This document shows positions 1-64,000 of a stretch of DNA of 64,000 bases, in pieces (position 1 is the stretch's first letter; every line of letters starts with the position of its first letter). Position numbers and translations under genes: made by a program. The stretch covers positions 6,549,001 to 6,613,000 of the forward strand of contig NZ_CP120737.1 in the NCBI RefSeq assembly GCF_029581195.1, written 5' to 3'. This DNA comes from Solwaraspora sp. WMMD791. GTDB taxonomy: Bacteria > Actinomycetota > Actinomycetes > Mycobacteriales > Micromonosporaceae. The notes beneath the pieces are model-generated. The model did not search any database, was not told the DNA's origin, and was given only the letters and a program-made list of their open reading frames with translations.

Positions 1-459
1 GTGCGCGACCGTCGGGGTGCCCGCGTGCTGGTGATCGACGCGGCGCACCGGGTGCTGTTGCTGCGCGGGCACGATCCCGCGCGGCCGCACCACCGTTACT
101 GGTTCACCCCCGGCGGTGGTCTTGCCCCTGATGAGGAACCCGCCGACGGTGCCGTCCGGGAGCTGGCCGAGGAGATCGGCCTGCGCGTCGCGGCGAGCGT
201 GCTGGGACCGCCGGTCTGGCAGGAGACCGTCGAGTTCCCCTTCGACGGTCAGTGGTACCGCCAGCAGCAGCAGTTCTTCCTGCTGCGGGTGCCGGCCTGG
301 CAGGTCGACACCAGCGGCTTCGACGAGGTCGAGCGGCGCACCATCGACGCCCACCGCTGGTGGAGCGAAGGTGAGCTCGCCGCGACAGGTGAGCGGATCT
401 ACCCGCCGGAGCTGTTGACGGTGCTGCGGCGACTGCCGGACAGGAGCGATTCGTGCTGA
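1..459 (+). CDS. NUDIX hydrolase, possibly 5' truncated
   Basis: Hydrolase of nucleoside diphosphates linked to another moiety; the substrate cannot be told. The NUDIX box is complete: a glycine in the GGGL segment, glutamate six residues on, and RELAEEIGL at about residues 54-62 give the G-x5-E-x7-REUxEExGU pattern. The strand before it (YWFTPGGG) is typical of the fold. The frame is open to the first base of the window. The GTG at base 1 may therefore be an internal valine of a slightly longer gene. The stop overlaps the GTG start of rnhB by 7 bases, which suggests co-transcription with rnhB and the DUF2469 gene. Confidence 0.88.
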   Translation: MRDRRGARVLVIDAAHRVLLLRGHDPARPHHRYWFTPGGGLAPDEEPADGAVRELAEEIGLRVAASVLGPPVWQETVEFPFDGQWYRQQQQFFLLRVPAWQVDTSGFDEVERRTIDAHRWWSEGELAATGERIYPPELLTVLRRLPDRSDSC

Positions 460-1268
460 CCCCACCGCGGACCGTGGTCCGTCGCGACGCCGGCCTCTAC
501 GCGCTGGAACGCGCCCTGCAGCGGCGCGGCTTCGCGCACGTCGCCGGCGCCGACGAGGCGGGGCGCGGTGCCTGCGCTGGCCCGCTGGTCGCGGCGGCGG
601 TGGTGCTGGCACCCGGCCGGCGCGGCGAGATCGCCGGTCTGGCCGACTCCAAGTTGCTCACTCCCGCGGCCCGGGAGCGGGTCTACGCGGCGGTCGTCGC
701 GCAGGCGGTCGCGTACCAGGTGATCGTCGTCGGGGCGGAGGAGATCGACGGGCGCGGTCTGCACGTGTGCAACCTGGCCGCGATGCGGCGCGCGCTGGCC
801 GGGCTGTCGGTGGCGCCGGAGTACGTGCTCACCGACGGGTTCGGCGTCGACGGCCTCGGTGTGCCTGGTCTGGCGGTCTGGAAGGGTGACCGGGTCTCGG
901 CCTGCGTGGCGGCGGCCAGTGTGCTGGCGAAGGTGACCCGGGACCGGCTGATGGTCCAGCTCGACGCCGAGTTCCCCGGGTACGGGTTCGCCGAGCACAA
1001 GGGGTACGCCACCGCCGATCACCAGGCTGCGCTGGACCGGCACGGTCCGTGCGTCGAGCACCGCTTCTCGTACGTCAACGTCGCTGCCGCCTCGGGTCGG
1101 TCCGGCCGCCCGCCCCGGGCCCGGCGGCCGGTGCCCGACATCGGCATCCGTGAGCCGATGGGGCGGATGGACCCGGCACGCGGTACCGTCGGCGTGGCGT
1201 TGGACGAGCAGCTTCGCCAACCGGCGCTACTGGGGGAAGATGTGGTCATGGAAGGCGGATGGCGATGA
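453..1268 (+). CDS. rnhB: ribonuclease HII
   Basis: Cleaves the RNA strand of RNA-DNA hybrids and starts removal of misincorporated ribonucleotides in the cytoplasm. The family motif GADEAGRG with its acidic pair lies at about residues 32-39. LADSKLL, the central TDGFGVDGL segment and the SVLAKVTRDR and AEHKGYATADH segments follow as in RNase HII. The 271-residue length includes a tail of about 50 residues after the catalytic domain (Arg/Pro-rich, then acidic) that is not part of the core fold. The GTG start overlaps the NUDIX gene by 7 bases. The stop overlaps the ATG of the DUF2469 gene, so the three are probably translationally coupled. Confidence 0.95.
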   Translation: MLTPPRTVVRRDAGLYALERALQRRGFAHVAGADEAGRGACAGPLVAAAVVLAPGRRGEIAGLADSKLLTPAARERVYAAVVAQAVAYQVIVVGAEEIDGRGLHVCNLAAMRRALAGLSVAPEYVLTDGFGVDGLGVPGLAVWKGDRVSACVAAASVLAKVTRDRLMVQLDAEFPGYGFAEHKGYATADHQAALDRHGPCVEHRFSYVNVAAASGRSGRPPRARRPVPDIGIREPMGRMDPARGTVGVALDEQLRQPALLGEDVVMEGGWR

Positions 1269-1588
1269 GCGCCGAGGATCTCGAAAAGTACGAGACAGAG
1301 ATGGAGCTGCAGCTCTACCGGGAGTACCGCGACATCGTCCGCCAGTTTTCGTACGTCGTCGAGACCGAGCGCCGCTTTTACCTGGCGAATCAGGTCGACC
1401 TGCACGTACGCAACTCTGACGGCGAGGTGTACTTCGAGGTGGAGATGCACGACGCCTGGGTGTGGGACATGTACCGCCCTGCACGGTTCGTGAAAAATGT
1501 CCGAGTTATGACGTTCAAAGACGTGAATGTCGAAGAGTTGGACAAGCCTGAGATATCACTACCCGCAGATTCTGGATTCAGCGGCTGA
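1265..1588 (+). CDS. DUF2469 family protein
   Basis: Small conserved actinobacterial protein of unknown function, normally next to rnhB as here. It begins MSAEDLEKYETEMELQLYRE and is rich in acidic and aromatic residues, with no signal peptide or membrane segment. The ATG at 1265 overlaps the rnhB stop in an ATGA arrangement and was chosen over the ATG six bases upstream because it matches the conserved family start. The last 90 or so bases of the gene are about 46% GC, far below the surroundings, although the encoded segment (RFVKNVRVMTFKDVNVEELD) looks conserved. Confidence 0.92.
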   Translation: MSAEDLEKYETEMELQLYREYRDIVRQFSYVVETERRFYLANQVDLHVRNSDGEVYFEVEMHDAWVWDMYRPARFVKNVRVMTFKDVNVEELDKPEISLPADSGFSG

Positions 1589-1621
1589 TCCGCGCCCGCC
1601 GCACACCGGCCCGTCGTCCTT

Positions 1622-1635
1622 AGCAGAATTCTGCT
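1622..1635. promoter_or_regulatory. perfect 14-bp palindrome between DUF2469 and the M23 gene
   Basis: AGCAGAATTCTGCT is a perfect inverted repeat in the 138-base gap upstream of the M23-like gene. It is AT-rich in its centre, unlike its surroundings. It may be an operator or a short hairpin after DUF2469; the sequence does not decide. Two DnaA-box-like words (TTTTCCACA at 1647 and TCGTCCACA at 1665) lie just downstream. Confidence 0.3.
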
Positions 1636-1726
1636 CCAGACGTCGGTTTTCCACATCCGGAGCGTCGTCCACAGCCCGCCGGTACCGTCCGTTGCCCGTC
1701 GGTCCGCGGGACGGCAGCCTGCGAGG

Positions 1727-2260
1727 ATGAGAACCGTCGTCACGGCGGCGCTGTCCGCCGTTCTGCTCGCCGCCGGCCCACCCGCCAGCGCGCCGCCCAC
1801 CCCGGAGACCGTCGTCGTCGCGGGGAGTCCGACCACTGCGGAGCGGTTCCGGTTGCCGCTGGACGGGCCGCCCCGGGTCAGTCGGCGCTTCGATCCACCA
1901 TCGCTGCCCTGGGGCCGAGGGCATCGCGGCGTCGACCTGCAGGCCGTTGGACCGGGCGTCACGGTGTACGCCGCCGGCGCCGGCACGGTCAGCCACGCCG
2001 GCCGGATCGTCGACCGGGGCGTGGTGAGCATCAGCCACCCCGGTGGGTTCCGGACCACCTACGAGCCGCTCGACACCGGACTGCCCGTCGGCGCGACCGT
2101 CGTCGCCGGCACCCCGATCGGCGTACTCGCCGACGGGCACCGCGGCTGCCCGGCCGGTGCCTGCCTGCACTGGGGCCTGCGGCAGCACGACGGTGGCTAC
2201 CTCGATCCGCTGCTGCTGCTCGGCGACGGACGTACCCGACTGCTGCCCACCCATGGGTAG
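1727..2260 (+). CDS. secreted M23-fold (LytM-like) protein, atypical active site
   Basis: Exported protein of 177 residues: a short signal peptide (about residues 1-23, ending near PPASAPP) followed by one M23 peptidase domain. M23 enzymes cut peptidoglycan cross-bridges. The zinc ligands can be seen as HRGVD at about residues 66-70 and the histidine of CLHWGLR at about residue 148. The first histidine of the usual HxH motif is a cysteine. The usual histidine of the YxH segment is also missing (TYEPL). Metal binding is plausible, but normal catalysis is doubtful. Genes of this type often sit in the rpsB neighbourhood of actinomycetes. It converges on the PLP-enzyme gene with a 24-base gap. 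Confidence 0.85.
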   Translation: MRTVVTAALSAVLLAAGPPASAPPTPETVVVAGSPTTAERFRLPLDGPPRVSRRFDPPSLPWGRGHRGVDLQAVGPGVTVYAAGAGTVSHAGRIVDRGVVSISHPGGFRTTYEPLDTGLPVGATVVAGTPIGVLADGHRGCPAGACLHWGLRQHDGGYLDPLLLLGDGRTRLLPTHG

Positions 2261-2284
2261 CGTCGACCCGGGTCACGGCAGGCG

Positions 2285-3487
2285 TCAACCGGCCCGGCGC
2301 AGCACCCCCGGCAGCCGGTCGGCGAGCCGGTCGTACTCGGCGGCCTGGTTGTAGACCTGGGCGCAGATCCGCAGCCAGGCGCGCCCCGACCACCAGCTCA
2401 CCAACACCTCGGCGGCCAACTCGTCGGCGATGCGCTGCCGCAGCCGGATCGCCTGCGCCTTCCCGTCGACCGGCGCACCGGGCAACGGGACGAGTCGCAT
2501 CGCCAGCTCGGCGGCACCGGGCTGATCGGCGTCCGGCTGCGGCAACTGTTCCTCGGGCACCCCCAGGGCGTCGGCCACCACCCGCTGGCCGTAGCCGACC
2601 AGAGCGGCGTTGTGCTGGCGTACCCGGTCCACCCCCAGGCTGCGCAGTGTGTACAGGCCAGCCGGTGCCGCGAGCCAGGCGGTGTAGTCCCGGGTGCCCT
2701 GCCACTCGACCCGCTGCGGAAACCCGCTGTCCTGCTCCCAGGAGACACCAGGCGGCTCCATCCGGTCCCGCCAGGACGGTCGGACCACCAGCAGCGCCGT
2801 CGCTCGCGGCGCGAACGCCCACTTGTGCAGGTTGCCGACCCAGAAATCGGCACCGATCCGGTCCACTTCGACCGACAGCATCCCCGGTACGTGCGCCGCG
2901 TCGACCAGGACCGGCACCCCCGCGTCGCGGGCCGCCGCGACGAGGCCGGCGACCGGCATCAGCCGCGCGGTCGCGGAGGTGATCTGATCCACCACCAGCA
3001 GCCGGGTACGTCCGGGACGCAGCGCCGCGCGTACCGCCTCGACGATCTCGGCACCCGTCGCGGCCAACGGCACGTCGACGACCCGCCGAACGGCCCCGGT
3101 GAGGCGGCACTCCCGGTCGACGGAGAGAGCGACCGCGCCGTACCCGTGGTTGGTCAGCAGCACCTCGTCGCCAGCGGCCAGCCGCAGCGTGCGCAGCACC
3201 ATCGCGGTCGCGACGGTCACGTTGTCTACCAGTGCCGCGTTGTCCGGATCGGCACCGAGGAAACCGGCGAGGTGCCGGCGGGTGTGCGCCAGCCGTTCCA
3301 GTAGTCCCTGCGTCAGGAAGCGGTGCGGGTTGGCCTCCATCTCGTCGCGCAGCCGCTGCTGAGCCCGCTGCACGGTCACCGGCACCGCGCCGAACGCGCC
3401 GTGGTTGAGATAGGCGGTCGCCGGGTCGAGGGAGAACAGCATCCGTGCGCCGGGCAGCGGTACGGGTGGTGCGGAGCCACCGATCAT
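2285..3487 (-). CDS. aminotransferase class V (isopenicillin N epimerase-like)
   Basis: PLP-dependent fold-type I enzyme of the class V/CefD-like group, about 400 residues. The start region LDPATAYLNHGAFGAVP is the group's typical opening. DAAHVPG carries the cofactor-binding Asp, and GNLHKWAFAP carries the Schiff-base lysine. The substrate cannot be assigned: relatives include desulfurases, epimerases and hercynylcysteine lyases. The ATG at 3487 is used; a second ATG at 3442, directly before the conserved start, is an alternative. The gene stands alone between the M23 gene (convergent) and xerC (same strand, 37-base gap). Confidence 0.85.
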   Translation of the reverse strand: MIGGSAPPVPLPGARMLFSLDPATAYLNHGAFGAVPVTVQRAQQRLRDEMEANPHRFLTQGLLERLAHTRRHLAGFLGADPDNAALVDNVTVATAMVLRTLRLAAGDEVLLTNHGYGAVALSVDRECRLTGAVRRVVDVPLAATGAEIVEAVRAALRPGRTRLLVVDQITSATARLMPVAGLVAAARDAGVPVLVDAAHVPGMLSVEVDRIGADFWVGNLHKWAFAPRATALLVVRPSWRDRMEPPGVSWEQDSGFPQRVEWQGTRDYTAWLAAPAGLYTLRSLGVDRVRQHNAALVGYGQRVVADALGVPEEQLPQPDADQPGAAELAMRLVPLPGAPVDGKAQAIRLRQRIADELAAEVLVSWWSGRAWLRICAQVYNQAAEYDRLADRLPGVLRRAG

Positions 3488-3524
3488 CCTGCCGATCCTA
3501 GAGCGCGCCGGCACGGCGGCGACC

Positions 3525-4526
3525 TCACGCCCGTGGATGTGCCTGCCGGTACGCCTGCCGCAGCCGTTCGACCGATACGTGTGTGTAGAGCTGGGTGCTC
3601 GACAGCGCGGCGTGGCCCAGCAGTTCCTGCACCGACCGCAGGTCGGCACCGCCCTCCAACAGGTGCGTCGCCGCCGAATGGCGCAGCCCGTGCGGGGTCG
3701 TCCGGGGCAGGCCAGCCGCGTGCGCCGCCGCCGCGACGATCCGGCGTGCCACCGCGGTCTGCAACCGGCCGCCTTTCGCCCCCAGCAGCAGCGCGTCGCC
3801 GGACCGGGGGCCGGCCAGTTCGGGCCGGGCACGCCGCAGCCAGTCGCGCAGCGCCGCCTCAGCCGGTTCGCCGTACGGCACCGTGCGCTCCCGTCCGCCC
3901 TTGCCGAGCACCCGCACGATCCGCCGCACCTGGTCGACGTCGGCGATGTCGAGTCCGCACAGTTCACTGACCCGGACACCGGTGGCGTAGAGCAGTTCCA
4001 GCACCAGCCGGTCGCGTGCGGGCAGCGGGTCGGCGGTGCTGTCGGCCGGTGGCATCAGCTGCTCCGCCTGGTCGGCGCGGAGCACCGCCGGCAACCGCCG
4101 GTGCGGTTTCGGGCTGGCCAGGGCGGCACCTGGGTCGGTGGCGACGAGACCGGCGCGGTGCGCCCAGGCGCTGAAGGTACGGGCGGTGGCCGCCCGCCGG
4201 GCCAACGTCGCCCGTGCCGCGCCCACCGTGCGTTGGCGGGCCAGCCAGCTGCGCAGCACCGCCAGGTCCAGCCCGGCAGGTGTCCGCACGCCCATCCGGG
4301 TGGCATGGTCGAGCAGGGACACGACGTCGGCGACGTAGGCCCGGACGGTATGCGTGGAGCGGTTGTCGACCAGGGCGAGGTGCTGGGCGAACGAGTCCAC
4401 CGCGTCGCGCATCCCGGCCGGCAGCGTGGCATGCCGCTCGGCGGTGCCCCGCCTGCCGTCCCTGCCCATGCGCTGACCGTGGCCGCCGGCAGCCGACCGG
4501 TCAAGCCGCCACGCCGCCCCGTTCAT
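3525..4526 (-). CDS. xerC: tyrosine recombinase XerC
   Basis: Site-specific tyrosine recombinase that resolves chromosome dimers at dif together with XerD. It has an N-terminal SAM-like core-binding domain (SFAQHLALVDNRSTHTVRAY) and a C-terminal catalytic domain. The catalytic set is visible: Arg in ATGVRVSEL, Lys in GKGGRERTVP, HGLRH, the His of LLGH, and the Tyr in TQLYTHV. The ATG at 4526 overlaps the dprA stop (ATGA) and gives 333 residues. Starts at 4469 or 4412 (295 residues) would be closer to the usual length of about 300. It is the last gene of the comM-dprA-xerC operon. Confidence 0.92.
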   Translation of the reverse strand: MNGAAWRLDRSAAGGHGQRMGRDGRRGTAERHATLPAGMRDAVDSFAQHLALVDNRSTHTVRAYVADVVSLLDHATRMGVRTPAGLDLAVLRSWLARQRTVGAARATLARRAATARTFSAWAHRAGLVATDPGAALASPKPHRRLPAVLRADQAEQLMPPADSTADPLPARDRLVLELLYATGVRVSELCGLDIADVDQVRRIVRVLGKGGRERTVPYGEPAEAALRDWLRRARPELAGPRSGDALLLGAKGGRLQTAVARRIVAAAAHAAGLPRTTPHGLRHSAATHLLEGGADLRSVQELLGHAALSSTQLYTHVSVERLRQAYRQAHPRA

Positions 4527-5758
4527 GCACGCTTCGGCGGCGGCAACCGGTAACGCCCGTCGGCGCCGGCCAGCAGGCCCTTGGTCTGCAACTCGGTGAC
4601 CGCCCGCATCGTGGAGCGGATGTCGACCCCGGCCCGCCCGGACAGGTCGTCGAGGTCGATCCAACCCCGCCCGGGCACGGCCTCCAGGACCCGGGCCGAC
4701 CGGGGGTCGAGCGCGTCGCGCGGACGTTGCGGCCCGCGTGGCGTCGGGGCCAGGTCGACGCCGATCCGGCCGATCTCCTCCTGCACGTGAGCCACCCCGG
4801 CGACGAGCCGTGCCTGTGGATGGTCCCGCAGTATCTCGTGGCAGCCGACCGACACCGCCGAGGTGATCGGACCTGGCACCACCATCGCGGCCCGGCCGAG
4901 CGCCAGCGCCCGCCGGATCGTCTGCGCCGCGCCGCTACGGGCACCGGCCTCGACGACGACGGTGCCGGCCGTGGCCGCAGCGATCAGCCGGTTGCGGGTG
5001 AGGAACCGGTGGCGCAGTGGCTCGGCACCCGGCAGCCACTCGCTGACCAGCAGGCCGGTCTCGGCGATCTGATCGAACATCGCGGCGTTGCCGGCCGGGT
5101 AGGGCCGGTCGATCCCGCAGGCGAGCACCGCGACGGTCGGGCCGCCAGCGGCCAGTGCTCCCCGGTGGGCGCAGGCGTCGATGCCGTACGCCCCACCGGA
5201 GACGATCGTCCAGCCACGGGTGGCCAGGCCGTGGCTGAATTCGCCGCAGACGTGCCGACCGTAATCGGTGGGGGCACGGGTGCCGACCACCGCGACCGAT
5301 CTGGCCAGTGCCGCGTCGACTGCCAGCGGCCCCCGGACCCAGAGCGCCAGCGGCGGCGCGCCCTGGCGGACCCCCGTACCGTCGGCGGTCGTGGCACGAG
5401 CGCCGTGACGGGTCAGCCGATGCAGGTCCTCGATCTGCCTGGGCCACTCGGTGGTCTCCGGGGTGACCAGCCGGCCGCCGGCCCGGACGGCTCGGTCGAC
5501 GGCAGCCGTCGCCACCTCGATCGGGTCGGCCGTCGCCAACCGCGCCGCCGCCGAAACCCGGGTCGCCTCGCCCAACTCCCGACCAGCACACAGCCGGGCG
5601 AGCGCCTCGACAGCACCGACCTCGGCCACCATCCGGTGGACGGTCTCGTTGCCGGGTTCGGCGAGCCAGGTCAACGCGACCCGGGCGAGCTGCTCCTCTG
5701 TCGGGCCTGCTCCGGCTGCCGGGCCCGGGCTCTGTGGGTCGTGCGTCGATGGCATCAC
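4523..5758 (-). CDS. dprA: DNA-processing protein DprA
   Basis: Binds single-stranded DNA and loads RecA during natural transformation. It is kept in many actinomycetes not known to be competent. The Rossmann-like core has GTRAPTDYG, SGGAYGID, LVSEW and RNRLIAAAT, then VEAGARSGA, as in the family. A C-terminal winged-helix segment (about residues 345-405) follows. The 411 residues include about 110 before the core with a helical SAM-like region. The GTG start overlaps the comM stop by 4 bases, and its own stop overlaps the xerC ATG, so the three are coupled. Confidence 0.94.
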   Translation of the reverse strand: MMPSTHDPQSPGPAAGAGPTEEQLARVALTWLAEPGNETVHRMVAEVGAVEALARLCAGRELGEATRVSAAARLATADPIEVATAAVDRAVRAGGRLVTPETTEWPRQIEDLHRLTRHGARATTADGTGVRQGAPPLALWVRGPLAVDAALARSVAVVGTRAPTDYGRHVCGEFSHGLATRGWTIVSGGAYGIDACAHRGALAAGGPTVAVLACGIDRPYPAGNAAMFDQIAETGLLVSEWLPGAEPLRHRFLTRNRLIAAATAGTVVVEAGARSGAAQTIRRALALGRAAMVVPGPITSAVSVGCHEILRDHPQARLVAGVAHVQEEIGRIGVDLAPTPRGPQRPRDALDPRSARVLEAVPGRGWIDLDDLSGRAGVDIRSTMRAVTELQTKGLLAGADGRYRLPPPKRA

Positions 5759-7272
5759 AGGTCCCCCGTCCGCAGTTGGATCGCTTCACCGACGTCGGTG
5801 CCGTCTGGCCGTGCCCGCCCGTCGAGGTCGGCGATCGACCAGGCGAGCCGCAGGACCCGGTCGTAGCCGCGGGCGGAGATCGCACCGATGTCCAGCCGGT
5901 GCCGGAGCTCGTCGGTGTGCGTCGCCGGTAACCGCCAGGGTGGCTGGCGTAGCGCCGGACCGGGCACCACGGCGTTGCACCGCCAGCCGTGCCCGGACCA
6001 CCGGCGCGCGGCGGACGCCCGGGCGGTGGCGACCCGGGCCGCCACCGACGCGGACGTCTCCGACGTGGCAGCGGTCGAGGTCAGCTCGGCAGCGCGCAAC
6101 GGTGGCAACGTCACCTGCAGATCGACCCGATCCAGCAGCGGCCCGGACAGTCTGCTGCGGTAGCGGCGGCGGACCGTCGGCGGGCATTCGCAGTACTGGT
6201 CCCCGGCGGGCTTGGCGCAGGGGCAGGGATTGGCGGCCAGGACCAGTTGGCAGCGGGCCGGGTACTCGGTGACCCCGCGCGAGCGGGTGATCAGCACCCG
6301 CCCCTTCTCCAGCGGTTGCCGCAGCGACTCCAGAGCCCGGGTGGTGAACTCGGCGGCCTCGTCGAGAAAGAGAACCCCGTGATGGGCCAGGGACACCGCG
6401 CCGGGGCGGGCCAGCCCGGTGCCACCGCCGACCAGCGATGCGACGGTCGCGGAATGATGCGGGGCCTGGAACGGCGGCCGGCGCAGCAGTGGCCCACCTG
6501 GCGGCAGGACACCGGCGATCGAATGCAGCGCGGAGACCTCCAGGGCGGCGTCGTCGTCCAGCGGTGGCAGCAGGCCGGGCAGCCGCTCCGCCAGCATGGT
6601 CTTGCCTGCCCCGGGCGGACCCAGCAGGGCGATGTGGTGGCCGCCGGCGGCGGCGATCTCCAGAGCACGCTTGCCGAGTGCCTGACCGGAGACGTCGGCG
6701 AGATCCGGCACGGCGGGCTCGGCGGCCGGTGCCGTGACCGGCGGATCGAGCAGCGGACCCTCGCCTCTGATGAAGGCGATCAGTCGGTGCAGGGTGTCGA
6801 CGGCACGCACCCGTACCCCGGGAACCGCCGCCGCCTCAGCGGCGTTGGTCGTCGGAACGACGACCTGGGTGACACCGGTGCGGGCAGCCGCCGCCACCAT
6901 CGGCAGGATTCCGCGCACCGGTCGTACGGTGCCGTCGAGGCCGAGCTCGCCCAGTAGCGCGACACCGTCGACGGGGGCGAGCGGCAACTCCCCGGTGCCG
7001 CCGAGCAGCGCGGTGGCGATGGCCAGATCGAACCCGGATCCGATCTTGGGCAGGGTGGCGGGCAGCAGGTTGACGGTGATCCGCCGGTTCGGCCAGCTCT
7101 GGCCGGAGTTGACGACCGCGGCACGGACCCGGTCGCGTGCCTCGTGCAGGGTGGTGTCGGGCAGACCGGAGATGATGACGGCGGGCAGCCCGGCGGCGAG
7201 GTCGGCCTCGACCTCCACCAGGTGTCCGGTCACCCCGACCAGCCCGACGCAGAGGACCTTCGCGTAGCTCAT
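5755..7272 (-). CDS. comM: YifB/ComM family Mg-chelatase-like AAA ATPase
   Basis: Hexameric helicase-like AAA+ protein; in Vibrio, ComM promotes branch migration during integration of transformed DNA. It opens MSYAKVLCVGLVG, typical for the family, with an N-terminal Lon-like fold. Walker A GPPGAGKTM lies near residue 225, Walker B is VLFLDEAAEF, and the sensor region is LAANPCPCA. A zinc-ribbon-like cysteine group (CPCAKPAGDQYCECPP) follows, as in YifB. Length is 505 residues, normal for the family. It heads the comM-dprA-xerC operon. The ATG at 7272 was chosen from the conserved start, although the frame is open far upstream. Confidence 0.94.
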   Translation of the reverse strand: MSYAKVLCVGLVGVTGHLVEVEADLAAGLPAVIISGLPDTTLHEARDRVRAAVVNSGQSWPNRRITVNLLPATLPKIGSGFDLAIATALLGGTGELPLAPVDGVALLGELGLDGTVRPVRGILPMVAAAARTGVTQVVVPTTNAAEAAAVPGVRVRAVDTLHRLIAFIRGEGPLLDPPVTAPAAEPAVPDLADVSGQALGKRALEIAAAGGHHIALLGPPGAGKTMLAERLPGLLPPLDDDAALEVSALHSIAGVLPPGGPLLRRPPFQAPHHSATVASLVGGGTGLARPGAVSLAHHGVLFLDEAAEFTTRALESLRQPLEKGRVLITRSRGVTEYPARCQLVLAANPCPCAKPAGDQYCECPPTVRRRYRSRLSGPLLDRVDLQVTLPPLRAAELTSTAATSETSASVAARVATARASAARRWSGHGWRCNAVVPGPALRQPPWRLPATHTDELRHRLDIGAISARGYDRVLRLAWSIADLDGRARPDGTDVGEAIQLRTGDL

Positions 7273-7324
7273 CCGCCAACGGTGACCGCTCGACGCGGTC
7301 CGCGTGGGTCGGTGTGCCGCCGGC

Positions 7325-7350
7325 TGTGGACAACTGTCGACGCTGTGGAC
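7325..7350. promoter_or_regulatory. DnaA-box-like pair upstream of comM
   Basis: TGTGGACAA at 7325-7333 is the exact reverse complement of TTGTCCACA, the DnaA box favoured in high-GC actinomycetes. A second TGTGGAC word follows at 7344 in the same orientation. The pair lies in the 131-base gap between yraN and comM. Confidence 0.35.
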
Positions 7351-7403
7351 GGTGCGACGGTCCTCGTCGGTCTGTGGTACGGCGGTCGGCGCCCATGCCA
7401 CTG

Positions 7404-7766
7404 TCAGAACGCTGCGGGAACATGATCCACCTGGGCCGCGCCGGAGCGGCCGACGCGTACCGCGACGAGGTCGAAGCGCACCTCGCGGCGTCGGTGACCG
7501 GGGTGCGCGGCGAGCCAGGCGGCGGCCAGCCGACGGATCCGGCCCGCCTTGACGGTGGTGACCGCCTCCTCCGGCGTGCCGAACCGCTCGCCGCGTCGGG
7601 TCTTCACTTCGCAGAACACCACCGTGTCGCCGTCTCGGGCGATGATGTCGATCTCGCCGGTCGGGCAGCGCCAGTTGCGGTCGACGATGACGAGTCCGGC
7701 GTCGGTCAGGAACCGGACGGCACATCGCTCGCCGTACTGGCCGATGGCTTGTCTGCTGGCGGTCAT
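7404..7766 (-). CDS. yraN: YraN/UPF0102 family endonuclease-fold protein
   Basis: Small protein with a PD-(D/E)xK nuclease-like fold and unsettled function; its gene travels with rnhB and comM in many genomes. Visible motifs: GQYGE at the start, CPTGEIDIIARD and VVFCEVKTRRG, which supply the Asp, Glu and Lys of the fold, and the C-terminal VRFDLVAV strand. The ATG at 7766 gives 120 residues, the family's usual length. Upstream in-frame codons read Gly/Pro-rich filler. It precedes comM on the same strand after a 131-base gap. Confidence 0.92.
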   Translation of the reverse strand: MTASRQAIGQYGERCAVRFLTDAGLVIVDRNWRCPTGEIDIIARDGDTVVFCEVKTRRGERFGTPEEAVTTVKAGRIRRLAAAWLAAHPGHRRREVRFDLVAVRVGRSGAAQVDHVPAAF

Positions 7767-7819
7767 GCCCGGACCATGGCTGCGGACCGGGGCCGGCGTC
7801 GGGCCGCCGGCGCCGCCGG

Positions 7820-7847
7820 TGTGGACATCGGGGCCGCCTGTGGACAA
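7820..7847. promoter_or_regulatory. second DnaA-box-like pair, upstream of yraN
   Basis: TGTGGAC at 7820 and TGTGGACAA at 7839-7847, in the same orientation as the pair at 7325-7350. They lie 54-81 bases upstream of the yraN start. Confidence 0.35.
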
Positions 7848-7882
7848 CGACGCCGACACCGGACCGATGTGCTAGCCCGCTA

Positions 7883-7950
7883 CCTGTTCGGGTGGGCGCC
7901 GACCAGCATGACCAGCGCCTGTTCGGGTGGGCGCCGACCAGCATGACCAG
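7883..7950. repeat. two tandem 35-bp units
   Basis: A 33-base word beginning CCTGTTCGGGTGGGCGCCGA occurs exactly twice, at 7883-7915 and 7918-7950, with a period of 35 bases. It lies in the divergent region between yraN and the gene at 8034. No longer array is present. Confidence 0.8.
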
Positions 7951-8033
7951 TGCCGACGCGGGGGGCGTCGGGGGTGCGGGCGCGACGGGGTCCGGGTGGC
8001 GCGGGTGGTACGGGTGGCATACGGTGCCTGTCC

Positions 8034-8993
8034 GTGGACCCGAACGCACACCAGTCGGACGACGCCGATCCCCGGTGGTACTCCGAGCGCACCTACGTCG
8101 ACCAGTCCTGGCAGTCGAGCACCCCGGAGCGGTACCCGGTCGCACCACGCGGTGACACCGGCCCGGCCGCGGAGCCGACCACCGACCGCTTCGGCGAGGA
8201 CCCGCTGGGTCTCGGCGGCCGGTACGGCGAGACCGGCCGTCGAGCGGCGCCGGAGTCCGGCCGCCGGGCCGCCCCCGAGACCGGCCGCCGCGCGGCCGTC
8301 GAGCCGTCCTCGGCACCGCCGTACGGCATGCCGGTGGTCTCGGCGCCGCCGTTCGCGCCGCCGGGTTCGACCTCGCCCACGCCGTTCGCTCCGGCGGGTT
8401 CGTCGCCGCGTCCACCGTTCGCCGCACCGGTGTCGGCGGCGCCGTTCGCCGAGCCGGCCAGCGGGCCGCCGGGTACCTCGGGCGGCTCCCGGGCGCCGGA
8501 CCCCGCGGCTGATTCGGGCCTCGTGACCGATTCCGGCCCGGTCGCGGAGACCGGCCGGGTCGGTGAGCCGCGCGGGTCGGTCGACGTGCCGACCGGTCCG
8601 ATGCCGCCGGTGACCCCACGGCCGCCGGCCGAGCCGCCGCCACCCGCCGGTGAGTACGGCCGCCGTCCGCCGTCCGGCGGCATGATCGGCGACGGCGTGT
8701 ACCGCAGCCGTCGGCCCGCGCAGGCGATCTTCTACGCCGTACTGGTGATGATTCTCGAGGTGCCGGCGTTGCGGTTGTTGCTCGACGGCGCGTTGGCGGA
8801 ACCGGCCGGGCCCGGTGCGGTGGTCGCCGGTACGGCGCTGATGCTGGGCCTGCCCGCCTTCGGGCTCGGCATGTTCGGGTTGACCACCGGTGCGACGAAG
8901 GTGGGGGATCCCGTCGAGGCCTGGCTGCGTCCGCCTACCGCGTACCTGTTGGTCGGTCTGTTCCTGTTCCTGGTGGCCGGTCTGGCCGGCTGA
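8034..8993 (+). CDS. membrane protein with long Pro/Ala-rich cytoplasmic N-terminus, unknown function
   Basis: No recognised family. Residues 1 to about 225 are low-complexity (Pro, Ala, Gly, Ser, Arg) with short internal repeats such as GRRAAPE, and are probably disordered. About residues 235-315 hold two or three hydrophobic segments (AIFYAVLVMILEVPALRLLL, AVVAGTALMLGLPAFGLGMF, YLLVGLFLFLVAGLAG). The GTG at 8034 was chosen because the protein then opens MDPNAHQSDDADPRWYSERT, a normal soluble start. It lies upstream of rpsB in the same direction. The final membrane segment is encoded in the first copy of a 21-base repeat. Confidence 0.65.
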   Translation: MDPNAHQSDDADPRWYSERTYVDQSWQSSTPERYPVAPRGDTGPAAEPTTDRFGEDPLGLGGRYGETGRRAAPESGRRAAPETGRRAAVEPSSAPPYGMPVVSAPPFAPPGSTSPTPFAPAGSSPRPPFAAPVSAAPFAEPASGPPGTSGGSRAPDPAADSGLVTDSGPVAETGRVGEPRGSVDVPTGPMPPVTPRPPAEPPPPAGEYGRRPPSGGMIGDGVYRSRRPAQAIFYAVLVMILEVPALRLLLDGALAEPAGPGAVVAGTALMLGLPAFGLGMFGLTTGATKVGDPVEAWLRPPTAYLLVGLFLFLVAGLAG

Positions 8994-9025
8994 GTCGGCA
9001 CGGCCCTGGTGGCCGGTCTGGCCGG
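8969..9025. repeat. 21-bp direct repeat spanning a stop codon
   Basis: CCTGGTGGCCGGTCTGGCCG plus one G occurs at 8969-8989, inside the end of the preceding gene, and again at 9005-9025, just past its stop. A weaker third copy starts near 9040. This suggests slippage duplication in the rpsB upstream region. Confidence 0.6.
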
Positions 9026-9222
9026 TCGACGCCGGTGGCCCTGGTGGTCGCCGGTGTCCGGGCTGGCGGGGCCCGCGCACGGTGCAGGGCGTACACTCGA
9101 ACACTGGCGACCGCCCTGCGCGGTCGACCTCGCGTGCCCTTCTCCCCGGCTGTTGCCGTGGGGGCGACGGTTCCCTGGTCCTGATCTCTCGGGCCCATCA
9201 TGACCGCCGACCGGGCACCAGG

Positions 9223-9243
9223 ACGCCGGCCGCCGGCCGGCGT
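9223..9243 (+). promoter_or_regulatory. strong hairpin in the rpsB leader
   Basis: Perfect 9-bp GC-only-but-one stem (9223-9231 with 9235-9243) and a 3-base loop, ending about 20 bases before the rpsB ribosome-binding site. The rpsB 5' region is about 280 bases long. S2 leaders are autoregulatory in several bacteria. Whether this hairpin matches any known leader class cannot be judged here. A possible -10 (TACACT, 9092-9097) lies upstream. Confidence 0.4.
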
Positions 9244-9274
9244 GACAACCAGGGACAACAGGGAGAAACCCACC

Positions 9275-10105
9275 ATGGCCGTCGTGACCATGCGTCAGCT
9301 GCTGGAAAGTGGTGTTCACTTCGGGCACCAGACCCGGCGCTGGAACCCGAAGATGAAGCGCTTCATCTTCACCGAGCGCAACGGTATCTACATCATCGAC
9401 CTGCGCCAGACCCTCGACTACATCGAGAAGGCGTACACCTTCGTGCGCGACACCGTCGCCGACGGCGGCAACATTCTCTTCGTCGGCACCAAGAAGCAGG
9501 CGCAGGAGGCGATCGCCGAGCAGGCGACCCGGGTCGGTCAGCCGTACGTCAACCACCGGTGGCTCGGCGGCATGCTGACCAACTTCCAGACGGTGTACAA
9601 GCGGCTGCAGCGGATGAAGGAGCTGGAGGCGCTCGACCTGACCGGCACCGCGCAGGGCTACACCAAGAAGGAGACCCTGCAGCTGTCCCGGGAGAAGGAC
9701 AAGCTGAGCCGTACGCTCGGTGGTCTGCGGGACATGCAGAAGGTGCCGGCGGCGATCTGGGTCGTCGACACCAAGAAGGAGCACATCGCTGTCGACGAGG
9801 CCCGCAAGCTGGGCATTCCGGTGATCGCGGTGCTCGACACCAACTGTGACCCGGACGAGGTCGACTTCCCGATCCCGGGCAACGACGACGCGATCCGCTC
9901 GGCCGAGCTGCTCACCCGGGTCGTGGCGGCCGCCGTCGCCGACGGCCTGATCGCCCGGTCGGGCAAGTCGCGCGGTGCCGAGGACAAGCCGGAGCCGGGC
10001 GCCGTCGCCACCGACGAGCCGCTGCCCGAGTGGGAGCGTGAGCTGCTCGAAGGCCCGGCCAACAAGGAGAACGAGCCCGCTCCCGCCACCGCCGCTGCGG
10101 AATGA
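9275..10105 (+). CDS. rpsB: 30S ribosomal protein S2
   Basis: Small-subunit ribosomal protein. It opens [20 protein letters not shown], then [12 protein letters not shown] and FVGTKKQA, followed by RWLGGMLTN, all characteristic of S2. The length of 276 residues includes an acidic/Ala-rich tail of about 45 residues, common in actinobacteria. The ATG at 9275 has a GGGAGA ribosome-binding site. The frame is open upstream but would add non-conserved residues. tsf follows after 39 bases, the universal rpsB-tsf pairing. Confidence 0.98.
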
Positions 10106-10144
10106 CGACCACCCAAGCCGACTGACGAGATCGAAGAGAGAGTC

Positions 10145-10975
10145 ATGTCCAACTTCACCGCCGCGGACGTCAAGAAGCTCCGCGACCTCACCGGCGCCGG
10201 CATGATGGACTGCAAGAAGGCGCTGCAGGAGGCCGAGGGCGACGTCGACAAGGCCGTCGAGATCCTGCGGATCAAGGGCGCCAAGGACGTCGGCAAGCGG
10301 GCCGGGCGTACCGCCGCCAACGGCCTGGTGGCCCACGCCGGGTCGGCGCTGCTGGAGTTCAACTGCGAGACCGACTTCGTCGCCAAGAACACCGACTTCA
10401 TCGAGTTCGCCCAGCTCCTCGTCGAGCACGGTGAGCAGATCAAGGCGACCGACGCCGAATCACTGCTCGGCTCCACCCTGCCGGACGGTCGGTCGGTGGC
10501 CGACGCCGTACAGGAGCAGTCGGCCAAGATCGGCGAGAAGCTGGTGTTGAACCGGTTCGCCCGCCTCGACGGCACCATCGCGGTCTACCTGCACCGCAAG
10601 GCGCAGGACCTGCCGCCGCAGGTCGGTGTGCTGGTCGGGTACGCCGGCAAGACCGACGAGGCCGCCGACGCCGACGCCCGGGGTGTGGCGATGCAGATCG
10701 CCGCGATGCGGCCGCGCTTCCTCACCCGGGACGAGGTGCCCGCCGAGACCGTGGAGTCGGAGCGGCGGATCGCCGAGCAGACCGCCCGCGAGGAGGGCAA
10801 GCCGGAAGCGGCGATGCCCAAGATCATCGAGGGTCGGGTGAACGCCTTCTTCAAGGACTTCGTCCTGTTGGAGCAGGCCTCGGTCGCCGACAACAAGAAG
10901 ACGGTCAAGCAGGTCGTTGCCGAGGCCGGCATCGACGTCACCGGCTTCGTCCGGTTCGAGGTCGGGCAGGCCTGA
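10145..10975 (+). CDS. tsf: translation elongation factor Ts
   Basis: Nucleotide-exchange factor for EF-Tu. It has the N-terminal UBA-like domain ([20 protein letters not shown]), the core ETDFVAKN motif at about residues 79-86, and a C-terminal module ending in [12 protein letters not shown]. At 276 residues it is of normal length. The ribosome-binding site GAGAGAG precedes the ATG. It is co-directional with rpsB. A hairpin downstream (11057-11096) may separate it from pyrH. Confidence 0.98.
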
Positions 10976-11056
10976 GCCACGGCGGTGGTCGTCGATCCGC
11001 CGGGTCACGGCCCAGGTACGGCGACCACCCGCCAGGACCGGTAGCACGATCGACGC

Positions 11057-11096
11057 AGGAGGCCGTTGGTGTACGTGACAGGCACCACGGCCTCCT
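11057..11096 (+). terminator. hairpin between tsf and pyrH
   Basis: A 10-bp perfect inverted repeat (AGGAGGCCGT with ACGGCCTCCT) can extend by 4 more pairs past a one-base bulge, with an 11-base loop. There is no clear T-tract, as is usual in such GC-rich genomes. It probably terminates or attenuates the rpsB-tsf transcript. Confidence 0.5.
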
Positions 11097-11136
11097 CGTT
11101 CCGTAGGGTGGGCTCAGCTAGGGAAGGGCGGGTCGG

Positions 11137-11904
11137 ATGACGCAGGTAACGAGTGGGAGCCCGCTCGCGGCGGACGACCCCACGGCACCGCCGCCCGGGC
11201 GTTCCCGGCGGGTGGTGCTGAAGTTGTCCGGTGAGGTCTTCGGCGGTGGGGCGATCGGCGTCGACCCGGACGTCGTCCAGGACATCGCCCGACAGATCGC
11301 GACCGTCTCCCGCCTGGGGGTCCAGGTCTCGGTGGTGGTCGGCGGCGGCAACTTCTTCCGCGGCGCGGAGCTGCAGAAACGCGGCATGGACCGGGCTCGC
11401 GCCGACTACATGGGCATGCTCGGCACGGTGATGAACTGTCTCGCGCTGCAGGACTTCCTGGAGAAGGAGGGCGTGGAGACCCGGGTCCAGAGCGCCATCA
11501 CGATGGCCCAGGTCGCCGAGCCGTACATTCCGCTGCGGGCGATCCGGCACTTGGAGAAGGGCCGGGTGGTCATCTTCGGAGCGGGCGCCGGGATGCCGTA
11601 CTTCTCCACCGACACGGTCTCCGCCCAGCGGGCGCTGGAGATCCACGCCGACGTCGTCCTGATGAGCAAGAACGGGGTGGACGGGGTGTACACCGCGGAT
11701 CCGCGGACCGATCCTACTGCCCGCAAGCTGGACACCGTGACCTTCGCCGAGGCGCTGCGACGCGGTCTGCGGGTCGCCGACGCCGCCGCGTTCAGCCTCT
11801 GCATGGACAACGACCTGCCGATGCTGGTCTTCGGCGCGCAGGGCGACGACACGATCGTGCGCGCGGTCGCCGGGGAACGCATCGGTACCTTGATCACGAC
11901 CTGA
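11137..11904 (+). CDS. pyrH: UMP kinase
   Basis: Phosphorylates UMP to UDP in pyrimidine nucleotide synthesis. Amino-acid-kinase fold: [11 protein letters not shown] at about residues 28-38, [14 protein letters not shown] at the nucleotide site, and [14 protein letters not shown], the conserved UMP kinase block. [19 protein letters not shown] and the C-terminal [14 protein letters not shown] follow. At 255 residues there is a short extra N-terminus before the core. The upstream sequence GGGAAGGG can serve as ribosome-binding site. frr follows after 78 bases. Confidence 0.97.
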
Positions 11905-11982
11905 CCGACCGGTCCGCCCCACGGGCTGTGCCGACCGGCGGTACGCAGTAGGACAGGGAGCCAGAAGGAGGCGACGGAACAG

Positions 11983-12540
11983 GTGATCGAGGAGACTCTG
12001 CTCGAAGCAGAGGAGAAGATGGAGCGTGCGGTCGAGCACGCCAAGGAGGATCTAGGCGCGATCCGTACCGGTCGGGCCACTCCGGCGATGTTCTCCCGGA
12101 TCGTGCTCGACTACTACGGGACCCCGACGCCGATCACCCAGATGGCGTCCGTCGCGGTGCCGGAGCCGCGAATGGCGATCATCAAGCCGTACGACATGTC
12201 GCAGCTCGCCGCGATGGAGAAGGCGATCCGGGACTCGGATCTGGGCGTGAACCCGAACAACGAGGGTAACCAGCTGCGGATCCTGCTGCCGCAGATGACC
12301 GAGGACCGTCGCCGGGACATGATCAAGGTGGCCCGGGGCAAGGGCGAGGACGCCAAGGTGGCGATCCGCAACGTCCGGCGCAAGGGCAAGGAAGAGCTGG
12401 ACCGCATCGTCAAGGACGGCGAAGCCGGTGAGGACGATGGACGCCGGGCCGAGAAGGAGCTGGACGACCTGACCCACCGCTACGTGGCCAGCGTCGACGA
12501 ACTGGTCAAGCACAAGGAAACCGAGCTGCTCGAGGTCTGA
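11983..12540 (+). CDS. frr: ribosome recycling factor
   Basis: Splits post-termination ribosomes with EF-G. It shows [11 protein letters not shown], the [12 protein letters not shown] segment, [19 protein letters not shown] and the long C-terminal helix [21 protein letters not shown]. At 185 residues it is of typical length. The start is GTG with AGAAGGAGG upstream. Its stop shares one base with the cdsA start (TGATG), so the two are coupled. Confidence 0.97.
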
Positions 12541-14099
12541 TGTCCTATCCCGAGACCGCCGGCGGCGACCACCCGGATGCGCGAACTCGGGCGCGGCGCC
12601 CCGGTGCCGCGCCCGAATCGTCGGCACGCCAGGTGCGCAACGGCTATCCGGCGGTCGAGCGGACCGACCCGTACGGCAGGCCGGCCGGACCGGTCGCCGG
12701 CGGTGCGCCGACCTACGGCCCGACCGGCGATACGTCGGTCTACGGTCCGGTCGGCGGGGTGCCCGTATACGGTCCGGCTGGTCATACGGACCGCGCGCCC
12801 AACGGTCCGTACACCGGCACCGGCGAACTACCGCACGCGGGACCGTACACCGGCACCGGAGTCGGCTACGTGGCCGACCACCGACCCGGCGGCGGGTCGC
12901 TCAACGGTACGCAGACCGCTGGGCACGACGGATCGCGCTCCGGGGGACACGACAGGTGGCCGCCGGACCCGTCGCACGGCCAGTGGCCGCCGGACCCGTC
13001 GAATGGCCAGTGGCCGCCGGGCGAGCCGCCGTCACCTGAGCCGTCGTCCGACGAGCCGGTGCCGTTCGACGACAGACTCGCCACCGACGGGCCGTCGCCG
13101 TCCGACGCCGAGACGGAGCCGGAATCGGCGGCCCGTCGACGGGCCGGGGCCCGGCGTCGACGGGCCGGTCGCTCGACGCCGACCCGTCAGTCGCGATCCG
13201 CCGACGGTTCCGGCCAGCCCGCCACGGCCGGTGCGGCCGGCGCGACCGCTCAGCCGGCCGCGACATCCGGCCCGGGTACGCCGGAGCCGAGTCGGGCCGG
13301 ACGCAACCTTCCTGCAGCCATCGGCGTCGGGGTGGGCCTGGGCGGTATGGTTCTCGCCTCGTTGTTCGTCTGGCGACCCGCCTTCCTCGCGGTCGTGGTG
13401 GCCGCGGTCAGCCTCGGCACGTGGGAGATGACCCGGGCGGTACGCGGCAGCGGTGCCCGACCGCCCCTGCCGCCGTTGCTCGCCGGCGGCGTGCTGATGG
13501 CAGTGCTCGCCTGGCAGGTCGGACCGGACGCGTTGGCCCTCGGGCTGCTGCTGACGATCCTGGCCATGCTGGTCTGGCGGCTCGGCGACGGACCGCCGGG
13601 CTTCCAGCGGGACGCCGCCACGGCCACCCTGATCGCCGTCTACGTGCCGTTCCTCGGCGGGTTCGCCGGGTTGCTCGCCAGCCGCCCCGACGGCGATCTA
13701 CGGATCCTGGTCACGCTCGCGGCGGTGATTCTCTCGGACACCGGCGGGTACGCCGCCGGGGTGTTCTTCGGGCGGCACCGGATGGCCCCGACGATCAGCC
13801 CGAAGAAATCCTGGGAGGGCTTCGCGGGTTCGGTGGCCGCCGCTGCCGCCGGTTCCGCCGTACTGCTCTATCTGCTGCTCGACGTGATGCCCCTGTGGGG
13901 TGCCCTGTTCGGGGTGGCGGTGTCGATCGCAGCGGTCCTGGGTGATCTCGGCGAATCGATGATCAAGCGGGATCTCGGAGTCAAGGACATGAGCAACCTG
14001 TTGCCCGGACACGGCGGGTTGATGGACCGGCTGGACTCGATCCTGTTGGCGCTGCCGGTCTCCTATCTCGTGTTGACCTTGATCGCGCCGGCCGGCTGA
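12540..14099 (+). CDS. cdsA: phosphatidate cytidylyltransferase with long disordered N-terminus
   Basis: Makes CDP-diacylglycerol from phosphatidate and CTP in the inner membrane. The C-terminal 260 residues hold about eight hydrophobic segments and end with the CDS signature around [19 protein letters not shown]. That block supplies the conserved acidic residues. Residues 1 to about 255 are low-complexity, Pro/Gly/Asp-rich, with short repeats (YGPxG, GPYTGTG, GQWPPDP). The extension makes the protein almost twice the usual length. It probably forms a cytoplasmic tail of unknown role. The start overlaps the frr stop by one base. Confidence 0.94.
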
Positions 14100-14235
14100 C
14101 GCGCGTCGCCCGCCCGATCGTCGTGCCTGCGCCGCGCTGGCTGAGGCGCTGAGTCCGCGTTCAGCTGTCGGGGTGACCCGATCTGGGCCCCGGGGCGAGC
14201 CGATTTCGGTGGGATCGTGGGAGACTGGACCTGCC

Positions 14236-15366
14236 ATGAGAAGTCTGCCGTTGACCCCGACCCGTCCGACGACCACCGCCACGCCGGCTGGTCGCGCGGC
14301 CATGCCACCCCAGCACCTGGCTGATCTCGATCTCGAACAGCGGCAGACGTTGCTGGCCGGGCTCGGTCAACCGGCCTACCGGGCCAGGCAGGTCTCCACC
14401 CACTACTTCACCCGGCTGGTCCGCGATCCCGCTGCGATGACCGACCTGCCGGCGTCGGCCCGCGCGCCGATCACCGAACGGCTGCTGCCGACTCTGCTCA
14501 CCGCCGTACGGCAGCGCAGTTGCGACGACGGGTCGACGCACAAGGCGCTGTGGCGGCTGCACGACGGCGCGTTGGTGGAGAGCGTGCTGATGGGCTACCC
14601 GGACCGGGTCACCGCCTGCGTCTCCAGCCAGGCCGGTTGCGGCATGGCCTGCCCGTTCTGCGCGACCGGTCAGGCCGGGCTGACCCGTAACCTCTCCACG
14701 GCGGAGATCGTCGACCAGGTGGTCTTCCTCGCCGGGGTGGCCGCTCGCGGCGGTGTCACCGGATCCCCGCCCCGCCTGTCGCACGTGGTGTTCATGGGCA
14801 TGGGTGAGCCGCTGGCCAACTACGGCCGGGTGGTCGCGGCGGTCCGCCGGCTCTGCGCCCCGGCTCCGGAGGGTCTCGGGCTGTCCCAGCGGCACGTGAC
14901 GGTCTCCACGGTCGGCCTGGTGCCGGCGATGCGCCGGCTCGTCGGAGAAGACCTTTCGGTGACTCTTGCGCTGTCGTTGCACGCGCCCGATGATGATCTG
15001 CGCGATGAACTCGTGCCAGTCAACCAACGGTGGAAGGTCGCTGAAGTCCTTGACGCCGCGTGGGACTACGCGGACCGCACGGGCCGGCGGGTCTCCATCG
15101 AATACGCGATGATCCGGGATGTGAACGACCAGCCATGGCGGGCGGACCTGCTGGGCCGATTGCTGGCTGGTCGGATGGCCCATGTGAATCTCATTCCGCT
15201 CAATCCGACTCCCGGCAGTCGTTGGGATGCCAGCCCGAAGCCGGTCGAGCGGGAATTCGTCCGCCGGCTGCGGGCGGCCGGTGTCGCGGTCACCGTACGC
15301 GACACCCGGGGCAGGGAGATCGACGGTGCATGCGGGCAGCTTGCCGCCGCGCAGACGGCGACGTGA
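14236..15366 (+). CDS. rlmN: dual-specificity rRNA/tRNA m2A methyltransferase RlmN
   Basis: Radical-SAM enzyme methylating A2503 of 23S rRNA and A37 of some tRNAs. The radical SAM cysteines appear as CGMACPFC, followed by [25 protein letters not shown] is the GGE-like SAM block. The C-terminal [11 protein letters not shown] carries the methyl-accepting cysteine. The ATG at 14236 gives 376 residues and has GGGAG upstream. The frame is open further upstream but is not conserved there. It follows cdsA after 136 bases and precedes the DivIVA-domain gene by 35. Confidence 0.96.
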
Positions 15367-15401
15367 GCTACCGGTGATCAGCGAGTGAATCAGGAGACAT
15401 A

Positions 15402-16577
15402 GTGGCGAGTCAGGGACAGCGCTTCCGGCGCAAGGCGCTTCGTCGGGGTTACAAGGTCGACGAAGTGGATGCCTTCCTCGACCGCGTCGAGGCCACACTC
15501 GCTGGCGAACCGGTCGGATCACCGGTTTCCGCACAGGAAGTGCATGACGTCGTATTCCGTGTCCGCTTCAACGGCTACGACGAATGGCAGGTCGACCTGC
15601 ATCTGGACCGGGTCGAACGGCAACTGGCCGAGTTGGAGGAGCGGGGTCCGGCGGCCCGAGGCTCCGGTGCCGCCGCCGTACCGCCCGAGCGACTGGCCCC
15701 ACCGCCGCGCGAGGACCGGCCGATTGCCGCAGCGGCGCCGGCCCTGCCGGCACGGCCGGTGCCCGCCCAGCCGGCTCCGCCACCGCACGACCCGTACGGG
15801 GGCGGCGGCTATCCGGAGCAGCCCGCCGCCGCCGGTTACGGGCGCTACGACGACCCACGTGGTGCCGGCGGTTACCCGCCGCCCGGTGGCGGCCCCGGCG
15901 GGCCGCCGGCCACACCGGTGCCCGCTGGTCCGCACCGGGGCTTCGGGCCGGGCCCGGAAGGCCGGTTCGACGGGTTCGAACAGGGGCGCCACGGCAAGGC
16001 CGACATGACGGCCGAGATCTACTTCCCGGACCGACGGTCGGGTCCGGCCGGCCCGCCGACGGGCGGGCACCCGCAGCTCCCCGGGGGGATGCCCGGCCCT
16101 GGCGGTCCGGGCCCGCGTGACGGCGGGTTCGGCCCGCGTGACGGTGGTCCGGGGATGCCGGGCCCCGGGGGTCCGGGATTCGGTGGACATCCCGGACCGG
16201 GCGGACATTCCGGTGCAGCCGGTCACCACGCGACGGGTGGGTACCCCGGCGTCGGCGGGTACCCGGGCGGGCCCGGTCAGCCCGGCCTGGGCACCCCGCC
16301 CGGTGGACCGCCGGCCGGCGGTGGCGGTGATCTGCAGCGGGTCGACCAGATCCGGCGGACCTTCCAGGTGCGCCGGTTCGGCAGCGGCTACGACCCGATG
16401 CAGGTGGACCGGCTGTTCGAGGACATCCTGACCGCGATGGCGGGGCGTGGGCCGATGCCGGTGAACACCGCGGACCTCGACACCATGCAGTTCGGCCTGG
16501 TGACCGGCGGCTACTTCGAGGCGGAGGTCGACGCGGCACTCAAGGAGGTGCAGGACATCCTGCACCGGGGTCGCTGA
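15402..16577 (+). CDS. protein with DivIVA-like segments at both ends
   Basis: Function unknown; probably linked to cell-envelope growth or polarity by its DivIVA-like segments. Residues 1-40 (FRRKALRRGYKVDEVDAFLD) look like the DivIVA N-terminal membrane-binding motif, and residues 45-80 (FRVRFNGYDEWQVDLHLDRV) are a second unit. The centre, about residues 85-310, is Gly/Pro-rich and probably disordered. The C-terminus has two more units (FQVRRFGSGYDPMQVDRLFE and FGLVTGGYFEAEVDAAL). No long coiled coil is seen, unlike true DivIVA/Wag31. The start is GTG with GGAG upstream. A strong terminator follows at 16586. Confidence 0.8.
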   Translation: MASQGQRFRRKALRRGYKVDEVDAFLDRVEATLAGEPVGSPVSAQEVHDVVFRVRFNGYDEWQVDLHLDRVERQLAELEERGPAARGSGAAAVPPERLAPPPREDRPIAAAAPALPARPVPAQPAPPPHDPYGGGGYPEQPAAAGYGRYDDPRGAGGYPPPGGGPGGPPATPVPAGPHRGFGPGPEGRFDGFEQGRHGKADMTAEIYFPDRRSGPAGPPTGGHPQLPGGMPGPGGPGPRDGGFGPRDGGPGMPGPGGPGFGGHPGPGGHSGAAGHHATGGYPGVGGYPGGPGQPGLGTPPGGPPAGGGGDLQRVDQIRRTFQVRRFGSGYDPMQVDRLFEDILTAMAGRGPMPVNTADLDTMQFGLVTGGYFEAEVDAALKEVQDILHRGR

Positions 16578-16585
16578 CGTGTCGT

Positions 16586-16616
16586 CCGCCGGGCCCGGTC
16601 TGACCGGGCCCGGCGG
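16586..16616. terminator. bidirectional terminator hairpin
   Basis: Perfect 14-bp stem (16586-16599 with 16603-16616) and a 3-base loop between the convergent DivIVA-domain and DUF2631 genes. TTCTT lies downstream on the plus strand. Confidence 0.75.
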
Positions 16617-16665
16617 TCACTTCTTGGCAGACCGTGCGGTCGCTGCTGGGCGGCCCGGCGTCCGG

Positions 16666-16887
16666 TCAGGACCGCAGGCCGTTGCGCCGCAGGACGATGT
16701 CGCCGACGACGATGGCCAGCAGTCCGACGGCCAGTCCGATCAGCCAGATGTTCTCCACCCGGCCGTCGTGGTTGCCGATCAGCATCGACAGCAGCGCCAA
16801 GGCTGAGACGACGGCTCCGATGCGCCCCAGCTTGCGGTGGCCCGGCTTGTGCTGATCGGGCGAGGTCACCGGCTCGGTTCCGGCCAC
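16666..16887 (-). CDS. DUF2631 family small membrane protein
   Basis: Conserved 73-residue actinobacterial membrane protein of unknown function, usually found between cdsA/rlmN and dxr, as here. It has two hydrophobic segments (IGAVVSALALLSMLIG and IWLIGLAVGLLAIVVGDIVL) joined by a polar GNHDGRVEN loop, and ends in RRNGLRS. The GTG start at 16887 is fixed by a perfect AAAGGAGG ribosome-binding site at 16895-16902. Confidence 0.85.
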   Translation of the reverse strand: MAGTEPVTSPDQHKPGHRKLGRIGAVVSALALLSMLIGNHDGRVENIWLIGLAVGLLAIVVGDIVLRRNGLRS

Positions 16888-16950
16888 GGCTGGTCCTCCT
16901 TTACGAGCGGAACCCGCTCACTCGTTCGGAACCCGACCAGTCTGGCACGA

Positions 16951-16993
16951 CCCCGCCCGGCGTACCGCCGCACCCCGCCCGGCGTACCGCCGC
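16951..16993. repeat. two tandem 21-bp units
   Basis: The word beginning CCCCGCCCGGCGTACCGCCG occurs at 16951-16971 and 16973-16993, 22 bases apart. It sits in the divergent promoter region between the DUF2631 gene and the MBL-Rieske gene. Confidence 0.75.
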
Positions 16994-17101
16994 GGGCCCC
17001 AGGTGAGGGCTCCGGTCCGCCGTCGACGGCGCGGCGATCCGGGCGTCGCCGACCGGTGCGCCGACGGACTCCGGTAGCGTTTCGGGCGTACACCCATTTC
17101 T

Positions 17102-18721
17102 GTGACCGAGGGGGTCTGTGCGGTGCGAGTGACGGGTACCGGGCACGCCAGCATGCGGATCGACACGGCCGCGGGCAGCATCCTGTGCGACCCGTGGGTC
17201 AATCCGGCCTACTTCGCCTCGTGGTTCCCCTTCCCGGACAACTCCCAGCTCGACTGGGAGTCCCTCGGTCAGGTCGACTACCTGTACGTGTCCCACCTGC
17301 ACCGGGACCACTTCGACGCGGCGCACCTGAAGCGGTTCGTGTCGAAGAAGGCGACCGTGCTGCTGCCGGAGTACCCAACCTCGGAGCTGGAGGACGAGCT
17401 GCGGGAGCTGGGCTTCACCAGCTTCCTGCGGACCAGGAGCAACGAGGTCGTCGAGCTCGACGGCGGGCTGAACGTCATGATTCAGGCGCTGACCAGCCCC
17501 ACCGACGGCCCGATCGGAGACTCGTCGCTCTGGGTCGAACACGACGGCATCCGGCTGCTCAACCAGAACGACGCGCGCCCCACGGACCTGTCCACGTTCG
17601 CCGCCCTCGGCCACGTGCACGCCCACATGCTGCAGTTCTCCGGTGCCATCTGGTACCCGATGGTCTACGAGCTGCCGGCCGCCGCGAAGACCGCGTTCGG
17701 CAAGCAGAAGCGGGAACGCCAGTTCGACCGGACCTGGCGCTACATCGACGACCTGAAGGCGTCGTACGTCTTCCCGATCGCCGGGCCGCCGTGTTTCCTC
17801 GACGACGAGCTCTGGCAGTTCAACGACATCCACGGCGACGAGGGCAACATCTTCCCCGACCAGCAGGTCTTCCTGACCGAGTACGCCAAGGTCGGCGGCA
17901 CGAACGCGGTGGTGCTGCTGCCCGGTTCGGTCGCCGAGGTGACCGCCGACGACTGCCGGGCCACCCATCCTCAGCCGGTCGAGGAGTTCTTCGCCGGCAA
18001 GCAGGCCCACCTGGTCGAGATGCGTGAGCGCAAGCGGCCGGTCATCGAGGCCGAGAAGGCGTCCTGGCGCCACCCGGAGATCGACGTGCTGGGCGAGATG
18101 AAGCGCCGCATCGAGCCGCTGCTGGAGGAGTCGGTCTACCTGGCCAAGGGCGTCGGCGGGCCGGTCCGGTTCGACCTGGTCGGCTACGACGGCGAGTCGG
18201 TCGAGTCGATCGTCGTCGACTTCCCCGGCAAGCAGGTCCGCCCGTACGCCGACGAGAAGGTCCGCTACCGGTTCCGTACCGAACGGGCGTTGGTGGAGCA
18301 CCTGCTGCACATCGGTGAGGTGGACTGGGTCAACTCGCTCTTCCTCTCCTGCCGCTTCTCGGCGGCCCGCATCGGCCAGTACAACGAGTTCGTCTACGCG
18401 TTCTTCAAGTGCCTGTCCACCGAGCGGCTGCAGTACGCCGAGGGCTGGTACGCCGAGCAGCGCCCGGACGCCGAGGACATCAAGCTCGGCGACTGGATCG
18501 TGCAGCGGCGCTGTCCGCACCTGAAGGCGGACCTGACCCGGTTCGGCATCGTCGACGGCGACCAGCTCACCTGCCAGCTGCACGGCTGGCGGTTCGACCT
18601 GCCCAGCGGGCGCTGCCTGACCAGCGTCGGGCACGAGATCCGGGCCCGCCGTGCCGGCACCCCGGCACCCGAGGAGACGCCGACGGACGCACCGGTCGGC
18701 CAACCGGCGGCGCAGGCCTGA
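17102..18721 (+). CDS. metallo-beta-lactamase fold protein fused to a C-terminal Rieske domain
   Basis: Predicted metal- and iron-sulfur-dependent oxidoreductase or hydrolase of unknown substrate. The N-terminal MBL domain has SHLHRDHFD with ligands H65, H67, D69 and H70, and continues to about residue 350. The C-terminal part carries a Rieske [2Fe-2S] motif: C471-x-H473 (CPH) and C491-x2-H494 (CQLH). The combination recalls CMP-Neu5Ac hydroxylase, but the two domains are in reverse order, so that function should not be assumed. No signal peptide or membrane segment. GTG start; a second GTG eight codons on is possible. It converges on the flavoprotein gene with an 11-base gap. Confidence 0.85.
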   Translation: MTEGVCAVRVTGTGHASMRIDTAAGSILCDPWVNPAYFASWFPFPDNSQLDWESLGQVDYLYVSHLHRDHFDAAHLKRFVSKKATVLLPEYPTSELEDELRELGFTSFLRTRSNEVVELDGGLNVMIQALTSPTDGPIGDSSLWVEHDGIRLLNQNDARPTDLSTFAALGHVHAHMLQFSGAIWYPMVYELPAAAKTAFGKQKRERQFDRTWRYIDDLKASYVFPIAGPPCFLDDELWQFNDIHGDEGNIFPDQQVFLTEYAKVGGTNAVVLLPGSVAEVTADDCRATHPQPVEEFFAGKQAHLVEMRERKRPVIEAEKASWRHPEIDVLGEMKRRIEPLLEESVYLAKGVGGPVRFDLVGYDGESVESIVVDFPGKQVRPYADEKVRYRFRTERALVEHLLHIGEVDWVNSLFLSCRFSAARIGQYNEFVYAFFKCLSTERLQYAEGWYAEQRPDAEDIKLGDWIVQRRCPHLKADLTRFGIVDGDQLTCQLHGWRFDLPSGRCLTSVGHEIRARRAGTPAPEETPTDAPVGQPAAQA

Positions 18722-18732
18722 CCCAGCGGGCC

Positions 18733-20376
18733 TTACCGCCCCAGGTCGGCGAGGATCCGCCGGGCCGCGTTGTGTCCGGCGGCGCCGATCACGCTGCCCG
18801 CCGGGTGGGTGCCGGCACTGCCCGCGTACAGGCCGGGCAGCCCGGTGGCGTACGGCATCCGGTCGGTGAACGACACCGTGTTGTCGACGTGGTGGATGTG
18901 CCCGCCGGTGATGCCGAAGTGGGCTTCGATGCCGGGCGGGGCGAGCGGTACGACGTCGGCGACCAGTGCGCTGGTGCCGGGGGCGTACCGGTCGCAGATC
19001 GCCAACAGCTGGTCGACGTACCCGGGTAGCTCGGTCGACCACGACGAACCCGCCGGCTGCCACGGCACCGACTGGACGAACAACGCCGAGGAGTGATGCC
19101 CGGCGGGGTCGCACAGCGACGGATCGACGGTGGTGTGCAGGTACCACTCGATGGTCGGCTCGGCGGGCAGCCGGCCGGCCCGTACGTCGGCCCACATCGC
19201 CCGCAGCGCGGTCATCGGCGAGGTGCCCCCGCCGTCGGGCAGCAGCGACGCCGAGCCGGGCAGCAGGTGGATCGTGGCCCCGAACGGGCTCGGCGCGTCG
19301 TCGGGCAGGCAATTGAACCGGGGCAGGCCGCGCAGCGCCAGGTTGACCTTCAGGGTGCTGCCGGGGCGGCGGGTGGCCGCGATCCGGTCGGTCAGCGCCG
19401 CCGGCACGGCGCCGTCGGGGGCCAGCTCCAGCAGCCGGTACGGGTCACAGGCACCGAGCACCACCTCGGCGGCCACCGCCCGGTCACCGCCGACGACGAC
19501 CCCGTCGACGCTGCCGGCGGTCACGGTGATTCCGGTCACCGGTGCGCCGGTGACGATCCGCGCCCCGGCGGCCCGCGCGGCGTCGGCGAAGATCCGCGAC
19601 ACGGTGCCCATCCCACCGGCGGCGATCATCCAGGTGCCATCGGCCCCGGGCAACCGGCACATGTTGTGCACCAGAAAGTTGTGGCCGGTGCCGGGATCGT
19701 CCGGGCCGGCGGTCAGCCCGCTCAGCCCGTCGGTGACCGCGTACATGGCGACCAGCAGCTCGGAACGGAACGCGAAGCGGGCCAGGTAGTCGGCGACCGA
19801 GCCGCGGACCAGGTCGACGAAGACCTGCCGCAGCGCCGGGCGGACGTAGCGGTCGGCGGTCTGCTCCACCGGCAGCGGCTCGGCCAGCCAGGCCGGCGCG
19901 AGGTCGTCGCGTAGCGCGGCCAGCTCGGCCTGCATCGCGTCGTCGGCGGCGGAGTCGGCGGGGGAGAAGGTGGCGGCCATCTGCGCCCGGGTCGCGGCCC
20001 GGTCGGCACCGAACAGCAGGTACGGCGACCCGGGCCTACCCGGGGTGGGCAGGAAGTAGTGCGGGTCGCGGCGCAGCACCGGGATGGCCACGTCGAGGGT
20101 GGCCAGCAGCTCCGGCGGCATCAGTCCGAGCAGGTACGACCCGGTGGAGTGCCGCAGCCCTGGCACCTTCGTGAACGGCTGCTCGGTGCGGGTCGCGCCG
20201 CCGACGACGTCGGCCGCCTCCAGCACCAGCACGTCCAGCCCGGCGCGGGCCAGCAGGATCGCCGAGACCAGCCCGTTGTGCCCGGCCCCGACGACGACCA
20301 CGTCCGCCCGGGTCGGTAGCGCGGCGCCACCGGCGGCCGGGACGGGTCCGGTGGCCGGAAGTTGTGACGTACCCAT
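18733..20376 (-). CDS. phytoene desaturase-like FAD/NAD(P)-dependent oxidoreductase
   Basis: Flavoprotein of the carotenoid desaturase/PYROXD2 group; substrate unknown. The N-terminal dinucleotide-binding motif VVVGAGHNGLVSAILLARAG ends with the acidic residue of VLEAADVVGG. The C-terminal FAD segment is GLYAGSAGTHPAGSVIGAAG, ending AARRIL. At 547 residues it is slightly longer than CrtI. No other carotenoid genes lie nearby, so a carotenoid role is not supported by context. It is divergent from the MMPL gene with 54 bases between starts. Confidence 0.85.
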   Translation of the reverse strand: MGTSQLPATGPVPAAGGAALPTRADVVVVGAGHNGLVSAILLARAGLDVLVLEAADVVGGATRTEQPFTKVPGLRHSTGSYLLGLMPPELLATLDVAIPVLRRDPHYFLPTPGRPGSPYLLFGADRAATRAQMAATFSPADSAADDAMQAELAALRDDLAPAWLAEPLPVEQTADRYVRPALRQVFVDLVRGSVADYLARFAFRSELLVAMYAVTDGLSGLTAGPDDPGTGHNFLVHNMCRLPGADGTWMIAAGGMGTVSRIFADAARAAGARIVTGAPVTGITVTAGSVDGVVVGGDRAVAAEVVLGACDPYRLLELAPDGAVPAALTDRIAATRRPGSTLKVNLALRGLPRFNCLPDDAPSPFGATIHLLPGSASLLPDGGGTSPMTALRAMWADVRAGRLPAEPTIEWYLHTTVDPSLCDPAGHHSSALFVQSVPWQPAGSSWSTELPGYVDQLLAICDRYAPGTSALVADVVPLAPPGIEAHFGITGGHIHHVDNTVSFTDRMPYATGLPGLYAGSAGTHPAGSVIGAAGHNAARRILADLGR

Positions 20377-20430
20377 GCGCTGACCCTAGTCCCCGTGCGG
20401 CGTCCATGATGGGCCTGCGATAGTCGAGCC

Positions 20431-22635
20431 GTGTTCGCATGGTGGGGACGGACCGTGGTCCGGTTGCGGTGGGTGGTGCTGGCGGCGGCGGGGCTGCTGG
20501 TGGTCGTGGGCGCGACCTGGGGGCTCGGCCTGTTCGGGGCGGTCTCCGGTGGTGGGTTCGCCGACCCGGACGCCGAGTCGACCCGGGCCCAGGAGCGGAT
20601 CGACGCCGAGTTGGGCAACCAGGCCGTCGACGTGCTGGTGCTCTACCGCAGTGACACCGCCACGGTCGACGATCCGGCGTTCGAGCAGGCGGTCACCGGG
20701 ACCCTCGACGACCTGGCCGCGCATCCCGAGGTGACCAGCGTCACCAGCTGGTACGACACGCAGTCGCCGGCGCTGGTCGCCACCGACCGGCGGGCCACCT
20801 ACGCACTGGTGCAGCTGGCCGGCACCGACGAGGACGCCAAGACCGCCGGGTACGACGAGATCCGGCCGCTGCTGGACGCACCCGGGCTGGCCACGCAGGC
20901 CGGCGGCCCGGTGCCGTTCCTCGACCACGCCAACGAGCAGTCGATCCGGGACATCACCCGGGCCGAACTGATCGCCATGCCGATCCTGCTGGTCCTGCTG
21001 GTGATCATCTTCGGCGGGTTGGTGGCGGCGTCGATGCCGCTGCTGGTCGGGGTGCTCGCCATCCTCGGCGCGTTCGTCGCGGTCCGGGCGCTGACCCTGG
21101 TCACCGACGTGTCGGTGTTCGCGATCAACGTGATCACCCTGATCGGGTTGGGGATGGCGATCGACTACGCCCTGTTCGTGGTCAGTCGGTTCCGCGAGGA
21201 GCTGGCCGCCGGGCATCCGACCGACGAGGCGCTGGTGCGCACCGTCGCCACCGCCGGGCGTACCGTCGCGGTCTCCGGGTTGATCATCGGTACGTCACTG
21301 GTCAGCTTGCTGATCTTCCCGCAGCCGTTCCTGACCGGCATCGGGTTCGGCGGCATGGCCGCCGTGCTGGTCGCCATGCTCGCCTCGGTGACCGCGCTGC
21401 CGGCCCTGCTGGCGGTGCTCGGCCCCCGGATCAACGCACTCGCCGTACCGCTGCCGTGGCGCCGCCGACGCGCGGACCCGGCGGCGGGCGCGGCGGCCGA
21501 CCCGGCCACCGCCGGAGCCTGGGCGCGGATCGCCCGCAGCGTGATGCGCCGCCCGGTGCGCTACGCCACCGTCGTGGTGGTCGGCCTGCTGCTGTTGGCC
21601 ACGCCGTTCGCGCGGGCCGAGTTCGGTGGCTTCGACGAGCGGGTGCTGCCGGCCGGCGCCGAGTCCCGGGTGGTCGCCGAGACCATCGCCGAGGACTTTC
21701 CCGACGGTGCCAGCGTCGGCCCGGTCGAGGTGCTGGTCTCCGGTGCCGGGCCCGACGTGGCGCAGGCCTTCGCCGACGAGATCGCCACGCTGCCGGGCGC
21801 GACCGGGGCGCAGATCGCGGCGGTACGCGACGCCTCGGCGCTGATCCGGGTCAGCTACGTCGGCGAACCCACCGGCGACGACGCCGAGGAACTGGTGCGC
21901 ACCATCCGCGACCTGCCGCCCCCGGCCGGTGCCGAGGTCCTCGTCGGCGGCCGGACCGCGGCCGACATCGACATGCTCGACAGCCTCGGCCGCTACCTGC
22001 CGTGGATGGCGCTGCTGATGGCGACGGCCACCATGGTGCTGCTGTTCCTGGCGTTCGGCTCGGTGGTGCTGCCGGTCAAGGCGGTGCTGATGAACCTGGT
22101 GTCGGTCGGCGCGTCGTTCGGCGTGGTGGTCTGGGTCTTCCAGGACGGGCACTTCGCCGACTGGCTCGGGTTCACCCCGACCGGGTTCATCGACCCGACC
22201 AACCCGATCCTGATGCTCGCCGTGCTGTTCGGGCTGGCCACCGACTACGAGGTGTTCCTGCTGTCGCGGGTGCGCGAGGAGTGGGACCGCACCGGCGACA
22301 ACACCGCGTCGGTCGCCGCCGGCCTGCAGCACACCGGGCGGATCATCACCGCCGCCGCGCTGCTGCTGATCGTGGTCGTCGCCGGCTTCGCCACCGGCGG
22401 CATCTCGTTCATCAAGCTGATCGGCGTCGGGATGATCGTGGCGATCGTCGTGGACGCGACCCTGGTCCGGGTGTTGCTGGTGCCGGCGACGATGCGGCTG
22501 CTGGGGCGGTGGAACTGGTGGGCGCCGGGTCCGCTGGGCCGGCTGTACCGGCGCTTCGGTCTGCACGAGACCCCGGCGCAGCCGCAGCTGATGTCGGTGG
22601 GCCCGACGGGTGGCGGCGGCGACGCCAGCGGCTGA
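20431..22635 (+). CDS. MMPL/RND family exporter
   Basis: Inner-membrane transporter of the MMPL type, likely exporting lipids or hydrophobic compounds by proton motive force. It shows the RND layout twice: one membrane segment, an extracytoplasmic domain, then five segments. The first block has IGLGMAIDYALFVVSRFREE and the second has LFGLATDYEVFLLSRVREEW, the family's conserved GxxxDY motifs with the functional Asp-Tyr pairs. It has 734 residues. The start is GTG. Its last 224 bases are overlapped by the antisense reading frame of the BrkB-like gene. Confidence 0.93.
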   Translation: MFAWWGRTVVRLRWVVLAAAGLLVVVGATWGLGLFGAVSGGGFADPDAESTRAQERIDAELGNQAVDVLVLYRSDTATVDDPAFEQAVTGTLDDLAAHPEVTSVTSWYDTQSPALVATDRRATYALVQLAGTDEDAKTAGYDEIRPLLDAPGLATQAGGPVPFLDHANEQSIRDITRAELIAMPILLVLLVIIFGGLVAASMPLLVGVLAILGAFVAVRALTLVTDVSVFAINVITLIGLGMAIDYALFVVSRFREELAAGHPTDEALVRTVATAGRTVAVSGLIIGTSLVSLLIFPQPFLTGIGFGGMAAVLVAMLASVTALPALLAVLGPRINALAVPLPWRRRRADPAAGAAADPATAGAWARIARSVMRRPVRYATVVVVGLLLLATPFARAEFGGFDERVLPAGAESRVVAETIAEDFPDGASVGPVEVLVSGAGPDVAQAFADEIATLPGATGAQIAAVRDASALIRVSYVGEPTGDDAEELVRTIRDLPPPAGAEVLVGGRTAADIDMLDSLGRYLPWMALLMATATMVLLFLAFGSVVLPVKAVLMNLVSVGASFGVVVWVFQDGHFADWLGFTPTGFIDPTNPILMLAVLFGLATDYEVFLLSRVREEWDRTGDNTASVAAGLQHTGRIITAAALLLIVVVAGFATGGISFIKLIGVGMIVAIVVDATLVRVLLVPATMRLLGRWNWWAPGPLGRLYRRFGLHETPAQPQLMSVGPTGGGGDASG

Positions 22636-23428
22636 ACGCCAGTGTCGCGGAGTAGCCGGCCAGCACGATCACGTGCAGCAGGTAGAGCCAGAGCAGCACC
22701 GCGACCGCCGCCCCGACCTGGTCGAGCCCGCCGAACGGCAGACCCAGGTCCAGCGGTAACGAACAGAACAGGATGAAGCCGTGCAGGAAGCCGGAGAGGT
22801 TGGCGGCGGTGAACGACCCGACCGCGACGGTGGCCAACCAGTCCGGCTTGCCGGGGCCGACGATCCGGAACACCCAGACCAGCACCGGGCTCAGCCCCAG
22901 CCAGACGGCCAGGAACGACACGATCACGCCGAGCGCGCCCGCCCAGCCGCCCCGGGCGAACAGCCCGGCGGCCGACGGCAGCGCCAGCAGCACCAGCAGC
23001 ATCAGCGCCGGCGCGGCCCCGAGCAGGGGGAGGAGCAGGATCCGCCCGCGCCAGCCGACCAGCGACTCGGCGGGCTCCGGCGGTGGCGCCACCGACACGA
23101 ACGCCCGGCGTAGTCCTTCGCCGTACAGCGAGGCGGGCAGCAGCGCGGCCAACGCCAACAGGGGAGTCAGGTGCAGGCCGGCGTCGATCAGCGCGGCGGC
23201 GGCCCGGTCCGCGTCGAGCTGGCCGGGCAGGGTGGCGATCGCCGGATCGGTGAGTCGCCGGACCCGGCCGGTCCCGGCGAACAGCCCGGTCAGCCAGATC
23301 GCCAGTAACGCCACCGGCACCACCGCGATCGCCCCGAAGAAGGTGATCGAGGCGGCGTGCAGCGACAGGTCCCGCCCGCGCAGCGGCCGGAACGCGGCCC
23401 GGACCAGCCGGCGACCTCTCCTGACCAT
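22412..23428 (-). CDS. YihY/BrkB-like membrane protein with antisense-encoded tail
   Basis: Inner-membrane protein of the YihY/BrkB (formerly 'RNase BN') family, function unsettled. About six hydrophobic segments follow the typical start LRGRDLSLHAASITFFGAIA. ASLYGEGLRRAFV and the final LLWLYLLHVIVLAGYSATLA are family-like. The last 75 or so residues (Ser/Pro/Arg/Ala-rich) are read antisense to the MMPL gene. They may be a read-through tail without function. ATG at 23428 was chosen; a TTG nine codons upstream is open. The true C-terminus is probably the RWRRRRHPS region only if a nearer stop existed, but none does. Confidence 0.75.
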   Translation of the reverse strand: MVRRGRRLVRAAFRPLRGRDLSLHAASITFFGAIAVVPVALLAIWLTGLFAGTGRVRRLTDPAIATLPGQLDADRAAAALIDAGLHLTPLLALAALLPASLYGEGLRRAFVSVAPPPEPAESLVGWRGRILLLPLLGAAPALMLLVLLALPSAAGLFARGGWAGALGVIVSFLAVWLGLSPVLVWVFRIVGPGKPDWLATVAVGSFTAANLSGFLHGFILFCSLPLDLGLPFGGLDQVGAAVAVLLWLYLLHVIVLAGYSATLAFSRWRRRRHPSGPPTSAAAAPGSRADRSAGTAGPADPAPTSSTAPAAASSPAPATPGPGSRPRRSPRSSRRRSA

Positions 23429-23590
23429 GGGCCCTAGCTTTCCCCACCGGGGCAACTGCCACTCCCGTGACGAGATGCGGGCCCGGTCACGTCGACCGTC
23501 GGGTTGGTGACACGGCCCGGTGGCCCGCTGTGGCGGGCCGGCGCGGCTCCGCTGGTCGGCGCATCACGTCCTGCGGGAAGGGGTGAGCCC

Positions 23591-23952
23591 GATGGCGCTG
23601 CCGGCGTTCGCGAGCGGTTCGGAGCCACCGCGCGAGCCGTCGTTCGACATACTCGGGGACTTCGACGAGCCGTGGACCGCGCAGCTCGCCCTTGACCTGT
23701 TGCCGGAGACCAATGGTCCCAAGGTCGAGGTCCTCAGCGGGAGCGTGATCGTGACACCACATGCCGGGTACGACCATCAGACGATCGAGCTGGATCTGGC
23801 GTACCTGTTGAAGCAGGCAGCGCGTCGGGCAAAGCGACGGGGAGTACCGGCCGGTGGCGGCGGCCGCAGCCGGCACCCCGTTCGTGATGAAGGAGCCGTT
23901 CGAGTTCTCGATCGACCCGGCGGAGCTGTTGGACGAGGCTGCGACAGAATGA
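23591..23952 (+). pseudogene. Uma2-family (DUF820) nuclease remnant with internal deletion and frame change
   Basis: Uma2 proteins have a PD-(D/E)xK restriction-endonuclease-like fold and are abundant in Micromonosporaceae. The N-terminal part is intact (LLPETNGPKVEVLSGSVIV, then TPHAGYDHQTIELDLAYLL) to about base 23,825. The typical C-terminal part ([20 protein letters not shown], then [12 protein letters not shown]) follows at once from about 23,836, but in another frame. The central catalytic region of roughly 90-100 codons is missing. The reading frame of the N-terminal part runs on to 23,960 as nonsense. The remnant ends 4 bases before the dxr start. Confidence 0.8.
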
Positions 23953-23956
23953 GGCG

Positions 23957-25171
23957 GTGACAGCCTCCCCGCGAGACATCGTCCTGCTCGGTTCGACCGG
24001 TTCGATCGGCACCCAGGCGGTCGACATCGTCACCCGCAACCCGGACCGGTTCCGCATCGTCGGCCTCGGCGCGGGCGGCGGCAACGTCGGGTTGCTCGCG
24101 GAGCAGGCGCTGCGGCTGCAGGTCGACGTGGTCGCGGTGGCCCGCGCCTCGGCGGCCCAGGACCTGCAGCTCGCCTTCTACGCCGAGGCGTCCCGGCAGG
24201 GTTACCCGACCGGCGGGTTCAAGATCCCGAAGATCCTGGCCGGCCCGGCGGCGATGGCCGAGCTCGCCGAGTGGCCGTGTGACGTGGTGCTCAACGGGGT
24301 CGACGGCTCCCGAGGGCTGGCGCCGACCCTGGCGGCCCTGCGGGCCGGCCGGACCCTGGCGCTGGCCAACAAGGAGTCGCTCATCGCCGGTGGGCCGATC
24401 GTGCGGGCGGCGGTGCAGCGCCCGGACCAGATCGTGCCGGTCGACTCCGAACACTCGGCACTTGCCCAGTGTCTGCGCTCTGGTACGGCGGCCGAGGTGG
24501 GTCGGCTGGTGGTGACCGCCAGCGGCGGCCCGTTCCGGGGTCGGCCGCGCGCCGAGCTGACCGGGGTCACCCCGGCCCAGGCGCTGGCCCACCCGACCTG
24601 GAGCATGGGGCCGGTCATCACGATCAACTCGGCGACCCTGGTGAACAAGGGGCTGGAGATCATCGAGGCGCACGAACTGTTCGGCATCCCGTACCCGCGC
24701 ATCGAGGTCGTGGTCCACCCGCAGTCGGTGATCCATTCGATGGTGGAGTTCGTGGACGGCTCGACGATCGCCCAGGCCAGCCCGCCGGACATGCGGTTGC
24801 CGATCGCACTCGCCCTGGGCTGGCCGGCCCGGGTGCCGGCCGCCGCCGCGCCGGTCGACTGGACCCGCGCGCACACCTGGGAGTTCGCCCCGCTCGACGA
24901 GGCGGCCTTTCCCGCGGTGGCGCTGGCCAAGCAGGCCGGGGCGGCCGGTCGGTGCCGGCCGGCGGTGTACAACGCGGCGAACGAGGAGTGCGTGGCGGCG
25001 TTCGTCGCCGGCAGGCTACCGTTCCTCGGCATCGTCGACACGGTGGACCGGGTGCTGCAGTCGGCACCGGACTTCGACGAACCGGGTACGGTCGAGGATG
25101 TGCTGACTGCGGAATCCTGGGCGCGGGCCCGGGCGCAGGAGTTCATCGGTGCGTCGGCGGAGGGAGCTTGA
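23957..25171 (+). CDS. dxr: 1-deoxy-D-xylulose 5-phosphate reductoisomerase
   Basis: Second step of the MEP isoprenoid pathway, turning DXP into MEP with NADPH. The NADPH motif is [28 protein letters not shown] and [13 protein letters not shown] hold metal and substrate residues. TASGGPFRG and [20 protein letters not shown] follow, then [16 protein letters not shown], as in the family. It has 404 residues. GTG start. The stop shares a base with the rip ATG (TGATG). dxr-rip-ispG is the actinobacterial arrangement. Confidence 0.97.
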
Positions 25172-26418
25172 TGGCGTACCTGTTCGGGGTGGTTCTCTTC
25201 GCCCTCGCGATTCTCATCTCGGTGAGCCTGCACGAGGCCGGTCACATGGTGACGGCCAAGAAGTTCGGGATGAAGGTCACCCGCTACTTCGTCGGCTTCG
25301 GTCCCACCATCTGGTCGTTCCGGCGCGGCGAGACGGAGTACGGCCTCAAGGCCATCCCGCTCGGCGGCTTCTGCAAGATCGTCGGGATGACGCCGCAGGA
25401 CGACGACGTGGCGCCCGGCGACGAGTCGCGGGTGATGTGGCGGTACCCGGTGTGGAAGCGCACCGTCGTGATGTCCGCCGGCTCGGTGACGCACTTCGGC
25501 CTGGCGATCGTCGCCCTCTGGCTGGCCGCGGTCTTCATGGGCCTGCCGAACCCGGACTTCCCGTCGAGCGAGGAACAGGCCCGGCAGGAGCCGGCCGTCG
25601 TCGCGGTGACCGACTGCGTCGTCGTCGAGTACGTCTCCCGTGCCTGCGAGGCGGGTGATCCGGCCAGCCCGGCGGCGCAGGCCGGCCTGCGCGACGGGGA
25701 CCGGATCCTCGCCGTCGACGGCGTTCCGGTCGACACCTGGGGCGACATGCTGGAGGTGGTCCGGGGAGCGCAGCCCGGGGCCGCGACGGTCACCTACGAA
25801 CGTGACGGGGTGACCGACACCGTCGAGGCGCAGCTCGCGGCGGTGCAGCGGCCCGAGCTGGGCAGCGAGGACGGGCCGCTGAGCACGGTGGCGGCGCTCG
25901 GCGTCGGGCTGCGGATCGAGAAGCCCGGCATGGTGACGTACGGGCCGATCGAGGCGTTCGGGGCGACCGGCGACTACCTGCGGCAGATGGCGATCGGCAC
26001 CGTCGAGGCGATGATGCGGATCCCGGAGAAGATCCCGGCGCTGTGGGCGTCGATCACCGGCGCGGAACGCGACATCGACACCCCGATCAGCGTCGTCGGT
26101 GCCAGCCGGCTCGGCGGCGAGGCGGTGGCCAACGACGCGTGGGAGTTGTTCGTCCTACTGTTCATCTCGCTGAACTTCTTCGTCGGGGTGTTCAACCTGC
26201 TGCCGCTGCTGCCGCTGGACGGCGGGCACATCGCGATCGCCTGGTTCGAGAAGATCCGCTCCTGGGTGTACGCGGTCTTCGGCCGCCCCGATCCCGGTCG
26301 GGTCGACTACTTCAAGCTGATGCCACTCACGTACGCGGTCCTGCTGATCGGCGGCGCGTTCACGCTGCTGACGATCACCGCGGACGTGGTCAACCCGATC
26401 ACGCTGTTCACGAGGTGA
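25171..26418 (+). CDS. rip: RIP site-2 zinc metalloprotease (RseP/Rip1-like)
   Basis: Intramembrane protease cutting anti-sigma factors and other membrane substrates. HEAGH in membrane segment 1 (about residues 21-25) and LDGGH near residue 350 supply the zinc site. A PDZ domain lies between (about residues 165-240: [20 protein letters not shown]). Four membrane segments; 415 residues. It is coupled to dxr by a one-base overlap, and ispG follows at once. This is the Rip1 context of mycobacteria, where the protease controls envelope stress and lipids. Confidence 0.95.
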
Positions 26419-26425
26419 GTTGAAA

Positions 26426-27598
26426 GTGACCGCTGTCAGTCTGGGCATGCCCGCGGTGCCGCCGCCGCCGTTGGCGCCGCGCCGGGTCAGCCGGCAGATC
26501 ATGGTCGGTTCGGTGCCGGTCGGTGGCGGTGCGCCGGTCTCCGTACAGTCGATGACCACCACGTTGACCTCGGACGTCAACGCCACGTTGCAGCAGATCG
26601 CGGAGTTGACCGCGTCGGGCTGCCAGATCGTGCGGGTCGCCGTACCGTCGCAGGACGACGCCGACGCGTTGCCGACGATCGCTCGCAAGTCGCAGATCCC
26701 GGTGATCGCCGACATCCACTTCCAGCCGAAGTACGTCTTCGCCGCGATCGACGCGGGCTGCGCGGCGGTGCGGGTCAACCCGGGCAACATCCGGCAGTTC
26801 GACGACAAGGTGGCGGAGATCGCCAAGGCGGCGTCGGCGGCCGGTACGCCGATCCGGATCGGCGTCAACGCCGGCTCGCTGGACAAGCGGCTGCTGGCCA
26901 AGTACGGCAAGGCGACGGCGGAGGCGTTGGTCGAATCGGCGCTGTGGGAGTGCTCGCTGTTCGAGGAGCACGGCTTCCGCGACATCAAGATCTCGGTCAA
27001 GCACAACGACCCGGTGGTGATGATCCGGGCGTACCGGCTGCTGGCGCAGCAGTGCGACTACCCGCTGCACCTCGGGGTGACCGAGGCCGGGCCGGCGTTC
27101 CAGGGCACGGTCAAGTCGGCGGTGGCGTTCGGTGCGCTGTTGGCCGAGGGGATCGGCGACACGATCCGGGTGTCGCTGTCCGCGCCGCCGGTGGAGGAGA
27201 TCAAGGTCGGTACGGCGATCCTGGAGTCGCTCGGACTGCGGGAACGGGGCCTGGAGATCGTCTCCTGCCCGTCCTGCGGGCGCGCCCAGGTGGACGTCTA
27301 CACCCTCGCCGACCAGGTGACGGCGGCCCTGGAGGGGTTCCCGGCGCCGCTGCGGGTCGCGGTGATGGGGTGTGTGGTCAACGGCCCGGGTGAGGCACGC
27401 GAGGCCGACCTGGGGGTGGCGTCGGGCAACGGCAAGGGTCAGATCTTCGTCAAGGGCGAAGTGATCAAGACGGTGCCGGAGTCGCAGATCGTGGAGACCC
27501 TGGTCGAGGAGGCGCTGCGGCTGGCCGACGAGATGGGTGCGGAGCTGCCGGAGGAGATGCGCGAGTTGGTGTCCGGGCCGACGGTCACGGTGCACTGA
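26426..27598 (+). CDS. ispG: 4-hydroxy-3-methylbut-2-enyl diphosphate synthase
   Basis: Penultimate MEP-pathway enzyme with a [4Fe-4S] cluster. The TIM-barrel part has VSVQSMTTT and [15 protein letters not shown]. The C-terminal part has the cluster cysteines in CPSCGR and GCVVNGPGE. It has 390 residues from the GTG at 26426. A TTG at 26420 is also in frame, but the GTG matches the conserved start MTAVSLGMP. It follows the rip stop by 7 bases and is closed by the strong terminator at 27622. Confidence 0.96.
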
Positions 27599-27621
27599 CG
27601 TTCGTTCCGCTCGTCTGCGGT

Positions 27622-27657
27622 GATCCCGCCGGAGGATGGTGATCCTCCGGCGGGATC
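27622..27657 (+). terminator. rho-independent terminator after ispG
   Basis: Perfect 16-bp stem (27622-27637 with 27642-27657), 4-base loop, followed by TTTCGTT. The clearest intrinsic terminator in the window; it marks the end of dxr-rip-ispG. Confidence 0.92.
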
Positions 27658-27714
27658 TTTCGTTGGGTGGTCGCATCGTACCGATCGCCAGCTGTCTACA
27701 TAGGCCGACGCCGA

Positions 27715-27744
27715 TTGACAAAGTTTAGGCTCCCGACTTAGTCT
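27715..27744 (+). promoter_or_regulatory. housekeeping-type promoter of the GH5 gene
   Basis: TTGACA at 27715-27720 and TAGTCT at 27739-27744 with an 18-base spacer, about 90 bases upstream of the start. The stretch is clearly more AT-rich than its surroundings. No LacI/CebR-type GGGAGCGCTCCC palindrome is seen here. Confidence 0.6.
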
Positions 27745-27833
27745 GCGGCCACTTCGCTGGCGTCGGCTGCCCGCAGTGACCGCCGGTGCCCGTCCTTCCT
27801 GCCTGCCCGCAGGCCCCCACGGCGAGGAGCGAC

Positions 27834-29981
27834 ATGAATCGACAAGCAACGACGGCGCGCGGCAGGCGGTGGCGCGCCGGCCTGGTGGCCGGCGGCGTGA
27901 CCGCGGCACTGGTCGGCGGCAGCATCGCGATCGCGGCCAGCGCCCACGCGGCGGCCGGCTGCCGCGTGGTGTACTCGGCACCGTCGCAGTGGCCCGGCGG
28001 TTTCACCGCCAACGTGGCCGTCACCAACCTCGGCGACCCACTCAACGGCTGGCGGCTGACCTGGACCTTCCCGGCAGGCCAGCAGGTGACCCAGGCGTGG
28101 AACGCCACCGTCACCAGCTCCGGCAGCCAGGTCACCGCGACCAACGTCAGCTACAACGCCAACCTCGGCACCAACGCGACCGTCTCGTTCGGTTTCAACG
28201 GCTCCTGGACCAGCAGCAACACCGCGCCGACCTCGTTCGCCCTCAACGGGGTCACCTGCACCGGCAGCGTCGGCCCGACGACCCCGCCGCCGACCACCAC
28301 GGCACCACCCACCACGGCACCGCCCACCACCGCGCCACCGACCCCGACCCCGACCGTCACGCCGCGCCCGCCGGGCGACCCGCAGGCGGTCGTCAACGAC
28401 ATGCAACCCGGCTGGAACCTCGGCAACACGCTGGACGCCACCGGCGACAACCTCGCCGGCAGCGGCGAGACCTCCTGGGGCAATCCACTGGTCACCCAGG
28501 CGCTGATCCGCACCATCAAGGCCCAGGGTTTCAAGAGCATCCGGATCCCGACGACCTGGACCCACCACCACGGCGCGGCCCCCAACTACACGATCGACGC
28601 CACCCGGCTGGCCCGGGTCAAGCAGGTCGTCGACTGGGCGCTCGCCGAGGACCTGTACGTGATGATCAACCTGCACCACGACTCGTGGCAGTGGATCAAC
28701 ACGATGCCGAGCAACCGCAGCACCGTCCTGGCCCGCTACTCGGCACTGTGGACCCAGCTGGCCACCACGTTCCGGGACTCATCACCCAAACTGCACTTCG
28801 AGAGCGTCAACGAGCCGCAGTTCGCCAACAGCTCAGGGGACGCACAGAACGCCCAACTGCTGGACGAGCTGAACCGGACGTTCCACCGGATCGTCCGCGG
28901 GTCCGGCGGCAACAACGCCACCCGGCTGCTCATCCTGCCGACCCTGCACACCTCGTCGGACCAGGCCCGGCTGGACGAGCTGGCCAGCACCTTCACCGCA
29001 CTGGGCGACCGTAACCTGATCGCCACCGTGCACTACTACGGGTACTGGCCGTTCAGCGTGAACGTCGCCGGCGGGTACCGCTTCGACGCCACCGCCCAGC
29101 AGGACGTGATCGACTCGCTCAACCGGGTGCAGAACACCTTCGTCTCCCGGGGCATCCCGGTCGTCATCGGCGAGTTCGGTCTGCTCGGCTTCGACCGGCA
29201 CACCGGCACCATCCAGCAGGGCGAGAAGCTCAAGTTCTTCGAGTTCTTCGGCTACCACACCCGGACCCGCAACATCGCCACCCAGTTGTGGGACAACGGT
29301 CAGCACCTGGGCCGGACCAGCTTCCAGTGGAGCGACCCGGAGCTGATCGCCCAGATCAAGTCCGCCTGGACCACCCGGTCCGGCACCGCCGCCAGCGACA
29401 TGATCTTCGTGCCGCGTACCGGCGCCGTCACGGCCAAGAGCCTCGCACTGAATCTCAACGGGCTGAGCTTCCAGTCGCTGCGCCAGGGCAGCACCAACCT
29501 GGTGCAGGGGACCGACTACACGGTCAGCGGCAACCAGCTGACGTTGACCGCGGCGGCGCTGACCCGGCTGGTCGGCAACCGGGCGTACGGGGTGAACGCG
29601 ACCCTGCACGCGCACTTCTCCGCTGGCGTCCCCTGGCGGATCAACATCCTCTCGCACGACCGGCCGGTGCTGCAGAACGCGACCGGCACCACGTCCGCGT
29701 TCAGCATCCCGACCGCCTTCAACGGCGATCAGCTGGCCACGATGGAGGCAAAGTACGCCGACGGATCCAACGCCGGCCCGCACAACTGGACGTCGTACAA
29801 GGAGTTCGACGTCACGTTCGCGCCGAACTACAGCGCGAACACCATCTCGTTGACGTCGACCTTCTTCGCCGAGGTCAACGACAACGCCCCGGTCACGCTC
29901 ACCTTCCACTTCTGGAGCGGGACGACGGTCACCTACACGGTGCGTCGTACCGGCTCGGCGGTGACCGGCACGGTCGGATAG
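27834..29981 (+). CDS. secreted GH5 endoglucanase with CBM2, Ig-like and CBM46 domains
   Basis: Extracellular endo-beta-1,4-glucanase or xyloglucanase. In order: signal peptide (1 to about 41), CBM2 cellulose-binding domain (about 42-145, opening CRVVYSAPSQWPGGFTANV), Thr/Pro linker (about 147-182), GH5 catalytic barrel (about 184-515), CBM_X2/Ig-like module (about 520-600) and CBM46-like module to the end at 715. The acid/base is E327 (SVNEP) and the nucleophile E447 (VIGEFG). The catalytic-Ig-CBM46 layout is known from GH5 subfamily 4 enzymes. The ATG at 27834 has GAGGAG upstream. It is a monocistronic gene with its own promoter and a terminator at 29997. Confidence 0.94.
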   Translation: MNRQATTARGRRWRAGLVAGGVTAALVGGSIAIAASAHAAAGCRVVYSAPSQWPGGFTANVAVTNLGDPLNGWRLTWTFPAGQQVTQAWNATVTSSGSQVTATNVSYNANLGTNATVSFGFNGSWTSSNTAPTSFALNGVTCTGSVGPTTPPPTTTAPPTTAPPTTAPPTPTPTVTPRPPGDPQAVVNDMQPGWNLGNTLDATGDNLAGSGETSWGNPLVTQALIRTIKAQGFKSIRIPTTWTHHHGAAPNYTIDATRLARVKQVVDWALAEDLYVMINLHHDSWQWINTMPSNRSTVLARYSALWTQLATTFRDSSPKLHFESVNEPQFANSSGDAQNAQLLDELNRTFHRIVRGSGGNNATRLLILPTLHTSSDQARLDELASTFTALGDRNLIATVHYYGYWPFSVNVAGGYRFDATAQQDVIDSLNRVQNTFVSRGIPVVIGEFGLLGFDRHTGTIQQGEKLKFFEFFGYHTRTRNIATQLWDNGQHLGRTSFQWSDPELIAQIKSAWTTRSGTAASDMIFVPRTGAVTAKSLALNLNGLSFQSLRQGSTNLVQGTDYTVSGNQLTLTAAALTRLVGNRAYGVNATLHAHFSAGVPWRINILSHDRPVLQNATGTTSAFSIPTAFNGDQLATMEAKYADGSNAGPHNWTSYKEFDVTFAPNYSANTISLTSTFFAEVNDNAPVTLTFHFWSGTTVTYTVRRTGSAVTGTVG

Positions 29982-29996
29982 CCCGTACGGCCCCTG

Positions 29997-30029
29997 GTGG
30001 GTGTCGCCGGCGGGCTCGGCGGCACCCAC
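29997..30029. terminator. terminator hairpin between GH5 gene and Cys-rich peptide gene
   Basis: Arms 29997-30009 and 30017-30029 pair over 12 of 13 positions plus one G-T wobble, with a 7-base loop. The hairpin serves both converging transcripts. Confidence 0.65.
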
Positions 30030-30043
30030 TGTGGCGTCCGGCG

Positions 30044-30106
30044 TCAGCAGCAGTCCGGACCGCAGCAGTCCGGCTCGCACTCGCAGCGCGTGGTCGGCTC
30101 CAGCAT
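30044..30106 (-). CDS. 20-residue cysteine-rich peptide behind the MerR gene
   Basis: Tiny open frame with six cysteines in 20 residues (positions 8, 10, 14, 15, 19, 20; core CECEPDCCGPDCC), no signal peptide. A strong ribosome-binding site (AGGAGG) lies 9 bases before its ATG, inside the last two Arg codons of the merR-type gene. It starts 5 bases after that gene's stop, so coupled translation is likely. The cysteine spacing suggests metal binding, like a minimal metallothionein or metal sensor-buffer; this is inference. A terminator follows directly. Such a short frame could arise by chance, but the ribosome-binding site, cysteine content and tight position argue for a real gene. Confidence 0.6.
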   Translation of the reverse strand: MLEPTTRCECEPDCCGPDCC

Positions 30107-30111
30107 GTTCG

Positions 30112-30540
30112 TCACCTCCTCTCCTGGTCGTCCGGTGGGCACCATCGGCCCGGCTCCGGCGGCGGGCAGCCGGCCGTCGGCAGCGCGGCGGCCATCGCCG
30201 CCATCTCGGCCCGCAACGCGGTCAGCCGGGCCAGCTCCGCGTCGACCTCAGCCATCCGACGGCGCAGCAACTGCTCGGCCGGTTCACACGGGCAGACCCC
30301 GGTGTCGCGGACAGCGAGCAGGTCGGCGATCTCCCGGAGCCGCAGCCCCAGTCGCTGGCAGCCCTGAATGAACCGCAACCGGTCGAGAGCATCCGCGCCG
30401 TACCGTCGGTAGCCGGCAGCTGACCGGGGCGCGGGTGGCAGCAGCCCGGCCCGCTCGTAGTAACGGATGGTGTCCGGTGCCACGCCGGCCGCGGCGGCCA
30501 GTTCGGCGACCCGCATCCCGGTGCTGGTGTTGGTGCCCAT
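30112..30540 (-). CDS. MerR family (heavy-metal type) transcriptional regulator
   Basis: DNA-binding regulator that senses a metal or thiol ligand. The winged helix is MRVAELAAAAGVAPDTIRYY, then ERAGLLPPAPRS and GYRRYGADALDRLRFI. A dimerisation helix follows (about residues 75-125). Cysteines occur as CPCEP at about residue 84 and CPPPEPGRWC near the C-terminus, likely ligand residues. The ATG at 30540 was chosen because the 22-bp operator at 30555-30576 would otherwise be inside the gene. The last codons (GAG AGG AGG TGA) double as the ribosome-binding site of the Cys-rich peptide. The regulator probably controls itself and that peptide. Confidence 0.88.
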   Translation of the reverse strand: MGTNTSTGMRVAELAAAAGVAPDTIRYYERAGLLPPAPRSAAGYRRYGADALDRLRFIQGCQRLGLRLREIADLLAVRDTGVCPCEPAEQLLRRRMAEVDAELARLTALRAEMAAMAAALPTAGCPPPEPGRWCPPDDQERR

Positions 30541-30554
30541 GTCGACGACGGTAG

Positions 30555-30576
30555 ACCTTGGAGTGCACTCCAAGGT
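30555..30576 (-). promoter_or_regulatory. MerR-type operator/promoter
   Basis: Perfect 22-bp palindrome with half-site ACCTTGGAGTG. On the minus strand it lies between a -35 of TTGACC (30579-30574) and a -10-like TCTACC (30556-30551), with an 18-19 base spacer, the stretched layout typical of MerR-activated promoters. It sits 15 bases upstream of the regulator start. Confidence 0.8.
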
Positions 30577-30601
30577 CAAGTCCGGTGCGCCAGGCCGTCA
30601 C

Positions 30602-33058
30602 TCAGCCGACGAATCCGGGCTGACGGGTCCGCAGATCGCCCATCCGGATGAACTCGATCGTCGCAGACGCCAGGCCGAACGCGGTGAGGGCCGTCAGCGC
30701 CCAGAACGGGGACAGCCACGCGGTCGGCACCGCCAGCGGTACGACGACGGCGGCGCTGACCACCCGGTACCAACTCACGACGCCCCAGAGCCGCCACCAG
30801 TACACCTGGTTGACCAGCAGGTAGAACGCCGCGCCCCAGTAGATGGCGTAGTGCCCGTACCGGATCGCGGCGTCGTCGTGGTCGCCGACGATCTGGTGCA
30901 GGCCGTAGGCGACCATGATGATGCCGGCGATCATCGGCAGATGCAGGTAGGTGAAGCCGTCCCGGGCGAGTTTCGCCCGGTCGACGCCGGTCCTGGCCTC
31001 CAGGGCCAGCCGGGCCGAGTCGATGGTGGGGAAGTAGGACCACCAGAGCAGGACCAGGATGACCGCGGCGATCCCGGCGACCAGGATCACGCCGCCCGAG
31101 ATCGAGCGCTCGCCGACCGCCAGACCGACCGAGATGACCGCCTGGCCGAAGGCGATCAACGTGATCAGCGCGTACCGGTCGACCCAGTGCCGGGTGGAGC
31201 GGGGCCGCCAGGTGTGGACCCCGGTGGGATAATTGCCGACAAACTGGACGGTGATCGCCGCGACCCACAGCACCGTGACCGCAGGCGTTCCCGCGATGGG
31301 GTCCGGCGTCGCCAGCTCCACGACGGCGTAGCCGGCGAGCAGCAGTAGGGCGACGCTGGACGGTACGGCGGCCTGCCGGCCCAGGTCGCGCAGCGTCGGA
31401 TCGGTCCGCGACGCCTGCCACAACAGGATGGCCTGCATCACCTGGCCGGCGAGGTAGCAGAACACGATGATCAGCAGTCCGGGCAGGCCGCCGGCTGCCG
31501 GGTCGAACGCCTGCGGGGCGGCGATCCCGATCAGCAGGACCGCCGTGGCCATCCCGACGGTGCTCAGCCGGACCATGGTGGTCTCGGTGCGCACCGCGTT
31601 GGTCAGCCAGGAGTACGACGTCCAGGCCCACCACAGCATCGCCAGCAGGGTGAGCCCCCGGACGATGCCCCACCCCGAGGTCTGCCGGGTCATCAACACG
31701 GTGACCTGGAGGAACGCGAAGACGAAGACCAGATCCAGGAAAAGTTCCCGGGGGACCACGCCGTGCAGCCGGGACGCCTCGGACTCGACCGTGCGGTGCA
31801 GTTGGCTGTGCCGGCCGTGGAACACGGTGCGGTCGGCGAGGATCATCGCGATGAGGCCGGCGGCCAGCAACGCCAGCGCACCCAGCACCGACAGCCGGGT
31901 GGCCAGGGGGAGCAGGCAGAGCAGCAGCCCGATGCCGAGCAGCGGGCTGCGACCGAGCAGCCGACCGGTCTGCCACTCGAATCCGACGAGGGCGGCGAGG
32001 TAGATCAGTACGCCGCCGTAGACGATCAGGACGTGCGCCGGGCCCCAGGCCGTGCCGGAGGCACCGGAGGTGGCCGCGACCGCCTGCTTGAGGCCGAGCG
32101 CCAGCACGATCAACCCGGCGATCATCGGTAGGTGCATCCCGCTGTAGGCGTCCCGGGCCATCCGGGTCTGGTCGACGACGGCCAGGCGGGCCAGGGCGTG
32201 CTCGGCGAGGATCTTGGCGAGGTCGAAGTAGCTCCACCACAGCAGGGTGACGATCAGCATCCCCAGCCCGGCGGCGGCGATCAGCGACCAGGTGACCGGG
32301 ATCGCGGTGCCCGGCCCGCCGCCGGTGCCGATCGAGATGATCGTCTCGCCCAGGGCGACCAGAACCACCAGGGCGTGCCGTTCGGCGAGGTGCCACGGCG
32401 ACACCATCTGCCAGGTGCCCCGCCCGACGGCTGCCAGGATCATGAAGTCGATGGCGAGCGCGATCGTGAACAGCCCGATCCTCGCCAGTTCCGGGTCGAT
32501 CGCCGCCGGCAGCAGATCTATCAGCCACCGCGGCAGCAGCGCGGCGGCGAGCAGCACCGGTGCCGAGGTGGCGAGGGTCGCCCACGCGATGGCCGCCGGC
32601 CGGCGGCCGGGTGGGCCTTCGTGCCAGCGGGACCGGGTGAGGATCGCCAGGACGCTGGTCCGTACCGCGAGGTAGCCGAGCACCACGACCAGCGGGCCGG
32701 CCAGGCTGCCGGGCCGGTCGACGAACGTCTCGGGAACCGCGACCCCGACGATCAGCAGTACGGCGGCGATCCCGGCCATCATCGGTGGCACCCCGCCACG
32801 GTCGACGTGCACGACGTTGCCGAGCCAGACGCAGGCGGTCCAGCAGTGCCACAGCAGCAGGACGACCAGGATGCCCCGGATGGTGCCGAGGACGGCGGTG
32901 TCGGCCGCCATCAGGCTGGTGATCTTGAGAAAGGCGAAGACGAAGAGTACGTCGACGAAGAGTTCCATCCAGCTGACGTCGCCGGTCACCCGCGCGTCGC
33001 GCCGCACCAGGCGTAGACCGCCAGCGGTCGGATGCGGATGCGGGCTCTCGTCGTGCAC
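30602..33058 (-). CDS. tandem-duplicated LtrA family membrane protein
   Basis: LtrA ('low temperature requirement A') proteins are membrane proteins of unknown biochemical role, about 400 residues long. This one has 818 residues and two LtrA copies. Copy 1 starts ELFVDVLFVFAFL at about residue 32; copy 2 starts ELFLDLVFVFAFL at about residue 438. Each has about ten hydrophobic segments and repeats WWSYF and MHLPMIAG/LHLPMIAG. The conserved glycine-glutamate of copy 1 (ALGETIISIG, E238) is Gly-Gln in copy 2 (AFGQAVISVG, Q639), so the halves have diverged. GTG start. The MerR operator lies in the 61 bases after the stop. Confidence 0.88.
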   Translation of the reverse strand: MHDESPHPHPTAGGLRLVRRDARVTGDVSWMELFVDVLFVFAFLKITSLMAADTAVLGTIRGILVVLLLWHCWTACVWLGNVVHVDRGGVPPMMAGIAAVLLIVGVAVPETFVDRPGSLAGPLVVVLGYLAVRTSVLAILTRSRWHEGPPGRRPAAIAWATLATSAPVLLAAALLPRWLIDLLPAAIDPELARIGLFTIALAIDFMILAAVGRGTWQMVSPWHLAERHALVVLVALGETIISIGTGGGPGTAIPVTWSLIAAAGLGMLIVTLLWWSYFDLAKILAEHALARLAVVDQTRMARDAYSGMHLPMIAGLIVLALGLKQAVAATSGASGTAWGPAHVLIVYGGVLIYLAALVGFEWQTGRLLGRSPLLGIGLLLCLLPLATRLSVLGALALLAAGLIAMILADRTVFHGRHSQLHRTVESEASRLHGVVPRELFLDLVFVFAFLQVTVLMTRQTSGWGIVRGLTLLAMLWWAWTSYSWLTNAVRTETTMVRLSTVGMATAVLLIGIAAPQAFDPAAGGLPGLLIIVFCYLAGQVMQAILLWQASRTDPTLRDLGRQAAVPSSVALLLLAGYAVVELATPDPIAGTPAVTVLWVAAITVQFVGNYPTGVHTWRPRSTRHWVDRYALITLIAFGQAVISVGLAVGERSISGGVILVAGIAAVILVLLWWSYFPTIDSARLALEARTGVDRAKLARDGFTYLHLPMIAGIIMVAYGLHQIVGDHDDAAIRYGHYAIYWGAAFYLLVNQVYWWRLWGVVSWYRVVSAAVVVPLAVPTAWLSPFWALTALTAFGLASATIEFIRMGDLRTRQPGFVG

Positions 33059-33144
33059 CCGTCAACTCTGGCAACCACCACCTGCGCCGGGTGGTGGATT
33101 GGCGGATTCCCGGCCGGTGCTGGCCGGCCGCCAAGGCGAACGGG

Positions 33145-33188
33145 CCGGCCGGCGGCCGGCGACGTCGTTGTCGCCGACCGCCGGCCGG
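33145..33188 (-). terminator. terminator after the symporter operon
   Basis: Arms 33145-33163 and 33170-33188 pair at all but one position, with a 6-base loop (GTCGTT), 29 bases beyond the symporter stop. Confidence 0.65.
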
Positions 33189-33216
33189 TGCCGGTCGGTG
33201 GGGATGAGGGGACAGG

Positions 33217-34898
33217 TCAGGCGGCGTCGCCGGTGCTGCCGGCGGCCACCGTACGGCGGGTGCCCGGGTAGCGGATGCTCTCCACCATCTCGGAGATCTC
33301 CGCCGGTGGCGGTGCCGTCATCTTCGACACGACGATCGTGACGATGAAGTTGACGATGGCACCGATGGTGCCGATCGCCTCCGGGCTGATGTCGAAGATG
33401 TGCGGGTTCGCCGGGGTGCCGAAGACCTCCAACGTGTAGATCATGTACGCGGCGGTGAACACCAGACCGGCGACCATACCGGACGCGGCACCGGCGGCGT
33501 TGCACCGTTTCCAGAAGATGCCGAGCACGATGACCGGGAAGAAGCTCGCGGCGGCGAGGCCGAACGCGAACGCGACCACCTGGGCGACGAACGCTGGCGG
33601 GTTGATGCCGGCGTACACCGCGATCAGCACCGCCAGGCCCATGGCGATCCGGCCGGCGAGCAGCCGCTGCGCGTCGGTGGAGTCCCGCTTGACCCGCCGG
33701 AAGTACAGGTCGTGCGAGAACGACGACGAGATGACCAGCAGCAGACCGGCGGCGGTGGACATGGCGGCCGCCATGCCGCCGGCCGCGACCAGACCCACGA
33801 TCGGTGCCGGTAGACCGGCGATCTCGGGGCTGGCCAGCACCAGGATGTCGTTGTTGACCACCAGGTCGGCCCCGGACGCCGGGTTGTTGCTGACCGACTC
33901 GATGGTCTGTACGCCGTCGCCGAACGTGATCAGCCCGGTCGCCGCCCAGTTGTTGACCCAGGCGGGCAGCGCGTCGACCGCCACCCCGTCCACGGCCTGC
34001 AGCAGGTTCAGCTTCGTGAACGCCCCCACCGCCGGGGCGGTGGTGTAGAGCAGGGCGATGAAGAACAGCGCCCAGAACGCCGAGTAGCGGGCGCCCCGGA
34101 CCGTCTTGGTGGTGTAGAACCGGACGATCACGTGTGGCAGACCGGCGGTGCCGATCATCAGCGACATCGTCACCAGGAAGACGTCGATCTGCGGCCGGGC
34201 CGAGAACGCCTCGGTGAACTGGGTCAGCCCCATCTGCACGCTGAGGGCGTTGAGTTCGTCGAGGATCTGCCCGAACGACACCTGCGGGATCGGCAGCCCG
34301 GTCATCTGCTGGGCCACCGCGAACGCCGGGATCAGATACGCGATGATGAGTACCGTGTACTGCGACACCTGGGTCCAGGTGATGCCCTTCATGCCGCCGA
34401 GCACCGCGTAGGCGAAGATGACCAGTGCTGCGACGATGACGCCGCCGGTGATGTCCAGGCCGAGGAACCGGCTGAAGACGATGCCGCCACCACGCATCTG
34501 ACCGACGACGTAGGTGAAGGAAATGATGAGCGCGGCGACCGCAGCGATCGTCCGTACGGTTTCCGAGTAGCGGTCACCGACGAATTCCGGCACGGTGAAC
34601 TTGCCCCACTTGCGCAGGTACGGGGCGATCAGCAGGGCCAGCAGTACGTAACCGCCGGTCCAGCCCATCAGGTAGATCGAGCCGTCGGAGCCGAGGAAGG
34701 CGATCAGGCCGGCCATCGAGATGAACGACGCGGCCGACATCCAGTCGGCGGCGACGGCGGCGCCGTTGGCGACGGTGGGGATACCTTGACCGGCGACGTA
34801 GAAGCCGGTGGTCTCCTTCACCCGGCTGCGCCAGGCGATGCCCAGGTAGACGGCGAACGTGCCGACGATGAAGACGAGAGTCCAGATCTGGATGTTGC

Positions 34899-34902
<4 letters not shown>
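33217..34902 (-). CDS. sodium:solute symporter, acetate/ActP-like (DUF4212-associated)
   Basis: Na+-coupled transporter of the SSS family, probably for acetate or other short monocarboxylates. There are about 13 membrane segments. The opening FYVAGQGIPTVANGAAVAAD is followed by WMSAASFISMAGL, typical of SSS, then YVVGQMRGGGIVFSRFLG and GGMKGITWTQVSQY. GGMAAAMSTAAGLLLVISSS carries the Na2-site serines. It has 561 residues. GTG start overlapping the stop of the DUF4212 gene (GTGA). The pairing with a DUF4212 subunit points to the actinobacterial/proteobacterial VC_2705-type subgroup rather than classical actP, so no symbol is given. Confidence 0.92.
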
Positions 34903-35240
<338 letters not shown>

Positions 35241-35633
35241 TGTGGGGCCTCCTAGTCGTTATGGGAACGGCAGGTCCGGTGACGGGCCGCGCCGCGACGA
35301 ACCGTTCGGTCGCCCCGGCGTGGCGGTGCCGCTGGCCGTACCGCCCGCGCCGCACGGCGTACTGCCCGGCGGCTTGTGCGGTCGGTCACACCCTTAATCT
35401 GGGAAGAGAACGTGACACGGCGGGCTCAGGCAAGAGTTGATCTGCTTGACGCCGGGTTGGGGCGCTGAACGGTCCGTCATGGTCCGCGAGCGGTTGCCGA
35501 CAGTGGCCTGGCGGTCGGTTCCCGCCTGGTTTGTGGTCCTTTCCGGCGATCGTCGTGCCGCCCGGCGGACCGGTCTGACCACTCACCGATTGACGGCTAG
35601 GTCACCGGCCGTGCCGGGACCTAGCATCCGGAC
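35241..35633. other. 393-base divergent intergenic region
   Basis: No coding frame with a family-like product was seen. It must hold the promoters for the DUF4212-symporter operon (leftward) and the gene at 35634 (rightward). Only one structured element could be supported, the inverted repeat at 35597-35624. A stretch around 35390-35460 is more AT-rich (TTAATCTGG, TTGATCTGC) and is the likeliest promoter region. Confidence 0.4.
35597..35624. promoter_or_regulatory. inverted repeat just upstream of the gene at 35634
   Basis: CTAGGTC at 35597-35603 and GACCTAG at 35618-35624, with an inner CCGGC/GCCGG pair and CGT loop, form a 12-bp stem with one bulged A. It ends 9 bases before the ATG, so it could be an operator or a hairpin limiting translation. 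Confidence 0.4.
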
Positions 35634-36047
35634 ATGGCTGACACCGCAACCACCGCCGCACCCACCCGTCGGCGTGTCCTGCACGCCGGCAGCCTCGGCA
35701 TGATCGTCGGCGGGCTGCTGGCGCTGGTCGGCTCGCTGCTGCCCTGGGTGATCACCCCGTTCGGCTCCCTGTCCGGTGCCGCCGGTCCTGGCCTGTGGAC
35801 CCTGTGTGCCGGGTTCATCGCCATCGCCGGCGCGCTGCTGCCGTACCGCAAGGTCGCCATCGCGCACAGCCTGCTGCCCGGCCTGGCGGTCGCGGTCATC
35901 GTCGGCTGGCAGGCGGCGCGGCTGATCTACCTCAGCTCGACCACCGACAGTTGGGGGCAGCTGATGCCCGGCATCGGCATGGTGATGGTCGCCGGCGGCG
36001 CGGTCGTGCTGTTGCGTACGGGGATCCGACTGGTCTCGATCCGATAG
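35634..36047 (+). CDS. small four-TM membrane protein, unknown function
   Basis: No family recognised. 137 residues with four hydrophobic segments (SLGMIVGGLLALVGSLLPWV, GLWTLCAGFIAIAGALLPY, HSLLPGLAVAVIVGWQAARL, MPGIGMVMVAGGAVVLL) and a short Thr/Ala-rich start. It resembles small actinobacterial integral membrane proteins seen near secretion genes, but nothing here indicates a role. The ATG start is preceded by an inverted repeat. Confidence 0.7.
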   Translation: MADTATTAAPTRRRVLHAGSLGMIVGGLLALVGSLLPWVITPFGSLSGAAGPGLWTLCAGFIAIAGALLPYRKVAIAHSLLPGLAVAVIVGWQAARLIYLSSTTDSWGQLMPGIGMVMVAGGAVVLLRTGIRLVSIR

Positions 36048-36177
36048 CCGTGCCCCGGCCCGACCCGGCGGCGGCCCTCGCTCGACCCGGCGGCGGTCCC
36101 GGCCCGGCCCGGTAGCGGACCGGGCCGACCAAACGTACGGTTTTCGCAGGTGATCCGCCGCTGGAAGACTGACGCCC

Positions 36178-36573
36178 GTGACCTACCCCAACCCGTACCA
36201 GTCAGGGCCGCAGCAGCCTCAGCACCCCGTGCCCACCTCGGGCCAGCCGTACCAGCAGGGCGGGTACCACCCCGCCCCCGGCCCCGGGGTGGCGGTGCCG
36301 AAGTCCGCCGGCGCTGCCGTCGCCCTGGAACTCGTGCCCGGCCTGTTCGGCATCTTCGGCATCGGCAACATCTATGCCGGCCGGATCCCCACCGGCATCG
36401 TGCTGATGGTGTCGTTCTGGGTGCTGTTCTGGATCAACGTACTGCTGACGTTCATCTTCATCGGCTGGCTGACCCTGCCGGCGACCTGGGTGGCGTACCT
36501 GATCGCCGGCCCGATCCTGGCGCTGCGCGCCACCGAGAAGCACAACTCCCGGCTGGCCGCCGGGTACCGCTGA
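36178..36573 (+). CDS. TM2-like small membrane protein
   Basis: 131 residues. A Pro/Gln/Gly/Tyr-rich N-terminal 45 residues (YQSGPQQPQHP type), then two hydrophobic segments with the pattern PGLFGIFGIGNIYAGRIPTG, IVLMVSFWVLFWINVLL and LPATWVAYLIAGPILALRA, close to the TM2 domain (Gly-rich first helix, Tyr-Gly turn). The role is unknown. GTG start. A strong hairpin (36597) separates it from the convergent ABC operon. Confidence 0.75.
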   Translation: MTYPNPYQSGPQQPQHPVPTSGQPYQQGGYHPAPGPGVAVPKSAGAAVALELVPGLFGIFGIGNIYAGRIPTGIVLMVSFWVLFWINVLLTFIFIGWLTLPATWVAYLIAGPILALRATEKHNSRLAAGYR

Positions 36574-36596
36574 AGCGTCGAGCGGACCCGGGGCGG

Positions 36597-36624
36597 CGCC
36601 GTCGGATCGGATGATCCGACGGCG
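36597..36624. terminator. bidirectional terminator hairpin
   Basis: Perfect 12-bp stem (36597-36608 with 36613-36624) and a 4-base loop between the convergent TM2-like gene and the ABC permease operon. A second, outer CCCGGGG/CCCCGGG pair can lengthen it. Confidence 0.7.
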
Positions 36625-36643
36625 ACACCCCGGGCCGCCCGCC

Positions 36644-37258
36644 TCACTGGTTCGGCGCTGTCTCCGTCGCCGGGCGCAGTGGGCAACCCCGCACCGTGTA
36701 CGCGACCAGGCCGGTCACCGCCAGCACGACCGCGCACACCGTCGCGGCGGCGGTGTCACCCGGCTGGATGAGCCAGGCGCCGAGCTGCATCCGGAGCTGT
36801 TCACTGGGCTCCATCCACGGCATGATCGCGACGAGGGTCCAGGTCAACGGCGCGATCCAGGACAACGCGGCCCCGAGCAGCGTGGCCCCGAGCGCGGTCA
36901 GCCCGAGCAGACCGACCGTGTTACGCACCACCACACCGAGCGGTTCGAACCGTGCCTCGGTCACCGTGGTGACCAGCAGCAGCGCGACGATCCCGGCGGC
37001 GGTGAGCAGCAGGTGGACGGCGCGCCGGACCGGCCAGCGGGCCGAGGCCGAATGGTCCAGAGCGTCGTCGGCACCGCTGAGCGTGGTGCCCAGCGCGACC
37101 GCCGCGATCAGCACGGTGACGCTGAGCATCCGGGCGTTGATCGTCTGCCCGTCGGCGAAGTACGGCCAGGTGACCCAGGCCAAGGCGCTGGCACCGGTCG
37201 CGACGACCGCGGCGAGCGGCACCCGGCGGGAGCGCAGGTACAGACCGACCCACCTCAT
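36644..37258 (-). CDS. ABC transporter membrane protein (second permease)
   Basis: 204 residues with five or six hydrophobic segments (RVPLAAVVATGASALAWVTW, AVHLLLTAAGIVALLLVTTV, TVGLLGLTALGATLLGAALS and others) and a short Arg-rich start MRWVGLYLRSRR. It is called a permease mainly from its place as last gene of an operon with an ATP-binding protein and another membrane protein. The ATG overlaps the upstream gene's stop (ATGA). Confidence 0.7.
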   Translation of the reverse strand: MRWVGLYLRSRRVPLAAVVATGASALAWVTWPYFADGQTINARMLSVTVLIAAVALGTTLSGADDALDHSASARWPVRRAVHLLLTAAGIVALLLVTTVTEARFEPLGVVVRNTVGLLGLTALGATLLGAALSWIAPLTWTLVAIMPWMEPSEQLRMQLGAWLIQPGDTAAATVCAVVLAVTGLVAYTVRGCPLRPATETAPNQ

Positions 37259-38667
37259 CGCGCACCGGCCATCAGGAGCTCCTCGAATCGGTCGTAGTCG
37301 CAGGCGAGGGCCGCCTCGCGGGCCTGCCCCACGAGCTGCCGCTGTTGCTCCGCCGGTAGCGCGGTCAACGCCTGGTACCCCGCCTCGACCTGCTGGCTGT
37401 CCTCGGGCCGGAACCAGTCCTCCCGGCGCGGCGGTTCGCCGGTCAGCCAGGCGGTCGCCACCGCCTTCGCATGGTAGGGTATGGGGTTGGAGAAAAAAGC
37501 CACCTGGCCGGGTATGCCGCCGCCCTCGTGGCAGTCCTGTGCCCACACTGACTCCAGCAGCCCCGCCCGGAAGTACCCGTCGCCGAGATCGACCTTCCCG
37601 CCCGAGGTGAACCCGGGCCAGTCAAAGACCAGGGTGTCCGCGTCGTGCCGTACCGCTGGCTGGTCCGGTGCCGCGTACTCGGCCAGTCGCGCGGTCTCCT
37701 CCGCGCGTACCGGCGGGTTGGGCAGCTTGGCCGCCGCGAGCGCGAGCGTCTCGCGGACCGGCCCGACGATGTCGGGCAGCGACGCCGCGTGTACCTTGCG
37801 GACACAGACCTGCGGGCCGTCGTCGTCGCAGACCAGCTCGGTGGCGGCGGGGTCGACGACCGCCGCCCCGTAGTAGCCGCCGGTGGGCAGCAGCGGCACC
37901 GCCACCGCGGCACCGAGCACAGCAGGCAGCACCGCCAGGGCGAGCAGGCTGCGGCGTGCGGTGCCGATCAGCAGCAGCGCGGTGCCGGCCAGCGCGGCCA
38001 ACCACATCGCCTGCAGGGCGCTTACCGAGGCCGGCAGGGTCTGCAGGTCGTCGAAGCCGCCGGGGAAAGCCGGAGTGAGCAGCAACGCGGACGGATCCGG
38101 CCGGGTCTTGACGAAGTTGGCGTCGTAGCCCGCCATGGAGACGAAGTCCGGCAGCAGCGCCACCACGGCGAACCCGACGACGGCCAGCACCGGCGCGGTG
38201 ACGATCCGGGGCACGGCCCGACCGGCGGCCATGCCGAGCCAACTGGCGGCGACCATGCCCAGCGCGCCGACCGCGACGATGCCGAACACGGTGGAGGAGA
38301 AGTAGGCGGCGGTCGGTGCCACCCAGATCGCCCCGACGGCGGTCGCCAACAGGTACACGACGACCATGACGGCGGCGTACCCGACGGCGAGCGGCAGGGT
38401 CCGTTGCCAGCGCGGGCGCACCGTGGTGGCGAACAACTCGCCGACCCGACCGCGCCGGTCACGGCGGCCCAGCCAGGCGCCGCCGGCCAGCGCCAGCGGG
38501 ATCAGCAGCAGCAGCGATCCCCGGCCGTACAGGGCCAGCTGGGTCCAGCGTCCGGCGAAGAACTGGGTCGACAGCAGGGTGAACGCCGCGCCGACCACCA
38601 GCAGCAGCAGCGCGATCCCGGGTACGGCGGTGCGGCGTACCTCCGTTTTCATGATCCGCCCCGTCAT
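37255..38667 (-). CDS. ABC transporter permease-like protein with large extracytoplasmic domain
   Basis: 470 residues. Six to seven hydrophobic segments within residues 1-275, then a soluble C-terminal part (about 280-470) with no membrane segment. The C-terminal part has cysteines at CDDDGPQVCVRK and CHEGGG and probably lies outside the membrane. There is no close family match that can be named. The ATG overlaps the stop of the ATP-binding protein gene (ATGA) and its own stop overlaps the next permease, giving strict coupling. Confidence 0.72.
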   Translation of the reverse strand: MTGRIMKTEVRRTAVPGIALLLLVVGAAFTLLSTQFFAGRWTQLALYGRGSLLLLIPLALAGGAWLGRRDRRGRVGELFATTVRPRWQRTLPLAVGYAAVMVVVYLLATAVGAIWVAPTAAYFSSTVFGIVAVGALGMVAASWLGMAAGRAVPRIVTAPVLAVVGFAVVALLPDFVSMAGYDANFVKTRPDPSALLLTPAFPGGFDDLQTLPASVSALQAMWLAALAGTALLLIGTARRSLLALAVLPAVLGAAVAVPLLPTGGYYGAAVVDPAATELVCDDDGPQVCVRKVHAASLPDIVGPVRETLALAAAKLPNPPVRAEETARLAEYAAPDQPAVRHDADTLVFDWPGFTSGGKVDLGDGYFRAGLLESVWAQDCHEGGGIPGQVAFFSNPIPYHAKAVATAWLTGEPPRREDWFRPEDSQQVEAGYQALTALPAEQQRQLVGQAREAALACDYDRFEELLMAGAR

Positions 38668-39467
38668 GCCGGCACCTTCCCGCGGTGCGCGCGCAGCAGC
38701 GCCGAGTAGCCGCGCTCGGTGGCGCTGTCCCCGGCGTCGCCGGCGCTGCCCTGCGCGGCCAGCTCGCCGCTGGTGCCCTGCCAGACCAGCTGGCCCTCGC
38801 TGACCAGCACCACGTCGGTGCAGGCTGCGGCGACGTCCTCGACCAGGTGGGTGGAGACCAGCACGCAGCTGTCCGAGCCGATTTCGCGCAGCAGCTCCCG
38901 GAAGTCCAGCCGCTGCTCCGGGTCCAGACCGACGGTCGGCTCGTCGAGCAGCAGTACCTCTGGGTCGTTGACGATCGCCTGGGCGATCCCGGCCCGGCGC
39001 AGCATCCCGCCGGAGAGCGTCTTCAACTTGGAGTCGGCCCGGCTGGTCAGCCCGACCCGGTCGACGGCCCGCTGCACGGCGCCGGGAACGGTCGCCTTCG
39101 GCATCTCCTTCAGCCAGGCCATGTACTCGACGAACTCCCGCACAGTGAAGCGCGGGTAGAAGCCGAAGTGCTGCGGCAGGTAGCCCAGACGTTGCCGGAC
39201 CCGACGCAGGTCCGCCCGGCTGGTCATCTCCTCACCGAGCAGGGACAGCCGGCCGCCGGCCGGCTTCAGCACTGTCGCGAGGGCCCGCATCAGAGTCGTC
39301 TTCCCGGCGCCGTTCGGGCCGAGCAGGCCGTGTACGCCGGTACCCAACGCCAGGTCCAGCCCGTTGACGGCAAGGTGCCGGCCGGCCCGGACAACCAGGC
39401 GCTCGGCGTGCACCGCCCACGCGTACGTGGACGGTGCGGTCTCCGCCGCGCTGACCGCACGCATCAT
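38664..39467 (-). CDS. ABC transporter ATP-binding protein
   Basis: Cytoplasmic ATPase of an ABC-2 type exporter. Walker A GPNGAGKTT at about residues 50-58, Q-loop YLPQHFGF, signature LSGGML, Walker B VLLLDEPTVGLD and H-loop STHLVED are all present. It has 267 residues. AAAGGAGAG lies 5-13 bases before the start codons; two ATG codons in a row at 39467 and 39464. It is first of the three transporter genes and lies 107 bases after the anti-sigma gene, probably on the same transcript. Substrate unknown. Confidence 0.93.
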   Translation of the reverse strand: MMRAVSAAETAPSTYAWAVHAERLVVRAGRHLAVNGLDLALGTGVHGLLGPNGAGKTTLMRALATVLKPAGGRLSLLGEEMTSRADLRRVRQRLGYLPQHFGFYPRFTVREFVEYMAWLKEMPKATVPGAVQRAVDRVGLTSRADSKLKTLSGGMLRRAGIAQAIVNDPEVLLLDEPTVGLDPEQRLDFRELLREIGSDSCVLVSTHLVEDVAAACTDVVLVSEGQLVWQGTSGELAAQGSAGDAGDSATERGYSALLRAHRGKVPA

Positions 39468-39573
39468 TGCTCTCTCCTTTGGTGGAAACTCATGGTGCCT
39501 GGCGGACCACCGCCAGTTGGGACAACGGAACCGATCGGCCGTACGTGCGTAGGGCCCGGTCGGCGTCGTGAAG

Positions 39574-40383
39574 TCAGAACCGGTCGGACGAGATCCGGTC
39601 GAGGCGCAGCCGGTTGTGGTCGCTGGCCCGTACGACCGTCACGGCCACCAACGCCACGGTGGCCAGCGCCCAGCCGGGCCAGCTACCGGATTTCAGGATG
39701 ACCGGGAGCTGCTGGTCGACCAGGCTGGGCAGGATCACCCCGACCGACCAGACGACCGCCAACCCGAGTGCGGCCCGGTCCACGCCGACCAGCCCGCCCA
39801 GCGCCAGCGCGCCGGCGGTGAAGGCCAGACCGGGCAGCAGCCACAGCGCGGGGGACTGCCCGGTCGACCAGCCGGCCGCCGCGAGTACCGGCACGACCAC
39901 GGTCAGCACCGCGAGGGTGCGGCGCAGCAGCAACGACAGCCCGGTCCGGGGCATCGTCGCCACCAACTCCCAGGCCGGGTCGGTCCGGCGGCTCCACGCC
40001 GCGGCCACCGGCAGCAGTGGAGCCACCGGAGCGACCAGCAGCACCAGCGAGGGCAGGCTGGCGAAGGTCGTTTCGAACAGGACCGCGATCAGCATCAACG
40101 CCCCGGCGGTGGCCAGCCAGGGGAGGATTCGCGCGGCGAACCCGGTACGCCGCAGCCAGCGACGGCGTACCGGTGTCGGTCCGGCCTCGATCCCGGCCGC
40201 GACGCCGACGGCCACCCGGTCGAGCAGTTGCCGGTCGGCCTGGCCGACGGTGTCGGACAGCTGCGCCCGGCAGGAGGCGCAGGACTCCAGGTGGGCTTCG
40301 ACCGCCCAGACGGTCGCGTCGTCGACCCGGGGGTCACCGGACGCGTAGCGGGAGATGAGGGTAAGGGTGGGGTGGATGGTCAT
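39574..40383 (-). CDS. membrane anti-sigma factor with zinc-finger motif
   Basis: Likely sequesters the ECF sigma encoded directly upstream. The cytoplasmic N-terminus has the ZAS motif H31-x3-C35-x2-C38 (HLESCASC). It is followed by about six hydrophobic segments, more than the single one of classical anti-sigmas. 269 residues. The ATG overlaps the sigma stop (ATGA). The ABC exporter genes follow, suggesting that the signal sensed relates to the exported compound or to membrane stress. Confidence 0.85.
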   Translation of the reverse strand: MTIHPTLTLISRYASGDPRVDDATVWAVEAHLESCASCRAQLSDTVGQADRQLLDRVAVGVAAGIEAGPTPVRRRWLRRTGFAARILPWLATAGALMLIAVLFETTFASLPSLVLLVAPVAPLLPVAAAWSRRTDPAWELVATMPRTGLSLLLRRTLAVLTVVVPVLAAAGWSTGQSPALWLLPGLAFTAGALALGGLVGVDRAALGLAVVWSVGVILPSLVDQQLPVILKSGSWPGWALATVALVAVTVVRASDHNRLRLDRISSDRF

Positions 40384-40931
40384 GACAACGCCTCCCGTAG
40401 CGCGATCCGGGCCCGCCGCGCGTACGTCTTCACGGTCCCTTCCGGCATGCCGAGCAGCACCGAGGTCTCCCGCGTGGTCAGACCGTCGAGCACCATCGCG
40501 CGCAGCACCTGACGCAGGTTGGTCGGCAGCGCCAGCAGCGCCTGCTCCAGGTCGGCGTTCATCCGGCCGGCCAGCGCCTCGTCCTCGGCCGCTGGGGCGA
40601 CGATGGTGGCCGTCTGCACCGCCGGGACCCGTTCCCGGCGGGCGCGGGCGCGGAACGCGTCGACCAGCCGGCGGGCGGCGATGGTCCACAGCCAGCCGAC
40701 CGCACTGCCCTTGGCAGCGTCCTGGGCCTGGCTGCCGGCCGACCGCCACACCGCGAGGTAGGTGTCCTGCAGCACCTCGGCGACCATGTCGTCGTCGGCG
40801 CACCGCCGGCGTAGCCGAGCGGTCAACCACGGCGACGTCCGGCGGTACAGCTCGTCGAAGGCCCGCCGATCGCCGCGGGCGATGCGGCGCAGCAGTTCAC
40901 CCTCGTCGAGTGCGTCCAGGCTCCGTCTCAC
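40380..40931 (-). CDS. ECF RNA polymerase sigma factor
   Basis: Alternative sigma factor. Region 2 spans DRRAFDELYRRTSPWLTARL, VAEVLQDTYLAVWRSAGS and GWLWTIAARRLVDAFRARAR. Region 4 spans LPTNLRQVLRAMVLDGLTTR and ETSVLLGMPEGTVKTYARRA. The GTG at 40931 gives 183 residues, normal for the family. The frame is open further upstream into non-conserved sequence. A TTG three codons upstream is possible. It is followed by the overlapping anti-sigma gene. A Crp-like site lies about 46 bases upstream. Confidence 0.9.
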   Translation of the reverse strand: MRRSLDALDEGELLRRIARGDRRAFDELYRRTSPWLTARLRRRCADDDMVAEVLQDTYLAVWRSAGSQAQDAAKGSAVGWLWTIAARRLVDAFRARARRERVPAVQTATIVAPAAEDEALAGRMNADLEQALLALPTNLRQVLRAMVLDGLTTRETSVLLGMPEGTVKTYARRARIALREALS

Positions 40932-40976
40932 AACAGGCAAGACGATCCGTGTCGCCGCCGCGGTTTTCCATCGTGC

Positions 40977-40990
40977 GTGACTCGGGTCAC
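40977..40990. promoter_or_regulatory. Crp-like palindrome between sigma and repeat-protein genes
   Basis: GTGACTCGGGTCAC fits the GTG-N6-GNCAC pattern described for Streptomyces Crp on both strands, and reads TGTGA-N6-TCACG on the minus strand. It is centred between the divergent sigma and secreted-protein genes. Confidence 0.4.
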
Positions 40991-40995
40991 ATTTT

Positions 40996-42333
40996 GTGGA
41001 GGTGGCTACGCTGGGTGGCCTACCTGGGGGTGTGCCGTTGCCTGATCGGATTCTCGCGGCCCTGACCGTCGCGTCGGTCGGAGTCGTGTCGCTGACCCTG
41101 CTGGCGGTGACCCCGGCCGCCGCACGCCCGGAAGTGACCCCGGCCGCCGCACGCCCGGCGGTGACCCCGGCCGGGGACGGGCAGCCCGCCCTGGCCGGGC
41201 AGTGGCGGACCGCCGGACTCGGTGGCCCGGCACCGGACCGCCTTACCACCCGCATCGTCGGGGCCGTCACCGTGACGGACACCCCGACCGCCGTGCAGCG
41301 GCCATACGTGTTCAGCATCGTCGGCGGCAACCTGCACGCCACCTGGTCCAGCGGAGCCGGGACGGCGGACCCCGGCTGGACCTGGACGACCATCGGCGCT
41401 CCCGGCACCCGGGTCGTCGACGGGGCCGACGTGATCACCGTGCAGACCTCGCCGGGCGGCCCGACCCGACCGTACGTCTTCGTCCGCACCGACGACGGCC
41501 GGCTCTGGCTGGCGTCGGGAATGGGCTCGGTCTGGAACTGGCGGGACCTGGGCACCCCGCCGGGCACGACGGTCATGCGTACGGTGGGCGCGGTCGCCGT
41601 CCGCGACGGCGTCGGTGCCGCCCAACGGCCGTACGTCTTCGTCACCGGCTGGGACGGTCGACTCTGGCTCGCCTGGTGGGACGGTGCCCGCTGGCGGTGG
41701 GACGACCGGGGCACCCCGGCGGTCGACGCCTTCACCTCGATCGGCCAGGAGCAGGTCGTCGGGGTGGCGCTGCGGCGGGCGTCGGCGACCAGCGCGGAAC
41801 ACCCGCAGGCGTTCCTGCTCGACCGGCACGGCGACCTGTGGCGGCACGGCTGGCACGGCAGCGGCTGGGCGTGGACGAACCACGGCACACCGCAGGACCG
41901 GCCCCTGGCGTACGGCGTCGCGGCGGTGACCACCAGCGCCGCCGACGGCGCGTCGCGGCCGTACGCCTACGTCGGCCGGTACGGCTGGATGTTCTCGCTG
42001 TCGTTGGCGGACGGCGGGTGGCGGTGGGTCGACCACGGTGTGGCCGGAGTCGAGGGCAACCTCATCTCGGCCGGAGCGGTCGCGCCCGCCGGCAGCGACG
42101 AGCCGCCGTACGTCTTCGTCACCGGCGTGGCCGGCGGGCCGATCGCGGTGAACGGGCTCGACGGGAGCGTGGCGTCGTGGGCCGTGTTCGGTGGCACCGA
42201 CGCGGCCGACCTCTGGCCGCGCGGCGGGGCGGCGACGACCGTACGGGACGACCCGGCCGGGCCGGACCGGCCGTACGTCTTCTACTGGTCCCGCCAGCAG
42301 CCGGCCCAGTTGACCGTCCTGTGGCGAAGTTGA
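40996..42333 (+). CDS. secreted repeat protein, probably beta-propeller, unknown function
   Basis: Exported protein of about 430-445 residues. A signal peptide around DRILAALTVASVGVVSLTLL ends near the TPAAARP repeats. The mature part has at least five repeats of about 55-65 residues with the pattern RPYVF...DGRLWLA...W.W.DLGTP, a layout like lectin or sialidase-type beta-propellers. No catalytic motif seen. Start uncertain: GTG codons at 40996, 41002 and 41032 are in frame. The last gives the most normal signal peptide. Confidence 0.7.
   Translation: MEVATLGGLPGGVPLPDRILAALTVASVGVVSLTLLAVTPAAARPEVTPAAARPAVTPAGDGQPALAGQWRTAGLGGPAPDRLTTRIVGAVTVTDTPTAVQRPYVFSIVGGNLHATWSSGAGTADPGWTWTTIGAPGTRVVDGADVITVQTSPGGPTRPYVFVRTDDGRLWLASGMGSVWNWRDLGTPPGTTVMRTVGAVAVRDGVGAAQRPYVFVTGWDGRLWLAWWDGARWRWDDRGTPAVDAFTSIGQEQVVGVALRRASATSAEHPQAFLLDRHGDLWRHGWHGSGWAWTNHGTPQDRPLAYGVAAVTTSAADGASRPYAYVGRYGWMFSLSLADGGWRWVDHGVAGVEGNLISAGAVAPAGSDEPPYVFVTGVAGGPIAVNGLDGSVASWAVFGGTDAADLWPRGGAATTVRDDPAGPDRPYVFYWSRQQPAQLTVLWRS
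41107..41173. repeat. 27-bp tandem repeat inside the repeat-protein gene
   Basis: A unit beginning GTGACCCCGGCCGCCGCACG occurs at 41107 and 41134, then partially at 41161. It encodes TPAAARPEV / TPAAARPAV / TPAG right after the signal peptide, so copy number may vary without breaking the frame. Confidence 0.75.
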
Positions 42334-42366
42334 GAACCAGGTAACCCGAGAACATGGAGGAGCGGG

Positions 42367-42777
42367 ATGTCACCGGTGGCCGACCGCGTCGAGATCGCCG
42401 AACTGGTCGCCCGGCTCGCCCGGGCACAGGACCAGCGGCGCTTCGACGACCTGCGCAGCGTCTACACCCCGGACGCCGCGACCAGCAGCCCACGTGGCGA
42501 GCTGCGGGGGATCGACCAGATCATCGAGGGCTTCCGGCGGACCAGCCCGGCCGACGAGGGCATCCAGCACCTCAACACCGACGTGGTGGTCGACCTCGAC
42601 GCTGACGGCGACCGGGCCGAAGTCGACACCCACCAGCTCGTCTACTTCTTCCGGCCCGGTGAGGCCCCGTACCGGACTGCCGGGGTACGGGCCCACTACG
42701 TCGCCGCCCGGACACCCGACGGATGGCGGTTCACCAGTGCCCGGATCGTGCCGGTCTGGCAGCACGTCGCCGGATGA
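42367..42777 (+). CDS. SnoaL-like / NTF2-fold protein
   Basis: 136-residue cytoplasmic protein with the NTF2-like fold used by SnoaL-type cyclases, dehydratases and small ligand-binding proteins. It begins VADRVEIAELVARLARAQDQ, continues RRFDDLRSVYTPDAA, and ends in AHYVAARTPDGWRFTSARI, then VPVWQ, typical of the SnoaL_4 group. Function not assignable. GGAGG lies 7 bases before the ATG. It is 33 bases after the repeat-protein gene, possibly the same transcript. Confidence 0.82.
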   Translation: MSPVADRVEIAELVARLARAQDQRRFDDLRSVYTPDAATSSPRGELRGIDQIIEGFRRTSPADEGIQHLNTDVVVDLDADGDRAEVDTHQLVYFFRPGEAPYRTAGVRAHYVAARTPDGWRFTSARIVPVWQHVAG

Positions 42778-42884
42778 GCCCGGTCACCCGGCGTCGGGCT
42801 CTCGCGGCGCGCCGGGCCCGGTGCGTAGAGTCTCAGGTCGCATCGGCGACGCGGTGACGTGACAGGGACGAGACGGGTACGGGC

Positions 42885-44357
42885 ATGACGGTGGACGACG
42901 TACGACCGGATGGTGATCCGGCCCCGACCGGGGTCGACCCGGCGCAGCTGGCGGTCTGCCTCGACGTCATCGAGGCGCTGTCGGCGCTGCCGTCCGACCA
43001 CCCGGACGTGGTACGGGTGCAGCGGGCCACCGCCAAGCTGTACAAATCGGTCAAGCTGCGGCGGCGGGCCGAGAAACGGGAGGAAGTCCTCACCGCCGAC
43101 CGGGCCGTCACCGCCGCCACCGCCACCGGGGCACCCGGGCGGATCGACGACGAGACCAAGGGCATTCCGTTGGTGTCGTCGACCGTCGGCGCCACCGCCG
43201 GCATCCTGCGCCAACCCCGCGCCTGCTACATCTGCAAGGAGCGCTACCGCGAGGTCGACGCCTTCTACCACCAGCTCTGCCCGCCGTGCGCCAAGCTCAA
43301 CCACGAGCGCCGCGACGCCCGCACCGACCTGACCGGCCGCCGGGCGCTGCTCACCGGCGGCCGGGCCAAGATCGGCATGTACATCGCGCTGCGGCTGCTC
43401 CGCGACGGTGCGCACACCACGATCACCACCCGGTTCCCGCAGGATGCCGCCCGTCGGTTCGCCGCCATGGACGACAGCGACCAGTGGCTGCACCGGCTGC
43501 GCATTCTCGGCGTCGATCTGCGCGACCCGGCCCAGGTGATCGCGGTCGCCGACTCGGTCGCCGCCCAGGGCCCGCTGGACATTCTGATCAACAACGCGGC
43601 CCAGACGGTCCGGCGCAGCCCCGGCGCGTACGCCCACCTGGTCGCCGCCGAGTCGGCACCGCTGCCCGACGGCCCGCTGCCGGAGATCGTCAGCTTCTCC
43701 TCGACCGGCGGTCGGGGCAGCGCCGCGACGGCGATCGCCGCCGGGCAGCCGCAGGCGTCGGCGATCACCCCGCAGGCGCTCACCGCGCTGGCGTTGACCA
43801 GCGGCTCGGCCACCCCGGACCGGATCGCCCTGGCCACCGCGATCGACGCCGGTGGGCTGGTGCCGGACCTCGACCCGGTGAACAGCTGGGTACAGCGGGT
43901 GCACGAGGTCGACGCGGTGGAGCTGCTGGAGGTGCAGCTGTGCAACTCCGTCGCGCCGTTCATCCTGATCAGCCGGCTGCGCCCGACGATGGCCGCCGCA
44001 CCGGCCCGGCGCAAGTACGTGGTGAACGTCTCCGCGATGGAGGGGGTGTTCAGCCGGGGGTACAAAGGTCCCGGCCACCCGCACACCAACATGGCCAAGG
44101 CCGCGCTGAACATGCTGACCCGCACCAGCGCGCGGGAGATGCTGACCGACGGCATCCTGATGACCGCCGTCGACACCGGCTGGATCACCGACGAGCGGCC
44201 GCATCCGACGAAGATGCGCCTGGCCGACGAGGGCTTCCACGCGCCCCTGGATCTGGTCGACGGTGCCGCCCGCGTGTACGACCCGATCGTGCGGGGCGAG
44301 CAGGGCGAGGACCTGTTCGGCTGCTTCCTGAAGGACTACGCCCCCGCCGCCTGGTAG
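42885..44357 (+). CDS. short-chain dehydrogenase-like protein with N-terminal zinc ribbon
   Basis: 490 residues. A leading helical region (about 20-75) is followed by a four-cysteine zinc ribbon, C114-x2-C117 and C132-x2-C135 (CYIC ... CPPC). An SDR Rossmann domain runs from about residue 150. The nucleotide motif is TGGRAKIGMYIALRLL and the NNAAQT strand is present. The catalytic Tyr-x3-Lys is altered: the lysine is in NMAKAAL, but the tyrosine position is Thr (HTNMAK). An insertion of about 70 residues follows the NNAAQT block. Substrate unknown. Its end overlaps the convergent glycosyltransferase gene by 22 bases. Confidence 0.85.
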   Translation: MTVDDVRPDGDPAPTGVDPAQLAVCLDVIEALSALPSDHPDVVRVQRATAKLYKSVKLRRRAEKREEVLTADRAVTAATATGAPGRIDDETKGIPLVSSTVGATAGILRQPRACYICKERYREVDAFYHQLCPPCAKLNHERRDARTDLTGRRALLTGGRAKIGMYIALRLLRDGAHTTITTRFPQDAARRFAAMDDSDQWLHRLRILGVDLRDPAQVIAVADSVAAQGPLDILINNAAQTVRRSPGAYAHLVAAESAPLPDGPLPEIVSFSSTGGRGSAATAIAAGQPQASAITPQALTALALTSGSATPDRIALATAIDAGGLVPDLDPVNSWVQRVHEVDAVELLEVQLCNSVAPFILISRLRPTMAAAPARRKYVVNVSAMEGVFSRGYKGPGHPHTNMAKAALNMLTRTSAREMLTDGILMTAVDTGWITDERPHPTKMRLADEGFHAPLDLVDGAARVYDPIVRGEQGEDLFGCFLKDYAPAAW

Positions 44358-45733
44358 GCCGCAGCCCGGGCTTCCCGGTCACCGGGCGGGGACAACTCCG
44401 ACGGCGTCGACGGGCCGGCGGGCAGCCCGTCGCGGGCACCCACCGCCGCCAGCAGCCACGACACGGCGCTGAGACAGGCCAGCATCGCGATGGGTAGGGT
44501 GACCCGGTCCGCCGACGCGCCCAGCCACCAGCCGATGTCCGACGGCCCGGTCACATAGGTGAACACCAGCGTCGCCGCGTACCCGCAGCTGAGCAGCCAG
44601 ATCCAGCCGTCCGAGCCCACGCCGAGCGCCGTGCGTCCGGTGCGGACCAGCAGGAAGCCGGCCAACGAGCAGCAGAGCGCCGTCACGACCAGTGGACCGA
44701 CCGTCTCCCACAGCGCGTCGAGGGTCGGTGGCAGCCGAGTGGTCAGCCGACCGGCGTCGCCGAACAGACCGCCCAACGGCTCGGACTGCTCGATGTCCGA
44801 CGTCGCGCCGACCATCCGGGCCAGGCCGGCCCAGGCCAGCCCGGAACCCACCGGCAGCCAGACCAGCCAGGCCCGGCCGAGGTCGCGTCTCGCCCGGACC
44901 GTCACCAGCACGGCGAGGATGCCACCGGCGACCAGTCCCTCGTTCTTGCTCAGGGCCGCGGCGGTCAGCAGCACCAGCCCGAGAGCGGGACGGGCGAACG
45001 GGTCGGGGTGCAGCAGCAACGCGGCGGCGGCACCCACCAGACATGCCGACCAGAGGGCATCGGCGTAACCGGCGGCCACGTACTCCGCGCCGGTCGCCCA
45101 GGTCGACAGGCCGACGGCGATGCCGGCGGACCAGGCGAGCCATGGCCTGCTGCGGGTGAACACGGCCGCGACCGTCACGACCGCCGTGGCGACCGCCGAG
45201 AAGGTGGTCAGGGCCGACACCACCTGCGCGGTCCGGTAGCTCTGGCCGAACAGGGTCCACGCCGCCGCGACCGGGGCCGAGGCCAGCGGAGGGTAATCGG
45301 TGTGCGAGAAGACGAACCCGGGGCTGGCCATCGCCGCGCGGGCGATTTCGCCGTCGTAGGTGAAGTACCCGGCGTGCAGCCACCAGATCGAGTGCGCGTC
45401 CCAGCTCGTCGGTGGGTGGAGAACAAGAAGCAGGGGTACGGCGAGGACGCCGGACGTGACGGCGACGGCCAGCCATGGCACGGCGGGCTGCGCCGGACGT
45501 GGCCGGCGGAGCAACCAGAGGCTGATCGCCCAGGCGACGATGAAGGCCGCCGCCAGCCAGATGCGGAAGTCGGCGCCGACGGCCAGCATCGCGACGACCG
45601 CGACCGTGCTGACGAGCGCCGTGGCGATCGGAGCGAGCAGCAGTGCGACGGGCAGCGACCGGGCGACGGCGAACGCCGGTGGCAGCCCGGCCGCCACGAC
45701 GAGCGTCACCGTCAGCAGGTGTCCGGCGGGCAT
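44336..45733 (-). CDS. GT-C fold membrane glycosyltransferase-like protein
   Basis: 465 residues with about eleven hydrophobic segments. After the third or fourth segment a loop has SWDAHSIWWLHAGYFTYDGE and SHTDYPPL, the acidic/aromatic arrangement of polyprenyl-phosphate sugar transferases (PMT/ArnT-like, GT39/83). The donor would be a lipid-linked sugar; the acceptor is unknown. The ATG at 45733 shares one base with the stop of the small upstream gene (TGATG), so the two are coupled. The 3' end overlaps the SDR gene by 22 bases. Confidence 0.78.
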   Translation of the reverse strand: MPAGHLLTVTLVVAAGLPPAFAVARSLPVALLLAPIATALVSTVAVVAMLAVGADFRIWLAAAFIVAWAISLWLLRRPRPAQPAVPWLAVAVTSGVLAVPLLLVLHPPTSWDAHSIWWLHAGYFTYDGEIARAAMASPGFVFSHTDYPPLASAPVAAAWTLFGQSYRTAQVVSALTTFSAVATAVVTVAAVFTRSRPWLAWSAGIAVGLSTWATGAEYVAAGYADALWSACLVGAAAALLLHPDPFARPALGLVLLTAAALSKNEGLVAGGILAVLVTVRARRDLGRAWLVWLPVGSGLAWAGLARMVGATSDIEQSEPLGGLFGDAGRLTTRLPPTLDALWETVGPLVVTALCCSLAGFLLVRTGRTALGVGSDGWIWLLSCGYAATLVFTYVTGPSDIGWWLGASADRVTLPIAMLACLSAVSWLLAAVGARDGLPAGPSTPSELSPPGDREARAAAYQAAGA

Positions 45734-46134
45734 CAGCTGACCACCGTCAGCTCGACGGCGTACCGTCGACCCACCGAGCTCTCCCATTGAACGAGGCTCG
45801 CCTGATAGTCGGCTTCCCGCCGGTCGACGACCACGGTGCCGCCAGCCAGCGCGGTGAACTCGCTGAAGCGCTGCAACCACAGGTGCTGCAGCGGCGGATC
45901 GATGATCACCCGGCTACCCGCTGGCACGGTCGCGATGAACTCCTTGCGGATCGCCTCGAAGTCCTGGTGCAGGCGTCGTTGCGCGGCCAGCTGGCCCGGG
46001 GTGCGGACGTAGTCGAATCCGGTGATCCCGGCATCGAGCGCGCCCCGGTTGGCCAGCGCGACGCACAGGAGGGCGAGCGCGACCACGAACACCTGGGTCA
46101 GCTGGCGGACGGGGCGCGACTGACGGAGTTTCAC
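45733..46134 (-). CDS. small single-pass membrane protein, partner of the glycosyltransferase
   Basis: 133 residues. One N-terminal membrane anchor (LTQVFVVALALLCVALANRG), then a soluble part of about 100 residues outside the membrane (GSRVIIDPPLQHLWLQRFSE type). Such small proteins resemble the detached extracytoplasmic domain of GT-C enzymes; that is inference from position. GTG start with GGGAG upstream. It is directly coupled to the transferase gene. Confidence 0.7.
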   Translation of the reverse strand: MKLRQSRPVRQLTQVFVVALALLCVALANRGALDAGITGFDYVRTPGQLAAQRRLHQDFEAIRKEFIATVPAGSRVIIDPPLQHLWLQRFSEFTALAGGTVVVDRREADYQASLVQWESSVGRRYAVELTVVS

Positions 46135-46391
46135 TGGCGCTCCCGTTCCGGCGCGATGGGTCGAGCGCCAAGAACATACAACGCCGAGCCGGGTCGCCGT
46201 GAACCTGGCGGACCGCGGTCCCGTCGCCGGGCGTCACCCGTCGCCGGCCGCGCGTTTCCCTAGGTTCGACCGTTGCTGGTGAACGAGTACGGATCCGTTG
46301 GCGTCTCCATGTCGACACCGGGCACGTCGGAGGGCGGGTCTCGACCGCGCGGGTGTCCAGGGGTGCCACCAATTCTGAAGGGACCGGTCGG

Positions 46392-46742
46392 ATGAGGACG
46401 AGTGTCAAGAAGATCGCTGTCGGGGTGTTGGCGGTCGCCGCGCTGACCTTCGGGCTGCCGCCGAATCCGGCGATGGCCATCAACCAGGTCGCCTGCGACG
46501 GCCGTACCGACTTCCTCAAGCTGTACTCCGGCGGCGGCACCTGGGGTGGTGCCTACTGCTTCGCCAACGCCGGCGTGATCGCGGTGAACATCGACGGTGT
46601 CTACGAGTTCCACAGCGGCAACAACAAGGCGACGGTCAACTACGAGCGCGACGGTCGCTACCACACCATCACCCTGGAGAAGTGGTCGGGCGCAAGCTTC
46701 GGCGGTGCCCGGGTCCGAGCGTACGAGCTGCGGATCTGGTGA
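46392..46742 (+). CDS. secreted beta/gamma-crystallin-fold protein (Streptomyces killer toxin-like)
   Basis: 116 residues: signal peptide (about 1-29, ending NPAMA) and one small beta-rich domain, INQVACDGRTDFLKLYSGGG ... GNNKATVNYERDGRYHTITL ... YELRIW. The pattern matches the Streptomyces killer toxin-like (SKLP) crystallin family, whose founding member inhibits yeasts and filamentous fungi. Cysteines at CDG and AYCFANAG could form a disulfide. The ATG at 46392 is preceded by GAAGGGA. Function is inferred by family only. Confidence 0.82.
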   Translation: MRTSVKKIAVGVLAVAALTFGLPPNPAMAINQVACDGRTDFLKLYSGGGTWGGAYCFANAGVIAVNIDGVYEFHSGNNKATVNYERDGRYHTITLEKWSGASFGGARVRAYELRIW

Positions 46743-46925
46743 CCAGCGACCGACGATGGCGGAGACGCGCTGATCAACTACGGACGGGTGGGTGATTCCC
46801 GAGGGATTCCTGGCGATCGATCGATGTGATGGTAATACTCCGTTGGCAAGGGGCGGCGTCCTGGACGCAACACCGGGTCCTGGGGCCGGACGCCACCCAC
46901 AATGGAGGACCGAAGGAGGCTCATC

Positions 46926-47393
46926 GTGAGATCGATGTCCCGTACCGTCCGACTCACCCTCGCCGTGGCGACCGGGCTGGCGCTGATGGTGACCGCCAGC
47001 CCGGCGACCGCCGCGCCCGCCGCCGCGGCGGTGACAGGGTCTGCCGCAGCGACTGCGGCGGCGACCTGGGACCTGTCGGACTACGAGCAGCGGGCCTGCA
47101 TCCCGGCCGACACCCCATGGTTCACGTACTTCATCGGTTTCATCGCCGGAAGCTGGTCGACGCCGCTGCAGGTCGACGTACAGGGCCTGCCCGCCGGCAC
47201 CGTCACGAGCCTGCCGCACCCGCCGATCGCGCCGAGAGACAACGGTGACCGGTACCTCGGCACCGTCTTGGTCACCGTGAATCTGCCGCCGCTCGACTAC
47301 GGCGACTACCCGGCTGTGATGACGGTGACCGATGGATCAAGCACGCAGACCATGCCGATCCTGATCCGGGCGCAGGAGAGCTGGGGCTGCTGA
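46926..47393 (+). CDS. small secreted protein with two conserved-looking cysteines, unknown function
   Basis: 155 residues. A signal peptide (about residues 1-30, VRLTLAVATGLALMVTASPA then TAAPA) is followed by an Ala-rich spacer. A beta-rich domain of about 105 residues comes next (WDLSDYEQRACIPADTPWFT ... GTVLVTVNLPPLDYGDYPA ... RAQESWGC). One cysteine near the start and one as the last residue probably form a disulfide. I do not recognise the family with confidence. The GTG at 46926 is fixed by GGAGG 6-11 bases upstream. Confidence 0.75.
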   Translation: MRSMSRTVRLTLAVATGLALMVTASPATAAPAAAAVTGSAAATAAATWDLSDYEQRACIPADTPWFTYFIGFIAGSWSTPLQVDVQGLPAGTVTSLPHPPIAPRDNGDRYLGTVLVTVNLPPLDYGDYPAVMTVTDGSSTQTMPILIRAQESWGC

Positions 47394-47399
47394 GCCGGC

Positions 47400-47577
47400 G
47401 CCGGCTCCGGACATCGAGGCGCGGCACCTCGAGGGCGGGCAGCAGCTCGGCGATCGCGGTCGCGACCCGGCTCGCGTCCAGCTGGTCCGAGTCGAACACC
47501 CGGACGGCGGGGATCGTCGGCAGGTGCTCGCGGAACCGCTGCTGCGCCCGGTGGTGGAGCCCCGGATCACGGGACAA
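47400..47577 (-). pseudogene. relic resembling the C-terminus of a small P-loop kinase
   Basis: The minus strand reads RFREHLPTIPAVRVFDSDQL then DASRVATAIAELLPALEVPR, a pattern seen at the C-terminus of AAA/adenylate-kinase-like proteins. No P-loop or N-terminal part is present. The frame runs on into antisense of the neighbouring gene. Probably a leftover of a deleted gene; the family call is weak. Confidence 0.35.
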
Positions 47578-47585
47578 CCCGCGCG

Positions 47586-47687
47586 TCAGGTCGGCCTGAC
47601 CCCGGCCGCGCGCAACTGCGCGATCAGCCCGTCGAGACTGCGGCCTTCGTACCCGATGCCGATCAGTCCGGCTGCTGGCGAGATCAC
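47586..47687 (-). pseudogene. DUF488 N-terminal fragment
   Basis: A GTG preceded by a purine-rich ribosome-binding site begins ISPAAGLIGIGYEGRSLDGL, the conserved start of DUF488 proteins. After 33 residues it meets a stop (GVRPT). The conserved DVRxxPxSR segment that should follow is missing, and the kinase-like relic starts directly downstream. This looks like a deletion joining the ends of two genes. Confidence 0.5.
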
Positions 47688-47731
47688 CTCCTCACCTTGC
47701 CACACTCGGTGCTGCGGTAGGTGCCCAGCGT

Positions 47732-47777
47732 GCCGGTGTGCCCTCGAGGCAGGCGCCTGCCTCGACGGCACACCGGC
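47732..47777 (-). terminator. 46-bp near-perfect palindrome after the nuclease gene
   Basis: 22 of 23 positions pair symmetrically (only the C at 47743 and C at 47766 fail). It lies 21 bases beyond the stop of the leftward nuclease gene. Most likely its terminator; no T-tract. Confidence 0.65.
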
Positions 47778-47798
47778 GAACGATCCGGCTCGACGTGG

Positions 47799-49055
47799 TC
47801 AGACCACCCGGACCTCGAACGTGTCCATGTCGAGGACGCGGAACTTGTAGTAGAAGTCGCCGAGGTCGCTGCCGCCGAGAGAGTTCTGGGCGGCCGGGAT
47901 CATGCAGGCGCTGAAGCCACCGGAGTCGCCCTGCGTGCGGGTCTGCAGCCAGGGCACCTGACAGCTGAAGCCCTGACCGGTGTTCCAGTTGATGAAGAAG
48001 AACTGCCGGCCGTACGGCTGCATCGACGCGCCCTGGTAGGTGGACGCGAACGGGTACTCGTCGCACTGCATGCCGGCCGGCCGGGGATAGTTGGCCCCGG
48101 TCGGGCAGGCCGCCGCCCGGTTCGCCTCTCGCAGCGCGTCGCTCTGGCTCCTGGTCAGGACCCGCGGCAGGCCGTAGTTCAGGGACAGCCGGATGTGGTA
48201 CGCGTAGTCCGGGTAGCGCGAGGACGGGATCTCCAGCACCGGGCGCACCGTCTCGTAGACGCATCCCGACGGGTAGCCGCCGAGCGCGAAGTCGCAGCGG
48301 TGCGCCCCCGGTGTGGTGCTCGACTGATTGCTCGTCCCGTTGACCCACAGCGAGTTGGCGAACCAGAACTTGATCCCGGCCTGTGCGGCCCACCGGACAC
48401 CACTGATCGAGGTGGCGAAGTAGCCGGCGGCCGAGTGGGTGACACCCGGCATCGCCGTCCCACCGATCGGATTGCTGCCGGTGATCGTGCAATTGATGAG
48501 GCACTGCGGTTCGGCGTACAGGTAGGTGCCGGTCACGGCCGCGCCGGCGTTCTGCCCGGTGACGTAGTCGGCCCGGTAGTGGAACGACTGCGACCAGCGA
48601 AGCGACGAGTAGTCGAGCGTCGTCAGGCTCGACACGGTGTAGCCGATGGTGCCGATCACCTGGCCACTGGGCACCAGGAAGATCAGCAGTACGCCGTCCT
48701 CGACGACGCACGACGCGACCCGCGTCTTCGTGGTGCTCCCGCCACAGATGTCGACAGCGAGCGACCGGTCACCGCCGTCCGTACGGCTGGCGGAGCCGGC
48801 CTTGCGCACCGTCGTGCGACGAAGGCAGGTCGACGGCCCGGACCGGCCGGTGGCGGCCAGTCGCGCCGCCTCGCGCGTGAGGTCGTCGCCGCACTCCGGC
48901 GTGCCGGCGTCCACTGTGCCGGCGGTCGGGACGGTGGCGGGCAGCGCGGCCCCGCCGGTCGCCGGCGCCGCAACGGCCGTCGCCGACGTCATCGGCAGGA
49001 CCGCCACCACCAGCCCCAGGACCACACCGACGATCCCGATTCTTCTTCTGTGCAC
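47799..49055 (-). CDS. secreted NucA/NucB-domain nuclease
   Basis: 418 residues: signal peptide (HRRRIGIVGVVLGLVVAVLP, ending near ATAVAA), a central region of unknown fold, and a C-terminal NucA/NucB-type DNase domain. The domain shows ANRAAACPTG, then CDEYPFASTYQG near residue 330 with the acidic motif, and AAQNSLGGSDLGDFYYKFRV. Many cysteines fit an extracellular protein. The GTG at 49055 was chosen because GGAGGGAG lies just upstream; the GTG at 49073 is also in frame. The promoter region has heptamer repeats placed like SARP boxes, next to the divergent SARP gene. Confidence 0.82.
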   Translation of the reverse strand: MHRRRIGIVGVVLGLVVAVLPMTSATAVAAPATGGAALPATVPTAGTVDAGTPECGDDLTREAARLAATGRSGPSTCLRRTTVRKAGSASRTDGGDRSLAVDICGGSTTKTRVASCVVEDGVLLIFLVPSGQVIGTIGYTVSSLTTLDYSSLRWSQSFHYRADYVTGQNAGAAVTGTYLYAEPQCLINCTITGSNPIGGTAMPGVTHSAAGYFATSISGVRWAAQAGIKFWFANSLWVNGTSNQSSTTPGAHRCDFALGGYPSGCVYETVRPVLEIPSSRYPDYAYHIRLSLNYGLPRVLTRSQSDALREANRAAACPTGANYPRPAGMQCDEYPFASTYQGASMQPYGRQFFFINWNTGQGFSCQVPWLQTRTQGDSGGFSACMIPAAQNSLGGSDLGDFYYKFRVLDMDTFEVRVV

Positions 49056-49086
49056 CTCGGATTCTCCCTCCACCCGGTGTTGGGCG

Positions 49087-49129
49087 AGAATAGGCGCACA
49101 TCTCTGGACATTCTCTGGTCAGTCGATGG
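49087..49129 (-). promoter_or_regulatory. SARP-box-like heptamer repeats and -10 for the nuclease gene
   Basis: On the minus strand CCAGAGA occurs at 49118-49112 and 49107-49101, an 11-base period. Exactly 8 bases later comes TATTCT (49092-49087). A weaker third repeat, CCATCGA (49129-49123), is in the same phase. This is the arrangement known for SARP-activated promoters: heptamers spaced by 4 bases, the last 8 bases before the -10. Confidence 0.65.
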
Positions 49130-49139
49130 CCGGCGTCCC

Positions 49140-49145
49140 TACACT
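49140..49145 (+). promoter_or_regulatory. -10 element for a leaderless SARP transcript
   Basis: TACACT ends 6 bases before the GTG of the SARP gene, with TGGTCA at 49116-49121 as a possible -35 (18-base spacer). No ribosome-binding site precedes the GTG. Transcription would start at or next to the start codon. The -35 overlaps the heptamer repeats. Confidence 0.5.
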
Positions 49146-49151
49146 TCCGGC

Positions 49152-52043
49152 GTGTTGGTGGTCCGGGTGCTCGGCCGTCTCCGTGTGTGGCGCGGCGGTA
49201 GCGAGCTGGACATCGGTCCGCCGGCCCGTCGCCACATGCTCGGCCTGCTGGCGCTCAACGCCGGACGGTTGACGACCCGGCGCGAACTGATCGAGTCGAT
49301 GTGGGGCGAGCGGCCACCGTCCAGCGTGGTCAACGTGCTGCACACTCAGGCCAAGCACCTGCGGCGGCTGCTCGACCCGCAGCGCGTCCCGCGTGACCAG
49401 GCCGGCGTGCTGTCGACCGTCGGCGACGGATACCTGCTGCGCCTTCCGGACGATGCCCTGGACCTGCACCGGTTCCGTCGCTTGTCGCGGGCCGCGCAGG
49501 CGGCGGCCGACCAGGGGGATCCGGGACGCGCGGTGACGCTGCTGCGCGACGCGCTGCGGCTGTGGGAGGACGATCCGCTCTGCGACGTACCAGCGCTCGA
49601 CGATCATCCGACCGTCTGGGGGCTCAAGTCGGAACGCCGCCAGGCCCAGCTGTCCTACTGGGGCCTGTCGCTTCGGGTGGGCGGCGCGGCCGAGGTCGTC
49701 GCCGCACTGACCGCCGAGGCTGCCGCACATCCACTCGACGAGGCGGTGCAGGCGATGCTGATCCGGGCATACCAGGCCACCGGTCAGCGGACGCTGGCGT
49801 TCGAGCGCTATGCGGCGACCCGGCACGCGCTCGCCGAGGAGCTGGGCGTGGAACCCGGGGCAGAGCTGACGCAGGCGCACCGGCAGCTCCTCGACGGTTC
49901 CGGCGACGGTCCGACGTCGCCCGTTCCACGCCAGCTGCCGGCCCCGGTGCCGGACTTCGTCGGCAGGTCCGGCGAGTCCGCTCAGCTCGACGCCGTGCAC
50001 GCCGCCGGTGCCTGCGGTGTCGTGGTGATCTGCGGTACGGCGGGAGTGGGCAAGACCGCGTTCGCCGTGCACTGGGGCCACCTGCGCCGGGACCGGTTCC
50101 CGGACGGCTGGATCCACCTCGACCTGCGGGGAGACGAGGCTGACCACGCCGTGAGCGCACACGAGGCACTGGGGCGGTTGCTTGCTGCGCTCGCGGTGCC
50201 CGACCAGGAGATCCCGGCCGACACCGGCGCGCGGGCCGCCCGCTGGCGCACCGAGACCGACGGCCGTCGGCTGTTCGTGCTGCTGGACAACGTCGCCTCG
50301 GCCGACCAGGTCCGGCCGTTGCTGCCCGGCAGCCGCGCCGCCCTGGTCGTGGTCACCAGTCGGGACCGCCAGGCCGCGTTGGTCGCCCTGCACGGGGCGT
50401 ACCGGATCGAGCTCGACCTGCTGCCGCCGCCGGACGCCGCCGGGCTGCTCGGCCGGCTGTTGGGTGACCGCGCCGGCGCCGACCCGGCCAGCGTCGACTC
50501 GCTCGCCGCGATCTGCGCCCGACTGCCGCTCGCGTTGCGGCTGGCCGCAGAGTACGCCGCAGCGCAGGCGCACCTGCCGTTGTCCGGGATCGTGTCGCAG
50601 CTGCGTCGGGCGAGCCCGTTGGACCTGCTGGACGCCGGTGGTAGCGCGGCGATCCGGCACGTCTTCGGCTGGTCGTACCAGCGGCTGGACGCACCGACGC
50701 AGCGGCTGTTCCGGCTGCTGAGCCTGCACCCCGCGCCGTACTGCACGCTCGCCTGCGCCGCTGCCCTGTCCGGTGCCGACGAGGTCACCACCGCCCAGCT
50801 GATGCACCAGCTGACCAGCGCCTACCTGATGGGGTGCGACCCGCTGGGCCGGTACGCCTTCCACGACCTGCTGCGGGCGTACGCCGCCGAACTGAGCCTC
50901 ACCGTCGACGACCCGGCGGACCGGGACGCGGCGGTCGACCGGCTGTTGACCCACTACGTCGACACCGCCGTGGCCGCGAGCGACGCACTGCACCCGGAGT
51001 GGAGCGCGACCTGGCAGCGCGCCGGGCTCGCGCTCAAGCCCGGTGGGGAGCGGCCCACCCCGGCTGCCGCGCTGGCCTGGTTGGACGGTGAACTGCTGTC
51101 GATCGCCGCGATCTGCCGGTTCGCCCGCCGGCACGGGCGGCCGGAGTACGCGGTCAAGCTGGCCGCCGCCGTGTACCGCTACCTGGAAGCGGGGTACGGC
51201 GTCGAGGCGAAGGCGATCCATGAGCAGGCCATCGACGCCGCCCGCGAGATGGGCGACTTGGCAGCCGAAGCGCATCTGCGGACCAACGCGGCCGTCGTCG
51301 AACGGCTGCTCAGCCGCTATCCATCGGCGGCTGCGGAGCTGGGGCGGGCACTGGAGCTGTGTCGCCGTACCGGGAACCGGCACAGCGAGGCCCGGATCCT
51401 GTCCAACCTGGGCATCGTCGAGGAGCGGTTGGGAGAGTTGGCCTCGTCGGCGGCCCGTCACCACGAGGCAGTCGCGATCTACGAGGAGATCAACGACCCG
51501 CACGGCCACGCCTCGGCGCTGACGAACCTCGGCAACCTCGAGTCCGCCGCCGGCGATCACGCCCGAGCGGCGCAGCGGTTCCTGGCCGCGCATGACATCT
51601 TCGCCGACCTCGGCGCACGGGCCGGTCAGGCCATCGCGTTGACCAACCTCGGTGACGTCCATGTCTCGCTCGGCGAGGATGTCCTCGCCGCCCGCCGACT
51701 ACGGGAGGCACTCGTTCTGTTCCGGGAGATCGGGCACCGCGACGGCGAGGCGACCGCCCTGAGCAACCTCGGGACCGCGTTGAGCCGGCAAGGGTTGCAC
51801 CAGGAGTCGATCGGATCGCTTCAGGAGGCGCTGGACATCTTCCGTGACATCGGGCACCGGTACGGCGAGGCGAGCGTGCTGAACGCGATGGGCGACGCCC
51901 TCTCCGCCCTGGGCCGCGACGACGATGCGGTCGAGCGGTACCGCTCGGCGTTGGCGATCGCCCACGACACCGGCGACGAGGACGAACGGAACCGGGCCGC
52001 CACCGCGCTCGCCAGGATCGGCACGGACCGGCCGACGGCCTAG
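49152..52043 (+). CDS. AfsR/SARP-family transcriptional regulator with NB-ARC and TPR domains
   Basis: 963 residues. In order: OmpR-type winged helix (about 1-95, RVLGRLRVWRGGSELDIGPP), bacterial transcriptional activator domain (about 100-250), NB-ARC ATPase (Walker A GTAGVGKT at 295-302; LLDNVASADQVRPLLPGSRA), then about seven TPR units (about 700-960) such as ALTNLGNLESAAGDHARAAQ. This is the full AfsR layout; relatives switch on antibiotic and other secondary-metabolism genes. GTG start at 49152, with TTG and GTG codons just inside as alternatives. No biosynthetic cluster lies in the window, so the divergent nuclease gene is the nearest candidate target. Confidence 0.93.
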   Translation: MLVVRVLGRLRVWRGGSELDIGPPARRHMLGLLALNAGRLTTRRELIESMWGERPPSSVVNVLHTQAKHLRRLLDPQRVPRDQAGVLSTVGDGYLLRLPDDALDLHRFRRLSRAAQAAADQGDPGRAVTLLRDALRLWEDDPLCDVPALDDHPTVWGLKSERRQAQLSYWGLSLRVGGAAEVVAALTAEAAAHPLDEAVQAMLIRAYQATGQRTLAFERYAATRHALAEELGVEPGAELTQAHRQLLDGSGDGPTSPVPRQLPAPVPDFVGRSGESAQLDAVHAAGACGVVVICGTAGVGKTAFAVHWGHLRRDRFPDGWIHLDLRGDEADHAVSAHEALGRLLAALAVPDQEIPADTGARAARWRTETDGRRLFVLLDNVASADQVRPLLPGSRAALVVVTSRDRQAALVALHGAYRIELDLLPPPDAAGLLGRLLGDRAGADPASVDSLAAICARLPLALRLAAEYAAAQAHLPLSGIVSQLRRASPLDLLDAGGSAAIRHVFGWSYQRLDAPTQRLFRLLSLHPAPYCTLACAAALSGADEVTTAQLMHQLTSAYLMGCDPLGRYAFHDLLRAYAAELSLTVDDPADRDAAVDRLLTHYVDTAVAASDALHPEWSATWQRAGLALKPGGERPTPAAALAWLDGELLSIAAICRFARRHGRPEYAVKLAAAVYRYLEAGYGVEAKAIHEQAIDAAREMGDLAAEAHLRTNAAVVERLLSRYPSAAAELGRALELCRRTGNRHSEARILSNLGIVEERLGELASSAARHHEAVAIYEEINDPHGHASALTNLGNLESAAGDHARAAQRFLAAHDIFADLGARAGQAIALTNLGDVHVSLGEDVLAARRLREALVLFREIGHRDGEATALSNLGTALSRQGLHQESIGSLQEALDIFRDIGHRYGEASVLNAMGDALSALGRDDDAVERYRSALAIAHDTGDEDERNRAATALARIGTDRPTA

Positions 52044-55000
52044 TCGGGCCCGGGTGCCGCGCCTGCCCGGCCGGCCAGGCGCGGCACCCGGGCAGCGGCC
52101 ACCAACCGGTCGAAGGCGTCGTTGACCGCGACCGCGTCCGCGCCGAGAGCTGCCAGCATCCCCACCAGGTCGACCCCGGGCACCACCGCTACCCGCCGGG
52201 CCAGCTCCGACAGGGACCGGGGCAGCGTCGCTCGAAGCCCGGTACGGCGTGGCTCGACCGCGACCCCGGCCAGCGCCCGCTCGACCATCGGCGCGTTGCC
52301 GGCGAGCCGGTAGAGCAGCGCCGAGGCCAGCCGGTGGGCGACGCGCTCGGTCGGCGCACCGCCGGCCTGGGCGAGATGGTTGGCGTAGTTGACGTGTACC
52401 TGGCTGACGGTGCCCAGGTCACCGACGGCGTACGCGGTGGCCAGCGCCTCGCGGTCGAACTCCAGCGCCAGGAACGGTTCGCCCCGGCGGCTCGCCACGA
52501 TCGCGCGGGCGCTGAGCACCGCCGCCACCATCGGGGTGTCGTCGGCGGCCCGGAAGGCGCGTTCGCTGTCGGCGAGCACCCGTTCGCAGTCCTGCCACAG
52601 GCCCAGCTCCAGCAGCGCCGCGTAGCCGCTGAACCGGTAGTACGCCCGCTCGGCCGCGCTGGCGCCGATGGCGGCGAGCTGGTGCAGGATACGGTCGTTG
52701 AGCGACAGGGCCAGCTCCCACTCGGCAATGGCCTTGGCCGCGCCGACCCCGTGGTGCAGCATCGCCACCTGCAGCCGCGCCAGCTCGTCCCGGTCGGCCT
52801 CGGCCTCGGCGGCGGCGAGCTCGGCGGCGGCGGCGAGCGCGTCGTCCAGGCCGGAGAGGATGTCGCGGTGGCGGCCCAGGTCGTACAGGGCGGCCAGCCG
52901 GCGGCGCAGCCAGCGTGCCCGGTCCGCGCCGGTCGCCGTACGCAGCTCCTGGTCGGCCAGGTCGAGCGCCCGCGCCGGCCGGTGCTCGGCGAGCAGCCGG
53001 TCGTGGATGCCGGCGGCGATCGCGGCGGCCAGTTCGTCGTGGCCGTCGGCGCGGGCCTGGTCGAGCAGCCCGGTCAACTCGCCGGTGTCGTCGCTGGTGG
53101 CCAGCAGGTAGCGGGCGAACCGCTGCCGGTCTCCGCTGCGCATCGCGATCTCCCGCAGCATCGGCAGCATCGCCGCCACCTGGTCGGTCACCTGGGCGAC
53201 CTGCAGCGTCGCCTCCATCACCTGCCAGGCCGTGTCGAGGTCGCCGAGTTCGGCGGTGTAGACGGCCGCGCCGACCCCGGCCCGAACGGTGGTCGGCGTC
53301 GGTGCCGCCCGCTCGGCCTCGAACCGCTGGAACCAGGCCACCGCGAGCAGTTCGTTCACCGTACGGGTCCGGTCGGCGTCCGCCGCGTCGCGCACCATCA
53401 CCCGTACGGTGTCGTCGACGAAGTCGTAGCTGGTCACGGGCCCGGCGTCCGGGGTGAGCGTGTGCTGCCGCTGTGTCGTCACCAGCCCGGCGTGGGTCAG
53501 CGCGGCGAGGGTGGCGGCGAAGTCCGGCACGGCCCCATCCGCCGCGCCCGGCGCGCCCGCATCCGCCGCGTCGTGCACCGTCCGCCACAGCACCGGCCAG
53601 ACCGCTTCGATCACGAACGACCAGCGGTCGTCGGCGGCGACCAGGCTGATCAGGTCGAGCAGCAGCCGGGGTGCGGGTGCCAGCGCGTCGAGCCGGGTCA
53701 GCACCTGACCCCGGTCCTGGTCGATCTTCGCCAACGCCTGCTCGGCGGAGGCGGCCGCGCCGGCCAGGCCGACCTGGTGGAAGTCGGCCCGGGCCTGCCG
53801 GATCAGCTCCGCACCGCGGGTGGGGTCACCGGTCACCACCGCGACCAGGCCGAGCCGGAGCCGGATCTGCCCGCGTAGTGACACGTCGCCGACCTGTTCG
53901 ACGGTGGCGAGGCTGATCGCCAGCAGCCGGGCAGCGTCGAGCAGGTCACCGACGCCGACGGCGACCTCGCCGAGCAGATAGTTGACCATCGCCCGGCCGT
54001 ACGCCGAGTCGATCTCGTCGTAGATCTCCGCCGCCCGCCGCAGCCGCTGCTGGGCGAGGCCGTAGTCCTTGCGGTGCAGGGCGCTGCTGCCCAGTCCGCG
54101 TTGCGTGTTGGCCACCCCGAGCCGGTCACCGTGGGCAGCGAAGACCTGTTCCGCCCGGACGAAGTACTGCTCGGCCCGTGTCAGGTCGTCGGCGTCGACG
54201 GCAAGCTCGCCGAGCCGGTAGTGGCAGTTCGCCGCGCCCATCTCGTCGTCGACGGCCAGGTAGAGGCGTTCGGCGGTGAGGTAGTGGGTGCGGGCGTTCG
54301 TCGGATCCTCGCTCATCCGGTCCAGCAGACCGAGCGAGAGATGCACGTCCGCCTGACCCCGTCGCCGGCCGGCGGCGACGTACAGCGTGAGCGCGGTGTC
54401 CAGGTTGCGCCGTGCCGCAGCCGGGTTGCCGTCGCGCAGTTCGAGGTTGCCCAGCGACAGCAGCGAGTTGGCTCTTCCTTCCGGGGATCCGGACTGCTCG
54501 AACGCGGCGATCGCGGCGGCGAAGTGCCGTCGGGCGGTGGCCAGGTCCCCGGCCCGCATGGACAGATCGCCGAGCAGGTCGTGCGCCTGACCCTGGTCGC
54601 CGTCGCGGCCGAGGTCGGTGGCGATCGACAGGGCGACCCGCGCCTCGTCGATGCCGTCGGCCACCTGACTGTCCCACAACGCCAGCCGGGCCCGCTCCTG
54701 GGCGATGGTGGAAAGTGCCGCGCGGTACCCGGTCCGCCCGGCCAGTTGCTGCGCCTGCGCGAGGTGCCGCTGCGCGTCGTCGTGCCGGTTGGTCAATCGG
54801 GACACGACCGCGGCGCCCACCTCGGCGTCGACAGCCAGCCGTGGATCCGCGACGAGCAGGCCGGCCCGCTGCTCCGGGGCGAGGACCAGGTCGATCAGGG
54901 ACCGGGCGGTAGCGGTCTGCAGGCTCGCGATCGCCTGGTCGAACCGCTGCCGCCAGAACGTGCCGGCCAGGCCGCTGCCGAGCGCCAGCGCGTGGTACAG

Positions 55001-56275
55001 CTCCTCGGTGCCCTCGCCCAGCTCGGCGAAGTAGGCGCGGGCCCGTAGGTGCAGCTCACGCAGCCGGCCGGGGTCGTTGCGCCGCAGGCTGTCCAGCAGC
55101 GCGATGCGGACCAGCGGATGCAGGGTGGCCACGGTGGACCCGTCGGCGTCGGTGCCGAGCCGGACGAAGGTGTAGCGGCCCAGCTGGTGGAACCAGGTGT
55201 CGTCGGCCGGTGCCGGATCGAGCAGGGCGGCGACGGCCGCCCGGCTCAGCACCCGGGGTACGGCGGCGGCGGTCACCACCGCGTGCCAGGGCGCTGCCAG
55301 CCGGTCCAGGAACACCTCCGGCAGCCACCGTTCGACGGGCTGGCCGGCGGCGCGGCGGGCGATCTCGTCGGCGGTCAACCCGGGCCCGGACCCCCGGGCG
55401 GTGTCGATAGCCGCCGCGGCCAGGTCGGTCCAGCCGGGCAACCCCGCACAGGTACGGTGCACCGCCTCGACCAGCTTCGGATCGGTGATGCCCCGGGTGG
55501 CGAGGAACTGGGCGGTGTGTGCGGGCTCCCACTCGGTCAGCGCGACGTGGGCCATCGGTGGGCCGGCGGCCGGTGGTTCCCGGCCGGCGAGCACGATGCG
55601 CAGACCCGGCGCGGCGTCGAGCAGCCGGGGGAGCAGTTCACCGAGGAACCAGGAGGTCTGCCGGGCACCCCTGGCCTCGTCGTCGGGGCCGGCGACCTCG
55701 TCGAGGTAGGGCAGTCGTTCCACGGTGTCGACGAACAACACCCGGCCGGTCAGGTCGGTGCCGCGCAGTTCGCTGGCGAGGGCCTCGGCGATCAGGGTGC
55801 GCTGGTGGGCCCGTACGCCGGCGGCCCGCAGCGCGGCCGGGTCGGTGACCACCGTGATCGACACGTCCTGCACGACCGCGCCGTCGGTCGCGCTGACCGT
55901 GACGGTCGGGACCTCGGCGTACGCGGCCGCGAGAGCCGCTTCGGCGGCGCGGCGGGCCTGTTGGTACCGGCGCAGCCGAGCTCCGGTCCAGCCGGCACAG
56001 ATCCGGGCGACGGCGTCGGTCAACGCGAACGCGACGTCGGCGTGGCCGCCCGGCGCGGTCTCCACCAGACCGTCGAGGTCCACGGTGCCGGCCCGACCGG
56101 ACGCGAGCCGCCGACCCAGCTCGGCCAGCAGCCGCGACTTGCCCTGCCCGGACATCCCGGAGTAGACGAGTACCCGTTCCGGCGCACCGGCGGTGAACCG
56201 GTCGAACGCGGCGAGCGCCGTTTCCCGGTCGACGAACGGATCGGCCGGGCTGGTCGTCTGGGCCGGGCCGGTCAT
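52040..56275 (-). CDS. STAND-like P-loop ATPase with TPR repeats
   Basis: 1411 residues, cytoplasmic. The N-terminal ATPase has Walker A GMSGQGKS at 40-47, Walker B VLFVDT at 179-184 and the following LAGREPP strand, as in STAND/ORC-like NTPases. A winged-helix-like region (about 320-410) follows. About ten TPR units span roughly 480-850 (GRANSLLSLGNLELRDGNPA and similar), and further helical repeats reach the end. No effector domain or DNA-binding domain could be named. It is coupled to the small membrane protein upstream (ATGA). Such ATPases act as signal-gated switches in defence or development. The stop codon TAG lies within the same CTAG as the SARP stop. Confidence 0.85.
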   Translation of the reverse strand: MTGPAQTTSPADPFVDRETALAAFDRFTAGAPERVLVYSGMSGQGKSRLLAELGRRLASGRAGTVDLDGLVETAPGGHADVAFALTDAVARICAGWTGARLRRYQQARRAAEAALAAAYAEVPTVTVSATDGAVVQDVSITVVTDPAALRAAGVRAHQRTLIAEALASELRGTDLTGRVLFVDTVERLPYLDEVAGPDDEARGARQTSWFLGELLPRLLDAAPGLRIVLAGREPPAAGPPMAHVALTEWEPAHTAQFLATRGITDPKLVEAVHRTCAGLPGWTDLAAAAIDTARGSGPGLTADEIARRAAGQPVERWLPEVFLDRLAAPWHAVVTAAAVPRVLSRAAVAALLDPAPADDTWFHQLGRYTFVRLGTDADGSTVATLHPLVRIALLDSLRRNDPGRLRELHLRARAYFAELGEGTEELYHALALGSGLAGTFWRQRFDQAIASLQTATARSLIDLVLAPEQRAGLLVADPRLAVDAEVGAAVVSRLTNRHDDAQRHLAQAQQLAGRTGYRAALSTIAQERARLALWDSQVADGIDEARVALSIATDLGRDGDQGQAHDLLGDLSMRAGDLATARRHFAAAIAAFEQSGSPEGRANSLLSLGNLELRDGNPAAARRNLDTALTLYVAAGRRRGQADVHLSLGLLDRMSEDPTNARTHYLTAERLYLAVDDEMGAANCHYRLGELAVDADDLTRAEQYFVRAEQVFAAHGDRLGVANTQRGLGSSALHRKDYGLAQQRLRRAAEIYDEIDSAYGRAMVNYLLGEVAVGVGDLLDAARLLAISLATVEQVGDVSLRGQIRLRLGLVAVVTGDPTRGAELIRQARADFHQVGLAGAAASAEQALAKIDQDRGQVLTRLDALAPAPRLLLDLISLVAADDRWSFVIEAVWPVLWRTVHDAADAGAPGAADGAVPDFAATLAALTHAGLVTTQRQHTLTPDAGPVTSYDFVDDTVRVMVRDAADADRTRTVNELLAVAWFQRFEAERAAPTPTTVRAGVGAAVYTAELGDLDTAWQVMEATLQVAQVTDQVAAMLPMLREIAMRSGDRQRFARYLLATSDDTGELTGLLDQARADGHDELAAAIAAGIHDRLLAEHRPARALDLADQELRTATGADRARWLRRRLAALYDLGRHRDILSGLDDALAAAAELAAAEAEADRDELARLQVAMLHHGVGAAKAIAEWELALSLNDRILHQLAAIGASAAERAYYRFSGYAALLELGLWQDCERVLADSERAFRAADDTPMVAAVLSARAIVASRRGEPFLALEFDREALATAYAVGDLGTVSQVHVNYANHLAQAGGAPTERVAHRLASALLYRLAGNAPMVERALAGVAVEPRRTGLRATLPRSLSELARRVAVVPGVDLVGMLAALGADAVAVNDAFDRLVAAARVPRLAGRAGAAPGPD
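52049..52092 (+). terminator. terminator of the SARP gene, inside the convergent ATPase gene
   Basis: Perfect 17-bp stem (52049-52065 with 52076-52092), 10-base loop, starting 5 bases after the SARP stop. On the other strand the same bases encode the last residues of the STAND-like ATPase. Confidence 0.75.
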
Positions 56276-56712
56276 TCGGGAGCGACCGGATCGTCGGGCC
56301 TTCCGGCCACCGGCCCGCCTGACGTCGGATCACCGGCTGCCGACCCGTCTGCGGACCCGACCACAGGGTGCCGGCGGACCACGATCGAACTGCCGGAGAT
56401 CACGCCACCACCGCGTGCCTCCTGGCGGGTGGCCGCGCCGGTGTCCGGGTCGACGTCGATGTGGGAGCCGTCGATCCGGCCGCCGTCGGCGCGCTGGACG
56501 TGGCTCGCCTGCGGACCGCTCGGGGGTGGCGGGTCGGCACGCTCCTGGCCGGTGAGCAGCGCGGCGAGCACGGCGGCGGCGAGCCCGGCCGCACCGAGCC
56601 CGATCAGCACCAGCAGCCCGGGCCGGTCGGTGGCGAGGTTGCCGAGCACCCCCGAGAGCACGCCGACGATCGCGGAGACGGCAGCGGTGAGCTGCGCCCG
56701 TCGTCGCGACAT
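56272..56712 (-). CDS. two-TM membrane protein with C-terminal Gly/Ser/Ile repeats, partner of the ATPase
   Basis: 146 residues. Two membrane segments (AAVSAIVGVLSGVLGNLA and LLVLIGLGAAGLAAAVLAAL) are followed by a soluble tail of about 90 residues. The tail holds two similar units, GGRIDGSHIDVDPDTG and GGGVISGSSIVVRRHP, like turns of a small beta-helix. No known family. The ATG at 56712 has GGAGG 5 bases upstream. Its stop overlaps the ATPase start by 4 bases, so the two probably act together at the membrane. Confidence 0.7.
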   Translation of the reverse strand: MSRRRAQLTAAVSAIVGVLSGVLGNLATDRPGLLVLIGLGAAGLAAAVLAALLTGQERADPPPPSGPQASHVQRADGGRIDGSHIDVDPDTGAATRQEARGGGVISGSSIVVRRHPVVGSADGSAAGDPTSGGPVAGRPDDPVAPE

Positions 56713-57134
56713 GGGGGCCTCCAGCGGCGTCACGGTCCAGAGTAGTCGACAGTGTCCGGCCCCTGCCGGATCCGCGCCAGCGCACTGTCGGATCCCGGCC
56801 AGCCCATCCGCGGCCGTCGACGGTCGACCAGGATGCGTACTGTCGCCTCGTGGCCGAGGCGCGACCCCGCAGCGCTGCTCGTCGGGATCAGCCGGCGCGA
56901 GGCGCTGCTCGTCGGCCTGCTCGACCTCGGGTGCTCCGACACCGGCTGCCGACCGCCGTCCTGGCGGCGTTCGGCTGGCCGATCGTCGGGCTACCGATGC
57001 TGGTGATCGTCACCGCCTGTCTGCTGGGCGACGTCAGCCGGGTCACCATCCGGGTGTGTTTCGCCGCGCTCGGCAAAGTGGCCCTGGCCGGTTGGCCCCT
57101 GTCCCGCTTCCGGACCTGGCCGGTTCCCGGTTGC
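56713..57134. other. 422-base region upstream of the ATPase operon
   Basis: No gene is supported. An 8-bp inverted repeat (CGACAGTG at 56747-56754 with CACTGTCG at 56783-56790) brackets the likely promoter of the leftward operon, whose -10 may be TACTCT at 56744-56739. A short rightward stretch encodes a hydrophobic run (about 56,950-57,050), but without a ribosome-binding site or family match. Confidence 0.35.
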
Positions 57135-58385
57135 TCATCCCGGTTGGACGGCCCCGGCGAGCCGTTTACCGCGCCGCCAGACGAGGTGGGTGTTGAGCGT
57201 GTCGCTGATCGTCGTGGTGGGATCGCCGTCGACCAGGAGTAAATCGGCACGAAGCCCTGCGGCGATGCTGCCGCGGTCAGTGAGGCCGAACCGGCGCGCC
57301 GGGGTGCTGGTCGCCGCGCGCAGCGCCTCGACCGGGGTCAGTCCGGCCCGAACGAGGTACTGCAGTTCGTGGTGGACGCTGGCCCCGTGTGCCAGGCCGC
57401 CCAGGAAAGGCAGCGGAACCGAGGCGTCCGTGCCGACGAGAATGTCGGTGCCGGCGTCGTGCAGCGCTTTGACGCAAGCCAGGACGTCGTCGATGTCGCC
57501 TTGGGGATAGCGGTTGAAGCTGGATCGCAGGGTCGCCAACCATGGCTGGTCCAGACGCGACGACACCCGCGGGTCGGCGGCGAACTCCGTGCCGGTGATG
57601 CCCATCATCGAGGCGTTGAGGACCACGCACGCCACGACGAAGGCACCCGAGGCGGCGACCTGCTGGACGATCTCGGTGGTGTGGGGCCGGTCCATGAACA
57701 GGTGTGCGAGGCCACCGACGCCTGCCTCGATCGACATACGGGTGGCGTCGATGGTGAGTGCATGGGCGACGGTGAGCATGCCGCGACGGGTAGCCTCGGC
57801 AACGCCGGCGTTCAGAGTTCTCTGATCGAGCGCGGGCAGGCCGGGGTGGCCTTCGACGGTGCCGTCGTCGACCATGAACTTGATGTAGTCGGACCCGGTG
57901 TCGATCAACTGTGGGATGAAGGCCACCGCCTCCTCGGGCGTGGCGGAGAACGGCATCACCGGCGGTGTCGGCGCGGGCCCGGTGGCCGGACCCGCGCCGG
58001 GCGGCGGGCCGGGCCTGAAGCCCTCGGGGAACAGCTCCGACGGATGCCCGCCGGGCGGGGTGATTCCGAAGCCCGACGAGCGTACGTCGGCGACGCCGTC
58101 GTCCTCCTCGATGTGCCGACGGTTGGGGCGGGTGTTGGTGCCCTGCATCTCCAGCTGGGTGGTCACCCCGAAGCGCAGGGCCAGCGCCAGGCTCGGCCTG
58201 CTGGTGTGCACATGCGCGTCGAACAGACCGGGCAGCAAGGTCTTTCCGGCGGCATCGATGATCTCGGCGTCGGCGGGCGGTTCCCCTCCCACGGCTGTGA
58301 TCGTGGTGTCGTCGATGAGGACAGTGGTCGCGTCGAGCACCTCGTGTCCGTCGAAGACACGTGCGTTGACGATTGCGGTAGCCAT
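57135..58385 (-). CDS. amidohydrolase family protein (imidazolonepropionase-like)
   Basis: Metal-dependent hydrolase, 416 residues. Motifs: FDAHVHTS (first metal histidines), a likely carboxylated lysine in YIKFMVDDG, AHALTIDA and LAHLFMD, then the metal-binding aspartate in VGTDASVPLPFL. The N- and C-terminal beta-sandwich strands (IVNARVFDGHEVL and DLLLVDGDPTTTISDTLNTH) are typical of imidazolonepropionase-like/prolidase-type enzymes; substrate unknown. The ATG at 58385 matches the usual family start. A GTG six codons upstream is open. An operator-like site matching the TetR promoter lies 80 bases upstream. Confidence 0.88.
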   Translation of the reverse strand: MATAIVNARVFDGHEVLDATTVLIDDTTITAVGGEPPADAEIIDAAGKTLLPGLFDAHVHTSRPSLALALRFGVTTQLEMQGTNTRPNRRHIEEDDGVADVRSSGFGITPPGGHPSELFPEGFRPGPPPGAGPATGPAPTPPVMPFSATPEEAVAFIPQLIDTGSDYIKFMVDDGTVEGHPGLPALDQRTLNAGVAEATRRGMLTVAHALTIDATRMSIEAGVGGLAHLFMDRPHTTEIVQQVAASGAFVVACVVLNASMMGITGTEFAADPRVSSRLDQPWLATLRSSFNRYPQGDIDDVLACVKALHDAGTDILVGTDASVPLPFLGGLAHGASVHHELQYLVRAGLTPVEALRAATSTPARRFGLTDRGSIAAGLRADLLLVDGDPTTTISDTLNTHLVWRRGKRLAGAVQPG

Positions 58386-58460
58386 GTTCCATTGGCCCTT
58401 CACGGTCGGCGAAGCAGCGGTTCCTGGTACTGATGCACTTGCCAGGGGTTGAACATGTTC

Positions 58461-58475
58461 GTAACGAACGCGTTC
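58461..58475. promoter_or_regulatory. TetR operator upstream of the amidohydrolase gene
   Basis: GTAACGAACGCGTTC matches 14 of 15 bases of the site in front of the tetR-type gene (59250-59264) and contains the palindrome GAACGCGTTC. A nested inverted repeat GTTCGT-A-ACGAAC starts at 58457. Confidence 0.65.
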
Positions 58476-58562
58476 TCACGCGTCCTGGTGGGGCCCTGGA
58501 CGGGGAATCTCAGCGAGCGCGTGCCAGGTGGGGATACCTGCTGATGAGACTGGGAATGAAGG

Positions 58563-59240
58563 TCAACGGCGGACGTGGAGCCCGTCGATGATGGTGGCGA
58601 ACACCCAGCGCATCCGATGTTCGTAGTCGCCCGAGAGAATCTCGTCTCGAACTCGGGTGATGCTCGGATAAGTGTCGGACCTGGCCTCGGCGATCGCGAT
58701 GGCGAGATCGTGCTCTTCGCCCCTCGCCTCCGCACTGTCGCCCCGACTGCCCTGTTCGGCCGCCATGGCGATCGCCTGCTGTAACAGGATGTCGACGCCC
58801 CAGGCGGCGTGTCGTGTCGGAACATCGCCGTCGAGCAGCAGCCCGACGATCGTGTCGATCAACCGTAGGTAATGAGGTCCGGACGGTCGTAGCACGAGCA
58901 CCGAACGGGCGAGGCTGGGGTACGAGAACAGCAACTCGGTGCAGGAGCACAACAGGCTGATCACCTGCTCGCGCCAGTCCACACCCGTCAGCGGGTCGGG
59001 AAGCTCCAGTTCTGCCACCAACTCGTCGAGCAGCGCGCCGTGCAGTTCGGCGGTGTTGCTGATGTAGACGTACAAGGAGGCGGGACCGGTATCGAGCTCA
59101 GCGGCAAGTCGTCGCATCGTCACCTGTTCCAGCCCTTCCTCGCGCATGATGCGGGCGGCGACGGCGACCACGCCCGCACGGCTCAGCGGGGCCTTGGCGG
59201 GACGATCACGACGGCTGACCGGGTCACGACGGGGGCTCAT
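58563..59240 (-). CDS. TetR family transcriptional regulator
   Basis: 225 residues. The N-terminal helix-turn-helix is SRAGVVAVAARIMREEGLEQ, then VTMRRLAAELDTGPASLYVY. A ligand-binding domain of the TetR_C type follows (LLFSYPSLARSVL and others). The ATG at 59240 puts the 12-bp operator 14 bases upstream. The same motif occurs before the amidohydrolase gene, so the regulator probably represses both. The gene lies directly upstream of the amidohydrolase on the same strand, with 177 bases between its stop and that gene's start. Confidence 0.9.
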   Translation of the reverse strand: MSPRRDPVSRRDRPAKAPLSRAGVVAVAARIMREEGLEQVTMRRLAAELDTGPASLYVYISNTAELHGALLDELVAELELPDPLTGVDWREQVISLLCSCTELLFSYPSLARSVLVLRPSGPHYLRLIDTIVGLLLDGDVPTRHAAWGVDILLQQAIAMAAEQGSRGDSAEARGEEHDLAIAIAEARSDTYPSITRVRDEILSGDYEHRMRWVFATIIDGLHVRR

Positions 59241-59249
59241 AACGCGATC

Positions 59250-59265
59250 GTAGCGAACGCGTTCG
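59250..59265. promoter_or_regulatory. TetR autoregulatory operator
   Basis: Contains the perfect 12-bp palindrome CGAACGCGTTCG (59254-59265), just upstream of the tetR-type start, with a GTAG prefix shared with the site at 58461. Confidence 0.7.
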
Positions 59266-59384
59266 TCAGGGGCCAGGCGGTATCGGTGCTTCGTCCGTAC
59301 GGCCAGGTAACCGTGCCCTTCGATCGACGGCGAGTCCTCCGGGTGAGCGACCACGTCAGGAACCCGACCGGTGCTGCCCACCCG

Positions 59385-59426
59385 CTCGCCACCGTCGAGC
59401 CGGCCGGCCGGCTCGACGGTGGCGAG
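59385..59426 (-). terminator. 42-bp perfect palindrome after the GH53 operon
   Basis: All 21 positions pair; 48 bases beyond the stop of the first GH53 gene. Probably its terminator. A run of four GAGGTC hexamers (59424-59447) starts at its edge. Confidence 0.7.
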
Positions 59427-59447
59427 GTCGAGGTCGAGGTCGAGGTC
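59424..59447. repeat. four tandem GAGGTC hexamers
   Basis: (GAGGTC)x4 in the gap between the terminator palindrome and the GH53 stop; a simple sequence repeat. Confidence 0.8.
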
Positions 59448-59474
59448 GTGACTGCCGGCCGCCGGCCGTACCGG

Positions 59475-61085
59475 TCAGACCTGGCCGAAGATGGCCAGCG
59501 CTGGCAGCGCCCGCCCGGAGTAGTCGAACACCGCCTGGTTCTCCCAGCCGTTGCCCGACGACGGGTCGTCCGGATCCCAGCCGGAGCCGGAGACCGCCGT
59601 CCAGGTCGGCTCCCAGTAGAAGACCCCGAGGCCGCGCCCGTTCGGCACCGCCTTGACCGCGTCGAAGACCGCCCGCAGCGCGTCGGCCTGGCCCTGCGGG
59701 GTCGCCGGGTAGCCGCCGGCCGAGGCGAGCGAGGAGTTGAAGATGTTCGGCTCGTGGTCGTGCTGCGCGGTGGTGAACCCGTACGCGGTCTCCACCACCA
59801 CGACCGGCCGCTGGTAGCGCGACGCCAGGTCGTTGAGGTTGGTGCGTAGGCTGGTGATCGAGCCGTGCCAGTAGAGGTAGTGCGACACCCCGATCACGTC
59901 GAACGGCACGCCGCGCGAGGTGGCCTGGTCGAACCACCAGCGGTGCTGGCTGTTGTTGCCGCCCTCGGCCAGGTGCAGCATCACCCGCGTGGAGCTGTCC
60001 ACCGCCTTGACCGCCTGCGCCCCGGCGGTCAGGAACGTCGCCAGGTTGGCCCAGTTGTTGCTGCGGCCCTCCGGCCACAACATCCCGTCGTTGATCTCGT
60101 TGCCGACCTGCACCATGTCGGCGGTGGTGCCCTGCGCCTGCAACGCGCTCAACACGTCGTACGTGTGGTGGTAGACCGCGTCGCGCAGCTGGGTGACGCT
60201 GTAGTTCGCCCAGGCCCGGGGCTTGTACTGCTTGCCCGGGTCGGCCCAGGTGTCGGAGTAGTGGAAGTCGACCAGCAGCCGCATCCCCTGCGCCTTCGCC
60301 CGGGCGGCCATGGTCAGCACCCGGGCCTTGTTGTTGTAGCCGTCGGTCGGGTTCACCCACACCTTGAGACGGGCGTAGTTGACGCCGGCCGAGCGCAGCA
60401 GCTGCACGGCGTCGCGCTGGTTGCCGGCGGCGTCGCGGTAGACCGCGCCCCGGTCCTCGTTCTTGGCCAGCGTCGAGAAGTCGGCGCCGACCATGAACCC
60501 GCCGGGTACGCCGGGGTTGCCGGTCGACCCGCCGGTGAACTCCACATCGTCCACGTTGATCCAGTTTCCGGCGCGGGCGTTGGAGACGAAACTGACCGTG
60601 CACTGCCCGTTGCTGACCTGGGTGGTGACCGAGATCTGGGTCCAGCTGCCGGTGGTCGGGATCGCCACCCGGGCCTCGTTGCCGCCACAGTTGCGCAGCG
60701 CCATGAACGCCTCGTGCTGCCCACCGCCGGAGCGGACCCAGGCCCGTGCCGTGTAGCTGCCGTTGCCCAGCCCGGACAGGTACTGGTAGGTCTCCACCTG
60801 GTAGGCGCCCGACGCCCAGTGCGACAGCCGGTAGCTGCCGGAGCGGCCGCCGGCCTCGGTGTAGCTGGCGCTGGTCTGTCCGGTCGACGAGTACTCGCCC
60901 CACCCGGACGGCGTCTGGGTGCCGCCGCCCGCCTCGAAACCGCCGTTGGTCAGCGTCGCGGCGGCGTGCGCGGCTCCGTGCGTACCGCCGGCGAGGCCGA
61001 CGCCGAACGCGGCCGCGCCGGTCGCGGCCACCGCGACCAGCGCGAGCGCCGCACGTCCGAAGAATCCACGGGTACGGATGGTCAT
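59475..61085 (-). CDS. secreted GH53 endo-beta-1,4-galactanase with N-terminal CBM
   Basis: Extracellular enzyme cutting beta-1,4-galactan of pectin side chains. Signal peptide to about residue 42; a beta-sandwich carbohydrate-binding domain (about 44-185, resembling CBM61); GH53 barrel from about 195 (GGFMVGADFSTLAKNEDRGA) to the end at 536. The acid/base is E330 (QVGNEIN) and the nucleophile E432 (VVVETAYG). DFHYSDTWADPGKQYKP is the family signature. The ATG overlaps the stop of the second GH53 gene (ATGA), so it is the second gene of the operon. Confidence 0.95.
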   Translation of the reverse strand: MTIRTRGFFGRAALALVAVAATGAAAFGVGLAGGTHGAAHAAATLTNGGFEAGGGTQTPSGWGEYSSTGQTSASYTEAGGRSGSYRLSHWASGAYQVETYQYLSGLGNGSYTARAWVRSGGGQHEAFMALRNCGGNEARVAIPTTGSWTQISVTTQVSNGQCTVSFVSNARAGNWINVDDVEFTGGSTGNPGVPGGFMVGADFSTLAKNEDRGAVYRDAAGNQRDAVQLLRSAGVNYARLKVWVNPTDGYNNKARVLTMAARAKAQGMRLLVDFHYSDTWADPGKQYKPRAWANYSVTQLRDAVYHHTYDVLSALQAQGTTADMVQVGNEINDGMLWPEGRSNNWANLATFLTAGAQAVKAVDSSTRVMLHLAEGGNNSQHRWWFDQATSRGVPFDVIGVSHYLYWHGSITSLRTNLNDLASRYQRPVVVVETAYGFTTAQHDHEPNIFNSSLASAGGYPATPQGQADALRAVFDAVKAVPNGRGLGVFYWEPTWTAVSGSGWDPDDPSSGNGWENQAVFDYSGRALPALAIFGQV

Positions 61086-62704
61086 CGCTTGCCTCCCTTG
61101 TCACCTGCCACCGCGTCGGCGAAGACCCGCAGGCCGGGCAGCGCCGTGCCGGAGTAGTCGAACAGAGCCTGGTTCTCCCAGCCGTCGCCGGAGGTCGGGT
61201 CGGCCGGATCCCAGCCGGCGCCGTCGACGGCGGTCCAGGTCGGCTCCCAGTAGATGACGCCCAGACCCTGCCCGCCCGGTACGGCGGCTACGACGTTGAC
61301 GATGTCGCGCAGCGCGTCGGCCTGGCCCTGCGGGGTGGCCGGGTAGCCACCTTCGGCGGCCAGCGTCGCGGTGAAGATGTTCGTCTCGTGGTCCTGTTCG
61401 TCCAGAGTGAACCCGTACGCGGTCTCGGCCACCAGTACCGGTCTGCCGTAGCGGGCGGTCAGGTCGAACAGGTTGGCCTGCAGGTAGCCCAGCGGCCCGT
61501 GCCAGTAGGTGTAGTGCGACACGGCGATGACGTCGAACGGCACCCCGTACGCGACGGCGTTGTCGAACCACCAGCGGTGCCCACCGTTGTTGCCGCCCTC
61601 GGCCAGGTGCAGCACCACCTTGCTGCGTGGCGAGGCGTCGGTGACGGCGGTGGAACCGGCGGTCAGCAGCTGTGCCAGGCCCGGCCAGTCGTCCCAGCGG
61701 CCGTCCGGCCAGAGCATCCCACCGTTGACTTCGTTGCCGACCTGGACCAGCTCCGGCGGGGTGCCCTGGCGGCGCAGCGCCGACACCACCTCGTAGGTGT
61801 GGTCGTAGACGGCCTGCCGCAGCAGGTCGAAGCCCAGTTCCGCCCAGGCGGCCGGCTTGTACTGCTTGCCCGGGTCGGCCCAGGTGTCGGAGTAGTGAAA
61901 GTCGATCATCAGTTTCATGCCCTGCGCGGTGACGCGTTTCGCCTTGGCGAGCACGTCGGCTTTGTCGCTGAACCCGTCGGCCGGGTCGACCCATACCTTC
62001 AGCCGGGCGTAGTTGACGCCGTTGTCGGCGAGGATCCGCAGCGCGTCGCGGGGGTGGCCCCGGGCGTCGCGGTAGACGGCGCCATGCGCCTCGTTCTTGG
62101 TCAGGTGCGACACGTCGGCGCCGCCGATCGCCACCGGCAGTCCTTCGCTGCCGTCGGAGCGGGTGAAGGTGACGTCGTCGACGTTGGCCCACTGCCCGGC
62201 GGCGGCGTCGGAGACGACGCTGACGGTGCAGCGGCCGGCGGTGACCCGGACGGTGAGCGCCAACTCCACCCACCATTCGTCGCCGGTGCGGGGCAGGTCG
62301 ACCCGCTGTGCCGGGCCGCCGCCGCAGCCGGAGACCCCGAGGTACGCCGCGCGTTGGCCGCCGCTGGAGCGCACCGCCGCCCGTAGCGTGTACGTGCCCC
62401 GGGCCAGCCCGGTCACCTGTTGGCGGGTCTGCACCCGGTAGCCGGTGTCGGCCCAGTGGCTGAGTCTCTGGTCGCCGGTGCGTCCGCCGGGCTCCACGTA
62501 GGAGGCGTCGCGGTCGCCGGTCTCGGTCCAGCCGACCGGGGCGGCCAGGTCGGTGATGTCCTCGAAGCCGGCGTTGACGAGTTCCGGTGCCGGGCGGCCG
62601 GCGGTGGACGCACCCGGCGTGCCGCCGACGATGGCGATGGCGGTCGCCAGGGCGACCGCGGCGGACCGGGCGATCGTGGTGGACAGGGGGCCACGGATGT
62701 GCAT
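61082..62704 (-). CDS. secreted GH53 endo-beta-1,4-galactanase, paralogue
   Basis: First gene of the galactanase operon, 540 residues, with the same layout as its neighbour: signal peptide (to about 35), CBM61-like domain (about 40-182), GH53 barrel (about 190-540). The acid/base is E325 (QVGNEVN) and the nucleophile E427 (VAETAYG). The sequences differ throughout, so the duplication is old. Ribosome-binding site GAAGGGG. Two LacI/CebR-type operators lie upstream (62741, 62819). Confidence 0.95.
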   Translation of the reverse strand: MHIRGPLSTTIARSAAVALATAIAIVGGTPGASTAGRPAPELVNAGFEDITDLAAPVGWTETGDRDASYVEPGGRTGDQRLSHWADTGYRVQTRQQVTGLARGTYTLRAAVRSSGGQRAAYLGVSGCGGGPAQRVDLPRTGDEWWVELALTVRVTAGRCTVSVVSDAAAGQWANVDDVTFTRSDGSEGLPVAIGGADVSHLTKNEAHGAVYRDARGHPRDALRILADNGVNYARLKVWVDPADGFSDKADVLAKAKRVTAQGMKLMIDFHYSDTWADPGKQYKPAAWAELGFDLLRQAVYDHTYEVVSALRRQGTPPELVQVGNEVNGGMLWPDGRWDDWPGLAQLLTAGSTAVTDASPRSKVVLHLAEGGNNGGHRWWFDNAVAYGVPFDVIAVSHYTYWHGPLGYLQANLFDLTARYGRPVLVAETAYGFTLDEQDHETNIFTATLAAEGGYPATPQGQADALRDIVNVVAAVPGGQGLGVIYWEPTWTAVDGAGWDPADPTSGDGWENQALFDYSGTALPGLRVFADAVAGDKGGKR

Positions 62705-62740
62705 GCCTGCGCCCCTTCTCGGAACGAATCGGACCAGCTC

Positions 62741-62754
62741 TGGGAGCGCTTACG
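62741..62754. promoter_or_regulatory. LacI/CebR-type operator 1
   Basis: TGGGAGCGCTTACG, close to the palindrome TGGGAGCGCTCCCA bound by CebR/CelR repressors of the LacI family, 37 bases before the GH53 start. Confidence 0.6.
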
Positions 62755-62818
62755 GCCGCAACGATCCGCTGTGGTGTGGTAATGCGCCCGACGTGAGCCC
62801 GTCACGACGATGTAATAC

Positions 62819-62832
62819 TGGGAGCGCTCACA
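62819..62832. promoter_or_regulatory. LacI/CebR-type operator 2
   Basis: TGGGAGCGCTCACA, one step closer to the CebR-type palindrome, lying at and just past the predicted -10 of the GH53 promoter. Confidence 0.65.
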
Positions 62833-62858
62833 GAATCATCATCGCCGATCCCTGTCAA
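62830..62858 (-). promoter_or_regulatory. promoter of the GH53 operon
   Basis: TTGACA at 62858-62853 on the minus strand and a weak -10 (TTCTGT, 62835-62830) with a 17-base spacer, overlapped by operator 2. It starts only 9 bases past the GH42 stop. Confidence 0.5.
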
Positions 62859-62866
62859 GAGGCCCG

Positions 62867-64000
62867 TCACTCCCGGCGTACCACTCGCACCTGCCCGGCC
62901 GGCACCGTCACCGTCCCGGTGCAGCTCACGCCGGTGATCAGCTCCGCCCCGGTGGCCGGCAGCACCGCGTCGTCGGCGGTATGGTTGATCGCGATCAGGT
63001 AGTCCGCCGTAGGCCCGGACCGTCGGACCAGCTCCACCCCGTCGGGTACGCCCGCCGGCGGGGCGATGCCCGCGTCGGCGTACACCCGGCCCAGGACCGG
63101 GGCGAGTGTGGCGGCGTCCAGCCGGGTCGAGACGTACCAGGCGGTGCCGGCGCCGTAGGAGTGCCGGGTGACCGCCGGACCCCCGGCCGCCGGCCCGTCG
63201 ACGTAGCGCAGCACCGCCTCGGCCCCGGTCAGCTCCACCGCCTCGGCCCACACGTCACCGGTCAGGCCCTGCTCCAGAGTCACTGTCTCCTCGGCGCGCA
63301 GCGGCAGGAACTCGTCCACGGTCAACCCGAGCAGCTCCCGCAACGCCCCCGGGTAGGCCCCCGGGTGGACGGTGTCGGTGGCGTCCACGATGCCGGAGAA
63401 GTACGACACCAGCAGGGTGCCGCCGCCCGCGACGTAGCGGCGCAGGTGCTCCGCGGCCGCCGGCGTGGTCAGGTACAGGCTCGGCACCACCACCAGTGGA
63501 TGGTCGTCCAGGGGCGCCTCGGCGCGGGCGAAGTCGACGGTCAACCGGTCGCGCCACAGCCGCTCGTAGTAGGCCTCGACCCGTTCCCGGAAGTCCAGGT
63601 CGATCGAGGGGCGCCACTCCAGCTCGACGGCCCACCAGGACTGCCAGTCCCACAGGATCGCCGCGTCGGTGACCACCCGCGTGCCACGCAGCTCGTCGAG
63701 GCGGGGCAGGGTGTCCACGCCCAACTGCACCACCTCCCGCCAGATCCGGGTGCCGGTGCCACCGTGCGGCACCATCGCCGAGTGGAACTTCTCCGCCCCG
63801 AACCGGGCGGCCCGCCACTGGAAGAACAGCACCGCCTCGGCCCCGCGCGCCAGGTGGGCGAGGCTGTTGCGGGCCAGCTCACCGGGGCGTTTGGCGATGT
63901 TGCGGGGCTGCCAGTTGACCGCCGAGGTGGAGTGCTCCATCAGCAGCCACGGCCGGCCACCGGCGACCGAGCGGGTCAGGTCGGCGCACATCGCCAGCTC
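62867..64000 (-). CDS. GH42 beta-galactosidase, 3' part only
   Basis: The gene enters from the right edge; at least 377 residues are inside the window. Beta-galactosidase that releases galactose from galacto-oligosaccharides. Visible: LLMEHSTSAVNWQPRN with the nucleophile glutamate, and ELARNSLAHLARGAEAVLFF then QWRAARFGAEKFHSAMVPHG, typical for GH42. Then come the Rossmann-like trimerisation domain (ILWDWQSWWAVE ... DHPLVVVPSLYLTT ... GGTLLVSYFSG) and the small C-terminal beta domain ending VTVPAGQVRVVRRE. It sits directly upstream of the two GH53 galactanases, completing a galactan-degradation set. Confidence 0.94.
   Translation of the reverse strand, partial: ELAMCADLTRSVAGGRPWLLMEHSTSAVNWQPRNIAKRPGELARNSLAHLARGAEAVLFFQWRAARFGAEKFHSAMVPHGGTGTRIWREVVQLGVDTLPRLDELRGTRVVTDAAILWDWQSWWAVELEWRPSIDLDFRERVEAYYERLWRDRLTVDFARAEAPLDDHPLVVVPSLYLTTPAAAEHLRRYVAGGGTLLVSYFSGIVDATDTVHPGAYPGALRELLGLTVDEFLPLRAEETVTLEQGLTGDVWAEAVELTGAEAVLRYVDGPAAGGPAVTRHSYGAGTAWYVSTRLDAATLAPVLGRVYADAGIAPPAGVPDGVELVRRSGPTADYLIAINHTADDAVLPATGAELITGVSCTGTVTVPAGQVRVVRRE

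Follow-up and report, generated by a model that had tools for sequence, protein, structure and literature searches.

A merR gene is followed by an unannotated cysteine-rich frame

The window analyzed here is a 64,000-nucleotide stretch of the Solwaraspora sp. WMMD791 genome (contig NZ_CP120737.1). It carries a merR gene followed, 5 bases past the stop codon, by the ATG of an unannotated frame for a 20-residue peptide with six cysteines, MLEPTTRCECEPDCCGPDCC (Table 1). The original prediction, made from the letters of the window, had described this frame at the same distance and had placed its ribosome-binding site inside the last two Arg codons of the regulator. Both points hold: the merR 3′ end reads GAG AGG AGG TGA CGAAC ATG and contains AGGAGGTGA, which uses exactly these codons, 5 bases before the peptide ATG. 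The predicted Shine-Dalgarno (SD) duplex has an energy of −21.8 kcal/mol.

Table 1 Features of the merR–peptide unit in the window
Feature	Position	Strand	Basis or remark
−35-like element TTGACC	30574..30579	minus	sequence; TTGA(N2)-20 bp-TANNNT pattern in relatives
MerR operator, perfect 24-bp palindrome GACCTTGGAGTGCACTCCAAGGTC	30554..30577	.	fills promoter spacer
−10-like element TACCGT	30548..30553	minus	20 bp from −35; merR ATG 7 bases further
merR gene, 142 aa	30540 (ATG) to 30112 (TGA)	minus	Pfam MerR_1 and MerR-DNA-bind above cut-offs
Shine-Dalgarno AGGAGGTG for peptide	30113..30120	minus	overlaps the final pair of Arg codons and the merR stop codon
Unannotated peptide gene MLEPTTRCECEPDCCGPDCC, putative mini-metallothionein	30106 (ATG) to 30044 (TGA)	minus	conserved Cys frame
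U-less hairpin, possible terminator	29997..30029	.	between convergent merR–peptide unit and GH5 gene

Upstream on the same strand lies a gene for an LtrA protein with two LtrA stretches (30602-33058), which ends 61 bases before the merR ATG; on the opposite side, an ordinary GH5 cellulase gene with CBM2, CBM_X2 and CBM46 domains (27786-29981, plus strand) converges on the unit.

The prediction had also closed the unit with a terminator. The hairpin is present, and its paired arms are kept in 5/5 same-genus loci while the loop varies; it carries no T run, a scan for T-run terminators found none, and the terminator claim is accordingly weak. Folding of the 66-base stretch was only moderately unusual, with 5 of 200 shuffles equally stable (z = −2.24).

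Cysteine-rich frames are conserved behind orthologous merR genes

Related loci were gathered from four kinds of sample: a family sample of 354 genomes, 34 of them with a MerR match at E ≤ 1e−30; GTDB contigs, with the best 80 of 485 confirmed loci kept; class and phylum samples searched at E ≤ 1e−40, with matches in 6/394 and 23/396 genomes (own genome counted in both); and plasmids, with three loci included from five matched records. Under a strict rule (at least 4 Cys, at least 20% Cys, at most 45 residues, start between −45 and +40 of the merR stop), a Cys-rich frame followed 59 of the 64 distinct orthologs among the best 80 of 485 loci and the family loci, or 60 of 65 when L111, placed in the distant set by its number, is counted as an ortholog. 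The same rule found no frame behind 31 distant MerRs and scored 6 of 2139 other ORFs of at least 120 codons in the fetched loci; this last control leaves out the unit region, an earlier count of 31/1401 having been dominated by frames overlapping the unit. None of the 22 MerR paralogs scored in the own genome (23 fetched) had such a frame.

A looser rule (start −60 to +60, 18% Cys) was applied to 87 distinct MerRs from 101 loci, merged only where the MerR tails were identical. It returned 73 frames, 2 fusions and 12 MerRs with neither, and L148, scored as a frame, proved to be a fusion on inspection. We therefore count 72 separate frames and three fusions behind the 87 regulators, where the original prediction had named the lack of a conserved frame behind orthologs as the finding that would speak against it. 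The set of 87 is weighted towards Glycomyces and Geodermatophilaceae, and alignment A1 holds 41 of 60 peptide-bearing MerRs, so that the class and phylum censuses lean towards peptide-bearing loci. The same kind of peptide is carried by relatives in many other actinobacteria.

The unit is nevertheless dispensable: a MerR match at E ≤ 1e−30 occurs in no more than those 34 of the 354 genomes in the family sample. Within the genus, five of seven genomes carry it; G304 has no unit at the LtrA–cellulase junction, and G305 has a decayed copy only.

The operator fills a 20-bp promoter spacer and occurs once in the genome

The perfect 22-bp operator noticed in front of merR turned out to be the core of a perfect 24-bp palindrome. 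A point absent from the original prediction is that this palindrome fills the 20-bp spacer between TTGACC and TACCGT; a palindrome in a 19-20-bp promoter spacer is a mark of the metal-sensing MerR branch. A TTGA(N2)-20 bp-TANNNT promoter precedes merR in 78 of the 87 relatives, a count that misses L036 and L037, whose longer N-termini put the element, present in both, outside the search range. The start codon follows the promoter by 6-8 bases in 64 of these 78, and the dyad score is 6 of 8 or better in 72/87 relatives. Because the merR ATG lies only 7 bases after the −10-like element, the merR–peptide message is probably leaderless.

In the 6.93-Mb genome, the 22-bp operator core occurs a single time at up to 3 mismatches. 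A looser promoter pattern likewise gave a single match in the own genome; of the six other same-genus genomes, two also had one match each, and two more carry the promoter with a single-base change that takes it outside this pattern. Among the 15 neighbor clusters listed (loci up to L103, flanks of 1.5-3 kb), none recurred beyond the own genus, Glycomyces and a third genus group. With a single operator and, within these flanks, no conserved neighbors outside close clades, the unit seems to regulate itself only, which fits the earlier description of it as self-contained.

The peptides share cysteines, CC and CxC motifs and a strong Shine-Dalgarno sequence

The related separate frames encode 11-32 residues, with a median of 20 over 59 frames. 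Across these 59, the residue composition is 36% Cys, 14% Asp, 11% Gly, 7.5% Glu, 0.9% His and less than 1% aromatics, with 129 CC and 114 CxC motifs. Metallothioneins are small proteins with about 20-35% Cys in CC, CxC or CxxC motifs and few aromatics; this family, and the window peptide with 6 Cys in 20 residues, has that composition. Peptides from distant lineages have little in common beyond the cysteines. None of the ten Cys is lost in any of the 11 Glycomyces-type peptides, where they are encoded by TGC or TGT, while other residues vary. All pairwise codon differences among them came to 193 synonymous and 323 non-synonymous, a crude measure by which the non-Cys residues are fairly free and overall selection is not strong.

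The SD duplex has a family median of −19.5 kcal/mol, compared with −3.7 for a control set of 723 start-like codons within merR, a single one of which reached −19.5 kcal/mol or beyond; peptide starts were partly picked by SD energy, which biases the median towards strong SDs. The chosen starts of L081 and L166, with weak SDs, are doubtful. Peptide starts occupy all three frames relative to merR, and a frameshifted MerR C-terminus was rejected on this ground. A RiPP precursor was also rejected, as the 15 listed neighbor clusters include no recurring maturation gene.

Searched against Pfam and NCBIfam, the window peptide matched no family, known metallothionein models included, a search in which a 20-residue query has little power. 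When the Cys pattern was sought across the own genome, 50 matches came back, fewer than the 89 of the reversed-pattern control. Selection on the peptide frame is strongly supported by the comparison of relatives; translation is very likely, and the peptide is very probably a real, extremely small, putative metal-binding protein.

The regulator carries cysteines of the metal-sensing MerR branch

A Pfam scan of 30112-30543 returned PF13411 (69.2 bits; cut-off 21.6), PF09278 (61.3; 25.4) and PF00376 (57.3; 28.2), and the protein thus has both the MerR HTH and the MerR-DNA-bind domain of the family. Its predicted MerR fold rests on these models together with an AlphaFold model of mean pLDDT 86. 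The window MerR fell below every cut-off of the NCBIfam equivalogs MerR, ZntR, CadR-PbrR and CueR, for example at 90.4 against 150.85 bits (MerR) and 79.9 against 151.45 (CadR-PbrR).

Its putative metal ligands are C83, C85, C125 and C134. Counted over the 60 peptide-bearing MerRs only, C83 and C85 (CxC) are present in 60/60, C125 in 57/60, and W133 and C134 in 60/60. C85, the second Cys of a CPC motif, falls in the alignment on the Cys that is supplied by the opposite subunit in CadR and MerR; C125 and C134 lie beyond the stretch aligned to these two proteins. With C85 as inter-subunit Cys and C125 and C134 as the two metal-loop Cys, the window MerR has the cysteine set of the metal-sensing branch. 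The residue at the C85 position is Ser in CueR and Cys in CadR and ZntR, and has been suggested to decide between +1 and +2 ions, according to passages of PMC9909328. The conserved Cys positions, together with the ATPase-linked relatives described below, fit the earlier proposal of a metal sensor. A strict tie of the peptide to the second tail Cys was rejected, since L143 has a peptide without that Cys; L084, L144 and L085 lack both.

Pump and peptide as candidate alternative outputs

Three peptide-less members, L084, L144 and L145, have a like operator in a 20-bp spacer facing a divergent P-type ATPase gene. L084 comes from a Mycobacterium contig and L145 from a plasmid of M. abscessus, and since they share one MerR tail, the ATPase-facing operators represent two lineages rather than three, one from Mycobacterium and one from a Streptomyces plasmid; L084 and L145 may be a single plasmid lineage. 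The ATPases of L144 and L145 exceed the cut-offs of the heavy-metal and cadmium families and, by less, that of the copper family. By eye, the peptide-less L085 has a partial P-type ATPase-like frame about 2 kb off. All 23 loci with the P-type ATPase motif DKTGT in the fetched flanks lack a Cys frame, and on L143, a Rhodococcus plasmid, the peptide is present with no annotated ATPase in its vicinity. These distributions suggest that pump and peptide are alternative outputs, and they provide the best evidence on the class of ligand. The own genome encodes three heavy-metal P-type ATPases above cut-off, so the peptide would not be its only protection.

Other members depart from the two-gene layout in various ways. 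The 12 MerRs with neither frame nor fusion are L062, L084, L085, L099, L102, L144, L156, L157, L167, L168, L171 and L172. Directly after merR, L167, L168 and L172 encode longer Cys-rich proteins (98, 81 and 63 aa) with CxCGC-like repeats, which scored above no Pfam cut-off. In L099 the frame is 19 residues long and contains 2 Cys. In several of the 12 peptide-less members the absence has, as far as seen, a reason that is not metal-related: two have a thioredoxin-like gene and one, L157, an epimerase-like gene (by eye) in the peptide's place. Past the first peptide of L101 there is a possible second small frame with a Lys-rich start and the end GSCGCGCGCAAK.

In L153/L173 (L173:7625-9243, minus), a MIP channel and an arsenate-reductase-like protein follow the unit on the same strand. 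The latter is below the NCBIfam cut-offs and above the Pfam cut-off for LMWPc. These neighbors hint at As(III) in that lineage, and metals may therefore differ between members.

A proposed sensor with a putative mini-metallothionein, and its rivals

Gene order, the conserved promoter and operator, the strong SD and a frame selected for its cysteines are evident from the sequences compared. The reading that best accommodates them, and one we consider probable, is a self-regulated two-gene unit of a soft-metal sensor and a putative mini-metallothionein. A dimer of the metal-sensing MerR would sit on the operator within the over-long (20 bp) promoter spacer. By analogy with CadR, a thiophilic metal would bind C85 of one subunit and C125/C134 of the other, perhaps with C83; binding would re-align the DNA so that the promoter fires and yields a leaderless merR mRNA. 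Ribosomes finishing merR would restart at the strong SD over its stop and make the 20-residue, six-Cys peptide, which would chelate metal as a miniature metallothionein and thereby help to shut the sensor off. From the leaderless start onwards, through translation, metal binding and feedback to the identity of the metal, these steps are what we infer from the layout: sequestration of metal by the peptide is likely and feedback on its own sensor possible, and the metal is most likely soft and divalent (Zn, Cd, Pb and Hg are candidates), though it could also be As(III). The comparison thus supports the original prediction, which was right in what it observed and largely right in how it read it.

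The peptide might instead act mainly within the sensing circuit, exchanging metal with its own MerR to set threshold and shut-off and contributing little to bulk detoxification. No operator other than that of the unit was found in the own genome, sensor and peptide share one probable transcript, and in L148, L163 and L169, from three different families, MerR and Cys peptide form one frame. At two decayed loci (L102 and G305), merR is broken and the accompanying Cys-rich frame does not close. The fusions, however, retain an internal SD-like stretch and ATG, so that free peptide may still be made; L062 has a peptide start with an unclosed frame beside an intact-looking merR; and the efflux-linked relatives show detoxification to be a normal output of this MerR group. 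We regard a mainly circuit-bound role as doubtful.

Improbable, in our judgment, is a thiol or redox buffer in place of a metal store, with a MerR that responds to thiol stress or electrophiles. A chain this rich in Cys could be modified by oxidants or electrophiles, and L156 and L171 encode, in the peptide's position, a 92-100-residue thioredoxin-like protein with CPVC and CPDC motifs (Thioredoxin_3 and Glutaredoxin above Pfam cut-offs for L156; L171 judged by eye). Such a buffer would not explain the metal-type Cys positions conserved in MerR, the heavy-metal ATPases of peptide-less relatives, or the CC/CxC spacing and acidic, nearly aromatic-free composition of the peptides.

Polycysteine leader frames exist in mycobacteria, and the Cys-dense, short peptide with a hairpin behind it resembles them; its translation could then sense Cys-tRNA supply, as a cysteine attenuator, with no role as metal ligand. 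But the peptide is a second cistron behind a metal-type MerR, not a leader frame upstream of an operon, and outside close clades no gene follows it in the listed clusters (loci up to L103, flanks of 1.5-3 kb), which leaves nothing to attenuate. Nor does attenuation fit the in-frame fusions or the tandems of L155, L158 and L161, in which two different Cys peptides stand behind one merR; we rejected it as very improbable. In these tandems, one peptide is of the GCPCCGCPCGDCGG type.

Finally, a chance open frame in GC-rich DNA, suggested by the shortness of the frame and the lack of a family-model match, is ruled out for practical purposes by the conservation controls (59/64 orthologs against 6/2139 other ORFs), by cysteines kept while other residues vary, by the strong SD, and by starts in all three frames relative to merR, which show that the peptide is no shadow of the merR frame.

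Beyond the two-gene unit of sensor and putative mini-metallothionein, we tentatively propose a minimal sensor-buffer class widespread among actinobacteria, a generalization that goes further than we can yet expect to hold: a self-activating MerR and an 11-32-residue thiolate peptide on one leaderless mRNA, the unit its own only target, the peptide providing negative feedback, and pump and peptide swappable as outputs. If true, some members of the class would be, to our knowledge, the smallest metallothioneins in bacteria that are genetically encoded. The peptides point to a hidden family that tends to escape standard gene calling, being short and alike mainly in their cysteines, and that can be found through the partner gene. 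Should the peptide bind metal, it may be the smallest bacterial type of metallothionein and a ready-made minimal cassette for metal sensing and buffering, and would test how short a chain can still serve in physiological metal control. The family may also present an evolutionary switch between pump and chelator under one kind of operator.

Comparison with known systems

A search of PubMed Central full text, a scope that leaves subscription papers and preprints outside, found no published description of a MerR–Cys-peptide unit. The bacterial metallothioneins SmtA/BmtA and MymT share with the peptides a Cys-rich, nearly aromatic-free composition and a metal-stress setting. They have about 50-60 residues, and SmtA uses His ligands, whereas the peptide family has 11-32 residues and 0.9% His, and the window peptide no family-model match. 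In size, the peptide recalls fungal metallothioneins, which have 25 residues.

The metal-sensing regulators MerR, ZntR and CadR/PbrR, as treated in passages of PMC9909328, share with the window MerR the fold family, an operator in a 20-bp spacer, and a conserved inter-subunit Cys with two tail Cys. The window MerR differs from them in its CPC motif and CPPPxPGxWC-type tail and in lying below every equivalog cut-off, and its operator precedes its own gene and the peptide, not a transporter. In PbrR-PbrD lead resistance, a MerR-type sensor likewise controls a metal-binding protein (PMC9909328, in part); PbrD, however, stands in an operon with an efflux pump, and the window unit has no pump.

The nearest precedent is CadR-Zrd of Pseudomonas aeruginosa, in which, according to sections of PMC12301328, a MerR-type Zn/Cd sensor activates Zrd, a small Cys-based metal protein that had lacked annotation and has been likened to metallothioneins. 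The pairing of a MerR-type sensor with a small Cys-based protein is the same. As described there, Zrd contains two Cys4 sites of the zinc-ribbon type and is encoded at a separate locus flanked by converging genes, whereas the product of the window unit is a peptide, of 11-32 residues in the family, encoded directly behind its regulator.
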